Part shown: positions 1-64,000 of the stretch, one piece after another
Layout of the letters: every line of letters starts with the position of its first letter
How positions within the stretch are numbered: the first letter of the stretch is position 1
Assembly: GCF_014489115.1 (NCBI RefSeq)
Contig: NZ_JACTAH010000002.1
Coordinates: 434,001-498,000 of the forward strand
Direction: 5' to 3'
Source of the DNA: Thauera sedimentorum
GTDB taxonomy: Bacteria; Pseudomonadota; Gammaproteobacteria; Burkholderiales; Rhodocyclaceae
Length of the DNA: 64,000 bases
Translations under genes and position numbers: made by a program
The notes under the pieces: generated by a model
Told to the model about the DNA's origin: nothing
Seen by the model: the letters and a program-made list of their open reading frames with translations, nothing else
Databases searched by the model: none

Positions 1-26
1 CAACGCCCCCGTCCGCAGCACCTCCC

Positions 27-455
27 ATGCCCGAACAAGCCGACCGCAAGACCTTTGCCTGGCCCGTCAGGGTGTACTACGAGGATACCGACGCCGCCGG
101 GGTGGTGTACTACGCCAACTACCTGCGTTTCTGCGAGCGCGCGCGCACCGAATGGCTGCGCGAAGCCGGCTTCGGCCAGCAGCGCATGATCGACGAGCGC
201 GGCCTGGGCTTCGTGGTGCGCTCGTTCAGTGCGGATTACCGCCGCCCGGCCCTGCTCGACGACGCCCTGCAGGTCGTCTCCCACATCGACAAGCTGGGCC
301 GCGCGAGCATCGATTTCGTGCAACGTGTCATGCGTGGCGACGAACTGCTGTTCGACGCCCGCGTGGCGATCGCCTGCGTCGACCTCGCGCACCGCAAACC
401 CGCCGCCCTGCCGGACGATGTCAGGGCCCAACTCTCCCGCTTCGTGTCAGCATGA
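27..455 (+). CDS. ybgC: YbgC-type acyl-CoA thioesterase of the Tol-Pal operon
   Basis: A 142-residue hot-dog fold thioesterase. The N-terminal block YYEDTDAAGVVYYANYLRF carries the family's catalytic Asp and the conserved Tyr/Asn context of YbgC. In the family it hydrolyses acyl-CoA or acyl-ACP thioesters in the cytoplasm and is the usual first gene of tol-pal operons. The stop overlaps the tolQ start (ATGA, 452-455), so translation is coupled. The start at 27 gives a normal family length. The 26 bases before it are too short to show a promoter. Confidence 0.95.
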   Translation: MPEQADRKTFAWPVRVYYEDTDAAGVVYYANYLRFCERARTEWLREAGFGQQRMIDERGLGFVVRSFSADYRRPALLDDALQVVSHIDKLGRASIDFVQRVMRGDELLFDARVAIACVDLAHRKPAALPDDVRAQLSRFVSA

Positions 456-1126
456 CCGTCACCCAAGACCTTTCCATCCTCAGCCTGATCGCCGAGGCCA
501 GCGTCCTCGTCCAGCTCGTCATGGCCTTGCTGGCCGGCCTGTCCCTGGTGTCCTGGTACTGGATCTTCCGCAAGTCCTTCCAGATCCGCTCCTCGCGCAC
601 CAAGACCGGTGAGTTCGAGCGCGACTTCTGGAGCGGCGGCGACCTCAACGCGCTGTTCCAGTCGGCCAGCGCGGCGCGCCACCACAGCGGCGGCATGGAA
701 CGCATCTTCGAGGCGGGCTATCGCGAGTACACCAAGCTGCGCGCCAAGAGCCACGACCACGACGCCATCATCGAAGGCTCGCGCCGCGCGATGCGCGCCA
801 CCTACCAGCGCGAGGTGGACGACCTCGAAGCGCACCTCGCCTTCCTCGCCTCGGTCGGCTCGGTGTCGCCCTACATCGGCCTGCTCGGCACGGTGTGGGG
901 GATCATGAACTCCTTCCGCGGCCTGTCCAACATGACCTCGGCGACGCTCTCACACGTCGCCCCCGGCATCGCCGAAGCCCTGGTGGCCACCGCCATCGGC
1001 CTGTTCGCCGCCATTCCGGCCGTGGTCGCCTACAACCGCTTCGCCCATGACATCGACCGGATCAGCATCCGCTTCGAGAGCTTCATGGAAGAGTTCTCCA
1101 ACATCCTGCAGCGCCAGCTGCGCTGA
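452..1126 (+). CDS. tolQ: Tol-Pal inner-membrane proton channel subunit TolQ
   Basis: A 224-residue MotA/TolQ/ExbB family protein. An N-terminal membrane segment (about residues 15-38) is followed by a cytoplasmic domain and two C-terminal helices. The segment around GLLGTVWGIMNSFRGL is the family signature, and the last helix contains VATAIGLFAAIPAVV. With TolR it forms the proton-motive-force-driven motor that energises TolA during outer-membrane constriction. I chose the ATG at 452, which overlaps the ybgC stop. A longer in-frame start at 152 would lie inside ybgC and add an unrelated Arg-rich extension. Confidence 0.96.
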   Translation: MTVTQDLSILSLIAEASVLVQLVMALLAGLSLVSWYWIFRKSFQIRSSRTKTGEFERDFWSGGDLNALFQSASAARHHSGGMERIFEAGYREYTKLRAKSHDHDAIIEGSRRAMRATYQREVDDLEAHLAFLASVGSVSPYIGLLGTVWGIMNSFRGLSNMTSATLSHVAPGIAEALVATAIGLFAAIPAVVAYNRFAHDIDRISIRFESFMEEFSNILQRQLR

Positions 1127-1144
1127 GGCGGCAGGAGTCCGACG

Positions 1145-1549
1145 ATGCGTCAGCGCCGCCTGATGAACCAGATCAACGTCGTGCCCTACATCGACGTGAT
1201 GCTGGTCTTGCTGGTGATCTTCATGGTCACCGCGCCGATGATCCAGACCGGCAACATCGACGTGCCGACCGCCGGGCCGGCGACCAGCCCGCCGTCCGAG
1301 GCGATGATCATCGAGGTCGAGGCCGACCGCAGCATTTCGGTCAAGCGCACGGCCAGCAGCACTGCGCTCAAGGTCACCGACCTTGAGTTCCAGCGTTTCC
1401 TGCGCGAAGCCCTGGAAGCCGATCCCGAGCAGCCTTTCCTGATCGCCGCCGACAAGACCCTGCCCTATCAGAAGGTCGTCGACGTCCTGGAGGCGGTACG
1501 CACCGCCGGCGTGCGCAAGGTCAGCCTGCAGACCGCGAGCGGCCAATGA
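1145..1549 (+). CDS. tolR: Tol-Pal system protein TolR
   Basis: A 134-residue ExbD/TolR protein with one membrane helix near residues 12-32. The sequence [19 protein letters not shown] contains the membrane Asp of the TolQR proton channel (the D in YIDVMLVLL). The periplasmic part is the ExbD fold. It lies 18 bp after tolQ and overlaps tolA by 4 bp (ATGA at 1546). It acts with TolQ as stator and peptidoglycan-interacting part of the motor. Confidence 0.96.
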
Positions 1550-2421
1550 ACGACTACCTCCTCCAGCGCGAGCCGCCGCCGGGCAAGTGGGCCTCGCTCG
1601 CCCTGGCGGTGGGGGTCCATCTCGCGCTGTTCGCCTTTCTGTTCTTCGGTCTGTCCTGGCAAAGCCGCGAACCCGGCAGCCTGGAGGTGAGCCTGGTCGA
1701 CGCACCCCCGGCGCCCAAGCCGCAGCCGGCCCCGCAGCCCAAGCCGCAGCCCAAGCCCGAACCGCCGAAGCCGGAACCAAAACCGGAACCGAAGCCGGAG
1801 CCCAAGCCCGAGCCGAAGGTCGAGCCGAAGGTCGAGCCCAAGCCGCAGCCCAAGCCGGAGGTCGCCACCAAGCCGCCGAAGCCCGAGCCCAAGCCCGAAC
1901 CGAAGCCGCAGCCCAAACCGGAACCGAAACCGGAGCCCAAACCCGAGCCGAAACCGAAGCCTGAGCCGAAACCTGAACCGAAGCCCAAGCCTGAACCCAA
2001 GCCGGAGCCGAAACCCAAGCCGGTCGAACCTGCGCAGCCGGACTACCTGAAGGAAATGCTGGAACGCGAAACCCGCGACGCCGGACTGGAGCGCATGCTG
2101 CGCGCGGAAGAGGCCCGCCTGGCCGCCTCGCGCAGCGCCGCCGCGGCCGACGCCTACCGCACTGCCATCGCCACCAAGGTGCGCGGCAACCTGCTGCGTC
2201 CCCCCGGCCTGCAAGGCAATCCGGAAGCGGTGTTCACCGTGGACCAACTGCCCACCGGCGAGGTCATCAACGTGCGCCTGGCGCGCTCCTCGGGCATTCC
2301 CGCGCTGGACGATGCCATCGAACGCGCCATCCGCCGCTCCAGCCCACTGCCGCTGCCGCAGGAACGCTCCTTGTTCCAGCGCACCCTGGAACTGAAGTTC
2401 CGCCCGCTGGAGGACGACTAA
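1546..2421 (+). CDS. tolA: Tol-Pal energy-transducing protein TolA, with a Pro-Lys/Glu-rich middle domain
   Basis: A 291-residue protein. One membrane helix (about residues 15-38) is followed by a long low-complexity [12 protein letters not shown] region (about 54-163). The C-terminal domain (about 200-291) has the TolA/TonB C-terminal pattern ([27 protein letters not shown]). It spans the periplasm and links TolQR to Pal/TolB. The middle domain is proline-rich like TonB rather than the Ala-rich helix of enterobacterial TolA. Position between tolR and tolB and the C-terminal domain support TolA over TonB. Confidence 0.92.
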
Positions 2422-2459
2422 TGTCCACCATTGGTTTAGAATTTGCCGCCATTGCCGCC

Positions 2460-3743
2460 ATGATCAAGACACTTCGCACCCTCCGCCTCGCCATCGCCGC
2501 CTTGCTGGCAGCCTTCGCCGTCGCCGCCCACGCCCAGCTCTCGATCGAGATCACCGGCGCGGGCGCCAGCCGCATGCCGGTCGCCATCCCCATCTTCGAG
2601 AGCGAAAGCGCCCTGCCGCGCGGCATCACCGACGTGGTGCGCGCCGACCTGGAGCGTAGCGGGCTGTTCAGCCTGGTGGACATCGGCCCGATCGCCCTGC
2701 CCGAATCCGTGGTGCCCGACCTCGCCGGCTTCCGCAGCCGCGGCGCGGACGCCATCCTCACCGGCACCGTGGTGCCCTTGCCCGACGGCCGCTTCGAAGT
2801 GCGCTTCCGCCTGTTCGACACCCAGCGCCAGGTGGAACTGGGCGCCCAGGCCCTGCGCATGGCACCTCAGCAGAACCGCGCCACCGCGCACCGCATCGCC
2901 GACTTCGTGTACGAGAAGCTCACCGGCCAGCCGGGCTACTTCGCCACGCGCATCGCCTACGTGGTCAAGAGCGGCCCGCGCTACGAACTGCAGATCGCCG
3001 ACGCCGACGGCGCCAACGCGCAGGCCGCGCTGGTATCGCGCGAGCCGATCATCTCGCCGGCCTGGTCGCCCGACGGCCAGCGCCTGGCCTACGTGTCCTT
3101 CGAAGCCAAGAAGCCCATCGTCTACATCCACACCCTGGTCACCGGCCAGCGCCAGGTGGTGGCCAACTTCAAGGGCTCCAACTCGGCGCCCGCCTGGTCG
3201 CCCGACGGCCGCCAGCTCGCGGTGGTGCTGACCAAGGACGGCCTGTCGCAGCTCTACCTGATCAATGCCGACGGCTCCGGCGTGCGCCGCATCGCCACCT
3301 CGGCAGGCATCGACACCGAGCCGGCGTTCTCGCCGGACGGCCAGTGGATCTACTTCACTTCCGATCGCGGCGGCAGTCCGCAGATCTACCGCATTCCTGT
3401 CACGGGCGGCGCCGCCCAGCGAGTGACCTTCGAAGGTGGCTACAACGTGACCCCGCGCCCCTCGCCGGACGGTCGCACGCTCGCCTACATCACCCGCAAC
3501 AGCGGGCGCTTCCAGGTCGCCGTGCTCGACCTGGCCTCGCGACAGACCATGATCCTCACCGATTCGGCGCGTGACGAATCGCCCAGCTTCGCTCCCAACG
3601 GCCGCATGATCCTCTACGCCTCCGAAAGCGGTGGCCGCGGGGTACTGGCAGCCGTTTCGGCGGACGGGCGGGTGCGTCAACGCCTGTCGGTAGAGGCCGC
3701 CGACGTCCGCGAGCCCGCCTGGGGTCCGCTGCCGCGGCAATAA
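2460..3743 (+). CDS. tolB: Tol-Pal periplasmic beta-propeller protein TolB
   Basis: A 427-residue protein (E. coli TolB is about 430). It has a signal peptide (MIKTLRTLRLAIAALLAAF, cleavage after AHA), an N-terminal alpha/beta domain, then repeated WD40-like PD40 blades with the recurrent motif PAWSPDGRQLA/PSPDGRTLAYI. It binds Pal and mediates its contacts with TolA in the periplasm. An upstream in-frame ATG at 2421 overlaps the tolA stop but would put 13 residues before the signal peptide, so I prefer 2460. The 2421 start remains possible. Confidence 0.95.
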   Translation: MIKTLRTLRLAIAALLAAFAVAAHAQLSIEITGAGASRMPVAIPIFESESALPRGITDVVRADLERSGLFSLVDIGPIALPESVVPDLAGFRSRGADAILTGTVVPLPDGRFEVRFRLFDTQRQVELGAQALRMAPQQNRATAHRIADFVYEKLTGQPGYFATRIAYVVKSGPRYELQIADADGANAQAALVSREPIISPAWSPDGQRLAYVSFEAKKPIVYIHTLVTGQRQVVANFKGSNSAPAWSPDGRQLAVVLTKDGLSQLYLINADGSGVRRIATSAGIDTEPAFSPDGQWIYFTSDRGGSPQIYRIPVTGGAAQRVTFEGGYNVTPRPSPDGRTLAYITRNSGRFQVAVLDLASRQTMILTDSARDESPSFAPNGRMILYASESGGRGVLAAVSADGRVRQRLSVEAADVREPAWGPLPRQ

Positions 3744-3795
3744 CAGTGCTGTACCCAAACTGCTGTCCTACACAATGAAAACCGGAGAAAACTCA

Positions 3796-4314
3796 ATGAA
3801 GAAGCTCATCCTGCCCGCGCTGCTGGCTTCCCTGCTGGCTGCCTGCGGCACCACCGGCACTTCCGACATGAGCGGCGCTGCCGTCGAAGACCGCAGCGGC
3901 GCGGGCGTGGCGACCGTCACCGCCCCGGGCGTCTCGGGCGCCGGCATTGCCGCGCTCACCGATCCGAACAACATCCTGTCCAAGCGCAGCGTGCACTTCG
4001 ACTTCGACAGCTTCGTGATCAAGCCCGAGTACAGCGCGCTGATCGAGGCGCATGCCCGCTTCCTGGTGCAGAACCCGCAGATGAAGATGCTGATCCAGGG
4101 CAACACCGACGAGCGCGGCAGCCGCGAGTACAACCTGGCGCTGGGCCAGAAGCGTGCCGACGCCGTGCGCCGTGCGCTGACCCTGCTGGGTGCGGCCGAG
4201 TCGCAGATCGAGTCGGTCAGCCTGGGTGAAGAGAAGCCGCGCTGCACCGACGGCACCGAGGCCTGCTTCGCGCAGAACCGCCGCGGCGACATGCTCTACA
4301 CGGGCGAATTCTGA
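3796..4314 (+). CDS. pal: Peptidoglycan-associated outer-membrane lipoprotein Pal
   Basis: A 172-residue lipoprotein. The signal peptide ends in a lipobox (LLASLLAAC, lipidated Cys at about residue 18). The C-terminal OmpA-like domain has FDFDSFVIKPEY and the meso-DAP binding pattern GNTDERGSREYNLALGQKR. It anchors the outer membrane to peptidoglycan and is the terminal partner of TolA/TolB. The ATG at 3796 follows GGAGAAA at good distance. The in-frame ATG at 3775 would put seven residues before the signal sequence and is less likely. Confidence 0.96.
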   Translation: MKKLILPALLASLLAACGTTGTSDMSGAAVEDRSGAGVATVTAPGVSGAGIAALTDPNNILSKRSVHFDFDSFVIKPEYSALIEAHARFLVQNPQMKMLIQGNTDERGSREYNLALGQKRADAVRRALTLLGAAESQIESVSLGEEKPRCTDGTEACFAQNRRGDMLYTGEF

Positions 4315-5018
4315 TGAAGCGCCTCGTACCGCTGGCGGCGCTTCTCATCCTGCCGACCGTCGCCTCCGCCCAGCTGTTCGGGGGCGGCGAGACCCAACGC
4401 CAGGTCGACGAGCTGCGCGAGAACGTCAACCAGCGGCTCGAGGCGAGCAGCCGCGCGCAGCTCGAACTGTCCAGTCAGAACGAGCTGCTGCGCGCAGAGG
4501 TCGCCCGTCTGCGCGGGCAGATCGAAGTGCTGATGCACGAGGTCGAATCGCTCAAGCAACGCCAGCGCGACTTCTATGTCGACCTGGACGATCGCCTGAG
4601 GCGGCTCGAATCACCGGGCGGAGCAGCCCAGTCGGCCGCCGACCCGGCCGCCGAATCGGCCGAGTACGAAACCGCGCTGAACCTCCTCAAAGACGGCAAG
4701 CACCGCGAGGCGCTGACCGCCTTCGACGGTTTCATCGCCAAGTACACCAACAGCGGCTTCCTGCCGGGCGCCCATTTCTGGGCCGGCAACGCCGCGCTGC
4801 AGGCCAAGGAAGTGGCCACCGCAGCCAATCATTTCAACACCATCCTGGCGCGCTGGCCGGCCGACGCGGTCGCCCCGGACGCCATGCTGGGCCTGGCCAA
4901 CAGCCAGCAGGCGCTGGGCGACGCCAAGGCCTCGCAACGCACCCTGCAATCGGTGGTCGAACGCTATCCCGAGAGCACTGCCGCCAAGGCCGCCCGCCAG
5001 CGCCTGGGCATCCGCTGA
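4314..5018 (+). CDS. cpoB: Cell division coordinator CpoB (YbgF)
   Basis: A 234-residue periplasmic protein. It has a signal peptide (residues 1-19, ending VASAQ), an N-terminal coiled coil (about 25-100, heptads rich in Glu, Leu and Arg) and a C-terminal TPR domain (about 118-234; EYETALNLLKDGKHREALTA, PDAMLGLANSQQALGD). In E. coli it links TolA to PBP1B. It is the last gene of the tol-pal operon; its ATG overlaps the pal stop by one base (TGATG). Confidence 0.94.
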   Translation: MKRLVPLAALLILPTVASAQLFGGGETQRQVDELRENVNQRLEASSRAQLELSSQNELLRAEVARLRGQIEVLMHEVESLKQRQRDFYVDLDDRLRRLESPGGAAQSAADPAAESAEYETALNLLKDGKHREALTAFDGFIAKYTNSGFLPGAHFWAGNAALQAKEVATAANHFNTILARWPADAVAPDAMLGLANSQQALGDAKASQRTLQSVVERYPESTAAKAARQRLGIR

Positions 5019-5023
5019 GGGCC

Positions 5024-5686
5024 ATGAACACCACCACCGGGCGCAGCACACGGCTGCGCCTGACCGAGATCTTCGCGTCCGTGCAGGGCGAGTCGACCCG
5101 CGTCGGCCTGCCCACGGTGTTCGTCCGCCTCACCGGCTGTCCGCTGCGCTGCGTGTGGTGCGACACCGAGTACGCCTTCAACGGCGGCGAAACCCACGGG
5201 GTAGACGAGATCGTACGCATGGTCGCCGCCCACGGCCTGCGCCATGTGTGCGTCACCGGCGGCGAGCCGCTGGCCCAGAAGGGCTGCTCGGCACTGCTCA
5301 CCGCGCTGTGCGACGCCGGTTTCGACGTGTCGCTGGAAACCAGCGGCGCGCTCGACATCTCGACGGTCGACCCACGGGTGGCGCGCATCATGGACCTCAA
5401 GGCACCCGGCTCGGGCGAGGAGGCCAAGAACCGTTGGGCCAACATCGACCAGCTGCGCCGCGGCGACGAGGTCAAGATCGTGCTCGCCGACGAGGCCGAC
5501 TATGCCTGGGCGCGCGAGCAGATCGCCACCCACGGGCTGGCCGGGCGCTGCGAAGTGCTGCTCTCGCCGGTGGCCGGACAACTCGACCCGGCGCAACTGG
5601 CCGAGTGGATCGTGCGCGACCGCCTGCCGGTGCGCTTCCAACTTCAACTGCACAAGGTGCTCTGGGCCGACGCCCGCGGCAAGTGA
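5024..5686 (+). CDS. queE: 7-carboxy-7-deazaguanine synthase QueE
   Basis: A 220-residue radical SAM enzyme. The cluster-binding motif is C-x3-C-x2-C in [15 protein letters not shown], and the CVTGGEPL motif follows. QueE converts 6-carboxytetrahydropterin to 7-carboxy-7-deazaguanine in queuosine synthesis. It begins only 5 bp after cpoB and is followed by queC, the next pathway enzyme. The ATG at 5024 gives a standard length. A long frame running in from upstream is an artefact of cpoB in another frame. Confidence 0.95.
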
Positions 5687-5723
5687 GCCCCGGCGGCGCC
5701 CAGCATCACCGACACGACCGACC

Positions 5724-6416
5724 ATGGAACAGACCCGTCGCGCCATCGTCCTGCTCTCCGGGGGCCTCGATTCGGCCACCTGCCTCGCCATCGCCCGCGA
5801 CATGGGCTTCGAGTGCTATGCCCTGTCGGTGGCCTACGGCCAGCGCCACGCGGCCGAACTGACCGCATCCAAGCGCGTCGCCGACGCGCTGGGCGCCCGC
5901 GAACACCGTCTGGCACGGGTCAACCTGGGCCAGTTCGGCGGCTCGGCACTCACCGACCCGGCCATTCCGGTTCCCGAGGAAGGCGGCGGCAGCGGAATAC
6001 CGGTCACCTATGTGCCGGCGCGCAACACCGTGATGCTGTCCATCGCCCTGGCCTGGGCCGAAGTGCTCGACGCGCACGACATCTTCGTCGGGGTCAATGC
6101 GGTCGACTACTCCGGCTATCCGGACTGCCGTCCCGAGTTCATCCGCGCCTTCGAGAACATGGCCAACCTCGCCACCAAGGCCGGTGTCGAAGGCACCCGG
6201 CTGCACATCCACGCACCACTGATCGAACTGTCCAAGGCCGAGATCATCCAGCTCGGCACCCGCCTGGGCGTGGACTACGGCATCACCGTGACCTGCTACC
6301 AGGCCGACGAGCAGGGCCGGGCCTGCGGGCGCTGTGAAGCCTGCCGCCTGCGCCGCGCCGGCTTCCAGGCGGCGGGCATCGAGGACCCGACCCCGTACCA
6401 GGGGCGCGAGGGCTGA
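5724..6416 (+). CDS. queC: 7-cyano-7-deazaguanine synthase QueC
   Basis: A 230-residue ATP-dependent enzyme that makes preQ0 from the QueE product. The N-terminal PP-loop is [13 protein letters not shown]. The C-terminal zinc-binding cysteines are in [18 protein letters not shown]. It sits 37 bp downstream of queE in the same direction, so the two are probably cotranscribed. Confidence 0.96.
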
Positions 6417-6511
6417 GCCTGCCCGGATCGGGGCGCGTGCAGACGCGGAAACTCCGGCCCGACGTTTTTTTCCAATAGAATCCGGAACCTTTCGGATCGA
6501 ACACGCACGCC

Positions 6512-7618
6512 ATGGACGAAACCGTCGTTGCCTCCTCCACCATCGCCTGGCTGGCCTTCGCCCTCGGCGTGGTCTTCGGCGCAGTCGGCAACAAGACCAA
6601 TTTCTGCACCCTGGGCGCCGTCTCCGACGCGGTGAACATGGGCGACTGGGGCCGCATGCGCATGTGGATGCTGGCCATCGCGGTCGCCATCCTCGGCACC
6701 AGCGCCCTGCAGTTCGCCGGCCTGCTCGACGTTTCCAAATCGATCTACACCGGCAGCCGGCTGATCTGGCTGTCCAACGTGCTCGGCGGCCTGGCCTTCG
6801 GCGTCGGCATGACGCTGGCCTCGGGCTGCGGCAGCAAGACGCTGATCCGCATCGGCGGCGGCAACCTCAAGTCGCTGGTGGTATTCGTGTTCCTCGGTCT
6901 GGCGGCCTACATGACCATGCGCGGACTGTTCGGCGTGTGGCGGGTGCAATGGCTGGACAGCGTGGCCGTCGAACTGGGCTCGGGCCAGCACCTGCCGGCC
7001 CTGCTCGCCGCTGGCGGCATGGCACCGGAACGCGCCCTGTTGCTGGCAACCGCGGTGGTCGGCGGCCTGCTGCTCGCCGCCGCGCTGGCCCGCCGCGACG
7101 CCTGGCGCGCCGACGTCCTGCTTGGCGGCATCGTGGTCGGCCTGGTGGTGATCGGTGGCTGGTACGTCACCGGCCACGTCGGCTATGTCGTCGAGCACCC
7201 CGAAACCCTGGAGGAAGCCTTCGTCGGCACCAACAGCGGCCGGGCGGAGTCCTTCACCTTCGTCGCCCCGCTCGCCTACACGCTGGAACTGCTGATGCTG
7301 TGGAGCGACACCAGCCGCATCGTCACCTTCGGCATTGCCGGCGCGCTCGGCGTCGTGGCCGGCTCGGCGCTGTACGCCCTGCTCACCCGCAGCTTCCGCG
7401 TCGAGAGCTTCCGCGACTCCGGCGATCTGATCCGCCACCTGCTGGGCGCGGTGCTGATGGGCTTCGGCGGCGTCACCGCCTTCGGCTGCACCATCGGCCA
7501 GGGCGTGAGCGGTTTCTCAACGCTGTCGGTGGGCTCCATCCTCACCACGCTGTCCATCGTCGCCGGCGCCGCGCTGACGATGAAGGTGCAGTACTGGATC
7601 ATGATGCGGGAAGCCTGA
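6512..7618 (+). CDS. YeeE/YedE family membrane protein, probable sulfur-compound transporter
   Basis: A 368-residue polytopic membrane protein with about ten hydrophobic helices. Conserved cysteines occur in three helix-end motifs: NKTNFCTLGAVSDA, MTLASGCGSKTLIR and TAFGCTIGQGVSG. These are the family hallmarks; the characterised member TsuA imports thiosulfate through relayed cysteines. The protein is double length and contains both repeat halves. It is a single gene after queC with no sulfur-oxidation genes beside it, so the substrate is open (thiosulfate, selenium or another sulfur species). Confidence 0.8.
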   Translation: MDETVVASSTIAWLAFALGVVFGAVGNKTNFCTLGAVSDAVNMGDWGRMRMWMLAIAVAILGTSALQFAGLLDVSKSIYTGSRLIWLSNVLGGLAFGVGMTLASGCGSKTLIRIGGGNLKSLVVFVFLGLAAYMTMRGLFGVWRVQWLDSVAVELGSGQHLPALLAAGGMAPERALLLATAVVGGLLLAAALARRDAWRADVLLGGIVVGLVVIGGWYVTGHVGYVVEHPETLEEAFVGTNSGRAESFTFVAPLAYTLELLMLWSDTSRIVTFGIAGALGVVAGSALYALLTRSFRVESFRDSGDLIRHLLGAVLMGFGGVTAFGCTIGQGVSGFSTLSVGSILTTLSIVAGAALTMKVQYWIMMREA

Positions 7619-7645
7619 ACGCGGTTTCGCGTTCCAAACCCGCTC

Positions 7646-7674
7646 TTGACGGCGTTTTTCGCATCTTCTAGAAT
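7646..7674 (+). promoter_or_regulatory. Sigma-70 promoter for the tRNA-Lys genes
   Basis: A -35 TTGACG (7646-7651), 17-bp spacer and -10 TAGAAT (7669-7674) lie just before the first tRNA-Lys gene at 7690. Spacing is optimal and a GC-rich discriminator follows, as expected for a stable RNA promoter. Confidence 0.75.
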
Positions 7675-7689
7675 GCGCCCCTCTTCGGC

Positions 7690-7765
7690 GGGTCGTTAGC
7701 TCAGTTGGTAGAGCAGCGGACTTTTAATCCGTTGGTCGCTGGTTCGAGCCCAGCACGGCCTACCA
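7690..7765 (+). tRNA. tRNA-Lys (anticodon TTT)
   Basis: A 76-nt cloverleaf. The acceptor GGGTCGT pairs with ACGGCCT; the D arm is GCTCAGTTGGTAGAGC; the anticodon loop CTTTTAA is closed by GCGGA/TCCGT; the T loop is GGTTCGAGCCC; CCA is encoded at the end. Confidence 0.96.
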
Positions 7766-7800
7766 TTCGCGCTCCACGACAGTGCGAATTCCGAAGAACC

Positions 7801-7876
<76 letters not shown>

Positions 7877-7883
7877 ACACCGG

Positions 7884-7912
7884 AAAGGCCGACCTCGGAG
7901 TCGGCCTTTTCA
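7884..7912 (+). terminator. Rho-independent terminator after the tRNA-Lys pair
   Basis: A 10-bp stem AAAGGCCGAC / GTCGGCCTTT around a 6-nt loop ends in a short T-run. It begins 8 nt after the second tRNA. Confidence 0.85.
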
Positions 7913-7936
7913 TTTTCCGCCACCGCGGAGCAGCGC

Positions 7937-8380
7937 ATGCACATCTGGGTCGATGCCGACGCCTGTCCGGGCGCGATCAAGGAAATCCTCTTCCGCGCCG
8001 CCGGGCGCACCGGCCTTCCGCTGACCCTGGTGGCCAACCAGGCACTGCGGGTGCCGCCTTCCCCACACATCCGCATGGTGCAGGTGCCGGGCGGCTTCGA
8101 CGAGGCCGACAAGTACATCGCCGCGCGCGTTGCGGCCGGCGACCTGGTGATCACCGCAGACATCCCCCTGGCGGCCGAGGTGGTGGCGCGCGACGCGCAG
8201 GCGCTGAGCCCGCGCGGCGAGGCCTACGGCAAGGAGAACATCCGCGAGTTGCTGGACCTGCGCAACTTCATGGACACGCTGCGCGGCACCGGGGTGGATA
8301 CCGGCGGCCCGGCAGCCTTCAGCCAGGCGGACCGCCAGGCCTTCGCCAACCGTCTCGACCGCCTGCTGGCGCGACGCTGA
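7937..8380 (+). CDS. YaiI/YqxD family (UPF0178) protein
   Basis: A 147-residue UPF0178 protein. It starts with [19 protein letters not shown], the acidic PIN-like N-terminal motif of the family, and has [11 protein letters not shown] in the middle. The biochemical role is not established; the fold suggests a metal-dependent nuclease relative. I chose the ATG at 7937 because earlier in-frame starts would overlap the upstream tRNA and its terminator. Confidence 0.88.
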
Positions 8381-8387
8381 AGGGCGC

Positions 8388-8909
8388 TCAGCGCCGCGGC
8401 GCCTGCGGCAGGTTCTTCATCATCTCCTCGATGTTGATGTCCCCCATCCCGGGCATGCCCATCATGATCACGTCTCCCGGGCGCTGTCCCGGCTTGCAGG
8501 CCCCCAGCCAGCGGGCGTCCATCGTCATGGTGGTGCTGGCCATGCCTTCGAGCGGCGGGGTGTAGGTGGTCCTGATCTCGCCACGATAGCTGCGGCGGAA
8601 GTCGCCGCTGAACACGCCGCTGAAGCGCGCGGTCGAGCCCTCCACCCGGCAGGTGGCCTGGAAGATCACCCGGTTGCCCTCGCGCCGGTAGGACTGGTCG
8701 GTGCATTGCGAGTCCTCGTCGGGCTGTACGAAGAGCTCGTCCACCGAGTCGTCCACACAGGTCTGCATGGTCATGCCCATGCCGCCCATTTCGGCGAGCG
8801 CGGTCTTCATCTCCCACACGCCGGGGTCACGCTTGGGCAGGTCGTCGGCGGCAACGGCCGGCAGGGCGCAGGCGCCGGCCAGCAGCGCGATCACACAAGG
8901 CTTGTGCAT
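8388..8909 (-). CDS. DUF3617 family secreted protein
   Basis: A 173-residue protein with a signal peptide (cleavage after AVA, about residue 21). The mature domain begins PKRDPGVWEMKTAL and has the DUF3617 pattern with a conserved Cys pair (QTCVDDSVDE, QCTDQSYRR). Members are periplasmic and of unknown function. The C-terminus is Met-rich (MMGMPGMGDINIEEMM). It is convergent with the YaiI gene, with stops 7 bp apart. Confidence 0.8.
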   Translation of the reverse strand: MHKPCVIALLAGACALPAVAADDLPKRDPGVWEMKTALAEMGGMGMTMQTCVDDSVDELFVQPDEDSQCTDQSYRREGNRVIFQATCRVEGSTARFSGVFSGDFRRSYRGEIRTTYTPPLEGMASTTMTMDARWLGACKPGQRPGDVIMMGMPGMGDINIEEMMKNLPQAPRR

Positions 8910-8973
8910 GGGCTGTCTCCACGGATCGAAGGTGCGGCTATCTTACCCGCCCGCTCGTCCAAGGGCGGTGGCC

Positions 8974-11802
8974 TCAACGGCCGCCGGCAGTTGCGAGCTC
9001 GGCAAATTCGTCCGTCGGCAGCGGCCGGCCGAACAGGTAGCCCTGCATCTGGTCGCAGCCATGCTCGTAGAGCTGGCGCTGCTGCTCGACGCTCTCCACG
9101 CCTTCGGCGATCACGCGCATGTGCAGGCTGTGCGCCATGGCGATGATGGCGGCGACGATGGATGCGGCGTTGCTGCCATCCTCCATGTCGCGCACGAAGG
9201 ACTGGTCGATCTTCAAGGTGTCGATCGGGAAGCGGCGCAGGTAGGCGAAGCTGGAATAGCCGGTGCCGAAGTCGTCCAGCGCCAGCTCCACGCCGATCTG
9301 CTTGAGCCGGCGCAGCGTTTCCTCGGTGCGCCCGACCGCCCCCATCAGCATGCTTTCGGTCAGTTCCAGTTCCAGCAGTCGCGGCGGCAGGCCGGTTTCC
9401 GCGAGGATGGCGACCACCCGCCCGGGCAGGTCGGGCTCGCGGAACTGGCGGGCGGAGACATTGACCGCAATGCGCAGCTCGCCCAGCCCCTGCGCGCGCC
9501 AGCGCTGCGCCTGCGCGCAGGCCTCGCGCAGCACCCATTCGCCGATCGGGCCGATCAGGCCGAGCTCCTCGGCCAGCGGGATGAAGCGCAGCGGCGCCAC
9601 CTGGCCCAAGCGCGGATGCCGCCAGCGCAGCAGGGCCTCGGCACCGCACACCCGACCGCTGTCCGCATCCACCTGCGGCTGGTAGACCAGGTGCAGTTCG
9701 CCGCGCTCCAGCGCGTGGCGCAGCTCCTGCTCGATGTCGAGCCGGTCCTGCATCTGGCGGTCCATCTCCGCGGTGAAGAAGCTGATCGCGTCGCGCCCGG
9801 CCTCCTTGGCCCGGTACATGGCCATGTCGGCGTTGCGCAGCAGGGTCTCGGCGTCGTCCCCGTCGCGCGGATACAGGCTCACGCCGATGCTGCAGGTCAC
9901 GTAGAAGCCGCGCCCGTCGATCAGGATGGGCTCGGCCAGCGCCTGCTGCACCCGGCGCAGCACCGGATAGCCGTCCTGCTCGCCGATGAGGTCGGGCAGC
10001 AGGACGACGAATTCGTCGCCGCCCTGGCGAGCCGCGGTATCGCCCTCGCGCAGCGCGCCCGCGATCCGCCGCGCGGCCTCGCGCAGCAGCACGTCGCCCT
10101 GGGTGTGGCCGAGGTTGTCGTTCACCAGCTTGAAGTGGTCGAGATCCACCACCGCCACCGCCAGCGCGCTGCCGTGGCGGTGGGCCACGTGGATGGCCTG
10201 CTCCAGGCGGTCGCCCATCAGGCTGCGGTTGGGCAGGCCGGTGAGCGCGTCGTACTTGGCCTGATGCTCGATCTGCCGCAGGTAGAGCGTGCGTTCGGTG
10301 ACGTCCTTGAGCACGCCGACCACGTAGCCGTCACCGTCGGCATCGGCTTCGCCGACCCGCGCCAGCGAACACTCGCACCAGAACCCGCTGCCGTCGGCAT
10401 GGCGGCCGGTCAGCTCCAGCACGGTGTCGCGTCGCGCCGCGAGCGCCGCGTGCAGTTCCGCCCGGCCCGCGGCATCGATGCTGCTCAGGGCGGAGAGCGG
10501 CGCCCCCGCCAGCGCCTCGTGCGACTGGCCGGTCAGGCGCTCGACCGCCGGATTGGCGTAGATCAGCCGCGCTTCGTCCCCGTGGAGGTCGACGATCAGC
10601 ACGCCGTCGCTGGAAGACTCCAGCGCCCGCTCGCGCAGGTGCAGCGCCGCCTCGGCCAGCCGGCGGGCCTGCACCGTGCGCTGGCTGGCAATGCCGAAGG
10701 CGAGGTCCTCGGCCAGTTCGCGCAGCAAGGCCACGCCGGCCGCGTCGAGGTCCGCCGGGCTGGCCGCGCCGATGCACAGGGCGCCGAGCAGGCGCTCGCC
10801 GTCCATCAGCGGAAAAGCGATCAGGGCGCTGCAGCCGGCAGCGCGCGCGGCCGCCCACAGCCCCTTTCCGGCATCGGTCGGATCGGCCAGGTGCACCAGC
10901 CGCCGCACGCTTATCGCCAGGCGCGCAGGATCCTCATCCTCGGCCCCCTGCGCCGCCAGCGCACGACAGAAATCCGCCGCCCGGCCGGCCGCCGCGACAT
11001 CGCGCACCGCCAGGCCATCGAACAAGGCGATGCGGGCAAAGCGGAAGCGGCCGGATTCGACCAGCACCCGGCAGATGCCGTCGACCAGGCCGGCTTCGTC
11101 CTCGGCGTGCACCAGGGTCTCGTTGCCGCGGCTCAGGGTGCGCAGGATGCGCTGCAGGCGCAGCATGGGTTCGATCACCAGGCCGCCGATCGCCAGGTTG
11201 AGCGCCAGTACCAGCAGCGCCGCCATGACGACCACCGCGACGACCATCCCGTTGCGCGACGCGATCGAGGTGCGGTTGAACTCGTCCTCGTAGCCGCTGG
11301 CGCCGATCAGCCAGCCGAGCTCCTCGTGGATGCGAAACACCGCCAGCTTGCGCCGCGCCTGCTCCTCGCCCAGTTCCGGGTTGCGCCAGGCGTAGCTCAG
11401 CACCCCCTCGCGCTGCGCCAGCATCCGGCCGACCACCGCACGGCTGAGGACGTCGCCCGCGTGCAGTGCATCGGCCGCACCGCGGTCCGGGTGGACGATG
11501 AAATGCCCGTAGTTGGCGCCCGGGTTGGCGTCGATGATGAAGACGTAGCCGCTGTCGCCGATGGCGAAGCCGCTCAGCCGGCGGCGCAGGCCGTCGAGGT
11601 CACCGCCGGCCGCACGATGGCTGTCCACCAGGTCGTGCACCAGCGCATCGATCGTCCCCAGCTCGCGCTCGGCCTCCTCGCGCCCCTGGCGGTCGAGAAA
11701 GGCCACGCCGGCCAGCACGAAGGGCAGCATCACCAGCAGCACGACCACCACCACGATGGCCGACAGCTTTGCCCGCAGGCCCAGGTGGGCCGATTCCGCC
11801 AT
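8974..11802 (-). CDS. Membrane-bound Cache-GAF-PAS-GGDEF-EAL cyclic-di-GMP enzyme
   Basis: A 942-residue sensor. Domain order: membrane helix (about 10-33), periplasmic single-Cache-type domain (YVFIIDANPGANYGHF), second helix (about 195-215), GAF-like region, PAS (SSSDGVLIVDLHGDEARLIY), GGDEF with an intact active site (RQGGDEFVVLLPD) and EAL with an intact signature (GAEALLRWRHP). Both cyclase and phosphodiesterase motifs look functional. I chose the ATG at 11802 because GGAGG precedes it; an upstream in-frame start at 11988 lacks this. It is divergent from the LRV gene and its NifA-type promoter. Confidence 0.92.
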   Translation of the reverse strand: MAESAHLGLRAKLSAIVVVVVLLVMLPFVLAGVAFLDRQGREEAERELGTIDALVHDLVDSHRAAGGDLDGLRRRLSGFAIGDSGYVFIIDANPGANYGHFIVHPDRGAADALHAGDVLSRAVVGRMLAQREGVLSYAWRNPELGEEQARRKLAVFRIHEELGWLIGASGYEDEFNRTSIASRNGMVVAVVVMAALLVLALNLAIGGLVIEPMLRLQRILRTLSRGNETLVHAEDEAGLVDGICRVLVESGRFRFARIALFDGLAVRDVAAAGRAADFCRALAAQGAEDEDPARLAISVRRLVHLADPTDAGKGLWAAARAAGCSALIAFPLMDGERLLGALCIGAASPADLDAAGVALLRELAEDLAFGIASQRTVQARRLAEAALHLRERALESSSDGVLIVDLHGDEARLIYANPAVERLTGQSHEALAGAPLSALSSIDAAGRAELHAALAARRDTVLELTGRHADGSGFWCECSLARVGEADADGDGYVVGVLKDVTERTLYLRQIEHQAKYDALTGLPNRSLMGDRLEQAIHVAHRHGSALAVAVVDLDHFKLVNDNLGHTQGDVLLREAARRIAGALREGDTAARQGGDEFVVLLPDLIGEQDGYPVLRRVQQALAEPILIDGRGFYVTCSIGVSLYPRDGDDAETLLRNADMAMYRAKEAGRDAISFFTAEMDRQMQDRLDIEQELRHALERGELHLVYQPQVDADSGRVCGAEALLRWRHPRLGQVAPLRFIPLAEELGLIGPIGEWVLREACAQAQRWRAQGLGELRIAVNVSARQFREPDLPGRVVAILAETGLPPRLLELELTESMLMGAVGRTEETLRRLKQIGVELALDDFGTGYSSFAYLRRFPIDTLKIDQSFVRDMEDGSNAASIVAAIIAMAHSLHMRVIAEGVESVEQQRQLYEHGCDQMQGYLFGRPLPTDEFAELATAGGR

Positions 11803-12009
11803 AACTCCTCCCGCGGCGCGTACTTGCGTGCACTCATGCCGCCGGCCAGAACCGGTGGCGCTGAGCTCCTCCTTTCGGTGCCGGCGCTTCGCGGCGCCGG
11901 GGCCGGCTTGTGTCGCTCCCTGATCCGGTCCAGCGGCGGGAACGTGCCGGGGTCCGGCCGGGCCGGACTCCGTGTCCGGAGCGTCCATGGGGTTTGTTGC
12001 GGGGCTTTG

Positions 12010-12028
12010 TGTTCCGCAGTGCGGAACA
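12010..12028. promoter_or_regulatory. Perfect 9-1-9 palindrome in the divergent region
   Basis: TGTTCCGCA-G-TGCGGAACA is a perfect inverted repeat centred at 12019, 208 bp upstream of the GGDEF-EAL start and 222 bp upstream of the LRV -24 element. The half-site resembles operators of dimeric HTH regulators such as the IclR family. The regulator is unknown. Confidence 0.5.
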
Positions 12029-12171
12029 AAACCACTCTGTGTGCTTTATCGGATATTACGCATAAAGCAAGCGATGTGAAGTCGATTCCTCAATTTGGGG
12101 AGCATTTTTCACAGTTTGCCGAAATCACCGCGGGAGCCGTGTGCCGTTTGCCACCATGGGCAGGACCCGCT

Positions 12172-12187
12172 TGTCGGCTTTCCGACA
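12172..12187 (+). promoter_or_regulatory. NifA-type upstream activator site before the LRV gene
   Basis: TGT (12172-12174), ten bases, ACA (12185-12187) is the classical NifA activator site. It lies 54 bp upstream of a -24/-12 promoter. The interior CGGCTTTCCG resembles the site before nifE. Confidence 0.75.
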
Positions 12188-12239
12188 CACTTCGCGCGGC
12201 GCGCCACTGCCAAGCCGCGGCGAGCGACGCCCGCCCTCC

Positions 12240-12255
12240 GGGCACGCGAATTGCG
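12240..12255 (+). promoter_or_regulatory. Sigma-54 promoter of the LRV gene
   Basis: GGGCACGCGAATTGC has GG (12241-12242) and GC (12253-12254) exactly 10 bp apart. It matches the TGGCAC-N5-TTGC consensus except at the first base. A start of transcription near 12266 would leave about 27 nt before the proposed TTG codon. Confidence 0.75.
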
Positions 12256-12292
12256 TTTCCACACGCTGTCCGATTTTCCCGACACCGAACCC

Positions 12293-13054
12293 TTGACCAC
12301 CGACCCGCCCACCTCCGGCCACGACTACCAGCCGCCACAGAACCCCTGTACCCGCTGCAGGCTGCGCGACGACACGCTGGCGCGCGGCGCCTGCGCACCC
12401 GGCGACGCCTGCCTGGTGGTGAACAGCGGCCGCCAGATCGACCGCTTCCTGTCGCGCAACCGCGAGTACGCGGAAGCCTGTCTGGACGACCCGTTCTGGG
12501 AACGCCGCGCCATCGCCGCGCGCTGGGCGCCGGCGGAGGCCGCGGCGCGGCTGATCGACGACCCCGACGAAACCGTGCGCCGCGCGGTCGCCACCCGCCT
12601 CACCGGCGGCGCCCTGCTGCGCCTGGCGCGCGACCCGGACCGCGAGGTGCGCGTTACCGTCGCCAGCCGATTGCCGCCCGCGCTGCTCGACAAGCTCATG
12701 CGCGACACCGACTACGCGGTGCGCCTGCAGGTCGCCCGCCGCCTGCCGCACGGGCGCCTGCCGCGCATGGCACAGGACCCCGACCCGGTGGTGCGCAAGG
12801 AAGTCGCCCGGCGCCTGCCGCCCTTCGCCCTCGGCCGCATGGCCCGCGACCCCGACCCGGAGATCCGCGCGCTGGCCGCCGCCCGCATGCTGCCCGAGGA
12901 CGCCGCCCGCCTGCTCGACGACCCGGACTGGACCGTGCGTGCCGCCGCGCTCGCACAGGCGCCCGCCGACGCGGTACGCGCCCTGCTCGACGACCCCGAG
13001 CCCGACGTCCGCCTGCTCGCCGCCGAACGCCTCGGCCGCGCACCCGAATCCTGA
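12293..13054 (+). CDS. Leucine-rich-repeat-variant (LRV) protein with an N-terminal 4Fe-4S cysteine motif
   Basis: About 253 residues. The N-terminus has the cysteine set PCTRCRLRDD...GACAPGDAC, matching the Fe-S module of the Azotobacter vinelandii LRV protein. About eight degenerate repeats of roughly 24 residues follow (ARLIDDPDETVRRAVATRL, LARDPDREVRVTVASRL), which form an LRV solenoid. The family is linked to nif regions; its partner is unknown. No ATG or GTG lies in frame near the Cys motif. The TTG at 12293 fits just downstream of the sigma-54 promoter. A TTG at 12095 lies upstream of that promoter and is unlikely. Confidence 0.78.
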   Translation: MTTDPPTSGHDYQPPQNPCTRCRLRDDTLARGACAPGDACLVVNSGRQIDRFLSRNREYAEACLDDPFWERRAIAARWAPAEAAARLIDDPDETVRRAVATRLTGGALLRLARDPDREVRVTVASRLPPALLDKLMRDTDYAVRLQVARRLPHGRLPRMAQDPDPVVRKEVARRLPPFALGRMARDPDPEIRALAAARMLPEDAARLLDDPDWTVRAAALAQAPADAVRALLDDPEPDVRLLAAERLGRAPES

Positions 13055-13069
13055 AACGAGGACCGTGCC

Positions 13070-14029
13070 ATGAACGCACCCGCCCCCGCCGCTGCCACGC
13101 CCGACCTGCTCGGTGAGTTGGCCTTCCGCCTGTGTACCGCCGTGCGCCCGGTGCCGGGCCACGCCACCCTGCTCGACGCCCTGGCCCGCGAAGGCGGCCC
13201 CGAGTTCGCCCCGCGGGTGTCGCGCGGCGGCTGGTTCCGCCCGGGGCGCCTGCTCGACGCCGACGGCCGCTGCGTGGCCGAGGACGCCCACGGCTGGCTG
13301 GAACAGGCGTGGGCCGAAGCGGACGAGGACGCCGACGCGCTCGCCGACCGCCTGTGCGGGCAGGGCTACCGGATCACGCGCGACCAGGGCGTCACCCACT
13401 ACCTGGTCGCCCCCTACGGCAAGAGGCCGGCGGAGTACCTTCAGCTCGAAGTCGAGGAGCTGCAGGAGGCCAGCAGCCATGAGCTCGACTGCGGCGAAGG
13501 CATCGACTCGATCGAGACCCTGCTCGACCGCCCGGACGGGCTGCCGCCGCCCGCGCCGATCGGCCGTCCGCGCTACAGCTTCCGCCGCCTCACCGACGTT
13601 GCCGCCTGGACCGAACGCATCGCCGCCCAGGCCGGCAAACCCGCACCGGTACTGCGCTTCCTCGACGAATGGGCGCGCGCCAGCGCCGGCCAGCAGCGCC
13701 ACTTCTGCGACCACTGGGTGCTGGCGCTCTCCGAGCACCTTGACCGCTACCGCCAGACCCGCTACGGCGCGGTGCCGGTGGCCGCCCACGCCCCGAGCTG
13801 GCAGGGCGCCGACGACGCCCGCGGCACCGAACTCGCCCAGCAACTGCACGACTTCGACCGCGCCGCCGGCTACGGCTTCGCCTGGTACTTCCACATGGTC
13901 AGCGGTCGACGCGTGCCACGCAGCCTGCCGCCCAAGGTCTATGCCGACCTGCAGGAGGACCTCGCCTACCTGCCGCAGCGCGACCTCGCGCTGGTCACCG
14001 GCTGGGTCACCGAGCCCTACAGCATCTGA
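13070..14029 (+). CDS. Hypothetical protein in the nif region
   Basis: A 319-residue soluble acidic protein, not recognised. It has no signal peptide, membrane helix or clustered cysteines. The middle is rich in Asp/Glu (VEELQEASSHELDCGEGI), and the C-terminal third has conserved-looking Trp/Tyr residues (GYGFAWYFHMVSGRRVPRSL). It lies 15 bp after the LRV gene with a GAGG ribosome site, so it is probably in the same NifA-controlled transcript. That suggests a nitrogen-fixation accessory role, but no function can be assigned. Confidence 0.7.
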   Translation: MNAPAPAAATPDLLGELAFRLCTAVRPVPGHATLLDALAREGGPEFAPRVSRGGWFRPGRLLDADGRCVAEDAHGWLEQAWAEADEDADALADRLCGQGYRITRDQGVTHYLVAPYGKRPAEYLQLEVEELQEASSHELDCGEGIDSIETLLDRPDGLPPPAPIGRPRYSFRRLTDVAAWTERIAAQAGKPAPVLRFLDEWARASAGQQRHFCDHWVLALSEHLDRYRQTRYGAVPVAAHAPSWQGADDARGTELAQQLHDFDRAAGYGFAWYFHMVSGRRVPRSLPPKVYADLQEDLAYLPQRDLALVTGWVTEPYSI

Positions 14030-14044
14030 GACGGGCGCATAGCT

Positions 14045-14117
14045 TGTAGGAGCGGCCTTGGCCGCGATACGGCCGGCGAGGAAACCATCGCCGCATCGCG
14101 GCCAAGGCCGCGCCAAC
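14045..14117. repeat. REP/BIME-like inverted repeat, copy 1
   Basis: Arms GTAGGAGCGGCCTTGGCCGC and its reverse complement surround a variable loop of about 25 bp. The right arm ends imperfectly (CGCCAACA instead of CTCCTACA). It sits between convergent genes and could terminate both transcripts. Confidence 0.9.
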
Positions 14118-14132
14118 ACCCGTCGGCGACCC

Positions 14133-14516
14133 TCAATGCCGCGCGAACAGGTCGCGCACGCCGCACACCAGGCGCAGCGGGTCGAAGCGCACACCGTCCA
14201 GCTCCTCGCCGGCGATCAGCTTGTCCACCGCCGCGCGCGGCTCGCTCTCGCCGGTGAGCAGCACTTCCGCGCCGCGTTTGGCCATGTGGCGGCGGAAGCC
14301 GTCACCCGCGCTGCCGGCGATGACCAGCGCCACGCCATCCAGCGGATGCGGCCCCGCATCGTCAAAATAGTGGAACAGCTGCGCGCGCTCCAACCGCACG
14401 CGCTGCGGCTCGGTCAGCGGGCGGCCGGCGTCCCAGTCGAACACCAGCCACTCCGCGGCCTTGCCGGCGTGCCCGGCGATGTGCGCGAATTCGCGCGTGG
14501 CCACCGCGATCTTCAT
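14133..14516 (-). CDS. NifX/NifB-associated FeMo-cofactor-binding family protein
   Basis: A 127-residue protein of the dinitrogenase iron-molybdenum cofactor (NifX/NafY/NifB C-terminal) fold: it opens MKIAVATREFAHIAGHAGKA and has FHYFDDAGPHPLDGVALVI. Members bind or carry FeMo-co precursors. It is distinct from the nifX at 20069. Its ATG overlaps the upstream NifZ-like stop by 4 bp, and it is the last gene of a three-gene minus-strand operon behind a sigma-54 promoter. The precise cofactor intermediate is unknown. Confidence 0.8.
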   Translation of the reverse strand: MKIAVATREFAHIAGHAGKAAEWLVFDWDAGRPLTEPQRVRLERAQLFHYFDDAGPHPLDGVALVIAGSAGDGFRRHMAKRGAEVLLTGESEPRAAVDKLIAGEELDGVRFDPLRLVCGVRDLFARH

Positions 14517-14782
14517 GCGGTCGCCACCGCCGGCGAGTAGTGCTGGGTAAGCTCGTCGACCAGGCAGCCGACCGGCGGCCCGAGCACTTCGTCCGCGCCT
14601 TCGAAGCGCACCGCAAAGATCTCGGTGCGCGTGCCGTCCAGATGGCCGGCCTTGACCACCACGCCGCGCGTGCCGGCGGCGGCCAGCAGCGCGCCCTCTG
14701 CCACCTCGGGCAGGCTGCCGTCGTTGAACAGGTCCTCGCTGGCGAACACCACTTCGCCCAGCCCGTAGCTAGCGCCGTCCAT
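14513..14782 (-). CDS. Short NifZ-like domain protein
   Basis: An 89-residue protein. Its body (YGLGEVVFASEDLFNDGS, GTRGVVVKAG, FEGADEVLGPPVGCLVDEL) follows the SH3-like NifZ pattern (GD-V-a-DI-NDGs-p, rGt-G-V). It is shorter than and distinct from the classical NifZ at 33026. A strong AAGGAGG precedes the ATG. It lies between the ferredoxin and the NifX-like gene. A role in nitrogenase maturation is inferred from family and context. Confidence 0.72.
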   Translation of the reverse strand: MDGASYGLGEVVFASEDLFNDGSLPEVAEGALLAAAGTRGVVVKAGHLDGTRTEIFAVRFEGADEVLGPPVGCLVDELTQHYSPAVATA

Positions 14783-14794
14783 GATGCGCCCTCC

Positions 14795-15118
14795 TTACCA
14801 GAGTTCCGCGGGCGCCTTGAGGCGCTCCACCGGGGTGTCGCCGATCAGGTGCTCGTCGATGATCGCCCCCACGTCGCCGGCGCTCACGCCGGTGTACATG
14901 ACGCCTTCCGGGTACACCAGCACGCTCGGGCCGGCCGAACACGGGCCCAAACAGCCGGTGTTGGTCACCGCATAGTCGTTCCACAGGTTGCGGGACTGGA
15001 AGGCCTCGAGAAAGGTCTGATAGACCTCGTTGCAGCCGCGCTGCTGACAGGAGCCGCGCGGATGGCCCGGTGGACGGCCCTGGACGCAGACGAGGACGTG
15101 TTTCTTCGGCTTGAGCAT
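14795..15118 (-). CDS. Thioredoxin-like [2Fe-2S] ferredoxin (Shethna Fe-S protein I type)
   Basis: A 107-residue ferredoxin of the thioredoxin-like class. The first ligand region is CVQGRPPGHPRGSCQQRGC and the second is TNTGCLGPCSAGPSVLVYPEG, the C-x3-C pair of the family. Homologues near nif genes in Azotobacter are the Shethna FeSI proteins, thought to be redox or protective partners of nitrogenase. GGAG lies 6 nt before the ATG at 15118. It is the first gene of the minus-strand operon and divergent from the CCG-domain gene. Confidence 0.88.
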   Translation of the reverse strand: MLKPKKHVLVCVQGRPPGHPRGSCQQRGCNEVYQTFLEAFQSRNLWNDYAVTNTGCLGPCSAGPSVLVYPEGVMYTGVSAGDVGAIIDEHLIGDTPVERLKAPAELW

Positions 15119-15238
15119 GACGGACTCCAAAAAACGTGACAGTCGCGCAGCGACTCTCGAACCTCCCCTCTACCGCTTGCGGGAGAGGGGCCGGGGGTGA
15201 GGGAAGCGGTCGTGACCGCCCGGTTGCCCCCTTGCCTA

Positions 15239-15253
15239 GCAAACCCGATGCCA
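15239..15253 (-). promoter_or_regulatory. Sigma-54 promoter of the ferredoxin operon
   Basis: On the minus strand TGGCATCGGGTTTGC has GG (15252-15251) and GC (15240-15239) 10 bp apart and differs from the core consensus by one base. It lies 121 bp upstream of the ferredoxin ATG. I saw no TGT-N10-ACA activator site nearby. Confidence 0.65.
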
Positions 15254-15260
15254 GATGTGC

Positions 15261-15275
15261 TGGCGCCAATTTTGC
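15261..15275 (+). promoter_or_regulatory. Sigma-54 promoter of the CCG-domain Fe-S gene
   Basis: TGGCGCCAATTTTGC has GG (15262-15263) and GC (15274-15275) 10 bp apart with one core mismatch. Transcription would start near 15287, which supports translation from the ATG at 15311. Its -24 box is 9 bp from the -24 box of the divergent promoter. Confidence 0.62.
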
Positions 15276-15310
15276 TACGCCGCTCCGGTACCCCACCGGC
15301 AGCCCCGACC

Positions 15311-16786
15311 ATGCAGAACGACACCCCGACCCGCGCCGCCCCGGCCGCCCATGATTTTTCCGCCGACGCCTTCGGCTTCAATCCCGGCGTCAGCTTTGCG
15401 CCCGCGCCCCCCGCTGCACCCGATCCCGCCGCCGACGGCATGGCGGCGGCACTGGACTGGTCGGCCTACGCCAACTACGGCCAGGGCGACGCCTACGCCG
15501 GCATCCCGGCGCGCGGCGGGCACTACGCCCGCGCGGTGGCGGTGTGCATCGGCAATCGCCAGTGCCAGCGCGCCGAGCGCAAGGGCGTGATGTGCCCGAG
15601 CTTCCGCCTCACCGGCGAGGCCCAGCATTCGACCCGCGGGCGCGTGGAAGCGCTCAAGGCGGTGCTCAACGCCGACGGCGCCGAGATCGATTTCGACAGC
15701 CCCGAGCTGGCCGCCGCCATGGAGCTGTGCGTCGGCTGCAAGGGCTGCAAGCGCGAATGCCCCAACGGCGTGGACATGGCCCTGCTGCGCACCGAATACC
15801 TGGCCCAGCGCGCCAGGAAGCACGGCCTCGCGCCGCGCGAGCGCGTGTTTGCCCACAGCACGCGCTGGCTGGAGCGCTGGCCCTGGCTGGGCCGCCTGAT
15901 CCGCCTGCGCAACCGCCTGCCGCTGGCCGCCCGCCTGGGCGAGCGCTGGCTGGGGCTGGCCGCCGCGCGCCGCCTGCCCGAGCCAGCGCCGCGGCCCTTC
16001 GCCGCGCCGCCCGCGCCGGCCGCCGAGGCCGAGCGCCCGCGCGTCGCCCTGCTCGTGGACAGCTTCACCCGCCACTTCGAGCCGGGCAACGCCACCGCCG
16101 CCATCGAAGTGCTCAGCGCGGCCGGATACGCAGTACAGCTCATCGAACCGGCCACCGACGACGCCACGCCGCAGCGCGCGCTGTGCTGCGGGCGCAGCCT
16201 GCTGTCCAACGGCCTCATCGACGAGGCGCGGACTGAAGCGCAACGCCTGGTCGCCGCGCTCGCCCCGGCGATCGCCGCCGGCATCCCGGTGGTCGGCCTG
16301 GAGCCCTCCTGTCTCTACATGCTGAAGGACGAGTACTACAGCCTCGGGCTGGGCGCGGAGGTGGACAAGCTTGCCAAACAGGCCTTCCTGTTCGAGGAAT
16401 TCGTCACCAGGGAGCACGCCGCCGGCCGCTTCAAGCTCGCCTTCGGGCCGCTCGCCGGCGAGAAAGTGCTGGTCCACGGCCACTGCCACCAGAAGGCCTA
16501 TGGCGGCATGAAACCGCTCAAGAAGGCGCTGGCGCTGATCCCGCAGCTCGACCTGGAGATCATCGAGGCCGGCTGTTGCGGCATGGCCGGCAGCTTCGGC
16601 CACGAGGCCGAACACCACGCGCTGAGCCTGCAGATGGCCGAAGCCGAGCTGCTGCCGGCGCTGCGTGCGGCGCCGGAGGCCACGGTGGTGGCCGACGGGT
16701 TCTCGTGCCGGCAGCAGATCCACGATGGCGCGGGGCGCCGCGCGGTGCATGCGGCAGTGTTGATGCGGCGGGCGATGGCGGGCTGA
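15311..16786 (+). CDS. CCG-domain iron-sulfur protein (GlpC/GlcF/HdrD-like)
   Basis: About 491 residues. An N-terminal ferredoxin-like part has cysteines in [20 protein letters not shown] and [18 protein letters not shown]. Two CCG domains follow: [13 protein letters not shown] with [13 protein letters not shown], and [12 protein letters not shown] with [15 protein letters not shown]. These are typical of heterodisulfide-reductase-like electron-transfer subunits. No flavin dehydrogenase partner is adjacent. The divergent sigma-54 control with the ferredoxin suggests nitrogenase electron supply, but that is inference. Starts upstream of 15311 precede the promoter. Confidence 0.85.
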
Positions 16787-16820
16787 ACGGCCCGGCACAC
16801 TCGGCCGACCTTTACTTGAG

Positions 16821-17013
16821 TCCCTCCCCCTTCAAGGGGGGCGAAGCCGGGGTTTCGCGAAGCACTGCTTCGCGCCGGCTGAGCGGGCCGGCTGTGCAAA
16901 GCCGGCCCTGGGCGGACAGGAGGGGGATGGGTTCGCAGCGGGCGTTGTCGGCGCTCGTATTGCCTCAGGAGAAACCCATCCCCACCCCAACCCTCCCCTT
17001 GAAGGGGAGGGAG
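16821..17013. repeat. Composite CTTGAAG-palindrome repeat, copy A
   Basis: About 190 bp bounded by CCTCCCCCTTCAAGGGGGG and CCTCCCCTTGAAGGGGAGG. The interior holds a GCCGGCTGAGCGGGCCGGCT block and GGGGATGGGTT / AAACCCATCCCC inverted motifs. It has no ORF of its own. It fills the gap between the CCG gene and the nifE control region. Confidence 0.88.
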
Positions 17014-17040
17014 CACAAACCCCACACCGCCCCCACACAT

Positions 17041-17056
17041 TGTCGGTTTCCGCACA
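17041..17056 (+). promoter_or_regulatory. NifA-type upstream activator site of nifE
   Basis: TGT (17041-17043), ten bases, ACA (17054-17056). It ends 56 bp before the nifE -24 element, and its interior resembles the site before the LRV gene. Confidence 0.82.
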
Positions 17057-17111
17057 TAGCCGCTACGCGCGCAAACCGCAGCGCACGCGCTTCCAGGCCA
17101 CCCACCGCCGC

Positions 17112-17126
17112 TGGCACAACCCTTGC
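17112..17126 (+). promoter_or_regulatory. Sigma-54 promoter of the nifENX operon
   Basis: TGGCACAACCCTTGC is a perfect match to the TGGCAC-N5-TTGC consensus, with GG at 17113-17114 and GC at 17125-17126. It lies 34 bp upstream of the nifE GTG. Confidence 0.93.
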
Positions 17127-17160
17127 ACCACCCCCAGCGAACCGTCCCTGGAGCACCACC

Positions 17161-18648
17161 GTGAAAGCCTCCGACATCGCCGCCCTGCTGGACGAGCCGG
17201 CCTGTGCGCACAACAAGAAGGAAAAGTCCGGCTGTGCGCGGCCCAAGCCCGGCGCCTCGGCTGGCGGCTGTGCCTTCGACGGCGCGCAGATCGCCTTGCT
17301 GCCGATCGCCGACGTCGCGCACATCGTGCACGGGCCGATCGCCTGCGCGGGCAATTCCTGGGACAACCGCGGCACCCGCTCCTCCGGCCCCACGCTCTAC
17401 AAGATCGGCATGACCACCGATCTCTCCGAGCAGGACGTGATCATGGGCCGTGGCGAGAAGCGCCTGTTCCACGGCATCAAGCAGGCCATCGACCGCTACA
17501 GCCCGGCCGCCGTGTTCGTCTACAACACCTGCGTGCCGGCGCTGATCGGCGACGACGTGGACGCGGTGTGCAAGGCCGCCACCGAGCGCTGGGGCGTGCC
17601 GGTGGTGCCGGTGGATTCGGCCGGCTTCTACGGCACCAAGAACCTGGGCAACCGCATCGCCGGCGAGGCCATGTTCAAGCACGTCATCGGCACCCGCGAG
17701 CCGGACCCGCTGCCTGCGGACGCGGTGCCGCCGGGCATCACCGTGCACAACATCAACCTGATCGGCGAATACAACATCGCCGGCGAGCTGTGGCACGTGA
17801 TGCCGCTGCTCGACGAGCTCGGCATCCGGGTGCTGTGTACGCTCTCCGGCGACGCGCGCTTCCACGAGGTGCAGACCATGCACCGCGCGGAGGTGAGCAT
17901 GCTGGTGTGCGCCAAGGCGTTGATCAACGTGGCGCGCAAGATCGAGGAGCGCTGGGGCGTGCCCTGGTTCGAGGGCAGCTTCTACGGCATCACCGACACC
18001 AGCCAGGCGCTACGCGACATCGCCCGCATCATCGACGACCCGGACCTGATCGCCCGCACCGAAGCGCTGATCGCCCGCGAGGAAGCCCGTGTGCGCGCCG
18101 AACTGGAAGTCTGGCGCCCGCGCCTGGCGGGCAAGCGCGTACTGCTGTTCACCGGCGGGGTGAAGAGCTGGTCGGTGGTCTCCGCGCTGCAGGACCTGGG
18201 CATGAACGTGGTCGCCAGCGGCACCAAGAAATCCACCGAGGAAGACAAGGCCCGCATCCTGGAGCTGATGGGCGACAAGGCCATCATGTTGAAGAGCGAA
18301 GGCGCGCGCGACCTGCTCAACGCGGTCTATGAACTCAAGGCGGACCTGCTGATCGCCGGCGGACGCAACCTCTACACCGCGCTCAAGGCGCGGCTCCCCT
18401 TCCTCGACATCAACCAGGAACGCGAATTCGCCTACGCCGGCTACGAGGGCATGAAGGAGCTGGTACGCCAGCTCGCACTCACCCTCGAATCCCCGGTGTG
18501 GGAGGCGGTGCGCCGCCCGGCGCCGTGGTCGGCCAAGGCCATGGTGGTGGCCGGCCCCGAGATGGGCGACAGCCCGGACGCCGAGGACGACGAACCGGCC
18601 GCCGCCGGCGTCGGCGACGCAGCTTTCGACCCGCTGGCCGCCGCCTGA
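17161..18648 (+). CDS. nifE: Nitrogenase FeMo-cofactor scaffold subunit NifE
   Basis: A 495-residue NifD-like scaffold protein, slightly longer than the usual roughly 475. Cluster-ligand and signature segments include [34 protein letters not shown] and [14 protein letters not shown]; the C-terminal [19 protein letters not shown] block ([15 protein letters not shown]) is typical of NifE. With NifN it holds the cofactor precursor while Mo and homocitrate are added. The GTG at 17161 follows GGAG and the sigma-54 start. An acidic Ala-rich tail (residues 470-495) is an extension. nifN begins 12 bp downstream. Confidence 0.97.
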
Positions 18649-18660
18649 GGAGCCCGAACC

Positions 18661-20052
18661 ATGGCTGAGATCATCCGTCACCCCAAGGCCCTGTCGGTCA
18701 ATCCGCTCAAGTCCTCGGCGCCGGCCGGCGCGGCGCTGGCCTGCCTGGGCATCAATCGCGGCATGCCGGTGTTCCACGGCTCGCAGGGCTGCACCGCCTT
18801 CGCCAAGGTGTTCTTCGTCCGCCACTTCCGCGAGCCCATCCCGCTGCAGACCACCGCGATGGACCAGGTCGCCACGGTGATGAGCGCGGACGAGAACGTC
18901 ATCCAGGCGCTTGCCACGGTGTGCGGCAAGAGCAAGCCCGCGCTGGTGACGCTCGCCACCACCGCGCTGGCCGAGACCCAGGGCACCGACATCGCCCGCC
19001 TGCTGCGCGAATTCCGCGCCCAGCACCCGGAGTTCGAGCACATCCCGGTCGCCGCGGTGAACACCCCGGACTTCTCCGGCTGTCTGGAAAGCGGCTACGC
19101 GACCACGGTGAAAGGCATCATCGACGCCGCGGTGCCGGAAACCCGTCACGCCGGCCGGCGCAAGAAGCAGGTGAACCTGCTGCTCGGCAGCCACCTCACG
19201 CCGGGCGACGTGGAAGCGATCAAGGAATGGGTGGAAGCCTTCGGCCTGCGCCCGGTCGCGGTGCCGGACCTGGCCGACTCGCTCGATGGCCACATCGTCG
19301 CCGAGGACTTCCTGCCGGTCACCCTGGGCGGCACCCCGGTAGGCGAGCTCGCTTCCCTGGGCGAGGCGGCCGCCACCCTCGTCGTCGGCCGCGCGCTCAA
19401 CGCCGCCGCCGACCTGCTCGCCGAACGCACCGCGGTGCCCGACTGGCGCTTCGACGGCCTGATGGGCCTGGAGGCCTGCGACCGCTTCACCGCGCTGCTG
19501 GCCGAGCTCTCCGGGCAGAAGGTGCCCGACAGGATCGAACGCCACCGCGCCCAGCTGCAGGACGCGATGGTCGACACCCACTTCATGACCGGCCTGCGGC
19601 GCGTGGGGCTGGCCGCCGACCCCGACCTGCTGCACCAGCTGGCGACCTGGCTGGCCGGCATGGGCAGCGAGATCGTCGCCGCGGTGGCACCGGTAAAGGC
19701 CGCCGTGCTGGCCGACATCCCCGCCGCCAGCGTGCATGTGGGCGACCTGGAAGACCTCGAAGACCTCGCCCGCGCGGCCGGCGCCGAACTGCTGCTGGGC
19801 AACTCGCACGTCGCCGCCACCGCCGGGCGCCTGGGCGTGCCGCTGCTGCGCGCCGGCATGCCGCAGTACGACCTCATCGGCGGCCACTGCAAGACCTGGG
19901 TGGGCTACCGGGGCACCCGGCAGGCCCTGTTCGATCTGGCCAACCTGGTGGTGCAAAACCATGAGCACATCGCCCCCTACCGCGCCCGGCTTGTCGTGCG
20001 TGACGACCGCGACGCCGCGCCGCCGCAGGCTGCGGCTGGTGGCCGGCACTGA
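18661..20052 (+). CDS. nifN: Nitrogenase FeMo-cofactor scaffold subunit NifN
   Basis: A 463-residue NifK-like partner of NifE. The N-terminal block NPLKSSAPAGAALACLGI and GSQGCTAFAKVFFVRHFREP matches NifN; later segments include VNTPDFSGCLESGYATTV and FHTHFMTGL-like VDTHFMTGLRR. It completes the NifEN scaffold tetramer. It is cotranscribed with nifE and nifX. Confidence 0.97.
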   Translation: MAEIIRHPKALSVNPLKSSAPAGAALACLGINRGMPVFHGSQGCTAFAKVFFVRHFREPIPLQTTAMDQVATVMSADENVIQALATVCGKSKPALVTLATTALAETQGTDIARLLREFRAQHPEFEHIPVAAVNTPDFSGCLESGYATTVKGIIDAAVPETRHAGRRKKQVNLLLGSHLTPGDVEAIKEWVEAFGLRPVAVPDLADSLDGHIVAEDFLPVTLGGTPVGELASLGEAAATLVVGRALNAAADLLAERTAVPDWRFDGLMGLEACDRFTALLAELSGQKVPDRIERHRAQLQDAMVDTHFMTGLRRVGLAADPDLLHQLATWLAGMGSEIVAAVAPVKAAVLADIPAASVHVGDLEDLEDLARAAGAELLLGNSHVAATAGRLGVPLLRAGMPQYDLIGGHCKTWVGYRGTRQALFDLANLVVQNHEHIAPYRARLVVRDDRDAAPPQAAAGGRH

Positions 20053-20068
20053 CGGCACGGAGCGCGCC

Positions 20069-20497
20069 ATGGAGAGCGTACGCATCGCCTTCGCCAGCAC
20101 CGACCGCGCCACGGTGAACCAGCACTTCGGTGCCGCCGAGGCCTTTGCCATCTTCGAGGTCGGCGCGCAAGCCTCGCAGCTCGTGGAAGTGTGCGAATTC
20201 ATCGACACCGCGCAGGACGGCAACGAGAACAAACTGCCGGGCAAGATCGCCACGCTGGCCGGCTGCGGCGCGGTGTATTGCCTGGCGGTGGGCGCCTCGG
20301 CGGTCAAGCAGCTGCTCGCCGCCGGCGTGCAGCCGGTGCGAGTGGAAGAAGGCGCCTGCATCGAGGCGCTGATCGCCGACATCCAGGCCGAACTCGCCTC
20401 CGGAGCCACCGGCTGGCTGGCCAAGGCGCTCAAGAGCCGGGCGCCGGCCGACAGCGCGCGCTTCGACGAGATGGAAGCGGAGGGCTGGCAGGAATGA
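20069..20497 (+). CDS. nifX: FeMo-cofactor precursor carrier NifX
   Basis: A 142-residue NifX. It opens SVRIAFASTDRATVNQHFG, the canonical start of the fold, and has GCGAVYCLAVGASAVKQLL. NifX carries VK-cluster and NifB-co to NifEN. It starts 16 bp after nifN and shares ATGA with the next gene. Confidence 0.95.
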   Translation: MESVRIAFASTDRATVNQHFGAAEAFAIFEVGAQASQLVEVCEFIDTAQDGNENKLPGKIATLAGCGAVYCLAVGASAVKQLLAAGVQPVRVEEGACIEALIADIQAELASGATGWLAKALKSRAPADSARFDEMEAEGWQE

Positions 20498-20958
20498 GTG
20501 CCACCACCGCCCCGCAGCCGATGATCGCGCGCGCCGGACGCATCGTGGCGGTGGCCGACGACCGCCTCACCGTGCGCTTCGAGCGCCAGTCCGCCTGCTC
20601 GGCCTGCCGCGCCGCCAAGGCCTGTGCCGGCAACACGCCGGAGAGCGAACTGGTGATAGCCCGCCCCGCCGGCCGCCACTACTGCACCGGCGACACCGTA
20701 CAGGTGGGCGTCGCCGAAGACGTCGCCCTGCGCGCCACGCTGGCCGCCTACCTGGTGCCGCTGGGCGGCTTCGTGCTGGCCATGCTGGCGGCGGCCGCCC
20801 TCGGCCTGCCGGACGCCGCGGTGCTGGCCGCCAGCCTCGCCGGACTGGGCGCCGGCTTCATGGCGCTGCGGCGCATCGCCCGCAATCCCGGAATTCAACT
20901 CCAGCCCGCGCTGCTCGAGGCGGGCACCTCCAAACTCGACCAGGAGATCCACCCATGA
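20494..20958 (+). CDS. RseC/SoxR-reducing-system family membrane protein in the nif operon
   Basis: A 154-residue protein. The N-terminal cysteine motif QSACSACRAAKACAG fits the RseC pattern. Two membrane helices lie at about residues 82-105 and 108-128 (YLVPLGGFVLAMLAA). The family includes RseC of the SoxR-reducing/Rnf-associated system. Its ATG overlaps the nifX stop and its stop overlaps the DUF269 start (ATGA both times), so it is a built-in part of the nif operon. A role in electron supply or redox sensing for nitrogenase is inference. Confidence 0.82.
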   Translation: MSATTAPQPMIARAGRIVAVADDRLTVRFERQSACSACRAAKACAGNTPESELVIARPAGRHYCTGDTVQVGVAEDVALRATLAAYLVPLGGFVLAMLAAAALGLPDAAVLAASLAGLGAGFMALRRIARNPGIQLQPALLEAGTSKLDQEIHP

Positions 20959-21428
20959 GCACCACCGCCATCGTCCCGGAAATCAGCCCCGAGCTCGCCG
21001 GCACCGACTTCATCAAGGAAATGGTGCGCCAGACCCGCGCCGTGGACAGCTACGGCAGCTACGACGGCTGGCCCACCGACCGCCTGCTCGCGCCCTACAT
21101 CGTCACCAAGGAACAGCGCCGCGACATCCCGGTCATCGGCGACCCGGACGACATCATCCTGGCGCGCGTCAAGGCCTACCACAACGCCATCGCCGCGCTG
21201 ATCGAGAAGGAATGCGGGCGCATGGCCGTGCCGCTGATCAACATCACCCACGAAGGCTTCGGCCGCGCGCTCATCACCGTCGGCAAGCTGGTGGTCATGG
21301 ACCGCACCCTGCGCGACGTGCACCGCTTCGGCTTCGACAGCTACTCCAAGATGAAGGACGACTGCGACAAGCACCTCTCCGTCGCCCTGGAAATCATCGG
21401 CAAGTACCCGGAAGTCGCCGGCCTGTAA
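20955..21428 (+). CDS. NifX-associated nitrogen fixation protein (DUF269)
   Basis: A 157-residue DUF269 protein: FIKEMVRQTRAVDSYGSYDG and HEGFGRALITVGKLVV are characteristic. The family almost always follows nifX in diazotrophs. Biochemical function is not settled. It lies downstream of the RseC-like gene with ATGA overlap. Confidence 0.93.
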   Translation: MSTTAIVPEISPELAGTDFIKEMVRQTRAVDSYGSYDGWPTDRLLAPYIVTKEQRRDIPVIGDPDDIILARVKAYHNAIAALIEKECGRMAVPLINITHEGFGRALITVGKLVVMDRTLRDVHRFGFDSYSKMKDDCDKHLSVALEIIGKYPEVAGL

Positions 21429-21439
21429 GGAGCACGACC

Positions 21440-21658
21440 ATGACCGAAGAGGAACTCAAGGCGCTCGAGAAGGAGGTGCGCAAGCTCAAGCGCATCTCCA
21501 GCGAATGGGCCTCGCAGCTGCATGACCTGGTGGAAGACCGCCTGCCCGCCGGCTACGAGGAAATCCCCGCCATCGCCCAGTCCACCTACGACGCCTGCAA
21601 GGCGTGGGCGGACGCCAACAAGCGCTTCAACGAGCTGAGCGCATCCGTAAACAGTTAA
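21440..21658 (+). CDS. CCE_0567-family (DUF683) nif protein
   Basis: A 72-residue helical protein: EELKALEKEVRKLKRISSEW followed by HDLVEDRLPAGYEEIPAIA. The structurally known cyanobacterial homologue is a small helical metalloprotein. It always accompanies DUF269 in nif operons. An AAGGAG site precedes the ATG at 21440. Confidence 0.92.
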   Translation: MTEEELKALEKEVRKLKRISSEWASQLHDLVEDRLPAGYEEIPAIAQSTYDACKAWADANKRFNELSASVNS

Positions 21659-21668
21659 GGAAAGCATC

Positions 21669-21959
21669 ATGAGCAACATCACCGGCCTGACCCGGGGCGG
21701 CGCCACCTGGGAACCGCAGTTCGTCCTCGAACTGGACGCCAAGAAGTGCATCGGCTGCGGCCGCTGCTACAAGGTCTGCCCGCGCAAGGTGTTCGACCTG
21801 GTCGAGCGCGACGAGGACGAGCTGGACGACGACCTCGACGACGACAACATGATGGTCATGACCCTGGCCGACGCCCTGGACTGTATCGGCTGCGGCGCCT
21901 GTGCGCGGGTGTGCCCGAAGAGCTGCCACACCCACGGCGCCGCCCCGGTCGCCGCCTGA
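21669..21959 (+). CDS. fdxB: nif-specific ferredoxin III (2[4Fe-4S])
   Basis: A 96-residue ferredoxin with CIGCGRCYKVCP and CIGCGACARVCP cluster motifs. They are separated by an acidic linker (DEDELDDDLDDDN) typical of nif ferredoxin III. It probably donates electrons to FeMo-co assembly or nitrogenase. It lies 10 bp after the DUF683 gene. Confidence 0.93.
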   Translation: MSNITGLTRGGATWEPQFVLELDAKKCIGCGRCYKVCPRKVFDLVERDEDELDDDLDDDNMMVMTLADALDCIGCGACARVCPKSCHTHGAAPVAA

Positions 21960-21970
21960 GTGCCGCGCGC

Positions 21971-22360
21971 ATGAACGACCTGGCGCTGATCCTGTACCAC
22001 AAGCAGGCCACCAGCGGCATGGTGCGCTTCGCGCGCTTCGGCAACACCGTCCTCGCCGCCCGGCTCGAAGCCGGCGCCGGCGGGGACGTCCTGCCCCACC
22101 CCGCCCCGCTCGCCACCCAGGCCACCGGCCGCCTCGGCCTGCCCGCCGGCGCCGTGCGCGTGGACGGCGACTTCCAGGCCGACCTGCTCGCCCCCGGCGG
22201 CACGGTGGACGTGCGCCTGGGCGAGTTCACCACCATCGACCCGCCCTTCGACGCCGTGTCCGCGGCCGAAGGCCGCTTCGTCACCCTCACCGAAATCCGC
22301 GGAATTCCCGACACCGAGCGCGACGTGCTGCGCCTGGTGTATGAGCATGTGCTGGGGTGA
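21971..22360 (+). CDS. Hypothetical protein at the end of the nifENX operon
   Basis: A 129-residue protein, not recognised. It has no cysteines, signal peptide or membrane helix. The N-terminus is LILYHKQATSGMVRFARFG, and the C-terminal half (LGEFTTIDPPFDAVSAAEG) looks beta-rich. It starts 11 bp after fdxB and is the last gene of the operon, so it is probably NifA-regulated. It lacks the NifQ cysteine motif. Confidence 0.72.
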   Translation: MNDLALILYHKQATSGMVRFARFGNTVLAARLEAGAGGDVLPHPAPLATQATGRLGLPAGAVRVDGDFQADLLAPGGTVDVRLGEFTTIDPPFDAVSAAEGRFVTLTEIRGIPDTERDVLRLVYEHVLG

Positions 22361-22421
22361 GGATCGGTAGCGGGCGCCTGAAGGCATGCGCTCCGCTAGA
22401 CTTTCGGCCGCTGGGGACATC

Positions 22422-22440
22422 AGAATGCGAGTTGCATTCT
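22422..22440. terminator. Hairpin after the nifENX operon
   Basis: AGAATGC-GAGTT-GCATTCT is a 7-bp stem with a 5-nt loop, without a T-run. It may be a weak terminator or an RNA-stabilising stem. Confidence 0.35.
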
Positions 22441-22462
22441 CGTTCCTTGATCCGGCTCCTTC

Positions 22463-22831
22463 ATGCACGGCCAAACCGCCCCCACCGCCAAGACCTTCGC
22501 CACCCACCTGCGCACGACCCTGACCGATGCCGAGCGCAAGCTCTGGCAACGTCTCCGTGGCCGGCAACTCGGCACCAAGTTCCGCAGGCAGCATCCGTTC
22601 CAGGGGTATGTGCTCGACTTCGTGTGCCTGGAACACCGCCTCGTCGTGGAAGTAGACGGTTCGCAGCACGCTGAAGCTGTGCAGCACGACGCGGCGCGCA
22701 CCCAGGTTCTGGCGCACGCGGGGTTTCGGGTGTTGCGGTTCTGGAACAATGAGGTGCTGATGGAGACGGATGCGGTGATTGAGGCGATTCTGGGGGCATT
22801 GAACCCATCCCCACCCCAGCCCTCCCCTTGA
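22463..22831 (+). CDS. DUF559 (Vsr-like endonuclease fold) protein with a repeat-encoded tail
   Basis: A 122-residue DUF559 protein. LRTTLTDAERKLWQRLRG, KFRRQHPFQGYVLDFVC and LVVEVDGSQH are the family motifs, with the acidic residues of a PD-(D/E)XK-like nuclease fold. The last nine residues (NPSPPQPSP) and the TGA stop lie within a dispersed repeat, so the original C-terminus was probably replaced or extended. Genomic role is unknown; it is commonly found next to such repeats. Confidence 0.82.
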   Translation: MHGQTAPTAKTFATHLRTTLTDAERKLWQRLRGRQLGTKFRRQHPFQGYVLDFVCLEHRLVVEVDGSQHAEAVQHDAARTQVLAHAGFRVLRFWNNEVLMETDAVIEAILGALNPSPPQPSP

Positions 22832-22937
22832 AGGGGAGGGAGTGGACCACGGCATTCTGCAGCTCGCTATAGCACTCCTGCGTTGATTAGCAGGTCCCTT
22901 CCCCTTCAAGGGGAAGGACAGGATGGGGATGGGTTTG
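22802..22937. repeat. CTTGAAG-palindrome repeat, short copy D
   Basis: It runs from AACCCATCCCCACCCCAGCC through CCTCCCCTTGAAGGGGAGG to CCTTCCCCTTCAAGGGGAAGG and GGGATGGGTTT, so it is an inverted-repeat element of about 135 bp. It overlaps the 3' end of the DUF559 gene. Confidence 0.85.
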
Positions 22938-23047
22938 AAACTGCGACAATCAGCCACGCGCCACCCCACCCCAATTCCCCGGAAACTTCTCCCCGTTCCC
23001 CAGTCGAAGTCCTCGACCCACCGCACAACACCCACGGAGCCCGCCGC

Positions 23048-24019
23048 ATGAACCCGGAACAAACCCGCGCCCTGCTCACCATCGCCCTGATGGCCGCCTT
23101 TGCCGACGGCCACCAGGACGCGCGCGAGCGCGAGCATGTGCGTCGCATCGCCGAATCACTGTCACGCGAGGCCGGCGCCGACTTCATCACCCTCTACCAG
23201 GACGTGCTGCTGCGCCGCGTGAAGCTGGAAGATGCGTGCGCCGCACTCGAAGCACCCGAGTTGCGCCAGCTGGCCTACGAGACCGCGGTGGGCGTGTGCG
23301 ACGCCGACGGCCACCACAGCGCGGACGAGACCGTCTTCCTTGAACGCCTCGCCGCCCTGCTCGGGCTGGACGCAGGACGTGCGCATGCGCTGGTCGACGA
23401 GGCCGACGCGCTGGCCGACGCCCCGGTCGACGGCGCCCTGCCGCCGGTGCCCGCCGACCTGCCGGCACCGCCTCCCGCCGCTACCCCGGCCGCCGCCCCG
23501 GCCCCCGACCAGGCGGAGCTCGACCGCATGATCCTCAACGCGTCCATCCTCAACGGCGCGCTGGAGCTGCTGCCGCAGTCGCTCGCCTCCTGGGCCATCA
23601 TCCCGCTGCAGACCCGGCTGGTGTATCGCGTGGGCAAGAGCTACGGCTACGAGTTGGACCGCGGCCACATCACCGACTTCCTCGCCACCATCGGCGTCGG
23701 CCTCACCTCGCAGTACGTCGAGCAGTTCGGCCGCAAGCTCATCGGCGGCCTGCTCGGCAAGGTGCTCGGCAAGACCGGGCGGGCGATCGGCAGCGCGGCC
23801 ACCGGCTCGGCCTTTTCCTTCGCCAGCACCTGGGCGCTGGGCCAGGTCGCCAAGCGCTACTACGGCGGCGGGCGCAAGCTCGATTCGGCCAGCCTCAAGC
23901 AGATGTTCGCCGGCCTGGTGGACGAAGCGCGCGGGCTGCAATCGCGCTACCAGCCGCAGATCGAGGAACGTGCGCGTACCCTGGACCTGAAGCAGATCAC
24001 CGCACAACTGCGCGGCTGA
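23048..24019 (+). CDS. TerB-like N-terminal and DUF697/YcjF-like C-terminal protein
   Basis: A 323-residue protein. Residues about 1-125 are a TerB-like helical domain (MAAFADGHQDAREREHVRRI, GVCDADGHHSADETVFLERL). A Pro/Ala linker follows (about 130-160). The C-terminal part has hydrophobic, glycine-rich helices (GKVLGKTGRAIGSAATGSAF, TWALGQVAKRYYGGG) as in DUF697 proteins. TerB domains occur in tellurite or membrane-stress modules. No ter partner genes are adjacent. Confidence 0.72.
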   Translation: MNPEQTRALLTIALMAAFADGHQDAREREHVRRIAESLSREAGADFITLYQDVLLRRVKLEDACAALEAPELRQLAYETAVGVCDADGHHSADETVFLERLAALLGLDAGRAHALVDEADALADAPVDGALPPVPADLPAPPPAATPAAAPAPDQAELDRMILNASILNGALELLPQSLASWAIIPLQTRLVYRVGKSYGYELDRGHITDFLATIGVGLTSQYVEQFGRKLIGGLLGKVLGKTGRAIGSAATGSAFSFASTWALGQVAKRYYGGGRKLDSASLKQMFAGLVDEARGLQSRYQPQIEERARTLDLKQITAQLRG

Positions 24020-24135
24020 ACGGGCGCCGCCCGGCGCCACATGAGAGATCGCATGGGCCGCCCCGGCGGCCGTCTTAAGACCGCCTTAAGGCGCAGATTG
24101 CATAAGACGGCCTCCTGGCCAGCCATCTCCCCTCC

Positions 24136-25392
24136 ATGTCCGCACATACCTTCAATCGTCGCGCCGCGACCCGCATCGGCGCCGTCAGCATCCTGCTCGC
24201 CATCCTCGCCAGCCTTGCCGGCTGGTTCGCCGCACAGGAGAGCGCCGAAGAAGCCACCGTCGACCTGGCCATCGAGGAATCCCAGCGCCTGCTGCGCCAC
24301 TTCGACGCCCTGCACATGGACACCGAGGCCGGCCGCGCGCATGCGGCCACCGCCGCACAGGCCATCGTCGGCGGGCTCTTCGACATTGCCGAGATCTACG
24401 ACGCCGCCGGCCGCAAGCTCGCCGAGGCCGCCACCGAGGTCGGCGAAGCCATCGAAGCGCAACTGCCCTCGCACGCCCGGCCGCTGCAGGGCGAGGCGGT
24501 CTATGACAGCCAGACGCTGCCGGACGGCCGCTGGGCGCTGCGGGTGTTCGTGCCGCTGGCCACCCTGGAGGAACCGGGCGAAGGCTTCTTCGAAGGGGTG
24601 CGGGTGATTCCCGCATGGCAGCAGGACCAGATCCTGCACGGCGCCCTCGCCACCGCCGGGCTGGCGGCCTTCGCCGCGCTGCTGTGCGGTGTGGCCATCT
24701 ATCCGGTGGTGGTGCATCTGTCCGGGGAGAACGAGCGCAAGGCCCACGAGGTGCTCGACTCCCACATCGCCATGATGGAGGCGCTGGGCCGCGCCATCGC
24801 CAAGCGCGACTCCGACACCGGCATCCACAACTATCGCGTGGCCTGGACGGCCGCGCGCATCGCCGAGCGCATGGGCTTCCAGAAGACCGCCATGCAGTCG
24901 CTGATCGCCGGCAGCTTCCTGCACGACGTGGGCAAGATCGGCATCCCCGACACCATCCTGCTCAAGCCCGGCCGGCTGGACGAGGACGAGATGGCCATCA
25001 TGCGCACCCACGTCACCCTGGGCGAGGAGATCGTCAAGGGCATGGGCTGGCTGGACGGGGCGCACGAAGTGGTCGCCGCCCACCACGAGAAATGGGACGG
25101 CAGCGGCTACCCGCGCGGCCTCGCCGGCTCGCAGATCCCGCTCGCGGCGCGCATCTTTGCGGTGGCCGACGTCTTCGACGCGCTGGGCTCGCGCCGCCCG
25201 TACAAGGAGCCGATGAGCTTCGGCCAGGCCCGCGCCATCCTGGAGCGCGACACCGGACGCCACTTCGACCCGGCGGTCATGGCCGTCTTCCGCGAGATCG
25301 CGCCGCAGATCCACGCCACCCTGTCGCAGTGCGACGAAGAGGAACTCCGCCGCCTGCTGACCGGCGCAGTCCGGCATCACTTCGACGTCTGA
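24136..25392 (+). CDS. Membrane-bound HD-GYP cyclic-di-GMP phosphodiesterase
   Basis: A 418-residue protein. A membrane helix (about 15-35), a periplasmic sensor region (35-165) and a second helix (about 170-195) precede the HD-GYP domain. Metal and signature motifs are intact: FLHDVGKIGIPD, THVTLGEEIV, HHEKWDGSGYPRGL and RIFAVADVFDAL. It would hydrolyse c-di-GMP to pGpG/GMP in response to a periplasmic signal. Confidence 0.9.
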   Translation: MSAHTFNRRAATRIGAVSILLAILASLAGWFAAQESAEEATVDLAIEESQRLLRHFDALHMDTEAGRAHAATAAQAIVGGLFDIAEIYDAAGRKLAEAATEVGEAIEAQLPSHARPLQGEAVYDSQTLPDGRWALRVFVPLATLEEPGEGFFEGVRVIPAWQQDQILHGALATAGLAAFAALLCGVAIYPVVVHLSGENERKAHEVLDSHIAMMEALGRAIAKRDSDTGIHNYRVAWTAARIAERMGFQKTAMQSLIAGSFLHDVGKIGIPDTILLKPGRLDEDEMAIMRTHVTLGEEIVKGMGWLDGAHEVVAAHHEKWDGSGYPRGLAGSQIPLAARIFAVADVFDALGSRRPYKEPMSFGQARAILERDTGRHFDPAVMAVFREIAPQIHATLSQCDEEELRRLLTGAVRHHFDV

Positions 25393-25484
25393 GGCGCCGC
25401 AGCCGCCACGTCCGCACCCCGCCCACTCGCATACAATCCCGCCATCACAAGCTGGATGCGGGCACCACCCGCGCGGAGTCCCGG

Positions 25485-26039
25485 ATGAACCAGTTCCTGC
25501 CCGCATGGGCTCACCCCTGGCTGCACCCCATCACCACCGGCGTGCAGATCGTGCTGATCCTCGTCGGCGCCTGGCTACTGCGGACCTTGCTGCGCCACCT
25601 GGTCGGGCGCATCGGCGCCCGCCACGGCCTGCCGCCGGAGTTCGCCTTCGCGGTGCGCCGGCTGAGCAGCGTCGTCATCTACGCCGGCGCGGTGCTGCTG
25701 GTGCTGGACCGCCTGGGCGTGTCTGCCACCGTGCTGTGGACCGCCTTCACCGGCTTTGCCGCAGTCGGCGCGGTGGCCTTTTTCGCCGCCTGGAGCGTGC
25801 TGTCCAACATCTTCTGCAGCCTGCTCATCTTCACCACCCGCCCCTTCCGCCTGCACGACTGCATCGAACTACTGGAAAGCGGCGACAAGCCCGGCCTGAA
25901 AGGGGAGGTCATCGACATCAACCTGATCTACACCACCCTGCAGGAAACCGCCGAGGACGGCGCCAACACCGTGCTGCAGGTGCCCAACAGCCTGTTCTTC
26001 CAGCGCGCGACGCGTTGCTGGCGAGGGGCGTCGGGCTGA
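25485..26039 (+). CDS. Small MscS-family mechanosensitive channel protein
   Basis: A 184-residue protein with about three membrane helices. It ends the pore region with FTGFAAVGAVAFFAAWSVLS and continues with a short beta domain (LIFTTRPFRLHDCIELLES). The full MscS C-terminal alpha/beta domain is missing. The C-terminus (FFQRATRCWRGASG) lies just before an AT-rich island. It may be a naturally short member or truncated by the island; the sequence alone does not decide. Confidence 0.72.
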   Translation: MNQFLPAWAHPWLHPITTGVQIVLILVGAWLLRTLLRHLVGRIGARHGLPPEFAFAVRRLSSVVIYAGAVLLVLDRLGVSATVLWTAFTGFAAVGAVAFFAAWSVLSNIFCSLLIFTTRPFRLHDCIELLESGDKPGLKGEVIDINLIYTTLQETAEDGANTVLQVPNSLFFQRATRCWRGASG

Positions 26040-26099
26040 CCCCGCTCACCGCAACACTACATGGCTGGCCAGCGCGAACGTCTAACACGGTTAGCTGAT

Positions 26100-26142
26100 T
26101 TGCCAGCGCTACTTGCTGGCAAGCGATCTTGCCGGTGGCAAT
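26100..26142. repeat. Twin short hairpins at the left edge of the AT-rich island
   Basis: TTGCCAGC-GCTACTT-GCTGGCAA (26100-26122) is followed by TTGCC-GGT-GGCAA (26130-26142). They lie in a non-coding stretch (26040-26241) where composition changes from GC-rich to AT-rich. Confidence 0.5.
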
Positions 26143-26241
26143 GGCTTACCGATTTGCAGTCTGTCCCATTTCGCTGGAACCCCAATTGCATGATAGATTT
26201 GCGCCTTGCTAGTTGAATAGTAATCAGGTGCAGGAGCAGCA

Positions 26242-28029
26242 ATGCCAGACGATCAATATGTCGCCCTACTCGTATCCTCAGAAGGTGACAAAGCGGTTGG
26301 ACCAATAATTGAGTTCATGCGAAGAACAGGATTAACATCCGGATGCTACGCATATAAATTCAGAGTCAAGAGCAAAGAAGACCTAATCCACAAGAAGAAT
26401 CGTAAGACTCAAGAGAAACCACACTACAAGCTTGCTGATATTACTGACGTTGTCGGCGTGAGACTTGTCACTCTTTTCAAAGGAGAAATGCTTTCCACAT
26501 ACTCCAAGCTGATCGACATTCTCGCCTCAAACCCCGCAGACACTCAATTGCTGCACACAACACCAGAAGAGATCATCGTTTACAGAGGAACGTCTGCATT
26601 TGATGATCTAGCCAACGAAATTCAGAGCATTACCGAAGCAAAATTTGAAGCTCCGAACTTTGTTTCCAAGACGTCAGCAGAGGGATACTCGAGCATTCAC
26701 ATTATATGCCGGCACATCAAGAATATTAACGAGCTTAATGGCAGTGGCTATCAGTATCACCTCCCCATCGAAATTCAGATAAGAACCGTTTTCGAGGACG
26801 CATGGGGAGAGATTGACCACAAGTATGGGTACGTTATACGTGAAGGAAAGGATGCGGGGAGCCCGATAAACAATTCTCCGCATATTCTTTCTCACCTGAA
26901 AGTTCTGAAAGATTTCACAGACGCGTGCATGGACTACGCCGAATGCATTCGAAAAGAGGCTCTTCCAGAACTACTTGACTTGACAACCGGAACCACAAAA
27001 ACGATATCTGTAGCTTCAGACGAGGACATACTTCAGAGATTCCTCAGCATGGGGATAGCTGAAGAATTCGTACAGCGCTATATTGAAGCACGTTCTTTAC
27101 GCGACGAAGCTGCGGACGAATCTGGTGCAATTCACGACGGGCGAATCACAGCAGCGAGTAAGTACCTTCAGGCAGCTGATCTTTTTAGCTCCCTCTGCAA
27201 CGAACTTACACGCGGTGATTTCGCTATTAGCCTAGACAGCGGGGGAAAACTTGCCTACTACTATTGCTCAATGAATGAAGCGCTATGCTTGATGTCAACC
27301 AACCTTCCTGAGTATATGAATGCAGCGATTGACAAGTATTCATTCATTGAAGCGCACTACAAAAACTACCCACTGGCAAAAATGCGCCTTGGCCAAGCGC
27401 TTTGCAAGGCGGGAAGACTAGAGGAATCCATCGAAAAATTGCGGCAAGCGGGTTCAGATTTCAGAGAACTCGGTGCAAAATCCCAAGAAGAAGGGGTCTG
27501 GAGTGACAATCTGCCACGTGCGGACTATGAACACATGGCCTTTACGCAGCCCAAGATTCTTGGTTTCACGCTGTGGAAAAAATCACAGAGACCAGGGTTT
27601 GTTTCCGTTCAAGAAAAGGCTGACCTTTACTTTGAAGCATATGAAACGACCTTGAAATGTCTCGATGCCAAAGAAGTCGACGCAAGAAGATATTTTGATG
27701 TTCAGAATAATCTCCTCTACTACTGCGTAGGTTTCGCCTATTGTGCTCCCAAGGACGACGTTCGGCTGAACGAGATCAGAAGCAAGATCCCCGACCTGCT
27801 TGACGGGATGGTCACAAAAGGCGGCGGCACTGATCAAATGCGGATCGAGGATCTAGATACTGTTTTTAAGGCCTATGCTTTCCTTGAAGATCCAAAGGCT
27901 AAGGAGATCGCACGGGATCTCATCCAAAGATGCCTGAGAAAGGACGCAAACCTCGTCACAACTCTACGCATTTCAATTGCCGAAGTAGCCCAAGAGTATC
28001 TAGACAGTGGCACGATTATTGCTATATGA
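26242..28029 (+). CDS. RelA/SpoT-type synthetase-domain protein with a C-terminal TPR-like region
   Basis: A 595-residue protein. Residues about 35-240 form a RelA/SpoT nucleotidyltransferase domain: KFRVKSKEDLIHK, DITDVVGVRLVTLF, SAEGYSSIHII and EIQIRTVFEDAWGEIDHKYG. There is no HD hydrolase domain. Residues about 300-595 are helical and TPR-like (AKMRLGQALCKAGRLEESIE). Codon use and base composition are much more AT-rich than flanking genes, indicating transfer. It is a solitary gene. It could make (p)ppGpp-type alarmones or act as a toxin-like pyrophosphokinase in defence; this is inference. Confidence 0.85.
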   Translation: MPDDQYVALLVSSEGDKAVGPIIEFMRRTGLTSGCYAYKFRVKSKEDLIHKKNRKTQEKPHYKLADITDVVGVRLVTLFKGEMLSTYSKLIDILASNPADTQLLHTTPEEIIVYRGTSAFDDLANEIQSITEAKFEAPNFVSKTSAEGYSSIHIICRHIKNINELNGSGYQYHLPIEIQIRTVFEDAWGEIDHKYGYVIREGKDAGSPINNSPHILSHLKVLKDFTDACMDYAECIRKEALPELLDLTTGTTKTISVASDEDILQRFLSMGIAEEFVQRYIEARSLRDEAADESGAIHDGRITAASKYLQAADLFSSLCNELTRGDFAISLDSGGKLAYYYCSMNEALCLMSTNLPEYMNAAIDKYSFIEAHYKNYPLAKMRLGQALCKAGRLEESIEKLRQAGSDFRELGAKSQEEGVWSDNLPRADYEHMAFTQPKILGFTLWKKSQRPGFVSVQEKADLYFEAYETTLKCLDAKEVDARRYFDVQNNLLYYCVGFAYCAPKDDVRLNEIRSKIPDLLDGMVTKGGGTDQMRIEDLDTVFKAYAFLEDPKAKEIARDLIQRCLRKDANLVTTLRISIAEVAQEYLDSGTIIAI

Positions 28030-28080
28030 GCGGGGTGCTTTGGCGTCATTCCGAATTTTTAGCTTGACTTTGCTTGTGAA

Positions 28081-28097
28081 GCCTTCAAAATGAAGGC
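28081..28097 (+). terminator. Hairpin after the RelA/SpoT-domain gene
   Basis: GCCTTCA-AAA-TGAAGGC is a 7-bp stem with a 3-nt loop, 52 bp after the stop and without a strong T-run. It is a possible terminator. Confidence 0.4.
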
Positions 28098-28210
28098 GTC
28101 TTATCTGTGAAACCCACTAGGGCTTAGACGGGAGGTACCGAAATGCTGATTCCTAACGGAGATGGCTGAGAGAGTTCGGAAACCGGGATCGACAGAAGAC
28201 TCGATATGCG

Positions 28211-28238
28211 CGAAGGGGCTGGGACACCAGCCCCTTCG
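28211..28238. other. Strong 12-bp hairpin in the 28030-28496 intergenic region
   Basis: CGAAGGGGCTGG-GACA-CCAGCCCCTTCG is a perfect 12-bp stem with a 4-nt loop. It lacks a T-run. The surrounding 28100-28330 stretch has no credible gene; a 68-codon frame there (28206-28412) does not look coding. Confidence 0.6.
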
Positions 28239-28341
28239 TCCGTTCACGGACTGTATTCCGTACCTGATAGCAGCTACGTTGCTCAAAGGCCAGGGATCTT
28301 GGGCGATGTGACATACCCCTCGCTTCGTCAGCGAGATTTCT

Positions 28342-28357
28342 TGTCGCAAACCCGACA
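28342..28357 (+). promoter_or_regulatory. NifA-type upstream activator site of the iscA-nifUS operon
   Basis: TGT (28342-28344), ten bases, ACA (28355-28357), 83 bp upstream of the -24 element. The CG flanks inside the site (TGTCG...CGACA) match the other two sites. Confidence 0.8.
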
Positions 28358-28439
28358 ACCCCCCGCCCGCGTTCCGCTCCCGACAACGACGACAGCGCGA
28401 CACCGCAACTAAATCAACGTCTTACACCACACACCCACG

Positions 28440-28454
28440 TGGCACGCCGCTTGC
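28440..28454 (+). promoter_or_regulatory. Sigma-54 promoter of the iscA-nifUS operon
   Basis: TGGCACGCCGCTTGC matches the consensus perfectly, with GG at 28441-28442 and GC at 28453-28454. It lies 42 bp before the iscA ATG. Confidence 0.93.
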
Positions 28455-28496
28455 GACTTGTCTCCCGACACCCCTTCCCCCAGGAGAGACAAGATC

Positions 28497-28820
28497 ATGA
28501 TCACCCTGACCCCCACCGCGCTGAAGGCCGTCAGCCGCTTCATCACCGGTTCCGCCGACCCCGTGGCCGGGCTGCGCATCCATGTGCAGGGCGGCGGCTG
28601 TTCCGGGCTGCAGTACGGCATGAAGCTGGAGGCCGAGAAGGCCGACGACGACGTCACCGTTGAAGTGGATGGCGTGACCATCCTGGTCGACCCGTTCTCC
28701 GCGCCCATGCTCTCCGGCGTGACCGTGGATTACGTCGAGTCGCTCACCGGTTCCGGCTTCAAGTTCGAGAACCCCAATGCCTCGGGCGGCTGCGCCTGTG
28801 GGCAGTCCTTCTCCGCCTGA
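28497..28820 (+). CDS. iscA: nif-specific A-type Fe-S carrier (IscA-nif)
   Basis: A 107-residue HesB/IscA protein. Conserved cysteines are in GGGCSGLQYGM and GGCACGQSF. A-type carriers transfer Fe-S clusters; this copy heads the nifUS operon as in Azotobacter. A GGAG site precedes the ATG, and nifU starts 15 bp downstream. Confidence 0.93.
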   Translation: MITLTPTALKAVSRFITGSADPVAGLRIHVQGGGCSGLQYGMKLEAEKADDDVTVEVDGVTILVDPFSAPMLSGVTVDYVESLTGSGFKFENPNASGGCACGQSFSA

Positions 28821-28835
28821 TCGGGAGACGCCGCC

Positions 28836-29723
28836 ATGTGGGACTACTCCGAAACCGTCAAGGAACACTTCTACAACCCGCGCAACGCCGGCCCGCTGCC
28901 GGAAGCCAATGCGATTGGCGAGGTGGGTTCGATTTCCTGTGGTGACGCGCTGCGCCTGATGCTGAAGGTTGAGCCCGAGTCCGAGAAGATCGTGGACGCG
29001 AGCTTCCAGACCTTTGGCTGCGGTTCGGCGATTGCGTCGAGCTCGGCGCTGACCGAGATGATCAAGGGCAAGACACTGGACGAGGCGCTGGCGGTGAGCA
29101 ACCAGGACATCGCGGACTTCCTCGGCGGCCTGCCGCCCGAGAAGATGCACTGCTCGGTAATGGGCCGCGAAGCCCTGCAGAGCGCGGTGGCCAACTTCCG
29201 CGGCGAAGAGTGGAAGGACGATCACGAGGAAGGCGAGCTGATCTGCAAGTGCTTCGCCATCGACTCGGTGATGATCGAAGAGACCATCCGCGCCAACAAC
29301 CTGTGCAGCGTGGAGCAGGTGACCAACTACACCAAGGCGGGCGGCGGCTGTTCCTCCTGTCACGAGGGCATCGAGGAGATCCTTGCCCGCGTGCTCGCCG
29401 AGCGTGGCGAGACCTTCTCGCCCGCGCCGCCGCCGGAAAAGAAGAAGCCCGGCAAGCTGTCCACGCTGGAGCGCATCCGCAGGATCGAACAGGTGATCGA
29501 GAAGGCGCGCCCCAACCTGCAGCGCGACCACGGCGACATCGAGCTGGTGGATGTGGACGGCAAGACCATCTACGTGGCCATGAAGGGCGCCTGCTCCGGC
29601 TGCCAGATGGAAGCACTCACCCTGGGCGGTGTCCAGCAGCAGATGATCGAAGCGCTGGGCGAGATCGTGAAGCTGGTGCCGGTGAAGCTGAAGACCCCGC
29701 CGCCGCTGGTGAACCCGAGCTGA
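28836..29723 (+). CDS. nifU: Nitrogenase Fe-S cluster scaffold NifU
   Basis: A 295-residue three-domain NifU. The N-terminal IscU-like domain (1-125) has cysteines in [20 protein letters not shown] and MHCSVMG. The central [2Fe-2S] domain (about 133-185) has ICKCFAIDS and [10 protein letters not shown]. The C-terminal Nfu domain (about 215-295) has [11 protein letters not shown]. It assembles clusters with sulfur from NifS for NifH and NifB. Confidence 0.97.
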
Positions 29724-29820
29724 TCGACCACAACCTCGCCTGCCCCGTGGCCCGCCCCACCCCGGCGGGCCGCCCGAAACACGCCGGCGCCACCCGCCCG
29801 GCGGACCCGCGGAGAGCACC

Positions 29821-31050
29821 ATGAGCACCCCGAATTCCCTGCTGAAGCCGATCTACCTGGACAACAACGCCACCACCCGCTGCTCGCCCGAAGCGGTGGC
29901 GGCGATACTGCCCTTCTTCACCGAGCAGTTCGGCAATCCGTCGTCCATGCACAGCTTCGGCGCCAAGGTGGGCCACGCGGTGAAGGCCGCGCGCGCTTCG
30001 CTGCAGAAGCTGCTGGGCGCGGAGTACGACTCCGAGATCATCTACACCTCCGGCGGCTCCGAGGCGGACAACACCGCCATCCTCTCGGCGCTCAAGGCCA
30101 ACCCGGAAAAGAAGGAGATCATCACCACCACGGTGGAGCACCACGCGGTGCTGCACCTGTGCGACCAGTTGGAGAAGGAAGGCTACAAGGTCCACAAGCT
30201 CAAGGTGGACGGCCGCGGCCGGCTGGACCTGGCCGAATACCAGGCGCTGCTCTCCGACAAGGTGGCGGTGGTCTCGGTGATGTGGGCCAACAACGAGACC
30301 GGCACCTTCTTCCCGGTAGAGAAGATGGCCGAGATGGCGAAGGCCGCCGGCGTACTCTTCCACACCGACGCGGTGCAGGCGGTGGGCAAGATCCCGCTGG
30401 ACCTGAAGAACTCCGCCATCGACATGCTCTCGCTGTCCGGCCACAAGCTGCACGGCCCCAAGGGCATCGGCGCGCTCTACCTGCGCCGCGGCGTGCGCTT
30501 CCGCCCGCTGCTGCGCGGCGGCGGCCAGGAACGCGGCCGGCGTGCGGGCACCGAGAACGTGCCGGCCATCGTCGGCCTGGGCGTGGCCGCCGAGCAGGCG
30601 CTGGAGCACATGAAGGAAGAGAACACCCGGGTGCGCGACCTGCGCGACCGCCTGCAGAACGCCATCCTCTCCGCGGTGCCCTGTTGCTTCGCCACCGGCG
30701 ACGTGGACAACCGCCTGCCCAACACGCTCAACATCGCCTTCGAGTACGTGGAAGGCGAGGCCATCCTGATGCTGCTCTCCAAGCAGGGCATCGCCGCCTC
30801 CAGCGGCTCGGCCTGCACCTCGGGCTCGCTGGAACCCTCGCACGTGATGCGCGCGATGGGCATTCCCTACACCGCCGCGCACGGCACCATCCGCTTCTCG
30901 CTGTCGCGCGAGAACACGGTGGAAGAGATCGACCGGGTGGCTGCCGCGGTGCCCGGCATCATCGCCCAGCTGCGCAAGCTCTCGCCCTACTGGAACGGCG
31001 ACGGCCCGGTGACCGACCCGGACAAGGCCTTCGCCCCGACCTACGCCTGA
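29821..31050 (+). CDS. nifS: Nitrogenase cysteine desulfurase NifS
   Basis: A 409-residue class V PLP enzyme. It starts with the YLDNNATTRCSPEAV block; the PLP Lys is in SLSGHKLHGPKGIGALY; the active-site Cys loop is SSGSACTSGSLEPSHV. It releases sulfur from cysteine to NifU. It is 97 bp after nifU in the same operon; that gap has no gene or hairpin I could support. Confidence 0.97.
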   Translation: MSTPNSLLKPIYLDNNATTRCSPEAVAAILPFFTEQFGNPSSMHSFGAKVGHAVKAARASLQKLLGAEYDSEIIYTSGGSEADNTAILSALKANPEKKEIITTTVEHHAVLHLCDQLEKEGYKVHKLKVDGRGRLDLAEYQALLSDKVAVVSVMWANNETGTFFPVEKMAEMAKAAGVLFHTDAVQAVGKIPLDLKNSAIDMLSLSGHKLHGPKGIGALYLRRGVRFRPLLRGGGQERGRRAGTENVPAIVGLGVAAEQALEHMKEENTRVRDLRDRLQNAILSAVPCCFATGDVDNRLPNTLNIAFEYVEGEAILMLLSKQGIAASSGSACTSGSLEPSHVMRAMGIPYTAAHGTIRFSLSRENTVEEIDRVAAAVPGIIAQLRKLSPYWNGDGPVTDPDKAFAPTYA

Positions 31051-31077
31051 GCCCCCTGCGCCTCGCGGAGCCCCGCC

Positions 31078-31890
31078 ATGAACAGCGATGCCCTGACCAT
31101 GACTGCCGATGCTGCCACCCCCGGCCTGCTGCGCCTGCTGCGTGAAGACGTGCGCTGCGTGTTCGGCCGCGACCCCGCGGCGCGCACCGCCTGGGAGGTG
31201 CTCACCACCTACCCCGGCGTGCACGCCATCATGGCCTACCGCGTAGCGCACGCCATGTGGCGCCGCGGCTGGCGCTACCCGGCACGGCTGGTGAGCTTCA
31301 TGGCGCGCGTGGTGAGCAACGTGGACATCCACCCGGGCGCGCGCATCGGCCGGCGCTTCTTCATCGACCACGGCGCCGGGGTGGTGATCGGCGAGACGGC
31401 GGAAGTCGGCAACGACGTCACCCTGTACCACGGCGTGACCCTGGGCGGCACTACCTGGAACCCCGGCAAGCGCCACCCCACGCTGGGCGACAACGTGGTG
31501 GTTGGCGCCGGCGCCAAGATCCTGGGCGCGATCACCATCGGCGCGCGGGTTCGGGTGGGCGCCAATTCGGTGGTGGTCAAGAACGTGCCCGCCGACCGCA
31601 CCGTGGTGGGCATTCCGGCCCGCGTGGTGCGCCGCGACGCACCCATCCTCACCGCCACCGACGAGCTCAACCTGGACCACCACCTGCTGCCCGACCCGGT
31701 GGGCCACACGCTCAACTGCCTGCTCGACCGCATCAAGACGCTGGAAAGCGAACTGGGCGAACTGCGCCGCGCGGCCCCGGCCACGCGCGCGGCCATCCCC
31801 ATCGTTTCCGCCACGCCCGACTGCCAGGCCAACACCGAGGCCGCCTGCCCCGAGTGCGCCTGCCAGCCCGAGACCAGCGAGGCACGCTGA
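31078..31890 (+). CDS. cysE: nif-linked serine O-acetyltransferase (CysE1/NifP)
   Basis: A 270-residue left-handed beta-helix acetyltransferase. An N-terminal helical part ([20 protein letters not shown]) leads to hexapeptide repeats ([40 protein letters not shown]). It makes O-acetylserine for cysteine, the NifS substrate. The C-terminal 60 residues are an extension ending in a cysteine-rich tail ([20 protein letters not shown]). It lies 27 bp after nifS. Confidence 0.93.
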
Positions 31891-31891
31891 C

Positions 31892-32416
31892 ATGGACCTG
31901 CTGCACTTCGATCCGCAACCCCTGTACTTCGACGACCCGCTGCCCGAAGGCGTGCTGGCACTGATCGAAGCCGCCGGCGCGTGCTATGGCGAACCCGAGG
32001 CCGAAGCCCTGCTCGACCGCGCGCATACCGCCGCCCCGGACCACCTGATGGTGCTGGTGGCGCGCTACCGCTACTACTTCTACCGCCACCGCCTGATTGA
32101 GGCCGACGCGGTGGTATGGCAGGCGGTGGCCACCGTCGCCGCGCGCCTGGGCCTGCCGGCCGACGGCCGCAACCTGGACGAGGAAGACATTGCAGTCGCG
32201 GCCCGGAAGTCGATGACCCTGACGCGCTTCTACCTCTCCGCGCTCAAGGCCGCCGCCTACGTGCGCCTGCGCCGGGGCGAGATCCCCGGCGCGGTGCGCC
32301 TGCTGGAAACCCTGGTGCGGGTCGATCAGGCCGACCGCCTCGGCGGCCAGGCCTTGCTCGACATCGCCCACGCGCATCAAGCGGAAGTGGCCGAACTGGC
32401 CGAACTCGACAACTGA
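31892..32416 (+). CDS. TPR-like hypothetical protein between nifP and nifW
   Basis: A 174-residue soluble helical protein, not recognised by name. Helix-turn-helix repeats resemble TPRs (AEALLDRAHTAAPDHLMVLV, LLETLVRVDQADRLGGQALL). It has no cysteines clustered for metal binding. It starts one base after the nifP stop, so it is translationally coupled. A chaperone or assembly role for nitrogenase is plausible from context only. Confidence 0.75.
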   Translation: MDLLHFDPQPLYFDDPLPEGVLALIEAAGACYGEPEAEALLDRAHTAAPDHLMVLVARYRYYFYRHRLIEADAVVWQAVATVAARLGLPADGRNLDEEDIAVAARKSMTLTRFYLSALKAAAYVRLRRGEIPGAVRLLETLVRVDQADRLGGQALLDIAHAHQAEVAELAELDN

Positions 32417-32437
32417 AACCCTCACGGAGCCAACATC

Positions 32438-32755
32438 ATGGATGAGCTGACCCTGGACGAAGCGATGGAAGAACTCTCCTCCGCCGAGGATTTCCTCGAC
32501 TTCTTCGGCGTGGAGTACGACCCGGCGGTGGTGCACGTGAACCGCCTGCACATCCTGCAGCGCTACCACGACTACCTGGCCCACAACCCCGCGCCGGAAG
32601 GCGACGAGGCGGCCGCCCGCGCGCACTACCGCAGCTTCCTGGAAATGGCCTACCGCGACTTCACCACCTCGGACGCGGTCACCGAGAAGGTCTTCGCGGT
32701 GTTCCGCAAGGCCAGCGGCACGGCTTTCGTACCGCTGGAGGCGATCGGGCGTTGA
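32438..32755 (+). CDS. nifW: Nitrogenase-stabilising protein NifW
   Basis: A 105-residue NifW: it opens LTLDEAMEELSSAEDFLDFF and has DPAVVHVNRLHILQRYHDYL. NifW binds the MoFe protein and helps its maturation or oxygen protection. It is followed by a repeat element and then nifZ-nifM. Confidence 0.95.
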   Translation: MDELTLDEAMEELSSAEDFLDFFGVEYDPAVVHVNRLHILQRYHDYLAHNPAPEGDEAAARAHYRSFLEMAYRDFTTSDAVTEKVFAVFRKASGTAFVPLEAIGR

Positions 32756-32764
32756 GCCGTCGCA

Positions 32765-32957
32765 CTCCTCCCCCTTCAAGGGGGGCGAAGCCGGGGTTTC
32801 GCGGAGCACTGCTCCGCGCCGGCTGAGCGGGCCGGCTGTGCAAAGCCGGCCCTGGACGGTTGGGAGGGGGATGGGTTTCCGCTGAGGTTGGCACGCTTTC
32901 CTTTGTGCCTCCCAAGAAACCCATCCCCACCCCAGCCCTCCCCTTGAAGGGGAGGGA
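32765..32957. repeat. Composite CTTGAAG-palindrome repeat, copy B
   Basis: It is nearly identical to copy A over its left 110 bp (palindrome, GAAGCCGGGGTTTCGCG, GCTGAGCGGGCCGGCT) and its right end (AAACCCATCCCCACCCCAGC plus palindrome). It differs in the inner 40 bp. It is inserted inside the nif operon between nifW and nifZ. Confidence 0.9.
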
Positions 32958-33025
32958 GCCTTCTTTGTGACCGATTGAGATCCGCCCAGCTTCACCAACA
33001 CGCTAGCACTCGGAACGACGCAATC

Positions 33026-33490
33026 ATGCTGCACAAATACGACTACGGCGACGCCGTGCGCGTCACCCGCAACGTCCGCAACGACGGCACCTTTCCCGGC
33101 CAGGAGATCGGCGAGCTGCTGATGCGCCGCGGCAGCGTGGGCACGGTGATCGAGATCGGCACCTTTCTGCAGGACCAGATCATCTACACCGTGCATTTCC
33201 TCGAGGCCGACCGCATCGTCGGCTGCCGCGAGGAAGAGCTGATCGGTGCCGACGAACCGTGGAACCCGAGCCGCTTCGAGTCGCGCGAGAAAGTGCGCGC
33301 CGAGCGCGACTTCGCCATAGCCGGCGAAGTGGTGGCGCCGCGCGGCATGGTGGGCGAAGTGCTCAAGGTGATGCGCGACATGCCCGGCGGCGTGCATTAC
33401 CACGTGATCTTCGGCGACCGCGTGCTGTGCATTCCGGAAGCCTCGCTGTCCGCGCTGTACCCGTCCGAAGCCGAGGAGGTGAACGCATGA
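33026..33490 (+). CDS. nifZ: Nitrogenase maturation protein NifZ
   Basis: A 154-residue NifZ: YDYGDAVRVTRNVRNDGTFP, RRGSVGTVIEIGTFLQDQII and FLEADRIVGCREEELI are diagnostic. NifZ promotes P-cluster formation in NifDK. The ATG at 33026 is chosen; an upstream start would run toward the repeat. The stop overlaps nifM (ATGA at 33487). Confidence 0.95.
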   Translation: MLHKYDYGDAVRVTRNVRNDGTFPGQEIGELLMRRGSVGTVIEIGTFLQDQIIYTVHFLEADRIVGCREEELIGADEPWNPSRFESREKVRAERDFAIAGEVVAPRGMVGEVLKVMRDMPGGVHYHVIFGDRVLCIPEASLSALYPSEAEEVNA

Positions 33491-34329
33491 ACACCATGGC
33501 TTACTACGAGCTGCAGGCCGCGCACAGCCTGTTCGGCAAGGCGGCCGGCGCGCTGGACGAGCGCGAGAGCCGCAAGGTACGCGCGGTGGCCGAGCGCTAC
33601 GCGGAAATCGAAGCCGCGGTGCTCGGCAGCGAGGAGGCGCGCGGGGTCTGCCTGCAGCCCGAGGCGGTGGCCGACGCCGAAGCCGAGATCCGCGAGCGCT
33701 ACGACGACGACACCGCCTTCGACGCCGCACTGGACGATGCCGGCCTGAACCGCCAACGCCTGCACGCCGCCCTGCAACGCAGCCTGCTGGTGGACGCGGT
33801 GATGGCCCGCGTGGGCGCGCGCGTCGGCCCGGTGGGCGAGACCGAGGCGGAGATCTTCTACTACACCCACCGCGAACGCTTCCACAGCCCGGAAACGCGC
33901 AGCGCGCGCCACATCCTGATCACCATCAACGACGAATTCCCCGACAACCGCCGCGAGGTGGCCGAGCGGCGCATCGGCGAAATCGCCCGCCGCCTGGCGG
34001 CCAAGCCGGAGCGCTTCGCCGAACAGGCGATGAAACACTCGGAATGCCCCACGGCGCTCAACGGCGGCCTGCTCGGCGAAGTGCCGCGCGGCGAACTCTA
34101 CCCGCAACTGGACGCCGCGCTGTTCGCGCTGCCTGAAGGCGGCATCAGCGCGGTGGTGGAGTCGGAGCTGGGCTTCCATCTGGTGCTGTGCGAACAGGTC
34201 AAGCCCGAACGCACCCTGCCGTGGGCGGAAGTAGCCGAATCGCTGTGCAAGCGCCTCACCGAGGAACGCGCGCGGCGCGAGACGAAGAGCTGGCTGCAAG
34301 CTTTGATGGCGGGCGCGGCGGCAAGCTGA
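33487..34329 (+). CDS. nifM: NifH-maturation peptidyl-prolyl isomerase NifM
   Basis: A 280-residue protein. An N-terminal helical domain (1-130) precedes a parvulin/PpiC domain (about 132-245): SARHILITINDEFPDN, FAEQAMKHSECPTALNGGLL and SELGFHLVLCEQV. NifM is needed for active dinitrogenase reductase NifH. It is the last gene of the iscA-nifUS-P-orf-W-Z-M unit and is convergent with recC. Confidence 0.93.
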   Translation: MNTMAYYELQAAHSLFGKAAGALDERESRKVRAVAERYAEIEAAVLGSEEARGVCLQPEAVADAEAEIRERYDDDTAFDAALDDAGLNRQRLHAALQRSLLVDAVMARVGARVGPVGETEAEIFYYTHRERFHSPETRSARHILITINDEFPDNRREVAERRIGEIARRLAAKPERFAEQAMKHSECPTALNGGLLGEVPRGELYPQLDAALFALPEGGISAVVESELGFHLVLCEQVKPERTLPWAEVAESLCKRLTEERARRETKSWLQALMAGAAAS

Positions 34330-34384
34330 ACGCTGCGCTCCGCCAGCTCCCGGCTTGCGCTGCACTCCGTGCGGGCCACGCTCA

Positions 34385-34458
34385 TGTAGGAGCGGCCTTG
34401 GCCGCGATGCAGCCGCCGTTTTGCCACAAGCCGTATCGCGGCCAAGGCCGCTCCTACA
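34385..34458. repeat. REP/BIME-like inverted repeat, copy 2
   Basis: Both arms are complete (TGTAGGAGCGGCCTTGGCCG and its complement), with a loop of about 26 bp. It lies between convergent nifM and recC and contains the recC stop codon. Confidence 0.92.
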
Positions 34459-37400
34459 CTCGCCGCGCGTCTTCCAGGTAGGCCATCATCGGCCCGAACA
34501 CCTCGCTGGCCAGGTCGAAGAACTCCCCGTCCAACGGCTCCGCCAGCCCGCGCAGCGCGAGGCGATAGGCGGGGTCGCTGGCTTCGCCGAACGCCGCCTT
34601 CTGCCCGCCGCTCCATTTGCGCTGCGCCGCGCCGACGTTCTGCCCGCCCTCCACGTAGGCCCAGGCCGACTTGGGGTAGAAGTGCAGCGGACGCGTCAGC
34701 CCGACGCAGTAGTGGGCGACCAGCTCCGCCAGGCGTGCACGCGCATCTGCCGCCGGCACGGTGAGCAGGACGAAGTCGCCGTCGCGCGACACCCCGCGGG
34801 TGACGCATTCCACCCCGTCCGGCGGGTCGGCGCACAGCGCGAGATGGGCGAGCCAGGCGGCGAGGTAATCGGCGGCGCGGGTGTCGTCGTAGCGAGCACG
34901 CACCTGGCCGCCAGGGCGCAAATCGGTGAAGGCGGCGCTCAATTCCCAGGCTTCCCCGTCCAGCGTCAGCGCGAGGCGCAGTTCGTGCGCCGGCAGGCGT
35001 TCGCCCGCGCTGGCCGCGCGCAGGCGGCCGGCGTAGGCCTGCATGGCGGCCAGTTCGCCGCGCAGCGCGTCCTCGCCCAGCGCGCCGGCCGGGTACTCGG
35101 CGCCGGCACGGGCGAGCGCCAGCAGGGCGTCGTCGTCGGCCGTGTCCGCTTCCAGAAGCACAGGCACCAGACGGGCAGCCAGCGCCTGGCGGGCCGGCCA
35201 GTCGGGCAGGAAGGGCTCGACGTCGGCGAGTTCCTCCTCACCCTCGGGCAGGTCCAGGCCGAGGCGCTCGCGCAGCAGGTAACGGCAGGGATTGCGATAG
35301 AAGCGGGTGAGCTGGAGCAGCGACACATTGCGCCAGGCGGCATCCGGCGCGGGCAACGGCGCGGCAAAGAAGGGCGCGGCGGGGTCGCTGTCCGCGGCGT
35401 TGTCGTCCCCGGCATCGTCGGCCTCGTCCCCGCTGGCGGCGGGCGGGGCGATCTCTGCCGGCGCGGCGGCCGCGCCCAGGCGGGCGGCGAGCGCGGCGGC
35501 GTATTCCTCGTGGTAGCTGGCCAGGCGCGGGTCGCGCCCGGCGTCCGGCAGGAAGTAGTCGGCCGAGAAGGCCTGCAGCGGATGCGCCACGGTGAGCCGG
35601 CGGCGCGCGGCGGCGAGCGCGTCGGGGTTGGCCGGGTCGCTCGCGCAGGCTTCGGCGAGCAGGTCGAGCAGTTCATCGACCAGCACCGAGGGCGGCAGCT
35701 CGGCGCCGTCGCGCACGCTGCGCCCGGTGTAGGACAGGTGCAGCACCTCGCGCGCGGCGAGCAGCAGGTCGAGGAAGAGGTTGCGGTCGTCCACCCGGCG
35801 CTGGCGGTCGCCCTTGGCCGGAAAGGCGGCCATCAGGTCGAACTCCGCCGCACGGTCGCTGCCCGGGAAGGCGTCGCGGTCGAGGCCGACGATGGCCACC
35901 ACCTTGTAAGGCAGACCGCGCAGCGTGGCCATCGCCGAGAAGGTGACCGCGCCGCCCGGCACGCCACCGCGCGCCGGGTCGTCCAGCCGAGCGGCCAGCG
36001 CCGGGCGCACCACGTCCAGCGGCAGGGCCTCGGCCAGCCCGGCGGCGCCGATGTCGGCGGCCAACGCGGCAATGGCGGCGCGCACTTCGCGCAGCTCGTC
36101 GGCCCAGCGGGCGTCGTCGGCCACCAGGCGGTCGAGCGCGTCGTTGAGGCTGCGCTGCCAGCCGGCTGCGTCCTGCGGTCGCAGCAACTGGTCGCGCAGC
36201 GTGCGCAGGGTCTCCGCATAGCGCCAGAAACGCCCGAGCGCCAGGCCGTCGCCGCCTTCCGGCCGGCCGGCACCCACCCGCCCCGCGAAAGGCGCGGCGC
36301 TGGCCGCCTCGCCGGCGGCCCAGGCGAGGAAAAGGCGGTGCAGGCCCTCTTCCAGCGTGTGGGCGGTGGCGTGCTCCGCATCCGCAGCACGCAGGCCCCA
36401 GCGGATGCCGGCCTCGCGCATCCACTCATGCACGGTCTCCAGCGCATCCACGTCGAGGTCGAAGCGCGCGGCCACCGCGGGCTGCTGCAGCAGGTCGAAC
36501 ACCCGGCTGGCCGGGAAGCGCCCGGCCACCAGCGCGAGCAGCGCGTCGAGCGCCTGGGCGACGGCGTTCTCGCGGGTGCCGCCCAGGCCGGTAATGCGCC
36601 ACGGCATGCGGCGCGCGGCCGGCGCGGTGCCGAACACCGCCTCGATCAACGGCGCGGCGGATTCGAGGTCCGGGGTGAGGACGAGGACGTCCTCCGGGCG
36701 CAGCGCGGGGTCGGCGGCGAACAGGCCGAGCAGGCGGTCGTGCAGCACTTCGAGCTCGCGGGTGCGCGAGTGGCACACGTGCACCTCGACGCTGCGGTCG
36801 TCATCCGCCAGCGCCACGCCGCCCGCTTCGAGTTCGTTCAGGTCGAGGATGGCGTTATGGATCTGGGCGAGCAGGTGGCCGCCGGGATGGTCGACGAAGA
36901 CCGCTTCTTCCTCGACCTCGTACTCGCCCTCGAACAGCAGGTCGATATGCGCCTGGGTCTGCCGCCCCCAGGCGGCCAGCAGGCGGTTGCCGGTGTCGAG
37001 GAACATGTCCTGCTGGCGGGCGGCGAGCCAGGACAGACGGCGCGCGTCGACCACGTCGAACCAGTATTCGCGGCAGGGGTTCAGGGTGTAGAGCTGCACG
37101 TCCACCACGCGTGCGAGTTCGCGCAGCATGTCGAGGTAGAGCGGCGGCAACGCCGGCAGGCCGACCACGTGCACGGTGCGCGGCAGGCCGAGCCCGGCCA
37201 GTTCGCCCTCGTCCATCGCCGTGACCGCGCGCAGGAAGGCCGCCGCCGGGTGCTCGCGGCGCTGCGGCATGGCGGCCTGGATGCGGCGCCACAGCTCGGC
37301 CTGCCAGGCTTCGTCGGCGCGCTGGGCCTCATCGGCCTCGCGCCCGCCGAGCGCGCTGCGCCCTTCGGCCCAGGCCGCCAGCCAGCGCGGGCGGTAGGTG

Positions 37401-37810
37401 AGGTAGTGGTCGAACACCCGCGCGATGCGTTCGGCGAGCTCGAAACGCATGCGTGCATCGGCCGCGGCCAGGTAGCCGGCCAGGCGCGGGTGTGCCGCCA
37501 CCCAGCCGCCCTCGCCCAGCAGACCGAAGATGCGCCAGGCGAGCAGCGCCGGAGCGTAGGGCGAGCGCGCCTCGACCGTGGGCACCACGCGGCCGATCTG
37601 CTGCCACAACCACTGCGCGAGGAAGTCGAACTGCAGGTCGGCGGCAACGCCCTCGCGCTCCGCCACCGCCAGTTCGATGCGCCGCCGGATGGCGCTGTTG
37701 GGCACCACCAGCTCGCGCCGCCCGAAGGGGCCGGGGCGCTCCTCGGCGAGGCGGGCGAGCAGCAACTCGAGCAGGGTTTCGAAACGGTTGGAGAAGGCGA
37801 CGGCGAACAT
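34454..37810 (-). CDS. recC: Exodeoxyribonuclease V gamma subunit RecC
   Basis: An 1118-residue RecC (E. coli about 1122). The N-terminus SNRFETLLELLLARL and LVVPNSAIRRRIELAVAE is typical. Later RecC blocks include HVCHSRTRELEVLHDRLLGL and ALRPEDVLVLTPDLESAAPL. RecC recognises Chi within RecBCD. The terminal TAG lies in a REP element. recB and recD are not adjacent; downstream of recC is the nif region. Confidence 0.93.
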   Translation of the reverse strand: MFAVAFSNRFETLLELLLARLAEERPGPFGRRELVVPNSAIRRRIELAVAEREGVAADLQFDFLAQWLWQQIGRVVPTVEARSPYAPALLAWRIFGLLGEGGWVAAHPRLAGYLAAADARMRFELAERIARVFDHYLTYRPRWLAAWAEGRSALGGREADEAQRADEAWQAELWRRIQAAMPQRREHPAAAFLRAVTAMDEGELAGLGLPRTVHVVGLPALPPLYLDMLRELARVVDVQLYTLNPCREYWFDVVDARRLSWLAARQQDMFLDTGNRLLAAWGRQTQAHIDLLFEGEYEVEEEAVFVDHPGGHLLAQIHNAILDLNELEAGGVALADDDRSVEVHVCHSRTRELEVLHDRLLGLFAADPALRPEDVLVLTPDLESAAPLIEAVFGTAPAARRMPWRITGLGGTRENAVAQALDALLALVAGRFPASRVFDLLQQPAVAARFDLDVDALETVHEWMREAGIRWGLRAADAEHATAHTLEEGLHRLFLAWAAGEAASAAPFAGRVGAGRPEGGDGLALGRFWRYAETLRTLRDQLLRPQDAAGWQRSLNDALDRLVADDARWADELREVRAAIAALAADIGAAGLAEALPLDVVRPALAARLDDPARGGVPGGAVTFSAMATLRGLPYKVVAIVGLDRDAFPGSDRAAEFDLMAAFPAKGDRQRRVDDRNLFLDLLLAAREVLHLSYTGRSVRDGAELPPSVLVDELLDLLAEACASDPANPDALAAARRRLTVAHPLQAFSADYFLPDAGRDPRLASYHEEYAAALAARLGAAAAPAEIAPPAASGDEADDAGDDNAADSDPAAPFFAAPLPAPDAAWRNVSLLQLTRFYRNPCRYLLRERLGLDLPEGEEELADVEPFLPDWPARQALAARLVPVLLEADTADDDALLALARAGAEYPAGALGEDALRGELAAMQAYAGRLRAASAGERLPAHELRLALTLDGEAWELSAAFTDLRPGGQVRARYDDTRAADYLAAWLAHLALCADPPDGVECVTRGVSRDGDFVLLTVPAADARARLAELVAHYCVGLTRPLHFYPKSAWAYVEGGQNVGAAQRKWSGGQKAAFGEASDPAYRLALRGLAEPLDGEFFDLASEVFGPMMAYLEDARRV

Positions 37811-37917
37811 GCCGGGATGATCCCCGAAGCCCGCGCCGCTGTGAAGCGCGCTGCGCTTGTGCCGCGCGGACGGATCACGTTAAATGCCGCGGTGCTAGCG
37901 CGGCGCCACGCATCACC

Positions 37918-37991
37918 CGTAGAAGCGGCCTTGGCCGCGATAGGCGCAGAGCCTCGCCATATGCCGCATCGCGGCCAAGGCCGCTCCTACG
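37918..37991. repeat. REP/BIME-like inverted repeat, copy 3
   Basis: The left arm has one change (CGTAGAAGCGG) and the right arm is complete. It sits between divergent recC and the DUF4870 gene. Confidence 0.9.
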
Positions 37992-38037
37992 GGCGGCGCG
38001 CCGGCCGACAACGAACATCCGGAACAGGAGAACACGC

Positions 38038-38385
38038 ATGACCGAGATCACCATCGTCGACGAACGCGAGAAGGCCAACAAGACCGTCGCCACCATCATC
38101 TACGCGCTGTACGCCGCCTCGCTGGTGATCGGCATCACCGGGCTGGTGGCCATCGTGATGAACTACGTCAAGCGCGGCGAGGTGGCCGGCAGCTGGCTGG
38201 AGAGCCACTTCCGCTGGCAGATCCGCACCTTCTGGTTCAGCCTGCTGTGGGCGGTGATCGGCATGGTCACCGCCTTCCTGGTGGTGGGCTGGGCGATCCT
38301 GCTGGCCGACCTGGTGTGGTTCATCTACCGCATCGTCAAGGGCTGGCTGCGCCTGAACGACAACAAGCCGATGTACGCCGACTGA
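38038..38385 (+). CDS. DUF4870-like membrane protein
   Basis: A 115-residue protein with three predicted helices (TIIYALYAASLVIGITGLVA, SLLWAVIGMVTAFLVVGWAI, LLADLVWFIYRIVKGW). HFRWQIRTFWFSLLW is the conserved family core. Function is unknown. GGAG lies 11 nt upstream of the ATG, and a small membrane protein gene follows. Confidence 0.8.
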   Translation: MTEITIVDEREKANKTVATIIYALYAASLVIGITGLVAIVMNYVKRGEVAGSWLESHFRWQIRTFWFSLLWAVIGMVTAFLVVGWAILLADLVWFIYRIVKGWLRLNDNKPMYAD

Positions 38386-38395
38386 GGCAAGGGGC

Positions 38396-38617
38396 ATGGT
38401 GCCACTGCTGCTGGTGCTCGGCCTGGTGCTCGTCGGCGCCGGCGGCGCGCTGCGCTTCCGCCTCAACCGGCGGGTCGCGGACGAGGTCGGCCGCGAGCGC
38501 GAGCGCATCCGTGCGTCCATTGCCGCCGACGCGGCGCTGCGCAGGGTCGAGCGCACGGCCTGGCTGCTGCACGGCCTGGGGCTGGCACTGATCCTGGTGG
38601 GCTTGTTTATCGAATAG
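38396..38617 (+). CDS. Small membrane hypothetical protein
   Basis: A 73-residue protein. Two hydrophobic segments (residues 2-20 and 56-72) flank a charged helix (RRVADEVGRERERIRASIAA). It starts 10 bp after the DUF4870 gene and probably shares its transcript. It is not recognised. Confidence 0.6.
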   Translation: MVPLLLVLGLVLVGAGGALRFRLNRRVADEVGRERERIRASIAADAALRRVERTAWLLHGLGLALILVGLFIE

Positions 38618-38628
38618 TGACCGCAGCG

Positions 38629-38703
38629 CGTGGGGGCGGCTCTGGCCGCGATGCGGCCTGCGAGGAAACGATCACCGCATCGCGGCCAAGGCCGCTCCTA
38701 CAG
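38629..38703. repeat. REP/BIME-like inverted repeat, copy 4
   Basis: The left arm is diverged (CGTGGGGGCGGCTCTGGCCG); the right arm is complete and includes the yidD stop codon. Confidence 0.88.
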
Positions 38704-38967
38704 GGGCGGCTTGTGCTCGTGCCCGCAGCCGCAGGTCTCGCCGGCGCGCGGCGGCACCGGGTCGAAGCCGCCCGGGTTCCACGGGTGGCAGCGCAGGATG
38801 CGGCGCAGGGCGAGCCAGGAACCCTTGAGCACGCCGTGGGTGTCGAGCGCTTCGATGGCGTAGTGCGAACAGGTCGGATAGAAGCGGCAGCGCGGCCCGA
38901 GCAGCGGACTGATGAAGAGCTGGTAGCCGCGGATCAGCCCGCGCAGCAGGCTGCGCACCGGGTTCAT
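38698..38967 (-). CDS. yidD: Membrane protein insertion efficiency factor YidD
   Basis: An 89-residue Yid[21 protein letters not shown] followed by [15 protein letters not shown] and [12 protein letters not shown]. It assists YidC-linked insertion. It is not at the rpmH-rnpA-yidC locus here but downstream of a COG0523 GTPase; its ATG overlaps the GTPase stop by one base. Its TAG stop lies in the REP. Confidence 0.92.
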
Positions 38968-40118
38968 CAGGCGGCCTCGGCGGACGGGGCCTGGCCGGCG
39001 AGGCTGGCGAGGATGACCTCGACCTCGCTCCTGGGCAGGTCGCGCACGATGAACACCAGCCGGCTGCGCCGGTCGCTCAGCGGCCCGGTCTGCGGCCAGG
39101 CCGGCAGGCTGGTGGGCGGATAGGCGACGTGCTGCACGCATTGCACCACGCGCGGGAGCGGGTCGCCTTCCACGTTGAGCACGCCTTTCACGCGCAGGAT
39201 GCGCTCGCCGTAGACCTGCAGGATGAGCCCGAGCGCGTCAGAGAAGCCGTACCACTGCAGCGCTTCGTCGAAGCGGATGACGTAGCTCGACACGCCTTCG
39301 TCGTGGCGCGCAGGCGCGGCCGCCGGGCGGGCCGGCGGCGCGCCCTTGCGCCAGGCCATCGGCGCGCTGCGGGCGGCGCGTTCGGCCTCCAGCCGGCGGG
39401 CACGTTCCTCGCCCAACCAGGCAGCCACGTCCGGCAGCTTGCCGGCCGCGCTGTAGAGTCCGCAGCCGAACAGCGCATCGACGCCGCCTTCGGCCGGCAC
39501 GCCCTGGCGTACCTCGATCTGCGGTGCCCCGGGGTTGAGTTCGGCCAACCGCGCGGCCAGCGTCGCGCGGGCGTCGTCATCGGCCAGGTCGCATTTGGTG
39601 AGCAGCAGACGGTCGGCCATCGCCACCTGGCGCACCGCCTCGCGCTGGGCGCCGAGCTGGTCGAGCGCGTGGGTGGTGTCCACCGCGGTGACCACGCCGT
39701 CGCAGCGGTAGCGCTCGGCGATGAAAGGCTCTTCCATCAGGGTATGGATCACCGGGGCCGGGTCGGCCAGGCCGGTGGTTTCGATCAGCACGCGGCCGAC
39801 CGGGGGAATCTCGCGGCGCAGCGCGCGCATGAAGAGATTCTTGAGCGCGCGCACCAGGTCGCCCTGCACGCTGCAGCAGATGCAGCCGGAGTCGAGCAGC
39901 ACCAGGGTGTCGTCGACCTTTTCGACCAGCAGGTGGTCGACGCCGACTTCGCCGAACTCGTTGATCAGCACCGCAGCGCTGTCCAGACCCGGCTGCGCGA
40001 GCAGCCAGTTCAGCAGGGTGGTCTTGCCGGCCCCGAGGAAGCCGGTCAGGACGGTGACCGGGATGCGCCGGTCCGCAGCGGACGCCGGCGCGCTCCCGGC
40101 CGGTACATCAGCCGCCAT
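38967..40118 (-). CDS. COG0523 (CobW/ZNG1-like) GTPase, putative metallochaperone
   Basis: A 383-residue G3E GTPase. Walker A is [13 protein letters not shown]; the metal-binding CxCC is in [24 protein letters not shown] and [10 protein letters not shown] are switch and base-recognition motifs. A CobW C-terminal domain ends with an [12 protein letters not shown] block. Zinc supply is a common role. The gene directly follows dksA, overlapping it by 11 bp; a dksA-COG0523 pairing fits a zinc-homeostasis link but is not proof. Confidence 0.88.
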
Positions 40119-40533
40119 GCATCTTCTTCAGCTTCTCGCGCCGCTCCTGGGCTTCCAGGCTGAGCGTGGCGGTGGGACGGGCGAGCAGACGGCCGATGCC
40201 GATCGGTTCGCCGGTTTCCTCGCACCAGCCGTAGTCGCCGGTGTCGATGCGGGCGATCGCTTCCTCGATCTTCTTCAGCAGCTTGCGCTCGCGGTCGCGC
40301 ACGCGCAGCTCCAGGGTGTGTTCCTCTTCCACGCTGGCGCGATCGGAGGGGTCGGGCGTGGCTTCGCTTTCCTGCAGGTGGGTGGTGGTCTCGTGCGCGT
40401 TCTCCAGCAACTGGCGCATTTCCTCCTCCAGCCGGTGGCGGAAGAAGGCCAGCTGCTCCGGCGACATGTAGTCGTCGGGCGAGGCCGCAAGCAGTTCCTG
40501 CTCGGTCGGCAGGTTGTTGACGATGGCGTTCAT
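40108..40533 (-). CDS. dksA: RNA polymerase-binding transcription factor DksA
   Basis: A 141-residue DksA. A coiled-coil hairpin (about 25-100; MSPEQLAFFRHRLEEEMRQL) leads to a C-terminal globular region GDYGWCEETGEPIGIGRLLA. Only one of the four zinc-finger cysteines is present, as in several betaproteobacterial DksA proteins. It modulates rRNA and amino-acid promoters with ppGpp. The ATG at 40533 follows GGGAGCAAGG. Confidence 0.93.
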   Translation of the reverse strand: MNAIVNNLPTEQELLAASPDDYMSPEQLAFFRHRLEEEMRQLLENAHETTTHLQESEATPDPSDRASVEEEHTLELRVRDRERKLLKKIEEAIARIDTGDYGWCEETGEPIGIGRLLARPTATLSLEAQERREKLKKMHGG

Positions 40534-40671
40534 CCTTGCTCCCTTCGTGATCCGATGAGTCGTTATACCGCGCTTTGCAGTCGTCGCGCCGGTTGGCTCG
40601 TGCCTGCGATCCCGTCCGGCATTGTAGCGGAGCCACGGCAAGCGGGGCACTTCGCCTCGGGAAGCTGCGGA

Positions 40672-41847
40672 TCAGGCCGCCTGGGCGTGCTCCAGTGCTT
40701 CGGCGAACAGCGCGCCGAGGACCGCAACCCCCTGCTCGATGCGCGCCGCAGGCACGGTAACGAAGGCCAGGCGCAGCGTGTTGGCGGCCGCCTCGCCGGC
40801 ATGGAAGGCGGCACCGGGGACGAAGGCCACGTTGCGCTCGATTGCACGCGGCAGGAGCTCGCCGGCATCGACGCCCGCGGGCAGGGTCAGCCACACGAAC
40901 ATGCCGCCGCGCGGCCGGTTCCAGCGCACGCCGGCCGGCATGTGGCGGGCCAGCGCGTCGAGCATGGCCTCGCACTGCGCGGCATAGAGCGCGCGCACCG
41001 ATTCGATGTGCTGGTCGAGCAGGCCGTCGCGCACGGTCTCGAAGGCGAGCAGCTGCACCAGGCTGGGGGTGTGCAGGTCGGCGGCCTGCTTGGCCTGCGC
41101 GAGCTTGCGCGCCAGTTCCGGCGGGGCGATCAGGTAACCCAGGCGCAGGCCGGGGGCGAGCACCTTGGAGAAGCTGCCCAGGTAGGCCACGCCATCCGGG
41201 TTCATCGACAGCAGCGAGGGCAGGCGTTCGCCGTCGTAGGCGAGTTCGCCGTAGGGGTCGTCCTCGACCAGCAGCACGCCCAGTTCGCGCGCGCGCTCGA
41301 CCAGTGCCACACGGCGCGCCACCGGCATGCGCCGCCCGGTGGGGTTCTGGAAGTTGGGCTGGGCGTAGAGGAAGCGCGCGTCCTGCGCCAGCCCGGCGTC
41401 CAGCGCCTCGGGCAGCGGGCCGTCGTCGTCCGAGCGCAGCGCGCGGAAGACCGGCTCGTAGAGCGAGAAGGCCTGCAGCGCGCCCAGGTAGGTGGGGGTC
41501 TCCACCAGCACCGCACTGCCCGGATCGATCAGCACCTTGCCCAGCAGGTCCAACGCCTGCTGCGAGCCGGTGGTGACGATCACCCGTTCGGCGGCCACCC
41601 CGTGGCGTTCGGCGATCCATTCGCGCAGCGGCCCGTAGCCTTCGGTGGGGCCGTACTGCAGCGCGGTCTGCGCCTGGCGGGCGAACACCCGCACGCTGGC
41701 GCGCGCGATCGCATCGACCGGAAAGCTCGCCGGCGACGGCAGCCCGCCGGCGAAGGAGATGACCTCGGGCCGCTCGGTCACCTTGAGGATCTCGCGGATC
41801 GCGGAACTGGTCAGCGCTCGGGCGCGGCGGGAAAAATGGATGTTCAT
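40672..41847 (-). CDS. PLP-dependent aminotransferase (2-aminoadipate/LysN-type, class I)
   Basis: A 391-residue fold-type I aminotransferase: EVISFAGGLPSPASFPVDAI at the N-terminus, ALQYGPTEGYGPLREWIAER, TTGSQQALDLLGKVL, and the PLP Lys in LGSFSKVLAPGLRLGYL. It has no GntR DNA-binding domain, so it is an enzyme, not a MocR regulator. The closest described activities are 2-aminoadipate, aromatic or branched-chain transamination; the substrate is not fixed by sequence. Confidence 0.85.
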   Translation of the reverse strand: MNIHFSRRARALTSSAIREILKVTERPEVISFAGGLPSPASFPVDAIARASVRVFARQAQTALQYGPTEGYGPLREWIAERHGVAAERVIVTTGSQQALDLLGKVLIDPGSAVLVETPTYLGALQAFSLYEPVFRALRSDDDGPLPEALDAGLAQDARFLYAQPNFQNPTGRRMPVARRVALVERARELGVLLVEDDPYGELAYDGERLPSLLSMNPDGVAYLGSFSKVLAPGLRLGYLIAPPELARKLAQAKQAADLHTPSLVQLLAFETVRDGLLDQHIESVRALYAAQCEAMLDALARHMPAGVRWNRPRGGMFVWLTLPAGVDAGELLPRAIERNVAFVPGAAFHAGEAAANTLRLAFVTVPAARIEQGVAVLGALFAEALEHAQAA

Positions 41848-42001
41848 GGCGGACAGTACTGAGCGTCGAAGAAAGCCGGAAAGGCCTCCAGCCTAGGACA
41901 AACGAGTTCATGCGTACCGGTACAGTTGCACGCACAATCCTGAAAAGTGGCCCGGTGGGTTTGGCTGCCAGCAACGGACACGTAGCGCTTAGAATGCACT
42001 C

Positions 42002-43201
42002 ATGAAGCTTCCGTTCCGCTCCGCCCTGATCGCCGCGACCTTCGCCGCCGCCCTGCCCGCCGCTGCCGACGACGCCGGCTTCGCCCGCTGCTTGGCCGAA
42101 CTGCGCGAGCAGGCGCCCGCCAAGGGCGTCGCCAGCGCCACCTTCGACACCCACACCCGCGAACTGGCCCCCGACATGGCGGTGGTCGGCTTCCTCGACG
42201 CCCAGCCCGAGTTCACCACCGCCATCTGGGACTACCTGGCCGCGCTGGTGGACGACGAGCGCGTCGCCGACGGGCGCGCCATGCTGGCGCAGTGGGCGGA
42301 AACGCTGGCTGCCGTCGAGGCGCGCTACGCGGTGGAGCCCGCGGTGGTGGTGGCGGTATGGGGCGTGGAGAGCAACTACGGGCGCAACTTCGGCAAGCGT
42401 CCGCTGGTGCAGTCGCTCGCCACCCTGTCCTGCTTCGGCCGCCGCCAGAGCTTCTTCCGCGGCGAGTTCTTCACCACGCTGCAGATCCTCCAGGAAGGCC
42501 ACGTCGACGCCGACAAGCTCACCGGCTCCTGGGCCGGGGCCTTTGGCCACACCCAGTTCATGCCGTCCACCTTCATGCGCCTGGCCGAGGACTTCGACGG
42601 CAACGGGCGCCGCGACCTGGTGGGCAGCGTGCCCGACGCGCTCGCCTCCACCGCCAACTTCCTGGCCCGCGCCGGCTGGCAGCACGGCCGCCCGTGGGGC
42701 ATCGAAGTGCGCCTGCCGCAGGGTTTCGACGCCGCCCAGGCGGGACGCCGCGCGCGGCGTTCGCTGGACGCCTGGCGCGCCGCCGGGCTCACCCGCGCCG
42801 ACGGCGGCGCACTGCCGGGCGGCGGCGACACCGCCGGGCTGATCCTGCCGGCCGGCACCGCCGGCCCGGCCTTCCTCACCCTGCGCAACTTCGACGCCCT
42901 GTTCAGCTACAACGCCGCCGAAAGCTACGCGCTGGCCATCGCCCACCTGGCCGACCGCCTGCGCGGCGGCGACGCCGGCTTCCACACCCGCTGGCCGACC
43001 GACGACCCCGGCCTGTCGCGTGCCGAACGCCGCGAACTGCAGCGCCTGCTGCTCGCGCGCGGCTACGACATCGGCGAGGTCGACGGCCTGCTCGGCACCA
43101 ACACCCGCCGCGCCATCGCCGACCTGCAACGCCAACTCGGCTGGGAGGCGGACGGCCGGGCCGGCCGCCGCCTGCTCGAACACCTGCGCCGCCCGGGCTG
43201 A
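42002..43201 (+). CDS. MltB-family lytic murein transglycosylase with a peptidoglycan-binding domain
   Basis: A 399-residue periplasmic protein. A signal peptide (about 1-22, ending AAADD) lacks a lipobox Cys. The SLT domain has the catalytic Glu in VWGVESNYGRNFG, with GAFGHTQFMPSTF and NGRRDLVGSVPDAL. The C-terminal 60 residues are a PG_binding_1 domain (LLLARGYDIGEVDGLLGTNT). It cleaves glycan strands forming 1,6-anhydromuropeptides. A TAGAAT at 41990-41995 is a candidate -10 box, very close to the start. Confidence 0.9.
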   Translation: MKLPFRSALIAATFAAALPAAADDAGFARCLAELREQAPAKGVASATFDTHTRELAPDMAVVGFLDAQPEFTTAIWDYLAALVDDERVADGRAMLAQWAETLAAVEARYAVEPAVVVAVWGVESNYGRNFGKRPLVQSLATLSCFGRRQSFFRGEFFTTLQILQEGHVDADKLTGSWAGAFGHTQFMPSTFMRLAEDFDGNGRRDLVGSVPDALASTANFLARAGWQHGRPWGIEVRLPQGFDAAQAGRRARRSLDAWRAAGLTRADGGALPGGGDTAGLILPAGTAGPAFLTLRNFDALFSYNAAESYALAIAHLADRLRGGDAGFHTRWPTDDPGLSRAERRELQRLLLARGYDIGEVDGLLGTNTRRAIADLQRQLGWEADGRAGRRLLEHLRRPG

Positions 43202-43237
43202 ACCCGGGCGCCTTCAACGACTACCGGCTGCTTCCCC

Positions 43238-43909
43238 ATGACTCTCGACATCGATCTCGTTTCCGACTTCGTCTGCCCCTGGTGCTTCCTCGGCAAGGTG
43301 CGCCTCGACCAGGCGCTTGCCGAGCTGCGCACCGAACGCCCCGGGCTGGACGTGCGGGTGAACTGGCTGCCCTTCTTCCTCAACCCCGACACCCCGCCGG
43401 CGGGCGAGCCCTATCGCGCCTTCCTGGAAGCCAAGTTCGGCGGCCCGCGCGGCGCCGACGCGGTACAGCAGCAGATGGCGGAAGCCGCCGCGGACGACGG
43501 CCTGGTGTTCGCCTTCGAGCGCATCGCGGTGCGCCCCAACACCCTCAAGGCCCACCGCCTGTGCTACCGCGCGCAGCGCCTGGGCAACACGCCGGCGCGC
43601 ATCAAGGCGCTGACCGACGCGCTGTTCGCCGCCCACTTCCAGCAGGGCCTGGACATCGGCAACAGCGAGGTGCTGGCCGACCTGGCGGTGGCCGCAGGTG
43701 GCGAACGGCGCGACGAGGTGCTGGAATACCTCAACAGCAACGAGGACGCCGCGGCGGTCAAGCGCATGGCCGCCGGCATCCAGCAGCAGGGCGTGAGCGG
43801 CGTGCCCTTCTTCATCCTCAACCGCAAGCTGGGGGTCTCCGGCGCCCAGTCGGCCGCGGTGCTGGGCGCGGCCATCCTGCAGTCGCTCGGCGAAGGAGGC
43901 CAGGCATGA
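43238..43909 (+). CDS. DsbA-family (FrnE-like) oxidoreductase
   Basis: A 223-residue cytoplasmic thioredoxin-fold protein. The active site is DFVCPWCFLGKVR (CPWC), followed by an inserted helical domain and GVSGVPFFILNRKLGVSGAQ with the cis-Pro. FrnE-type proteins are thiol or 2-hydroxychromene-isomerase-like oxidoreductases. It shares ATGA with the next SDR gene. Confidence 0.87.
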   Translation: MTLDIDLVSDFVCPWCFLGKVRLDQALAELRTERPGLDVRVNWLPFFLNPDTPPAGEPYRAFLEAKFGGPRGADAVQQQMAEAAADDGLVFAFERIAVRPNTLKAHRLCYRAQRLGNTPARIKALTDALFAAHFQQGLDIGNSEVLADLAVAAGGERRDEVLEYLNSNEDAAAVKRMAAGIQQQGVSGVPFFILNRKLGVSGAQSAAVLGAAILQSLGEGGQA

Positions 43910-44658
43910 GTTCGATCGCCATCGTCACCGGCGCCGGCAGCGGCATCGGCGCAGCGCTCACCGCGCAGCTGGTGGCGCGCGGCTGCACCGTGCTGGCCAT
44001 CGGCCGGCGCGCCGCGCTGCTCGATGCGCTTGCGGCACGCCATGCGGGCAAGGTGGAGACGCTGGCGCTGGACGTAAGCGCCGAGGACGCCCCGGCCGCG
44101 GTGCTCGCCGCGCTGAACGGCCGCGCCCCCCACTACCTGGTGCACAACGCCGCCGTGCTCGGCCCGGCCGGCCCGCTCGCCGAGGTGCAGCGCGCAGCCT
44201 TCCGCCAGCACTGGGAAACCAACCTCGCCGCGCCGCTCTTCCTCACCCAGGCGCTGCTGCCGGTGCTTGCCGCCGGCGCGCGCATCCTGCACGTGTCTTC
44301 CGGCGCGGCGCACCACCCGCTGGCCGGCTGGGGGCCGTACTGCATCTCCAAGAGCGCGCTGCACATGCTCTACCAGTGCTGGCGCGAGGAACTGCGCGAA
44401 CGCAACATCCTGGTCGGCAGCGCCCGCCCCGGCGTGGTGGATACCCCGATGCAGGCCGAGATCCGCGCGCTGGACGAAGCGGCCTTCCCGGACGTGGACG
44501 CCTTCCGCAAGCTCAAGGAAAACGGCCAGCTGACCAGCCCGGACACCGTGGGCCGCTTCCTCGCCTGGCTGCTGCTCGACGCCGACGCGGCGCAGTTCCG
44601 CGAGCACGAGAACGACATCCGCGACGCCGAACTGGCGCGGCGCTGGCAGGGCGGCTGA
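43906..44658 (+). CDS. Short-chain dehydrogenase/reductase
   Basis: A 250-residue SDR: NAD(P) motif TGAGSGIGAAL, VHNAAVLGPAGPLAE, catalytic Ser in HVSSGAAHHP and YCISKSALHM with the Tyr-x3-Lys. Sepiapterin-reductase-like features (GVVDTPMQAEIR) are visible, but the substrate is unknown. It is coupled to the FrnE-like gene. Confidence 0.87.
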   Translation: MSSIAIVTGAGSGIGAALTAQLVARGCTVLAIGRRAALLDALAARHAGKVETLALDVSAEDAPAAVLAALNGRAPHYLVHNAAVLGPAGPLAEVQRAAFRQHWETNLAAPLFLTQALLPVLAAGARILHVSSGAAHHPLAGWGPYCISKSALHMLYQCWREELRERNILVGSARPGVVDTPMQAEIRALDEAAFPDVDAFRKLKENGQLTSPDTVGRFLAWLLLDADAAQFREHENDIRDAELARRWQGG

Positions 44659-44681
44659 CCTCGACCGGCCGGCGTGCCACC

Positions 44682-44757
44682 CGTAGGAGCGGCCTTGGCC
44701 GCGATACGGGGGTGAGAAAACGGACGCCGCAATCGCGGCCAAGGCCGCTCCTGCAGG
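44682..44757. repeat. REP/BIME-like inverted repeat, copy 5
   Basis: The left arm CGTAGGAGCGGCCTTGGCCG is complete; the right arm ends CTCCTGCAG. It sits between the convergent SDR and DUF2905 genes. Confidence 0.92.
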
Positions 44758-44779
44758 CCCGCCCCCGCGCCTCTGTGCC

Positions 44780-44977
44780 CTACAGCGCGCGCAGCAGCAA
44801 CCACGCCAGCAGGGAAAGCAACACGGTGCTGGCAAACGGAAAATGGTAATCTCGCCCGCGGAACCGGAACGACAGGTCGCCCGGCAGGCGCCCCAGGCGA
44901 AACCCGCCCAAGGCGCGCGGACGCAGGAAGCCGGACAGCAGGACGACCAGCAGGATCACCACAAACCACTTGAGCAT
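44780..44977 (-). CDS. DUF2905 small membrane protein
   Basis: A 65-residue protein with two helices (residues 3-18 and 48-63) around RLGRLPGDLSFRFRGRDYHF, the DUF2905 signature. Function is unknown. A longer reading frame upstream runs antisense over the GST and hydrolase genes and is not coding. Confidence 0.85.
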   Translation of the reverse strand: MLKWFVVILLVVLLSGFLRPRALGGFRLGRLPGDLSFRFRGRDYHFPFASTVLLSLLAWLLLRAL

Positions 44978-45079
44978 CGGGCGCTCCGCCGGCAAAACCG
45001 GCATTAGACCCGCTGCCCACCCGCAAGGCAACGCCGCCGGCCTACCGCCGCGGCGGACTGCGAGAGACAGAACCGACCG

Positions 45080-45700
45080 ATGATCACCCTGTACACCTGG
45101 GCCACGCCGAACGGCCACAAGATCTCCATTGCACTTGAAGAGCTCGGCCTGGCCTACGAGGTCCGCACGGTCGATATCACCCGCGGCGAGCAGTTCGACC
45201 CCGGCTTCCTCACCATCAGCCCGAACAACAAGATCCCGGCGATCATCGACGACGACGGCCCGGGCGGCACCCCGGTCGCGCTGTTCGAGTCCGGCGCCAT
45301 CCTGATCTACCTGGCCGAGAAGACCGGCCGCCTGCTGCCGGGCGACCCCCGCGCGCGCTACGAGACGCTGCAGTGGCTGATGATGCAGATGGGCAGCATC
45401 GGCCCGATGCTCGGCCAAGCGCACCATTTCCGCCGCTTCGCACCCGAGCGCATCCCCTACGCGACCGAGCGCTACACCAAGGAGGCCGAGCGTCTCTACG
45501 GCGTGCTCGACAAGCGCCTGGCCGACCACGAATGGCTGGCCGGCGGCCAGTATTCGATTGCCGACATTGCCACCTACCCGTGGCTCGCCCGGCACGAATG
45601 GCAGGGTATCGACCTTGCCGCCTTCCCCAACGTCCGGCGCTGGTTCGACACGATCGCCGCGCGCCCCGCCGTCCAGCGCGGCATGGAGATCCCGCGATGA
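45080..45700 (+). CDS. Glutathione S-transferase (YfcG/YghU-like)
   Basis: A 206-residue two-domain GST. The N-terminal thioredoxin-like domain has YTWATPNGHKISIALEELGL, NNKIPAI and the ESGAILIYLAEKTG glutathione site; a C-terminal helical domain has YSIADIATYPWL. Thr/Asn at the N-terminal active site suggests the disulfide-bond reductase Ure2p/YfcG type. It is coupled by ATGA to the next hydrolase. Confidence 0.88.
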   Translation: MITLYTWATPNGHKISIALEELGLAYEVRTVDITRGEQFDPGFLTISPNNKIPAIIDDDGPGGTPVALFESGAILIYLAEKTGRLLPGDPRARYETLQWLMMQMGSIGPMLGQAHHFRRFAPERIPYATERYTKEAERLYGVLDKRLADHEWLAGGQYSIADIATYPWLARHEWQGIDLAAFPNVRRWFDTIAARPAVQRGMEIPR

Positions 45701-46503
45701 ACACCAACCGCTTCGGCGAACTCGAAGTCCTCTGCCGCGCCCCGGCCGGCAAGCAGGTCCGCCCCACCCCGCTGCTCTTCGTGCACGGCGCCTACACCGG
45801 CGCCTGGTGCTGGGACGAACACTTCCTGCCCTGGTTCGCGGCACGCGGTTGGACCAGCTACGCGGTGTCGCTGTCCGGCCACGGCGCCACCCGGCGCCGC
45901 GCCCCGCTCGACGCCTTCTCCATCGAAGACTATGTGGACGATCTGGTCGAGGTGATCGGCAAGTTGCCCGAAACGCCGGTGCTGATCGGCCATTCGATGG
46001 GCGGCATGGTGGTGCAGAAATACCTGGAACGCGGCGACGCACCCGGCGTGGTGCTGATGTCCTCGGTGCCGCCGCAGGGGTTGATGGGCTCGGCGGTCGA
46101 GCTGATGTTCAAGAAGCCCAACCTGCTGGTGGACCTGAACCGCATCATGGGCGGCGGCACGCCGCAGCTCGACAGCCTGCGCGACGCGCTGTTCCACCAG
46201 CCGGTCGACGAGGCCGACCTGCTGCGCTACTACCGCCTGTGCCAGCCCGAATCGCACCGCGCGATCTGGGACATGACGCTGTTCAACCTGCCCCGCCCGA
46301 CCCTGATGCACCGCCCCCCGATGCTGGTGCTGGGCGCCGAGCACGACCACCTGATCCCGCCGGTGCAGGTGATGATGACCGCCACCACCTACGGCCGCCA
46401 GGCCGAGATACTGCCCGGCCTGGGCCACGGCATGATGCTCGAGCGCGACTGGGAGCGGGTCGCCGAACGCATTGCCGACTGGCTGGAAGAGCGCCACCTC
46501 TGA
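45697..46503 (+). CDS. Alpha/beta hydrolase
   Basis: A 268-residue hydrolase. HGAYTGAWCWDEHFLPWFAA is the oxyanion region; the nucleophile Ser is in IGHSMGGMVVQKYL; the Asp/His region is LVLGAEHDHLIPP and PGLGHGMMLERDW. The substrate is unknown. It is translationally coupled to the upstream GST, so the pair may act on the same xenobiotic or thioester. Confidence 0.88.
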   Translation: MNTNRFGELEVLCRAPAGKQVRPTPLLFVHGAYTGAWCWDEHFLPWFAARGWTSYAVSLSGHGATRRRAPLDAFSIEDYVDDLVEVIGKLPETPVLIGHSMGGMVVQKYLERGDAPGVVLMSSVPPQGLMGSAVELMFKKPNLLVDLNRIMGGGTPQLDSLRDALFHQPVDEADLLRYYRLCQPESHRAIWDMTLFNLPRPTLMHRPPMLVLGAEHDHLIPPVQVMMTATTYGRQAEILPGLGHGMMLERDWERVAERIADWLEERHL

Positions 46504-46702
46504 TTTCCGCCCCCGGGGCGTGAAATGCGCCCGCACTCAGGGTTGTTCCCGACTGGCGGCCATCCCCTGCCAACGCCATGATCGAAGCAGGAGCTCCCGC
46601 TCCGGGGGCTCCATCGCGCAAGGCGCGCCGCTCAAGAACACCGTTCCGTGGCCGTTAATGCAGTCATCGGACACCCATTCGGCGAGCTTTGCGGAGGCCA
46701 TC

Positions 46703-46909
46703 ATGGTGATCGTCATGGACATGAGCGCAGGCAGGATTGAGGCCGGGGAGCAGCCGGCCTACGACGACGAGGTGCTCGATGCGGGCTGGCTGCCGCAACC
46801 CGAGGTGGCGCTGCAATTGCAGGAGCACAGCGCGGAAACGGCAGAGCACATGCCACCGCCCGAAGACGTCGAGGCCTTCCTGGAGGCGATGTACCGCTAC
46901 CAGGAATAG
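46703..46909 (+). CDS. Small acidic hypothetical protein
   Basis: A 68-residue acidic protein starting MVIVMDMSAGRIEAGEQPAY, after a GGAGG site at good spacing. The C-terminus is PPPEDVEAFLEAMYRYQE. The reading frame extends upstream to 46472 without ribosome-site support and with Arg/Ser-rich, non-coding-looking sequence, so I used 46703. Not recognised. The 199 bp before it show no other gene. Confidence 0.5.
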   Translation: MVIVMDMSAGRIEAGEQPAYDDEVLDAGWLPQPEVALQLQEHSAETAEHMPPPEDVEAFLEAMYRYQE

Positions 46910-47080
46910 TCCGGCCCGGCGCCGACGCGCCGCCGGACCAGGGCCGGCAAAGCCCGGAATCGCAGGCGTTTTCCGCGTCTGCTCGGGCAAACGCGCGCCG
47001 CCGTGCGGCGCGACCATGGAGTCCTGGCGCAGCGCGCCGCCGCAAGGTGCAACGGACGCTGACGCCGGACGGAGACCATC

Positions 47081-47356
47081 ATGGACAGGATGCAGTTCGA
47101 CCTCGTGCCCGGCGATCGCAGCCGGGAAAGCCACTCCTGCCGCATGCACGGCGGCGTGGAACAGGCGGTGCACACGGCGATCCGCGCCGGCTACCGCATC
47201 GGCCAGCGGGTACGCATCGGGCGCGTGGCGGGGCGTGTCGTCGGCTACAACATCGGCGCATTCGGCCGCTACTGCGGCGCCTCCTACCCCTTGCTGGTAA
47301 AAACCGAGTTCGGCGTCGCCAAGTGCAGCCTGCGCGAGGTGGCGGCGGAGCACTGA
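47081..47356 (+). CDS. Small basic hypothetical protein
   Basis: A 91-residue protein. Its middle RIGQRVRIGRVAGRVVGYNI and YPLLVKTEFGVAKCSLREV look like an SH3-like beta-barrel. It contains three Cys but no motif I can name. It lies 171 bp after the acidic small gene. Function is unknown. Confidence 0.55.
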   Translation: MDRMQFDLVPGDRSRESHSCRMHGGVEQAVHTAIRAGYRIGQRVRIGRVAGRVVGYNIGAFGRYCGASYPLLVKTEFGVAKCSLREVAAEH

Positions 47357-47402
47357 GCCGGCCACCCGATACCCTTTGCGTCACGCCCGGTGGCCCCGCA
47401 CA

Positions 47403-47475
47403 TGTAGGAGCGGCCTTGGCCGCGATGCGGCGTCGTTTCTACGCAGGCTTTATCGCGGCCAAGGCCGCTCCTACA
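47403..47475. repeat. REP/BIME-like inverted repeat, copy 6
   Basis: Both arms are complete, with a loop of about 25 bp. It lies between the convergent small gene and the MidA-type gene. Confidence 0.92.
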
Positions 47476-47500
47476 CTGGGCGGCTATTGCTTGTGGCCCC

Positions 47501-48661
47501 TCAGAGGGTGTGCAGCCGGTCGCCGCGGGCGAAACCCATCAGCGGCTGCGGCATGCCGCGGCCCACGGCCAGCACCTTGAACAACTCCCCCATTTCCTGC
47601 GGCGCGGTCAGGCGCTGCACCGCCCGCGCGGCGCGGATGTAGTCCGCACTCTCCTGCGGCCCGCGCCGGCCCAGGCATTCCAGCACCCCGCAGTTGAACA
47701 GGAACTGGGCCTGGCTGGTGTAGCCGTACACCTCCAGCCCGGCATCGAAGGCGGCCTCGGCGGCGGCGGTGAAGTCCACGAAGCTGGTGATGTCGTTCAA
47801 GCCCGGCCACAGGAAGGGGTCGCCGTGGGCATGGTGGCGGTAGTAGCAAAGCAGGGTGCCACCCGAGCGCGAGGGCAGGTAGTACTCGGCGCGCGGATAG
47901 CCGTAGTCCACCAGCAGCAGCGCGCCGGCCTGCAGGCGCTGCGCCCATTCGGCCACCCAGGCCCGCGCCGCCAGGCAGATCTCTGTGACGTACTCGCCCT
48001 CGGCCGGCTGCGGCAGTTCCAGCGCCTGCGCCGCCACCAGCACCTGCCCGCTCGCCGGCACGTCGGCCCAGCACAGCGCGCCATCGTCGCCCAGCGCCAC
48101 GCCGCGCTCGAAGAGCCCATCGGCGCGCGCGGCCACCAGGTGCACCGGCATCACGTCCAGCACCTCGTTGGCCACCAGCGCGCCGCTGAAGCTTTCCGGC
48201 AGCGTATCCAGCCATCGCACCCGCGAGGCCAGCTGCGGCGCCTTCTGCGCCAGGGTATCGAACTGGCGCTCGCGCAGCTCGCCGGAGAGTTCCAGGATGT
48301 CGTAACGCTCGGGCAGGCAGCCGCGGGATTCGAGCTCCAGCAGCAGGTCGGCGGCCAGCAGGCCGGTGCCGGCGCCGGCCTCGATGACGTGGGCGGCCGA
48401 GGCGCGCATCACCTGTTCGACCTGCGCGGCCAGCGCCTGGCCGAACAGCGGAGTGAGCTCCGGCGCGGTGATGAAGTCGCCGCCGGGGCCGAACTTTCTC
48501 GCGCCGCCGCTGTAATACCCGAGTCCCGGCGCATAGAGCGCAAGCTCCATGTAGCGCGAGAACGGCAGCCAGCCGCCGGCCGCAGCAATCTCGGCGCGCA
48601 GCAGGTCGACCAGGCGCGTGCTCTGCGCGAGCGCATCGGCGGAAGGTTGGGGCAGGTTCAT
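47501..48661 (-). CDS. SAM-dependent methyltransferase of the MidA/NDUFAF7 family
   Basis: A 386-residue protein: FSRYMELALYAPGLGYYSGG, GDFITAPELTPLFGQALA, HVIEAGAGTGLLAADLLLEL (SAM motif I) and LVANEVLDVMPVHLV are family markers. Mitochondrial NDUFAF7 methylates an Arg of complex I subunit NDUFS2; bacterial roles are less certain. It is divergent from the pteridine-reductase-like gene. Confidence 0.9.
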   Translation of the reverse strand: MNLPQPSADALAQSTRLVDLLRAEIAAAGGWLPFSRYMELALYAPGLGYYSGGARKFGPGGDFITAPELTPLFGQALAAQVEQVMRASAAHVIEAGAGTGLLAADLLLELESRGCLPERYDILELSGELRERQFDTLAQKAPQLASRVRWLDTLPESFSGALVANEVLDVMPVHLVAARADGLFERGVALGDDGALCWADVPASGQVLVAAQALELPQPAEGEYVTEICLAARAWVAEWAQRLQAGALLLVDYGYPRAEYYLPSRSGGTLLCYYRHHAHGDPFLWPGLNDITSFVDFTAAAEAAFDAGLEVYGYTSQAQFLFNCGVLECLGRRGPQESADYIRAARAVQRLTAPQEMGELFKVLAVGRGMPQPLMGFARGDRLHTL

Positions 48662-48777
48662 GGCGGGGGCCGTCCGCGGGGAAAAGCCGGCATTCTACCC
48701 GCGCGCTGGCGGCGGCCCGCGCGAGCGGGCATCATTGGGCCGGACATCGACTCGGTTCCGAAACCCTTGCGCACCCG

Positions 48778-49518
48778 ATGAGCACAGCCCCCGTGATCCT
48801 GGTAACCGGCGCCGCGCGCCGCGTCGGCGCCGAAATCGCCCGCCACCTGCATGCCGCCGGCGCCAGCGTGGTACTCCATTACCGTAGTTCCGCGACCGAG
48901 GCGCAGGCGCTGGCCGACACTTTCAACGCCACGCGCCCCGGTTCGGCCTGGCTGGCCGCCGGCGACCTGGCCGCCGACGGCGCACCGGAAGCGGTTGTCG
49001 ACCGGGCGCTCGCCCAAGCCGGGCGGCTCGACGGCCTGGTGAACAACGCCTCGAGCTTCTTCCCCACCCCACTCGGCCAGATCGACCTGGCCGCCTGGCA
49101 CGACCTGATCGGCTCCAACCTCAAGGGCCCGCTGTTCCTCTCGCAGGCCGCCGCCCCCCATCTGCGCGAGCGCCGCGGCGCCATCGTGAACATCGTGGAC
49201 ATCCACGCCGAGCGCCCGCTGCACCACTACCCGCTTTACTGCGCCGCCAAGGCCGGGTTGCTCGGCCTGACCCGCGCGCTGGCGCTGGAGCTGGCGCCGG
49301 AGGTGCGCGTCAACGGCGTCTCCCCCGGCCCGGTGGCCTGGCCCGAGGACGGGCAGTTTCCGCCCGAGGAGCGCGCCGAGATCGTGCGCCACACCCTGCT
49401 GGGGCGCGAGGGCACGCCGGCCGACATCGCCGGCATGGTGCGCTTCCTGATGCTCGATGCGCCCTACGTGACCGGGCAGATCGTCGCGGTCGACGGCGGA
49501 CGCAGCGCCCGCCTGTAG
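48778..49518 (+). CDS. Pteridine-reductase-like SDR
   Basis: A 246-residue SDR: ILVTGAARRVGAEIARHLHA with the Arg typical of pteridine reductases, LVNNASSFFPTPLGQID, YCAAKAGLLGLTRA and VNGVSPGPVAWPED. It probably reduces dihydrobiopterin or dihydromonapterin (FolM-like role). Confidence 0.85.
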   Translation: MSTAPVILVTGAARRVGAEIARHLHAAGASVVLHYRSSATEAQALADTFNATRPGSAWLAAGDLAADGAPEAVVDRALAQAGRLDGLVNNASSFFPTPLGQIDLAAWHDLIGSNLKGPLFLSQAAAPHLRERRGAIVNIVDIHAERPLHHYPLYCAAKAGLLGLTRALALELAPEVRVNGVSPGPVAWPEDGQFPPEERAEIVRHTLLGREGTPADIAGMVRFLMLDAPYVTGQIVAVDGGRSARL

Positions 49519-49551
49519 GTCTGAAGCCGGGCGGGCGGAGCACGGTAAGCG

Positions 49552-49557
49552 TATAAT
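49552..49557 (+). promoter_or_regulatory. Candidate -10 box for ttcA
   Basis: A consensus TATAAT lies 34 bp before the ttcA GTG. No good -35 hexamer is seen at 17 bp. Confidence 0.5.
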
Positions 49558-49590
49558 CCGCCGGCTTTTTTCCTCTTCGGGCCGTCCATC

Positions 49591-50508
49591 GTGAGCACCA
49601 CCCCCTCTTCCGCCACCGGCGCGGAAAACCGCTTCTCCAACACCTTCCTGCGCCTCAAGAAAAAACTCGAGCGCGGCGTGGGCGAAGCGATCGCCGACTT
49701 CAACATGATCGAGGACGGCGACACGGTGATGGTGTGCGTGTCCGGCGGCAAGGATTCCTACTCGCTGCTGTCCATCCTGCTCGCGCTGCGCGAGCGCGCG
49801 CCGGTGAATTTCCGCATCGTGGCGATGAACCTGGACCAGAAGCAACCCGGCTTCCCGGCCGAGGTGCTGCCGGCCTACTTCGAATCCATCGGCGTCGAGT
49901 ACCGCATCGTCACCGAGGACACCTATTCCATCGTCAAGGACAAGATCCCCGAGGGCAAGACCACCTGCTCGCTGTGCTCGCGCCTGCGTCGCGGCATCAT
50001 CTACCGCGTGGCGCGCGAGATCGGCGCCACCAAGATCGCGCTAGGCCACCACCGCGACGACATGCTGGAGACCCTGTTCCTCAACATGTTCTTCGGCGGC
50101 AAGATCAAGGCCATGCCGCCCAAGCTGGTCAGCGACGACGGCCAGCACGTGGTGATCCGCCCGCTGGCCTACTGCACCGAGAACGACATCGAGCGCTTCG
50201 CCCGCGCCATGGAGTACCCGATCATCCCGTGCAACCTGTGCGGCTCGCAGGAGAACGCCCAGCGCAAGCAGATCAAGCAGATGCTGAAAGGCTGGGCGCG
50301 CGACTACCCGGGACGCATCGAATCGCTCGCCACCGCACTCAAGAACGTGGTGCCCTCGCACCTGGCCGACCAACGCCTGTTCGACTTCCAGGGCCTGGAC
50401 CGCAACACCGTGGTGGCCGAAGGCGACACCGCCTTCGATCCGCCGGAACTGCCGGCCCGCGCCGCGGAGATCGTGCAGATCGTTAGCTTGGACACGGCAG
50501 GGCGCTGA
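49591..50508 (+). CDS. ttcA: tRNA 2-thiocytidine(32) synthetase TtcA
   Basis: A 305-residue PP-loop enzyme. The PP-loop is [15 protein letters not shown]; cluster cysteines are in [12 protein letters not shown] and [16 protein letters not shown]; the [18 protein letters not shown] block is diagnostic. It thiolates C32 in a subset of tRNAs. Translation starts with GTG at 49591. Confidence 0.95.
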
Positions 50509-50603
50509 TCCGCCTACCGGGTACTTGCGCGGCCCATTTCATTTGCTCATCATGAAGCCCCGTAGCGTCGCACACCCGGCGGCGAGCTCCCGACATACCC
50601 ACC

Positions 50604-51473
50604 ATGACCGAGCGGAAGAACACCTGCATCCTCGTCGCCGAAGTCGCCGGCAGTGAGCGGCTGATCGGCCGTCTGCGCGCCGAAGAGGCTCAGCATGCCG
50701 TGGATCGCTGCCTGAACCGCATCGACCGGGTGATCGAATCCAACGGCGGCGCCCGCCTCACCCGCGACCCGCAGGGCCTTTCCGCCGGTTTCGAACGCTG
50801 CGACGCCGCCGTGCTGGCGGCCTGCGAGATGCTGGAACGGGTGGCCAGCCTGCCTCCGATGAGCGGCGTGCAACTGTCCACCCGCATCGGCGTGCATTAC
50901 GGCCCGCTGGAGGCCAGCCGCCCGCCCTACGGAGACGGCCTGACCGTCGCCCGGCGCCTGGCGGCCAGCGCCAAGCCCGGCCAGGCGCTCGCCAGCGGCG
51001 CCGCGGTCATGCTGCTGTCCACGCCGGCCCGGCATTTCGCCGGGACCGAAGGATCACGCAGCCTGGCGCTGGAAGGCATGGACTGGCCGGTCTACGAACT
51101 CGGCCACAAACTGGGAAACATCACCCCGCTGCCGCCGAACAGCAAGCTTCTGCAGCAACTGCACATCCGCCACCAGAACGAACGGCTGATGGTGGACGAG
51201 CAGCGCCCGGTCCTGTTGCTCGGCCGCGAGCACGGCAACGACGTGGTGATCATCGACCCGCGCGCCTCCCGCCAGCACGCCCGCATCGAACGCCGCGGCG
51301 CCGGCTTCTACCTCATCGACCAGAGCAGCAACGGCACCTACGTGGCCATCGAGGGCCAGGGCGAAAAGTTCGTCAAACAGAGCGAAACCCTGCTCAACGG
51401 CCCGGGGCGCCTGGGCTGCGGTTTCTCCGCCGCCGAGGTGGAGCGCGATCTGGTGTTTTTCGAGCTGCAGTAG
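50604..51473 (+). CDS. Degenerate class III cyclase-like domain fused to an FHA domain
   Basis: A 289-residue protein. Residues 8-165 look like an adenylate/guanylate cyclase domain (RIGVHYGPLEASRPPYGDGL, SGAAVMLL). The first metal Asp position is Glu in VAEVAGSERLIG, and the second metal segment (LTRDPQGLSAGF) is also unusual, so catalysis is doubtful. Residues about 205-285 are an FHA domain with GREHGNDVV, SRQHARIE and SSNGTYV. It may be a phosphothreonine-binding signalling adaptor. Confidence 0.8.
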   Translation: MTERKNTCILVAEVAGSERLIGRLRAEEAQHAVDRCLNRIDRVIESNGGARLTRDPQGLSAGFERCDAAVLAACEMLERVASLPPMSGVQLSTRIGVHYGPLEASRPPYGDGLTVARRLAASAKPGQALASGAAVMLLSTPARHFAGTEGSRSLALEGMDWPVYELGHKLGNITPLPPNSKLLQQLHIRHQNERLMVDEQRPVLLLGREHGNDVVIIDPRASRQHARIERRGAGFYLIDQSSNGTYVAIEGQGEKFVKQSETLLNGPGRLGCGFSAAEVERDLVFFELQ

Positions 51474-51523
51474 GGGTTTCGCCTCACGGTGGGTGTGGCG
51501 GAGCTTGCCGCGTACGCCGCACC

Positions 51524-52333
51524 CTAGCCGGCAGCACTCCCCAAGCGCTGCGAAATCGCCGCCGCGCACGCCCGCACCTTCTGCGCCGTTTCACCTTCCC
51601 AACCGGGATCGAATGAATCCGCCGGCCCCATCGCGGTGATCGCCAGCGCGAGGTTGCCGCTGCTGTCGAACACCGGGGCGGAGAAGGCGTTGATGCCGGG
51701 GATGGGGTTGCCCACCGCGCGGGCCATGCCGTGCTGGCGGACTTCGGCGACGATCTCGTCCACATGACGGCGCGACAGGCGCAGCGCGGCCTGGGGCGTG
51801 GCGGCGAACTGGGCGAGCTCCTTCTCCAGGATGGGCCGGGTGATGCGCGCCGGCAGCAAGGCGGCGAACACGCGGCCGGTGGCGGACAGCAGCAGCGGGG
51901 TCATCACCGTGCCGGGGCGCATGTTGACGTGGATCTGCTTGCTGCTTTCCTCGATGCGCACGATGGTGGGGCCGTGGTTGCCCCATACGGCGATGGCGAC
52001 GTTCAGTTCGATCTCGTCGGCCAGGCGCGCGGACTCGATGGTGGCCGCGCGCAGCGGGTCCAGCCCGTGCAAGGCGGTGAGGCCCATCTGCAGCGAGAAC
52101 GGCCCCAGGCCGTAGCGCCCGGTGACCGGGTCCTGCTCGATAAGGCCCAGCTTGCCGAAGCTCACCAGGTAGGGATGCGCCTTGGCCGGCGGCATGCCGG
52201 CCTCGCGGGCCAGGTCCTTGAGCATCATCGGCGCGCCCTGGCGCACCAGCGCCTGCAGCAGCGCCCCCCCGACCTCGATGGACTGGATGCCGCGGCGATC
52301 CGCGCCGCGACTGCCGTTGCGTTCGTCTTCCAA
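51524..52333 (-). CDS. IclR-family transcriptional regulator
   Basis: A 269-residue regulator. The N-terminal winged HTH (about 15-75; EVGGALLQALVRQGAPMMLK, AKAHPYLVSFGKLGL) precedes the IclR effector domain (about 85-260; HVNMRPGTVMTPLLLSATGR, GMARAVGNPIPGINAFSAPV). It is divergent from the catabolic operon starting at 52496 and is its probable regulator. Confidence 0.92.
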   Translation of the reverse strand: MEDERNGSRGADRRGIQSIEVGGALLQALVRQGAPMMLKDLAREAGMPPAKAHPYLVSFGKLGLIEQDPVTGRYGLGPFSLQMGLTALHGLDPLRAATIESARLADEIELNVAIAVWGNHGPTIVRIEESSKQIHVNMRPGTVMTPLLLSATGRVFAALLPARITRPILEKELAQFAATPQAALRLSRRHVDEIVAEVRQHGMARAVGNPIPGINAFSAPVFDSSGNLALAITAMGPADSFDPGWEGETAQKVRACAAAISQRLGSAAG

Positions 52334-52384
52334 CTCGTCCCCCTCGCGCCTCCGGTGTTTCCGGTGGGCGGCATCTTAACAGCT

Positions 52385-52434
52385 GGAACGCATCGTATTC
52401 CGGGCGCCGTTATTTGACAATAGCGAACGTATTG
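52385..52434. promoter_or_regulatory. Candidate IclR operator region
   Basis: Two inverted repeats lie in the divergent gap: GGAACGCATCGTATTCC (52385-52401, imperfect) and CAATA-GCGAACG-TATTG (52418-52434). The second overlaps the first bases of the -35 element at 52432. Either could be the binding site for the adjacent regulator. Confidence 0.5.
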
Positions 52435-52460
52435 ACCATTAACAAATCATTGACTAGGAT
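52432..52460 (+). promoter_or_regulatory. Sigma-70 promoter of the aromatic catabolic operon
   Basis: A -35 TTGACC (52432-52437), 17-bp spacer and -10 TAGGAT (52455-52460), 36 bp before the MBL-gene ATG. An overlapping TTGACA at 52414-52419 is an alternative -35 with a poorer -10. Confidence 0.65.
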
Positions 52461-52495
52461 TCGGCCATCCCCAGAACGACAAGAGGAGTCACCCG

Positions 52496-53458
52496 ATGAA
52501 CACCAAGGCCTTTGCCTCGCAGGCGGACCTGGAAGAGAAGCAGATCAGCTGGGACAAGCTGTCGGACAACGCCTACGCCTACACCGCCGAGGGCGACCCC
52601 AATACCGGCGTGATCATCGGCGACGACGCGGTGATGATCATCGACGCCACCGCCACCCCGGTGATGGCGCAGGGCGTGATCGCCAAGGTGCGCGAGATCA
52701 CCGACAAGCCGATCAAGTACGTGGTGCTCACCCACTACCACGCGGTGCGCGTGCTGGGCGCCTCCGGCTACAAGGACGAGGGCCTGGAGCAGATCATCGC
52801 CAGCCAGGACACCTACGACCTGATCGTCGAGCGCGGCCAGCAGGACATGGATTCCGAGATCGGTCGCTTCCCGCGTCTCTTCAACGCGGTGGAAAGCGTA
52901 CCCGGACTCACCTGGCCGACGATTACCTTCCAGGGCGAGATGACCCTGTGGCTGGGCAAGCTGGAAGTGAAGATCAAGCAGGTCGGCCGCGGCCATACCA
53001 AGGGCGACACCATCGTGTATCTGCCTTCGCAGTCGATCTGCTTCTCCGGCGACCTGGTGGAAGCCGACGCCGCCTGCTACACCGGCGACGCCTACCTGGC
53101 CGACTGGCCGCAGACCCTGGACAACCTGGCGGCGATGAACTTCCAGAAGCTCGTCCCGGGGCGCGGCCCGGCGCTGATGACGCCGGAGCGCGTGCAGGCC
53201 GGCCTGGCCTACACCCGCGACTTCGTGTCCACCTTGTACACCAGCGCGCAGGAAGCGGTGGCCAAGGGCTACGACCTGAAGGCCACCATGGCGCACACCC
53301 GCAGGAACATGGACCCGAAGTTCGGCCAGGTCTTCATCTACGAACACTGCCTGCCCTTCGACGTGACCCGCGCGCACGACGAGGCCAGCGGCATCCGCGA
53401 CCCGCGCATCTGGACCGCGGAACGCGACCAGCAGATGTGGCACGCGCTGCAGGAGTGA
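52496..53458 (+). CDS. Metallo-beta-lactamase-fold protein with a degenerate metal motif
   Basis: A 320-residue MBL-fold protein. The usual HxHxDH motif reads LTHYHAVRVLGAS, so the Asp and third His are missing. Other positions remain: VGRGHTKGDTIVYLP and ICFSGDLVEADAACYTGDAY. It may bind a single metal. An AGAGGAG site precedes the ATG. It is the first gene of the operon under the IclR regulator; a ring-fission-product or thioester hydrolase role is guesswork. Confidence 0.82.
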   Translation: MNTKAFASQADLEEKQISWDKLSDNAYAYTAEGDPNTGVIIGDDAVMIIDATATPVMAQGVIAKVREITDKPIKYVVLTHYHAVRVLGASGYKDEGLEQIIASQDTYDLIVERGQQDMDSEIGRFPRLFNAVESVPGLTWPTITFQGEMTLWLGKLEVKIKQVGRGHTKGDTIVYLPSQSICFSGDLVEADAACYTGDAYLADWPQTLDNLAAMNFQKLVPGRGPALMTPERVQAGLAYTRDFVSTLYTSAQEAVAKGYDLKATMAHTRRNMDPKFGQVFIYEHCLPFDVTRAHDEASGIRDPRIWTAERDQQMWHALQE

Positions 53459-53557
53459 GCGCCGCGCGGACGGAATCCGACCAACAGGGTTGATGGACGA
53501 ATCCGGCGACACGCCCGACAGAAGGCGGCCCGGCAGGAACGACAAGGAGGAGACACC

Positions 53558-55225
53558 GTGCTGAGCACGTATCAATACCCGAAGTACGCCTACCGGCGCC
53601 CGCCGGAACTGGCCGAGGCCCGCGAAGGGCATTACCCGGTGGTGGTGGTGGGCGCCGGCCCGGTGGGGCTGGCGGCAGCCATCGACCTCGGCATGCAGGG
53701 CACCCCGGTGCTGTTGCTCGACGACGACGACACCGTTTCCATCGGTTCACGCGGCGTGTGCTACGCCAAGCGCGCGCTGGAGGTGCTGGACCGCCTGGGC
53801 TGCGGCGAAGAGATGGTGGAGAAGGGCGTGTCCTGGAACGTGGGCCGCACCTTCTTCCGCGAGCAGGAAGTGTTCAACTTCAACCTCTGCCCCGAGCCGG
53901 ACCACCACCGTCCGGGCATGATCAACCTGCAGCAGTACTACCTCGAGGAGTACATGGTCCGCCGCGCCGAGGCGGTGGGCAACATCGACCTGCGCTGGAA
54001 GAACAAGGTGATCGCGGTCACTCCGGGCGAGGACAAAGTCACGCTGCGGGTCGAGACCCCTGACGGCGCCTACACGCTGACCACCGACTGGCTGATCGTC
54101 GGCGACGGCGCACGCAGCCCGATCCGCCACATGCTGGGCCTGGAGGTGGAAGGCAAGATCTTCATGGACCGCTTCCTGATCGCCGACGTGGTGATGAAGG
54201 CCGACTACCCGGCGGAGCGCTGGTTCTGGTTCGACCCGCCCTTCCACCCCGGCCAGTCGGTGCTGCTGCACAAGCAGGCCGACAACGTCTGGCGCATCGA
54301 CTTCCAGCTCGGCTGGAACGTCGACCCCGAAGAGGAGAAGAAGCCCGAGAAGGTGCTCCCGCGCATCAAGGCCATGCTCGGCGACGAGCGCGAGTTCGAG
54401 CTCGAATGGGTGAGCATCTACACCTTCCAGTGCCGCCGCATGAACGACTTCCGCCACGGCCGGGTGCTCTTCGTCGGCGACGCCGCCCACCAGGTCTCGC
54501 CCTTCGGCGCCCGCGGGGCGAACTCCGGCATCCAGGACACCGACAACCTGGTGTGGAAGCTCAAGCTGGTGATGGAGGGCAAGGCGCCGTCCACGCTGCT
54601 CGACACCTATTCGACTGAGCGCACCTTCGGCGCGGACGAGAACATCATGAACTCGACCCGCTCGACCGACTTCATCACCCCCAAGAGCGCGGTCAGCAAG
54701 ACCTTCCGCAACGCGGTGCTGGGCCTGGCGGAGCACTACCCCTTTGCGCGCGCGCTGGTCAATTCCGGGCGCCTGTCGGTGCCCTGCTTCCTCACCGATT
54801 CACGGCTGAACACGCCGGACAGCGACGCTTTCGGCGGCCAGATGGTGCCCGGCGCACCGATGGACGACGCCCCGGTCGGCACCGCCGACGGCCACGACTG
54901 GCTGCTGCAGGTGCTGGGCAACCGCTTCCAGTTGCTCTACTACGTGGAAGACGCCGCTGCGCTGGACGCCGCCACCGCCGGCACGCTGGCCGGCCTGGCC
55001 GACGGGCCGATTCCGGTGCAGTCCCTGGTGGTGGCCGCCCGCGGCAGCGCGCCGATGGGGCTGGCCACGGTGATCGACACCAAGGGCCGCATCCGCGAAC
55101 GCTACGACCTGCAGCCGGGCACCGCCTACCTGGCGCGCCCCGACCAGCACGTCGCCGCGCGCTGGCGCAAGCTCGATGCCGCCGCAGTGCGCGCGGCGCT
55201 CGCCCGCGCCACCTGCAACGCCTGA
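53558..55225 (+). CDS. FAD-dependent aromatic monooxygenase (MhpA/PheA-like)
   Basis: A 555-residue class A flavin monooxygenase. FAD motifs: VVVGAGPVGLAAAIDLG (residues about 30-46), DG motif DWLIVGDGARSPIRHML, and GD motif RVLFVGDAAHQVSPFGARGA. A C-terminal thioredoxin-like domain (about 440-550) is present as in MhpA-type hydroxylases. It probably ortho- or para-hydroxylates a phenolic acid. Translation starts with GTG after AAGGAGGAG. DUF2783 follows by 14 bp. Confidence 0.9.
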   Translation: MLSTYQYPKYAYRRPPELAEAREGHYPVVVVGAGPVGLAAAIDLGMQGTPVLLLDDDDTVSIGSRGVCYAKRALEVLDRLGCGEEMVEKGVSWNVGRTFFREQEVFNFNLCPEPDHHRPGMINLQQYYLEEYMVRRAEAVGNIDLRWKNKVIAVTPGEDKVTLRVETPDGAYTLTTDWLIVGDGARSPIRHMLGLEVEGKIFMDRFLIADVVMKADYPAERWFWFDPPFHPGQSVLLHKQADNVWRIDFQLGWNVDPEEEKKPEKVLPRIKAMLGDEREFELEWVSIYTFQCRRMNDFRHGRVLFVGDAAHQVSPFGARGANSGIQDTDNLVWKLKLVMEGKAPSTLLDTYSTERTFGADENIMNSTRSTDFITPKSAVSKTFRNAVLGLAEHYPFARALVNSGRLSVPCFLTDSRLNTPDSDAFGGQMVPGAPMDDAPVGTADGHDWLLQVLGNRFQLLYYVEDAAALDAATAGTLAGLADGPIPVQSLVVAARGSAPMGLATVIDTKGRIRERYDLQPGTAYLARPDQHVAARWRKLDAAAVRAALARATCNA

Positions 55226-55239
55226 AGGAGCCCGCATCC

Positions 55240-55464
55240 ATGGCACTCAACACCCAACCCAACTTCTTCGAGCCGGGCCAGCACTACTTCCGCAGCTTCA
55301 GCCCGGGCGACGACTTCTACGAACTGCTGATCGACACCCACCGCGATCTGACCGACGAGCAGAGCGCGCAGGTGAACGCCCGCCTCATCCTGCTGCTCGC
55401 CAACCACATCGGCGACATCTCGGTGCTGCGCGAGGCGATGAAGATCGCGCGCGAAGGGGTCTAG
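55240..55464 (+). CDS. DUF2783 small protein
   Basis: A 74-residue protein: NFFEPGQHYFRSFSPGDDFY and LTDEQSAQVNARLILLLANH. The family is found beside flavin monooxygenases of this type. Function is unknown; a small accessory subunit of the monooxygenase is plausible. Confidence 0.82.
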   Translation: MALNTQPNFFEPGQHYFRSFSPGDDFYELLIDTHRDLTDEQSAQVNARLILLLANHIGDISVLREAMKIAREGV

Positions 55465-55484
55465 CGCAGTATCGCCAATAGGAA

Positions 55485-55510
55485 GCCCCCTCCCCTTCAA
55501 GGGGAGGGGC
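55485..55510. repeat. CTTGAAG palindrome, lone copy E
   Basis: GCCCCCTCCCCTTCAAGGGG followed by AGGGGC. A single palindrome sits between the DUF2783 and VOC genes; it could form a stem-loop inside the operon mRNA. Confidence 0.8.
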
Positions 55511-55537
55511 GCACCACGAACACCCGGAGGTAACCCC

Positions 55538-56083
55538 ATGCTGGTCAACAAGATCCACCACGTCGCCTACCGCTGCAAGGACGCGCTGGAAACCGCGCGC
55601 TGGTACGAAAAGCACCTGGACATGAAGCTGGTGCTGTCCATCGCCGAGGACGCCGTGCCCTCCACCGGCGAGCCGGACCCCTACATGCACATCTTCCTCG
55701 ACGCCGGCAGCGGCAACATCCTCGCCTTCTTCGAACTGCCCACCCGCGCGCCGATGGGCCGCGACCAGAACACCCCGGCGTGGACCCAGCACCTGGCGCT
55801 GGAAGTCGAGTCGATGGAAGTGCTGCTCGCCACCAAGGCCCGCCTGGAAGCGGCCGGCGTCGAGGTGGTCGGCCCCACCGACCACGCGCTGTTCCAGTCC
55901 ATCTACTTCTACGACCCCAACGGCCACCGCCTGGAACTGGCCGCCAACACCCTGCGCCCGGGCATGCTGGAAGCGCTCGACAAGGTGAAGTGGGAGATGC
56001 TGGAAGAGTGGGCCAAGACCAAGAAGGCGCCCAAGCACGCGGCCTGGATGCACGACGGCCGCTACAAGACGATGTTCAACTGA
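55538..56083 (+). CDS. VOC-family protein, candidate dioxygenase or glyoxalase-like enzyme
   Basis: A 181-residue vicinal-oxygen-chelate protein. Possible 2-His-1-Glu ligands are in NKIHHVAYRCKD, WTQHLALEVESME and DPNGHRLELAAN. It has one betaalphabetabetabeta pair plus a C-terminal helical tail (KWEMLEEWAKTKKAPKHAAW). In the operon, no classical homogentisate or gentisate dioxygenase is present, so this may be the ring-cleaving enzyme; a lactoylglutathione-lyase-like isomerase is the alternative. Confidence 0.8.
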   Translation: MLVNKIHHVAYRCKDALETARWYEKHLDMKLVLSIAEDAVPSTGEPDPYMHIFLDAGSGNILAFFELPTRAPMGRDQNTPAWTQHLALEVESMEVLLATKARLEAAGVEVVGPTDHALFQSIYFYDPNGHRLELAANTLRPGMLEALDKVKWEMLEEWAKTKKAPKHAAWMHDGRYKTMFN

Positions 56084-56134
56084 GCGCCCTCCCGGATTAC
56101 GCTACGCTGCATCCGGGCGACGGACGCTGGTTCG

Positions 56135-56304
56135 CTCCCTCCCCTTCAAGGGGAGGGCCGGGGTGGGGATGGGTTTGTGCGAGCGTCTAGCGAAACCCAT
56201 CCCCCTCCTGTCTGGAGGGCTGGCTTTACACAGCCAGCCCGCTCAGCCGGCGTCAAGCTATGCTTGACGAAACCCCGCCCTCGCCCCCCTTGAAGGGGGA
56301 GGAA
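56135..56304. repeat. Composite CTTGAAG-palindrome repeat, copy C (inverted)
   Basis: It is in reverse orientation relative to copies A and B: palindrome, GGGGTGGGGATGGGTTTG, AAACCCATCCCCCTCCTG, AGCCAGCCCGCTCAGCCGGC, then the second palindrome. It fills most of the 318-bp gap between the VOC and hydrolase genes. Confidence 0.88.
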
Positions 56305-56401
56305 CGCTGAAACAAGCGACCGTAGCCTGAATGTGGCCGCAGGCTGAGCCCAGGAACATCGCCGCACCCCCACTCACGCCCCCAACAAGGAGACCCCACC
56401 C

Positions 56402-57418
56402 GTGAAACTCGCCACCATCAAGCACGGCGGCCGCGACGGTACGCTGGTCGTGGTCAGCCGCGACCTCAGCCGCTGCCAGGCCGTGGCCGGCATCGCGCGC
56501 ACGCTGCAGGCCGCGCTGGATGACTGGGACGACGTCGCCCCGCAGCTGGAGCTGGTGTACGACATGCTCAACGGCGGCCACGCCCGCCACGCCATGCCCT
56601 TCGACCCGGCGATGTGCCATTCGCCGCTGCCGCGCGCCTACCAGTGGGCGGACGGTTCGGCCTACATCAACCACGTGGAGCTGGTGCGCCGCGCGCGTGG
56701 CGCCGAGTTGCCGCCGGAATTTCACACTGATCCGCTGATGTACCAGGGCGGCTCCGACAGCTTCGTCGGCCCGCGCGACGACATCGTCGCCGCCAGCGAG
56801 GACTGGGGCATCGACTTCGAGGCCGAGGTGGCGGTGGTCACCGGCGACGTGACTATGGGCGCCACGCCGGAACAATGCGCCGGGGCGATCCGCCTGCTGA
56901 TGCTGGTCAATGACGTGTCCTTGCGCAACCTGATCCCGGCCGAGCTCGCCAAGGGCTTCGGCTTCTTCCAGTCCAAGCCGGCCTCGGCCTTCAGCCCGGT
57001 GGCAGTCACCCCGGACGAGCTGGGCGTGGCCTGGCGCGACGGCAAGCTGCACCGCCCGCTGGAAGTCGAGCTCAACGGCCAGCCCTTCGGCAAGCCCGAT
57101 GCCGGCGTGGACATGACCTTTTCCTTCCCGCAACTGGTCGCCCATGTGGCCAAGACCCGCGAGCTGGAAGCCGGCTCCATCATCGGCTCGGGCACGGTGT
57201 CCAACAAGCAGGGCGGACTGTACGGCTCCAGCATCGCCAACGGCGGGGTGGGCTACTGCTGCCTGGCCGAGGTGCGCATGTACGAGACCATCGAAGGCGG
57301 CAAGCCGGCCACGCCCTTCATGCGCTTCGGCGACCGGGTGAAGATCGAGATGCACGACGAGCGCGGACAGAGCATCTTCGGCGCCATCGAGCAGAAAGTG
57401 GCGCCGCTGGCGCGCTGA
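56402..57418 (+). CDS. Fumarylacetoacetate hydrolase-family protein
   Basis: A 338-residue FAH-fold hydrolase. Metal and active-site regions: YQGGSDSFVGPRDDI, DWGIDFEAEVAVVTGDV, MLVNDVSLRNLIPAELAKGF and GSGTVSNKQGGLYG. It would hydrolyse fumarylacetoacetate or fumarylpyruvate to fumarate plus acetoacetate or pyruvate. It starts with GTG at 56402; the isomerase follows by 7 bp. Confidence 0.9.
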   Translation: MKLATIKHGGRDGTLVVVSRDLSRCQAVAGIARTLQAALDDWDDVAPQLELVYDMLNGGHARHAMPFDPAMCHSPLPRAYQWADGSAYINHVELVRRARGAELPPEFHTDPLMYQGGSDSFVGPRDDIVAASEDWGIDFEAEVAVVTGDVTMGATPEQCAGAIRLLMLVNDVSLRNLIPAELAKGFGFFQSKPASAFSPVAVTPDELGVAWRDGKLHRPLEVELNGQPFGKPDAGVDMTFSFPQLVAHVAKTRELEAGSIIGSGTVSNKQGGLYGSSIANGGVGYCCLAEVRMYETIEGGKPATPFMRFGDRVKIEMHDERGQSIFGAIEQKVAPLAR

Positions 57419-57425
57419 ACCGGCC

Positions 57426-58070
57426 ATGAAGCTCTACACCTACTTCCGCTCCTCGGCCGCCTTCCGGGTGCGCATCGCGCTCAATCTCAAGGGCCTGCCC
57501 TATGACGCGGTGCCGGTGCACCTGGCCCGCAACGGCGGCGAGCAGCGCCAACCGGACTACCTGGCGTTGAACCCGGCCGGGCTGGTACCGGCGCTGGAAG
57601 ACGGCGGCCAGGTGCTCACCCAGTCACTGGCGATCATCGAGTACCTGGACGAAACCCACCCGGCGCCCGCGCTGCTGCCCGGCGACGCGCTGGGGCGCGC
57701 GCGCATCCGCGCGCTGGCCCAGGCCATCGCCTGTGACATCCATCCGATCAACAACCTGCGCGTGCTGCAGTACCTGAGCCGCGAACTGGGGGTGACGGAC
57801 GAGCAGAAGAACGCCTGGTACCGTCACTGGGTGGAAAGCGGTCTCGCCGCGGTGGAAGCGATGCTTCAGCAGCAGCCCCGCAGCGGGCGCTTCTGCTTTG
57901 GCGACACGCCCACGCTGGCCGACATCTGCCTGGTGCCGCAGGTGTTCAACGCGCGCCGCTTCAACTGCAACACCGCCCACATCCCCACGGTGATGCGCAT
58001 CGTCGAAGCCTGCGAGGCGCTGGAAGCCTTCCGCCTGGCCGCACCGGCCCAGCAGCCCGACGCGGAGTAA
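57426..58070 (+). CDS. maiA: Maleylacetoacetate/maleylpyruvate isomerase (zeta-class GST)
   Basis: A 214-residue zeta-class GST. The signature SSAAFRVRIALNLKGLPYD is present, with the glutathione site QSLAIIEYLDETHP. It isomerises the maleyl ring-fission product to the fumaryl form, the substrate of the preceding hydrolase. It ends the catabolic operon. Maleylacetoacetate (homogentisate path) and maleylpyruvate (gentisate path) cannot be told apart here. Confidence 0.92.
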   Translation: MKLYTYFRSSAAFRVRIALNLKGLPYDAVPVHLARNGGEQRQPDYLALNPAGLVPALEDGGQVLTQSLAIIEYLDETHPAPALLPGDALGRARIRALAQAIACDIHPINNLRVLQYLSRELGVTDEQKNAWYRHWVESGLAAVEAMLQQQPRSGRFCFGDTPTLADICLVPQVFNARRFNCNTAHIPTVMRIVEACEALEAFRLAAPAQQPDAE

Positions 58071-58089
58071 GCCGCACCGGCAATCACCG

Positions 58090-58190
58090 CATCGGGCGGC
58101 GGCACGGCCCGATCGCGGCCAAGGCCGCTCCTACCGCCGAACCATGGCCGCCACGCCCTGTAGGAGCGGCCTTGGCCGCGATAGCAGCGG
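58090..58190. repeat. REP arms in back-to-back order, copy 7
   Basis: A right arm (58112-58134, ATCGCGGCCAAGGCCGCTCC...) comes first and a left arm (58159-58182) second, so the order is reversed relative to other copies. This may be the junction of two neighbouring elements that lost their outer arms. It follows the catabolic operon. Confidence 0.85.
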
Positions 58191-58233
58191 CCGGGTCACC
58201 CGCGACAGGGCCGCAGCCCTCTCGACACCCCGC

Positions 58234-58569
58234 TCACACGCCCCAGACCACCGGCACGCCGTCCTTGATCGAGAACTCCAGCATTTCGAGCAGCGGCCAG
58301 GCACGCTGGGCAAGGTTCACCGGCGCCGCCATGCCGCTGCGGCCGGCCTCGCGCGCTTCCTCTTCATCCTCTTCGGTCTGCGCCGCGGCGCGGGCCTTTT
58401 CCTCTTCGATCAGCGCACGCAGGCGGGCGGCCGCTTCCGGCAGCTGCTCCACGGTGACGATGCCCTTGGCGTCGGCCGCATCCTTGCCCATCGCGGCGAT
58501 CAGCTTCTTCCCCACGTCGCCGAACATGATCACGTCGGCGGCGGCATCGGACTTGAATACGATCAGCAT
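58234..58569 (-). CDS. DUF1840 protein
   Basis: A 111-residue protein: LIVFKSDAAADVIMFGDVGK at the N-terminus, an acidic helix (EEEKARAAAQTEEDEEEARE) and QRAWPLLEMLEFSIKDGVPV at the end, matching DUF1840. Function is unknown. It lies 18 bp after hpt. Confidence 0.85.
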   Translation of the reverse strand: MLIVFKSDAAADVIMFGDVGKKLIAAMGKDAADAKGIVTVEQLPEAAARLRALIEEEKARAAAQTEEDEEEAREAGRSGMAAPVNLAQRAWPLLEMLEFSIKDGVPVVWGV

Positions 58570-58587
58570 GTCACTCTCCCCTCTGGC

Positions 58588-59145
58588 TCACAGGCCTTTG
58601 ACCGCGTAGATGCCCGGCGCGTTGCGCCAGTAGCCCTTGTAGTCCATGCCGCAGCCGAACAGGAAGCGGTCGGCGATGTCCAGGCCGGTGAAGTCCGCCC
58701 GCATGCCCGGATAGGCCTTGCGGTCGTGCAGCTTGTGCACCAGCACCGCCGACAGCACCTCACGCGCGCCTTCCTCGCGCAGGTGCTCGATGATCGCCGC
58801 CAGGGTATGGCCTTCGTCGAGGATGTCGTCCAGCACCAGCACGCTGCGGTTGCGCAGGTCCTGGGTGGGACGCACCCGCCAGTCCAGCAGGGTGCCGTGG
58901 GTGGCCAGGCCGTAGCGCGTGGCGTGCAGGTAGGCGGTTTCCAGCGCAAAGGGCAGGCGCGGCAGCAGCCGGCCGCCGAAGATCAGCCCGCCGTTCATCA
59001 CCGTATACACCAGCGGATTGCTGTGTTCGAGCCGCGCGGTGATCTCGCCCGCCATGCGGTCCAGCGCCGCCTCCACCGCCGCCTCGTCGGCCAGGCAGTC
59101 GGCCTCCTCGCGCGCCCGGATGATTGCCTGCAGATCCACCGCCAT
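58588..59145 (-). CDS. hpt: Hypoxanthine-guanine phosphoribosyltransferase
   Basis: A 185-residue type I PRTase. The PRPP motif is VLVLDDILDEGHTLAAI; other family segments are TVMNGGLIFGGRLLPRL and DFTGLDIADRFLFGCGMDYK. It salvages hypoxanthine and guanine. It is divergent from the pilin operon. Confidence 0.9.
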   Translation of the reverse strand: MAVDLQAIIRAREEADCLADEAAVEAALDRMAGEITARLEHSNPLVYTVMNGGLIFGGRLLPRLPFALETAYLHATRYGLATHGTLLDWRVRPTQDLRNRSVLVLDDILDEGHTLAAIIEHLREEGAREVLSAVLVHKLHDRKAYPGMRADFTGLDIADRFLFGCGMDYKGYWRNAPGIYAVKGL

Positions 59146-59265
59146 ACCGCCTTCCTCGTCTCGTCCGTTGGTCAGCGCGGATTCTAGCCCGGATCGTCCG
59201 CTGCAGGCCTCCGGGCCTCGACTGCGCGCCAGGTGAGAACTACGTCACGCCCATCCCGGGGCGCA

Positions 59266-59293
59266 CTCACGGTTCTCTCACGTTTCTCTCACG
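59266..59293. promoter_or_regulatory. Three CTCACG direct repeats at 11-bp spacing upstream of the pilin operon
   Basis: CTCACG occurs at 59266, 59277 and 59288, separated by GTTCT and TTTCT, so each unit is one helical turn. This looks like an array for a response regulator or another activator. No clear -35/-10 pair was identified; the first pilin ATG is 96 bp downstream. Confidence 0.5.
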
Positions 59294-59388
59294 CTCGCTG
59301 GCTATCGTTCGCGCCGATCGCAATCAGGGAGCCCGCGTGTCCGTGCCCCCTGCTCGTGGCCTCGCTAACGAACGGAAGGTGCGTACAC

Positions 59389-60177
59389 ATGAAGATGAGT
59401 TTCCACAGGTCGTCGCAAGGCGGCTTCACGCTGGTCGAGATGGCAGTCGTGCTGGTCATCATCGGCCTGATCCTCGGCGCGGTGATGATCGGCAAGGACG
59501 TTCAGCGCAACGCCGAGTACGCCAAGATCAAGCAGAAGTTCATCGACCAGTGGGTGGTGGCCTACAACGCCCACGTGCAGCGCACCGGGGTGGTGCCGGG
59601 CGACAACCAGACCCAGCCGCAGCTGATGGTCAATGGCGCCAACTTCCTGACCAACGTCGGGGCCTCGGGCGGCAACATGACCAACGTCGCCGAGCCCAAT
59701 GCCATCTGCCAGGGCGGCCCGGCTGCCGGCATGACGCGCGGCGCCACCACCACCAACACCGACTTCATGCTGCGCCCCCTCATGCAGCGCGCCGGCGTGC
59801 GCATGCCCCCGGGTCGCGCCGAAGGCCAGGAAGACCGCTACGTCTATCTGGACTCCAACGGCAACCCGCAGGAGATCAAGGTCTGCTTCCAGTGGAACCG
59901 TCCGGGCCGCGACTCCGGCTCCGGCAACGTGATGGTGATCGCCGGCCTGACCCCCGACCTGGCGCGTTCGCTCGACCAGATGATCGACGGCAAGGCCGAC
60001 GAATGCGAGGGCATGTTCCGCCGCGAAGGCGTCACCTGCACCGGCAACAACCAGCCCGGCGCGCAGTGGAACGCCGACAACACCCAGCAGGTGGGACTGG
60101 CCGCGAACGCAGCCGGCGCCAACCGCGACGAGGACCAGATCATCACCGTCGTCGCCCACTACAAGATGAACCAGTAA
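59389..60177 (+). CDS. Type IV prepilin-like protein 1
   Basis: A 262-residue prepilin. The type III signal GGFTLVEMAVVLVIIGLILG carries the cleavage Gly, N-methylated Phe and Glu5; the leader is 14 residues. A long globular domain contains four Cys and the conserved block RAGVRMPPGRAEGQEDRYVY. It is much longer than PilA-type major pilins. It is followed by a paralogue and assembly proteins. I chose the ATG at 59389 because the signal sequence starts there. Confidence 0.88.
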   Translation: MKMSFHRSSQGGFTLVEMAVVLVIIGLILGAVMIGKDVQRNAEYAKIKQKFIDQWVVAYNAHVQRTGVVPGDNQTQPQLMVNGANFLTNVGASGGNMTNVAEPNAICQGGPAAGMTRGATTTNTDFMLRPLMQRAGVRMPPGRAEGQEDRYVYLDSNGNPQEIKVCFQWNRPGRDSGSGNVMVIAGLTPDLARSLDQMIDGKADECEGMFRREGVTCTGNNQPGAQWNADNTQQVGLAANAAGANRDEDQIITVVAHYKMNQ

Positions 60178-60202
60178 GCGCCTTGTGCGGAGATCTCCCG
60201 GA

Positions 60203-61060
60203 ATGAACACTCCCAAGCAGTTCCAGCGCCGCGCCCAGGGCGGCTTCACCCTGATCGAGATGGCCATCGTGCTGGTCATCATCGGCCTGATCATCGGCGC
60301 CGTGGCCATCGGCAAGGACGTGCAGCGCAACGCCGAGTACCAGAAGGTCGCCAACAAGTTCGCCATGGGCTGGAAGAAGGCCTATGACGAACACTACCAG
60401 CGCACCGGCGTGGTGCTGGGCGACGTGCAGACCTCGCCGACCTACATGGTCAATGGCGCGGAGGCCACCATCGGCGGCACCACCATGGCCGCCGGCGGCA
60501 ACCTCAACGGCGGCCTCGCCGGCATCCCCGAGAACTTCGCCAACACCGGCCTGCGCATCTGCAACGGCCAGGGCTACCAGGCCAATACCGTGGGTGCGGG
60601 CGATCCCGGACTTTCCCAGCAGAACCTGCGCACCCTGCTCCAGCGCATCGGCGTCCGCATGCCGCCGGGCCGCGGCGAGGGCCGCGAGGAGCGCTACCTG
60701 TACCAGGACTCCAACGGCAACGCGGTGGAACTGCAGGTGTGCTTCCAGTGGAACCCGCCGGGCACCATTTCCGGCGCGGGCAACGTGATGGTGCTGCGCG
60801 GCCTCACCCCCGATCTGGCCCGCTATCTGGACCAGGTGGTCGACGGCAAGCCGGACGCCCTGGAAGGCCGCTTCCGCCAGCAGAACAGCGGCAACAACAA
60901 CAACGAGGCCAGCAGCCAGCGGCCGGGCCACGAGTGGCTGGGCAACAACACCATCGCCCAGGCCGAGGGCGTTGCCAATCCGGTCGGCACGACCGCCGGC
61001 CGCAACCGCGACGAGGACCGCGTGCAACTGCTCACCGCCCACTGGGTGATGGACCAGTAA
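60203..61060 (+). CDS. Type IV prepilin-like protein 2 (tandem paralogue)
   Basis: A 285-residue prepilin with GGFTLIEMAIVLVIIGLIIG. It is clearly paralogous to the preceding gene over its whole length (GKDVQRNAEY, QRIGVRMPPGRGEGREERYL, GLTPDLARYLDQVVDGK, NRDEDRV). It has a low-complexity Asn insertion (SGNNNNEASS). Tandem duplication suggests major and minor subunits of one filament. Confidence 0.88.
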   Translation: MNTPKQFQRRAQGGFTLIEMAIVLVIIGLIIGAVAIGKDVQRNAEYQKVANKFAMGWKKAYDEHYQRTGVVLGDVQTSPTYMVNGAEATIGGTTMAAGGNLNGGLAGIPENFANTGLRICNGQGYQANTVGAGDPGLSQQNLRTLLQRIGVRMPPGRGEGREERYLYQDSNGNAVELQVCFQWNPPGTISGAGNVMVLRGLTPDLARYLDQVVDGKPDALEGRFRQQNSGNNNNEASSQRPGHEWLGNNTIAQAEGVANPVGTTAGRNRDEDRVQLLTAHWVMDQ

Positions 61061-61062
61061 GC

Positions 61063-61581
61063 ATGCACAGCGCGAACTCTTCGCTACCCGGCGCCGCCGC
61101 GCTCGCCGCCCGGCGGCGCCGGGCATTGGCCGGCTGCGGCCTGGGGCTGCTCCTGCTGCTCGGCGGGCTGGCGGTGTTCTCCGACGGCCAGGCGCGTGAC
61201 CGTGCGGCACAACTCGAACTCGCCACGGCAGAGACCGCACTGGCCCAGGCGCGCGGCCGGCTGCAGCTTGCAGAACGCCGTGTCTCGCTGGCCGAGACCA
61301 TCCAGAGCCTGCATGCGCGCGTCCGTGCACTCGGACTGACCCCGGCGCACTGGGCCGAACGCCGCCTGGCGATCCGCGACCAGAGCCTGCCGCGCGACGA
61401 CGCCAACGAGGTGCTGCTGGGCACCAGCCAGGGACGCGGCCGCCTGTTCGTGGCCGACAGCTTCGAGCTGTCGGTGACCCGTTTCGACGAGGGCCTGTTC
61501 CACGCCCCGGCCGCCGGCGCGCATCCGCTGCGCATGTCGCTGCGCGGCACCGTCCTGTTCCGTGCGGGAGACTCCGAATGA
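61063..61581 (+). CDS. PilO/GspM-like single-pass membrane protein
   Basis: A 172-residue protein. One membrane helix (about residues 22-41; LAGCGLGLLLLLGGLAVF), a coiled coil (45-90) and a small periplasmic domain fit the PilN/PilO/GspM architecture, though similarity is by topology more than sequence. It starts 2 bp after the second pilin and overlaps the next gene by 4 bp. Confidence 0.62.
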   Translation: MHSANSSLPGAAALAARRRRALAGCGLGLLLLLGGLAVFSDGQARDRAAQLELATAETALAQARGRLQLAERRVSLAETIQSLHARVRALGLTPAHWAERRLAIRDQSLPRDDANEVLLGTSQGRGRLFVADSFELSVTRFDEGLFHAPAAGAHPLRMSLRGTVLFRAGDSE

Positions 61582-62897
61582 CCCCGGCCATGCCCGCCCT
61601 GCCCGTCTTCCACCTGGACGAACACTGGTTCGCCCTGGACGGCAACACCCTGCACCACCTCGACGCCTATCCCGAGCTCGATGCCCCTGCGCTGGTGATC
61701 AGCGACTTCGGCGCGGCACAGGACGGCAGCATGGCGCTGGAAGGCAGCGCCGCCGCGGCCGCTCCGCTGATCGAGAAGCGCCTGCGTACCGAAGGGGTGG
61801 TCGATGGCGAGACCAAGATCCTGCTCTCCCACCAGATCCGGGTGGGGCGCGGATTCAAGGCCATCTACACCGCCGTGCCCATGACCGACTGGCAGCGCCT
61901 GGGCAGCTGGAGCGCAAACTGCCGTGAGCACTGCCTGGTGGTGCCCCTGCTCGCGGTCATGCGCCGCCTGTGCAGCACCGGCCAGGCCGTGGTGGTGCGC
62001 AACGGCCGCCACCTGCGCTACCTGCACGTCGGGCACAACGCCATCGCCTACGCCGAGACGCTGTCCTACAGCGAGAACGCCGACGACCTCGAGGCCGCCG
62101 CAACCGCCCTGGGCAAGCGGGTGGCCGATGCGGCACGCAGCGGCGGAGCCCTGCCGGGGGCACGCTGGATTGCGGTGGAAGCCACCAGCGAAGCCTCGGA
62201 AGCGGCACTTGCCGACGCCTTCGCCCAGGCGGCAGGCACGCCGGCGGTTCAGGCACCGATGCGCCGCCTGCGCACCGCGAGCGGCACGGAACGGCTGTCC
62301 GCCCTGCCCACCCTGGCAAGCGCCGCCTCGGCGGCCGACTCGGTCTCGGTGATGAGCCAGCGGGTGTTGTTCGCCGCCGAGCGCGCCCTGCCCTGGGCTG
62401 CCGCCGTCGCCAGTGTGGCCGGCGCCCTGCTGCTGGCGGTGGGCATCACCACGCATCTGCGTGCCGGCGAGCGGACCGACCAGGCCGCAAGCCTGCACGC
62501 CCAGGCACAACAGCTCGCGCAGCAGGCCGAGCAGATGGAGGCGCAACTGCGCGTGCTGGGCCCCGCACCGGTCGACACCCTGGCCTTCCTCGAGCGCCTG
62601 GCGCAGACCCGCGGGCAGCAGGACGTGGTCGCCCTGTTGCGCGACCTCGCCGGCGCCGCCGGCGGCAGCGTGCGCATCCTGCGGGTGCGTTTCGACAGCC
62701 CGGACAGCGGCATCACCCTCGAAGGCGCCGCCGACAACGGCGTGGCCGGTGGCGACCAGCTGGCGCGCTTCGTCGCCCGCCTGCGCCAGCGCGGTTTCGA
62801 GGTTCAGGCGCTGGAGCCGGCCGGCGGCAGCCAGGCCTCGGGCGTGTTCTCTTACCTGCTCAAGCGCGCCGACCCCACTCACGGAGACCGCAGCTGA
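61578..62897 (+). CDS. Fused PilM/PilN (GspL-like) pilus assembly protein
   Basis: A 439-residue protein. A cytoplasmic domain (1-250) precedes a membrane helix (about 277-295; AAAVASVAGALLLAVGI), a coiled coil (300-330; LHAQAQQLAQQAEQMEAQL) and a periplasmic ferredoxin-like domain. Domain order matches GspL or fused PilM-PilN. The cytoplasmic half is diverged from the canonical actin-like fold. It is coupled to both neighbours. Confidence 0.65.
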   Translation: MTPAMPALPVFHLDEHWFALDGNTLHHLDAYPELDAPALVISDFGAAQDGSMALEGSAAAAAPLIEKRLRTEGVVDGETKILLSHQIRVGRGFKAIYTAVPMTDWQRLGSWSANCREHCLVVPLLAVMRRLCSTGQAVVVRNGRHLRYLHVGHNAIAYAETLSYSENADDLEAAATALGKRVADAARSGGALPGARWIAVEATSEASEAALADAFAQAAGTPAVQAPMRRLRTASGTERLSALPTLASAASAADSVSVMSQRVLFAAERALPWAAAVASVAGALLLAVGITTHLRAGERTDQAASLHAQAQQLAQQAEQMEAQLRVLGPAPVDTLAFLERLAQTRGQQDVVALLRDLAGAAGGSVRILRVRFDSPDSGITLEGAADNGVAGGDQLARFVARLRQRGFEVQALEPAGGSQASGVFSYLLKRADPTHGDRS

Positions 62898-63433
62898 TGA
62901 AGCATCTGCCCCTCGCCGCCCTGCTCGTGCTCGGCGCCGCCACGCTGGGCGGGCTCTGGCTCGGCTCCGGCGCCTCCGCTTACGGCGTGCCTGCAAGCGC
63001 CGGAACGGATAGCGACGGCGCCCTGGCCAGGGTCGATGCGGAACTGGCCCGCGTGCAGCGCCTGCAGGCCCAGATCGAACCGCTCGCCGCCACGCTGAAC
63101 CGCCACACCCTTCCGATCAGCAACCTGGTGGCGACCGCTGCGCGCCCCGGCGACAAGGCCGCGGACGCCGCCCAGCAGGATGGCGAAGCGCTGATCAGCC
63201 TGCCGGAAGGGCCGGTGGAACGAAATCTGAACCTGGTGTACGCCAGCGACGGCTTCTATCGCGCGGTCATCGACGGCCACTACGTCCGCAAGGGCGACCT
63301 GCTGCCGGACGGCGGCCGGGTCACCGCGATCGGCCGCGGCGGCGTGGTGGTGCATGACAGCTTCGGCCGCCACGAGCTTGCCGTGCCCGATCCGCGCCCG
63401 CCCAAGACACCGCTTTCCGGAGGCATGAAGTAG
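62897..63433 (+). CDS. PilP/GspC-like periplasmic protein
   Basis: A 178-residue protein. A signal or membrane-anchor segment (1-26) is followed by a helical linker (40-75) and a C-terminal beta domain (VIDGHYVRKGDLLPDGGRVT, GVVVHDSFGRHELAVPD) that resembles the GspC/PilP homology region. It would connect the inner-membrane platform to the secretin. Its ATG overlaps the previous stop by one base (TGATG). Confidence 0.6.
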   Translation: MKHLPLAALLVLGAATLGGLWLGSGASAYGVPASAGTDSDGALARVDAELARVQRLQAQIEPLAATLNRHTLPISNLVATAARPGDKAADAAQQDGEALISLPEGPVERNLNLVYASDGFYRAVIDGHYVRKGDLLPDGGRVTAIGRGGVVVHDSFGRHELAVPDPRPPKTPLSGGMK

Positions 63434-64000
63434 ATGAACCGCGCTCTCCCCTGGCTGCTCGCCGGTCTGCTCGGCGCCGCGATCGGCGGTGCGGTGGTGT
63501 GGCTCGCCCGCCCCGACGCCCCGCCCGCGGCTGCGCCGGCTACTGCGCCAGCCAGCGTCCCGACACCCGCCACCCCGTCCACCGGTGCCGCCTCCGCCCC
63601 GGCGATGCCCGCCGCTCCGGCCTCGCCGCCGCCCTGGCTGGCCGGCGACGGCGGCAGCGCTGCGCAGGCGCCAGCCCCCGGTGGCGGCGCGCAGCCCAGC
63701 GCCCCGGCCGATCCGCAGGCCATGGCCGCGCTGCAGGACAAGTTCGCCCGCATCATCGAGGGCGGACGCCAGCCCTCGCCCGCCGAGGTCGAAGCCCTGC
63801 TGGGCGAACTGGAGCGTGCCCAGGGTTCCAGCGTGGTCGGCGGCGTACGCATCGACGTGCTGCGCAGCAACCTCCTCAAGTCGCAGCAGATGCAGGCCCT
63901 GGCCGAAGAGATCCAGCGCCTGGCCGAGCAACCCGGTGGCCCCGACCAGCAGGCGATACAGCGCAAGCTGGCAGAACTGCAGAAGCTGCAGTCCGAGCTG
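63434..64000 (+). CDS. Membrane-anchored Pro/Ala-rich protein, cut by the window end
   Basis: The first 189 residues are present. A membrane anchor (residues 5-24; WLLAGLLGAAIGGAVVWLA) is followed by a Pro/Ala-rich stretch (28-90) and a helical, Gln-rich region (95-189) with coiled-coil character. It starts right after the PilP-like stop in the pilus operon. Function is not recognised; the 3' end is missing. Confidence 0.7.
   Translation, partial: MNRALPWLLAGLLGAAIGGAVVWLARPDAPPAAAPATAPASVPTPATPSTGAASAPAMPAAPASPPPWLAGDGGSAAQAPAPGGGAQPSAPADPQAMAALQDKFARIIEGGRQPSPAEVEALLGELERAQGSSVVGGVRIDVLRSNLLKSQQMQALAEEIQRLAEQPGGPDQQAIQRKLAELQKLQSEL

Follow-up and report, generated by a model that had tools for sequence, protein, structure and literature searches.

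In CapRel SJ46, the C-terminal domain is described as both inhibiting a tRNA-modifying synthetase and sensing a phage capsid protein (PMC9712102). A second CapRel, CapRel Ebc, is described as sensing a phage protein together with the host's FtsZ (PMC13423816). In Tde-SAS from Treponema (DsRel, TDE1711), a C-terminal TPR domain is reported to act as a brake on the synthesis of (p)ppGpp, and the protein allows a relA spoT mutant to grow again without being toxic (PMC10434055). RelA-type domains are also listed as a rarer effector in predicted MoxR-vWA ternary conflict systems (PMC7159879).

We analyzed a 64-kb stretch of DNA (the window) that contains a gene for a 595-amino-acid protein that resembles these systems in part. 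Like CapRel, the protein joins an N-terminal synthetase to a C-terminal part in one polypeptide; in CapRel, this part is described as regulatory or sensing and is tied to phage defense (PMC9712102, PMC13423816). Like DsRel, it has a small alarmone synthetase (SAS) followed by a TPR domain, as judged from our structural model and from the account of DsRel in PMC10434055. However, Tde-SAS has 410 amino acids and four TPR motifs, whereas our protein has 595 amino acids and about six modeled helix pairs, and the DsRel proteins, which we compared by their published description, are from spirochetes and Deltaproteobacteria. RelP and RelQ lack a TPR domain and have a lysine in the G-loop, which is a serine in 98 of 101 members of the window protein's family. 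The RelA domains of the MoxR-vWA systems sit in multigene NTPase systems, while the window gene stands alone. In our searches of the open-access literature, we did not recognize a description of a RelA/SpoT-TPR defense protein of this family.

A lone gene in an AT-rich insertion

The RelA/SpoT-TPR gene (26242..28029, + strand) was identified from the list of open reading frames in the window, from Pfam, and from the alignment of its homologs. It begins with ATG, and the sequence AGGAG (26232..26236, + strand), which lies 5 nt upstream, resembles a ribosome binding site and probably acts as one. Close relatives (P0002 to P0007) have the identical length and align with the protein from end to end. 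A consensus scan also found a weak terminator-like hairpin downstream of the gene (28081..28097, + strand), but the scan found 3 sites versus 2.6 expected by chance.

The gene lies within an insertion of about 2.27 kb (approximately 26076..28340), which we delimited by comparison to a congener (G005). The congener's genome matches the window up to about 26039, with 90% identity, and the match resumes at 28340: just 99 bp separate the matched stretches in the congener, versus about 2.3 kb in the window. Aligning both ends placed the breaks near 26075 and 28341. The preliminary description had set the bounds of an AT-rich island at 26040 and 28440; the island is there, but those bounds are slightly wider than the insertion. 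In two other congeners (G002 and G004), other DNA lies between the matched stretches (about 1.8 and 1.5 kb, respectively), so the spacer between the mscS-like gene and the nif genes is a variable site, with differing content and length.

On the upstream side, the insertion is flanked by an mscS-like gene (25485..26039, + strand; MS_channel_2nd, 33 bits). We considered whether the insertion truncated this gene, but its 3' end is the same as in the congener. Downstream are genes for an IscA-type protein, nifU, nifS, and cysE (28458..31890, + strand), which were identified with NCBIfam models (TIGR00049, TIGR02000, TIGR03402, and TIGR01172, all above their cutoffs). The window's copy thus sits in a nif region. 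The 3' tail of the insertion is not a repeated element, as 28030-28345 is single copy in the genome. Elsewhere in the window, open reading frames near 22850 and 32750 share the same 11-letter peptide stretch, which points to a short intergenic DNA repeat that is dispersed.

No open reading frame inside the insertion encodes a transposase or integrase, and among the open reading frames of at least 25 amino acids in 26040-28480, we recognized neither an antitoxin-like neighbor nor any other convincing gene. The gene can thus be called solitary, as had been proposed.

Its composition also sets it apart from the rest of the window. The gene has a GC content of 0.463 (0.477 at third codon positions), whereas 292 other segments of 1,788 bp average 0.698 (standard deviation 0.022; minimum 0.653), and it has the lowest GC content of the 43 open reading frames in the window with at least 150 amino acids. 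Across the family, the gene had a lower GC content than its flanks in all eight loci, by 5 to 24 points.

Synthetase and TPR domains

The protein matches RelA_SpoT (PF04607) at 46.7 bits over residues 41-197 (the curated cutoff is 27), and no hydrolase family was detected by Pfam. The three motifs that were first noticed in the sequence (DITDVVGVRL, GYSSIH, and EIQIRT) are all present. In the predicted structure (pLDDT 89.4, pTM 0.69), residues 1-58 lead straight into the synthetase fold. With a match above the curated cutoff, catalytic residues that can be mapped, and a synthetase domain that is not accompanied by a hydrolase domain, the protein belongs to the RelA/SpoT superfamily and is, by its architecture, a SAS. 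Two other open frames in the same genome, which encode 790 and 749 amino acids, also match RelA_SpoT.

We assigned residues 1-240 to the synthetase domain (26242..26961, + strand) and residues 259-591 to a C-terminal TPR-like superhelix (27016..28014, + strand). In the fold comparison, approximately residues 1-246 of the model match RelQ and RelP, and approximately residues 259-591 match TPR superhelices, in agreement with the long TPR-like C terminus that had been predicted. Pfam's TPR models score below their cutoffs for this protein, but some of them are above cutoff in the homologs P0080 and P0082. The preliminary description had also called for a structural comparison with CapRel, FaRel, and RelP: the resemblance to the RelQ/RelP fold was found, and chains of CapRel or FaRel were absent from the 50 PDB fold matches listed.

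To see which residues are retained across the family, we used an alignment of 101 sequences, which included the window protein and 100 of the 120 homologs listed, with shorter or partial ones excluded. Within residues 1-240, the mapped positions are R41, K43, K51, R54, D69, and R74 at the donor site, the catalytic residue E177, H193, and Y149 of the G-loop. Nine of 10 ATP-binding or catalytic residues of RelP are kept in the window protein, and eight of these are invariant in all 101 family members, so the loss of such residues, which the preliminary description had named as a refutation of its proposal, is not seen. The one change is at Ser84 of RelP, a donor-site contact, which aligns with Asp47. 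H193 is invariant in the family and is used by RelP but is lacking in CapRel SJ46, according to the alignment. In the G-loop segment (S145-H153; 26674..26700, + strand), the alignment places a serine where a lysine is usual; the lysine is present in CapRel, in the host's own RSH2, and in RelP and RelQ.

The predicted TPR domain is more divergent than the enzyme among distant family members (31% versus 45% identity) but only slightly more so among close ones (61% versus 65%). When we labeled the helices of the repeats as A or B by their order in the model (not by coordinates), near-invariant polar residues were found at 19 of 111 A-helix positions versus 2 of 117 B-helix positions (Fisher P = 4e-5), and the bias in the core repeats held at conservation thresholds from 0.8 to 0.95 (P ≤ 0.005). 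Residues on the groove side, N345, R382, Q385, D428, N489, and N490 among them, show conservation and not diversification. This crowding of polar residues on the A helices suggests a conserved ligand for the predicted groove. The C-terminal part also stays with its enzyme: 43 of the 44 proteins found to contain it have the synthetase domain, and the exception is a protein of 445 amino acids with no listed domain. Among these 44 proteins, we did not see the C-terminal sensor swapped onto other effectors at the level of sequence.

CapRel and the window protein share the donor-site arginines and lysines, the catalytic aspartate, and the G-loop tyrosine, as judged by alignment. However, CapRel has 373 amino acids, a pseudo-zinc-finger, and a YXXY motif, while the window protein has 595 amino acids and modeled TPR helices. 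The two also differ at the G-loop lysine and at the position of H193, and CapRel's phage-sensing domain is variable, in contrast to the conserved groove-side residues of this family. The window protein has a single YXXY (at residue 373), which 37 of the 101 aligned sequences share, and past residue 240 there is no pair of YXXY columns that at least 60 of them retain. With TPR helices in place of the pseudo-zinc-finger and a YXXY that most of the family lacks, the window protein is not a CapRel.

Two other groups of proteins are similar to the window protein. First, a sister family of 636-amino-acid proteins (loci L055, L056, and L058) has RelA_SpoT, a long C terminus, and a similar size, at 25 to 29% identity. 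However, it forms a deeply separate branch and retains a lysine or arginine in the G-loop, and no TPR family was matched by Pfam in the two sister proteins that we scanned. The other group, SAS proteins of about 360 to 400 amino acids from Desulfobacterota, was rejected as part of this family because the alignments were short and mostly cover approximately residues 148-205; we saw no TPR in two of these proteins that were scanned. A 363-amino-acid RelA_SpoT protein in the Desulfobacula genome of L014 (L078, 1300-2391) seems by eye to be more CapRel-like than the window protein is.

Distribution and gene neighborhoods

The gene is rare at every taxonomic level that we searched. A copy is present in 1 of 6 genomes from the genus, in 1 of 199 from the family, and in 2 of 399 from the order; a single-sequence search of the class detected it in 1 of 369. 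In a sample of the phylum, 6 of 398 genomes had matches: two were full length, and the other four, which were weaker and partial, belong to the sister family of about 640 amino acids. None of 349 genomes from f185 (putative Burkholderiaceae) contained the gene, even though the homologs from the protein search include proteins from Burkholderia and Paraburkholderia. There was no match in the phage collection, and none was confirmed in IMG/VR.

In a tree of 37 proteins, environmental sequences are nearest to the window protein, and the copy from the same order (G971, P0080) is in a different clade that is supported. A copy from Bacteroidota (a Prolixibacteraceae MAG, on a 4-kb contig) falls among the proteobacterial ones, although this part of the tree is open. 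Presence in just one of the six genomes of the genus led us to reject vertical inheritance, the other refutation that the preliminary description had named and that sequences could show. Judged from its low GC content, the congener's site without the gene, and its rarity, the gene is horizontally acquired, as the preliminary description had supposed when it called the gene foreign.

To look for defense genes nearby, we fetched the loci of seven relatives and scanned six of them (L004, L005, L007, L047, L060, and L061) against PADLOC; L006, a 4-kb contig, was left out. The 24 neighboring proteins were picked by eye, not blind. Nine of them had any match, and five of the matches were strong. In Parahaliea (L005), the gene begins 108 bp past hsdR, and a complete hsdMSR set (type I restriction-modification) is directly upstream (HsdR, 1,242 bits). 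In L061, which contains the G971 copy, an AvcD-type dCTP deaminase is 5.3 kb away (451.8 bits), and there is also a weaker match to E1-E2 (1.8e-17). On the Cupriavidus megaplasmid (L047), an Avs3a-like gene lies 1.7 kb downstream of the RelA/SpoT-TPR gene (617.7 bits, with the match covering the N-terminal 805 of 2,171 residues), and weaker matches include a DrmC-like PLD protein (2.9e-13) and ZacB (2.4e-7). In L004, which has an IS21 pair upstream of the gene, the sole match was weak (PDC-S28, 1.8e-4). The eight proteins from L007 and L060 had no match, which leaves one weak match among 10 proteins in these three loci.

Overall, known defense genes are near the RelA/SpoT-TPR gene in three of the six loci. 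As a control, we scanned 10 neighbors of three SAS loci from Desulfobacterota: three proteins had matches, and none of these was a full-length defense protein. One of the control matches was strong but partial (the AAA domain of RtcR, E = 2.6e-105), so E values alone are not specific. In the window itself, no defense gene was found among the nine flanking proteins that were scanned, and the sole marginal match was of an HD-GYP-like neighbor to Cas3e (E = 0.00094). The preliminary description, whose interpretation is partly supported, had called for a search for homologs in defense islands: defense genes are near the gene in half of the relatives' loci that were scanned but were not found in the flanks of the window's own copy.

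Two of these loci contain other genes that may be worth noting. On the Cupriavidus necator megaplasmid (NZ_CP068436.1), an unannotated stretch (L047, 14980-27164) holds the RelA/SpoT-TPR gene along with genes for a DUF6338 protein, the Avs3a-like NACHT/STAND protein of 2,171 amino acids, and the PLD/DrmC-like protein; this stretch is probably a defense island. In L061, a small protein (13831-14100) that has no Pfam match looks by eye to be of the Cas2/SinR type, and the protein with the E1-E2-like match (18224-19780) is beside the AvcD-type gene.

Possible functions

We propose that the gene encodes an acquired, single-gene effector of phage defense: a toxSAS-like enzyme that is autoinhibited by its TPR domain and causes growth arrest. 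We give this reading a probability of roughly one-half. In the resting cell, the predicted TPR domain would hold the pyrophosphokinase domain, which looks intact, in an inactive state. Such autoinhibition is likely, by analogy to the TPR brake of Tde-SAS and the C-terminal brake and sensor of CapRel. During infection, a conserved ligand, probably a phage product or a host protein that is altered by the phage, would bind the TPR groove and release the brake, and the freed enzyme would then stop the growth of the cell and thereby limit the phage. We infer both the trigger and the growth arrest from a CapRel-like logic, with TPR repeats as the sensor. Points in favor of this reading are the horizontal acquisition, the retained synthetase residues, the lack of a recognized antitoxin gene, the polar residues on the A helices, and the relatives with defense genes nearby. 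Points against it are the window's own flanks, where nine scanned proteins include no defense gene; the lack of a match in the phage collection and of a confirmed one in IMG/VR; and the conservation on the groove side, which differs from the variable sensor of CapRel. In addition, PADLOC-DB 2.0.0 gave no full-length match of the protein to a named anti-phage system; its best match there is partial, to the candidate system PDC-S33 (28.5 bits, residues 125-188).

As to what the enzyme would modify, most of the toxSASs that have been explored modify tRNA, and a basic residue of the G-loop is lost in this family, so our guess somewhat favors the 3' ends of tRNAs over GDP or GTP as the acceptor of pyrophosphate. 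We considered whether the change from lysine to serine might mark tRNA-modifying enzymes, but we dropped this idea: CapRel SJ46 modifies tRNA and retains the lysine, so the change does not decide the acceptor.

The main rival is a regulatory SAS like DsRel, which would make (p)ppGpp, would be held back by its TPR domain as long as no stress signal is bound, and would be mobile without being involved in defense. Tde-SAS is its best precedent, with the same domain order, a TPR domain that lowers activity, and nontoxic rescue of growth in a relA spoT mutant (PMC10434055). The retained donor-site residues, the invariant H193, and the fold match to RelQ and RelP would also fit a regulatory enzyme, and conserved groove residues would suit a constant cellular ligand. 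However, the host genome already contains two long matches of the RSH type, and one would not usually expect a housekeeping regulator to have a patchy, strain-like distribution, low GC content in eight of eight loci, and defense neighbors in three of six loci. In addition, Tde-SAS is much shorter (410 versus 595 amino acids) and has four TPRs. We consider the regulatory role somewhat unlikely.

A lone insertion without a partner or a mobility gene might instead be another kind of conflict gene, such as an addiction or anti-plasmid toxin, or it might be remnant cargo of a mobile element that is silent in this host; the IS21 pair in L004 and the megaplasmid copy in Cupriavidus are consistent with this. 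But no antitoxin-like partner gene was recognized, and a full-length, intact open reading frame with conserved residues implies selection across the family, so we view these explanations as quite improbable. Least probable of all is a catalytically dead synthetase fold that serves only as a binding module. The aspartate at the Ser84 contact of RelP and the serine in place of the G-loop lysine would be compatible with a dead enzyme, but the protein retains the catalytic aspartate, the glutamate, and the G-loop tyrosine along with seven more of the mapped positions, and eight positions are invariant in 101 sequences.

Within the reading as a defense effector, we tentatively suggest, as less likely than not, a new class of single-protein anti-phage immunity in which a toxic pyrophosphokinase with a nonbasic G-loop is joined to a TPR superhelix that reads one conserved ligand. 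The ligand might be a peptide, a nucleotide, or a protein end that many phages or stressed hosts have in common, and it would be read by the near-invariant polar ladder on the TPR domain, as opposed to the fast-evolving capsid sensor of CapRel. If so, a third kind of sensor fusion would be known for alarmone-type toxins, and the conservation of the groove might point to triggers that phages may not easily change. It would also tie RelA/SpoT-TPR genes to defense islands in proteobacteria and beyond. If these proteins are regulatory SAS-TPR enzymes instead, then such enzymes are still shown to move between lineages as single-gene inserts. Currently, the RelA/SpoT-TPR genes are annotated only as RelA/SpoT domain proteins.
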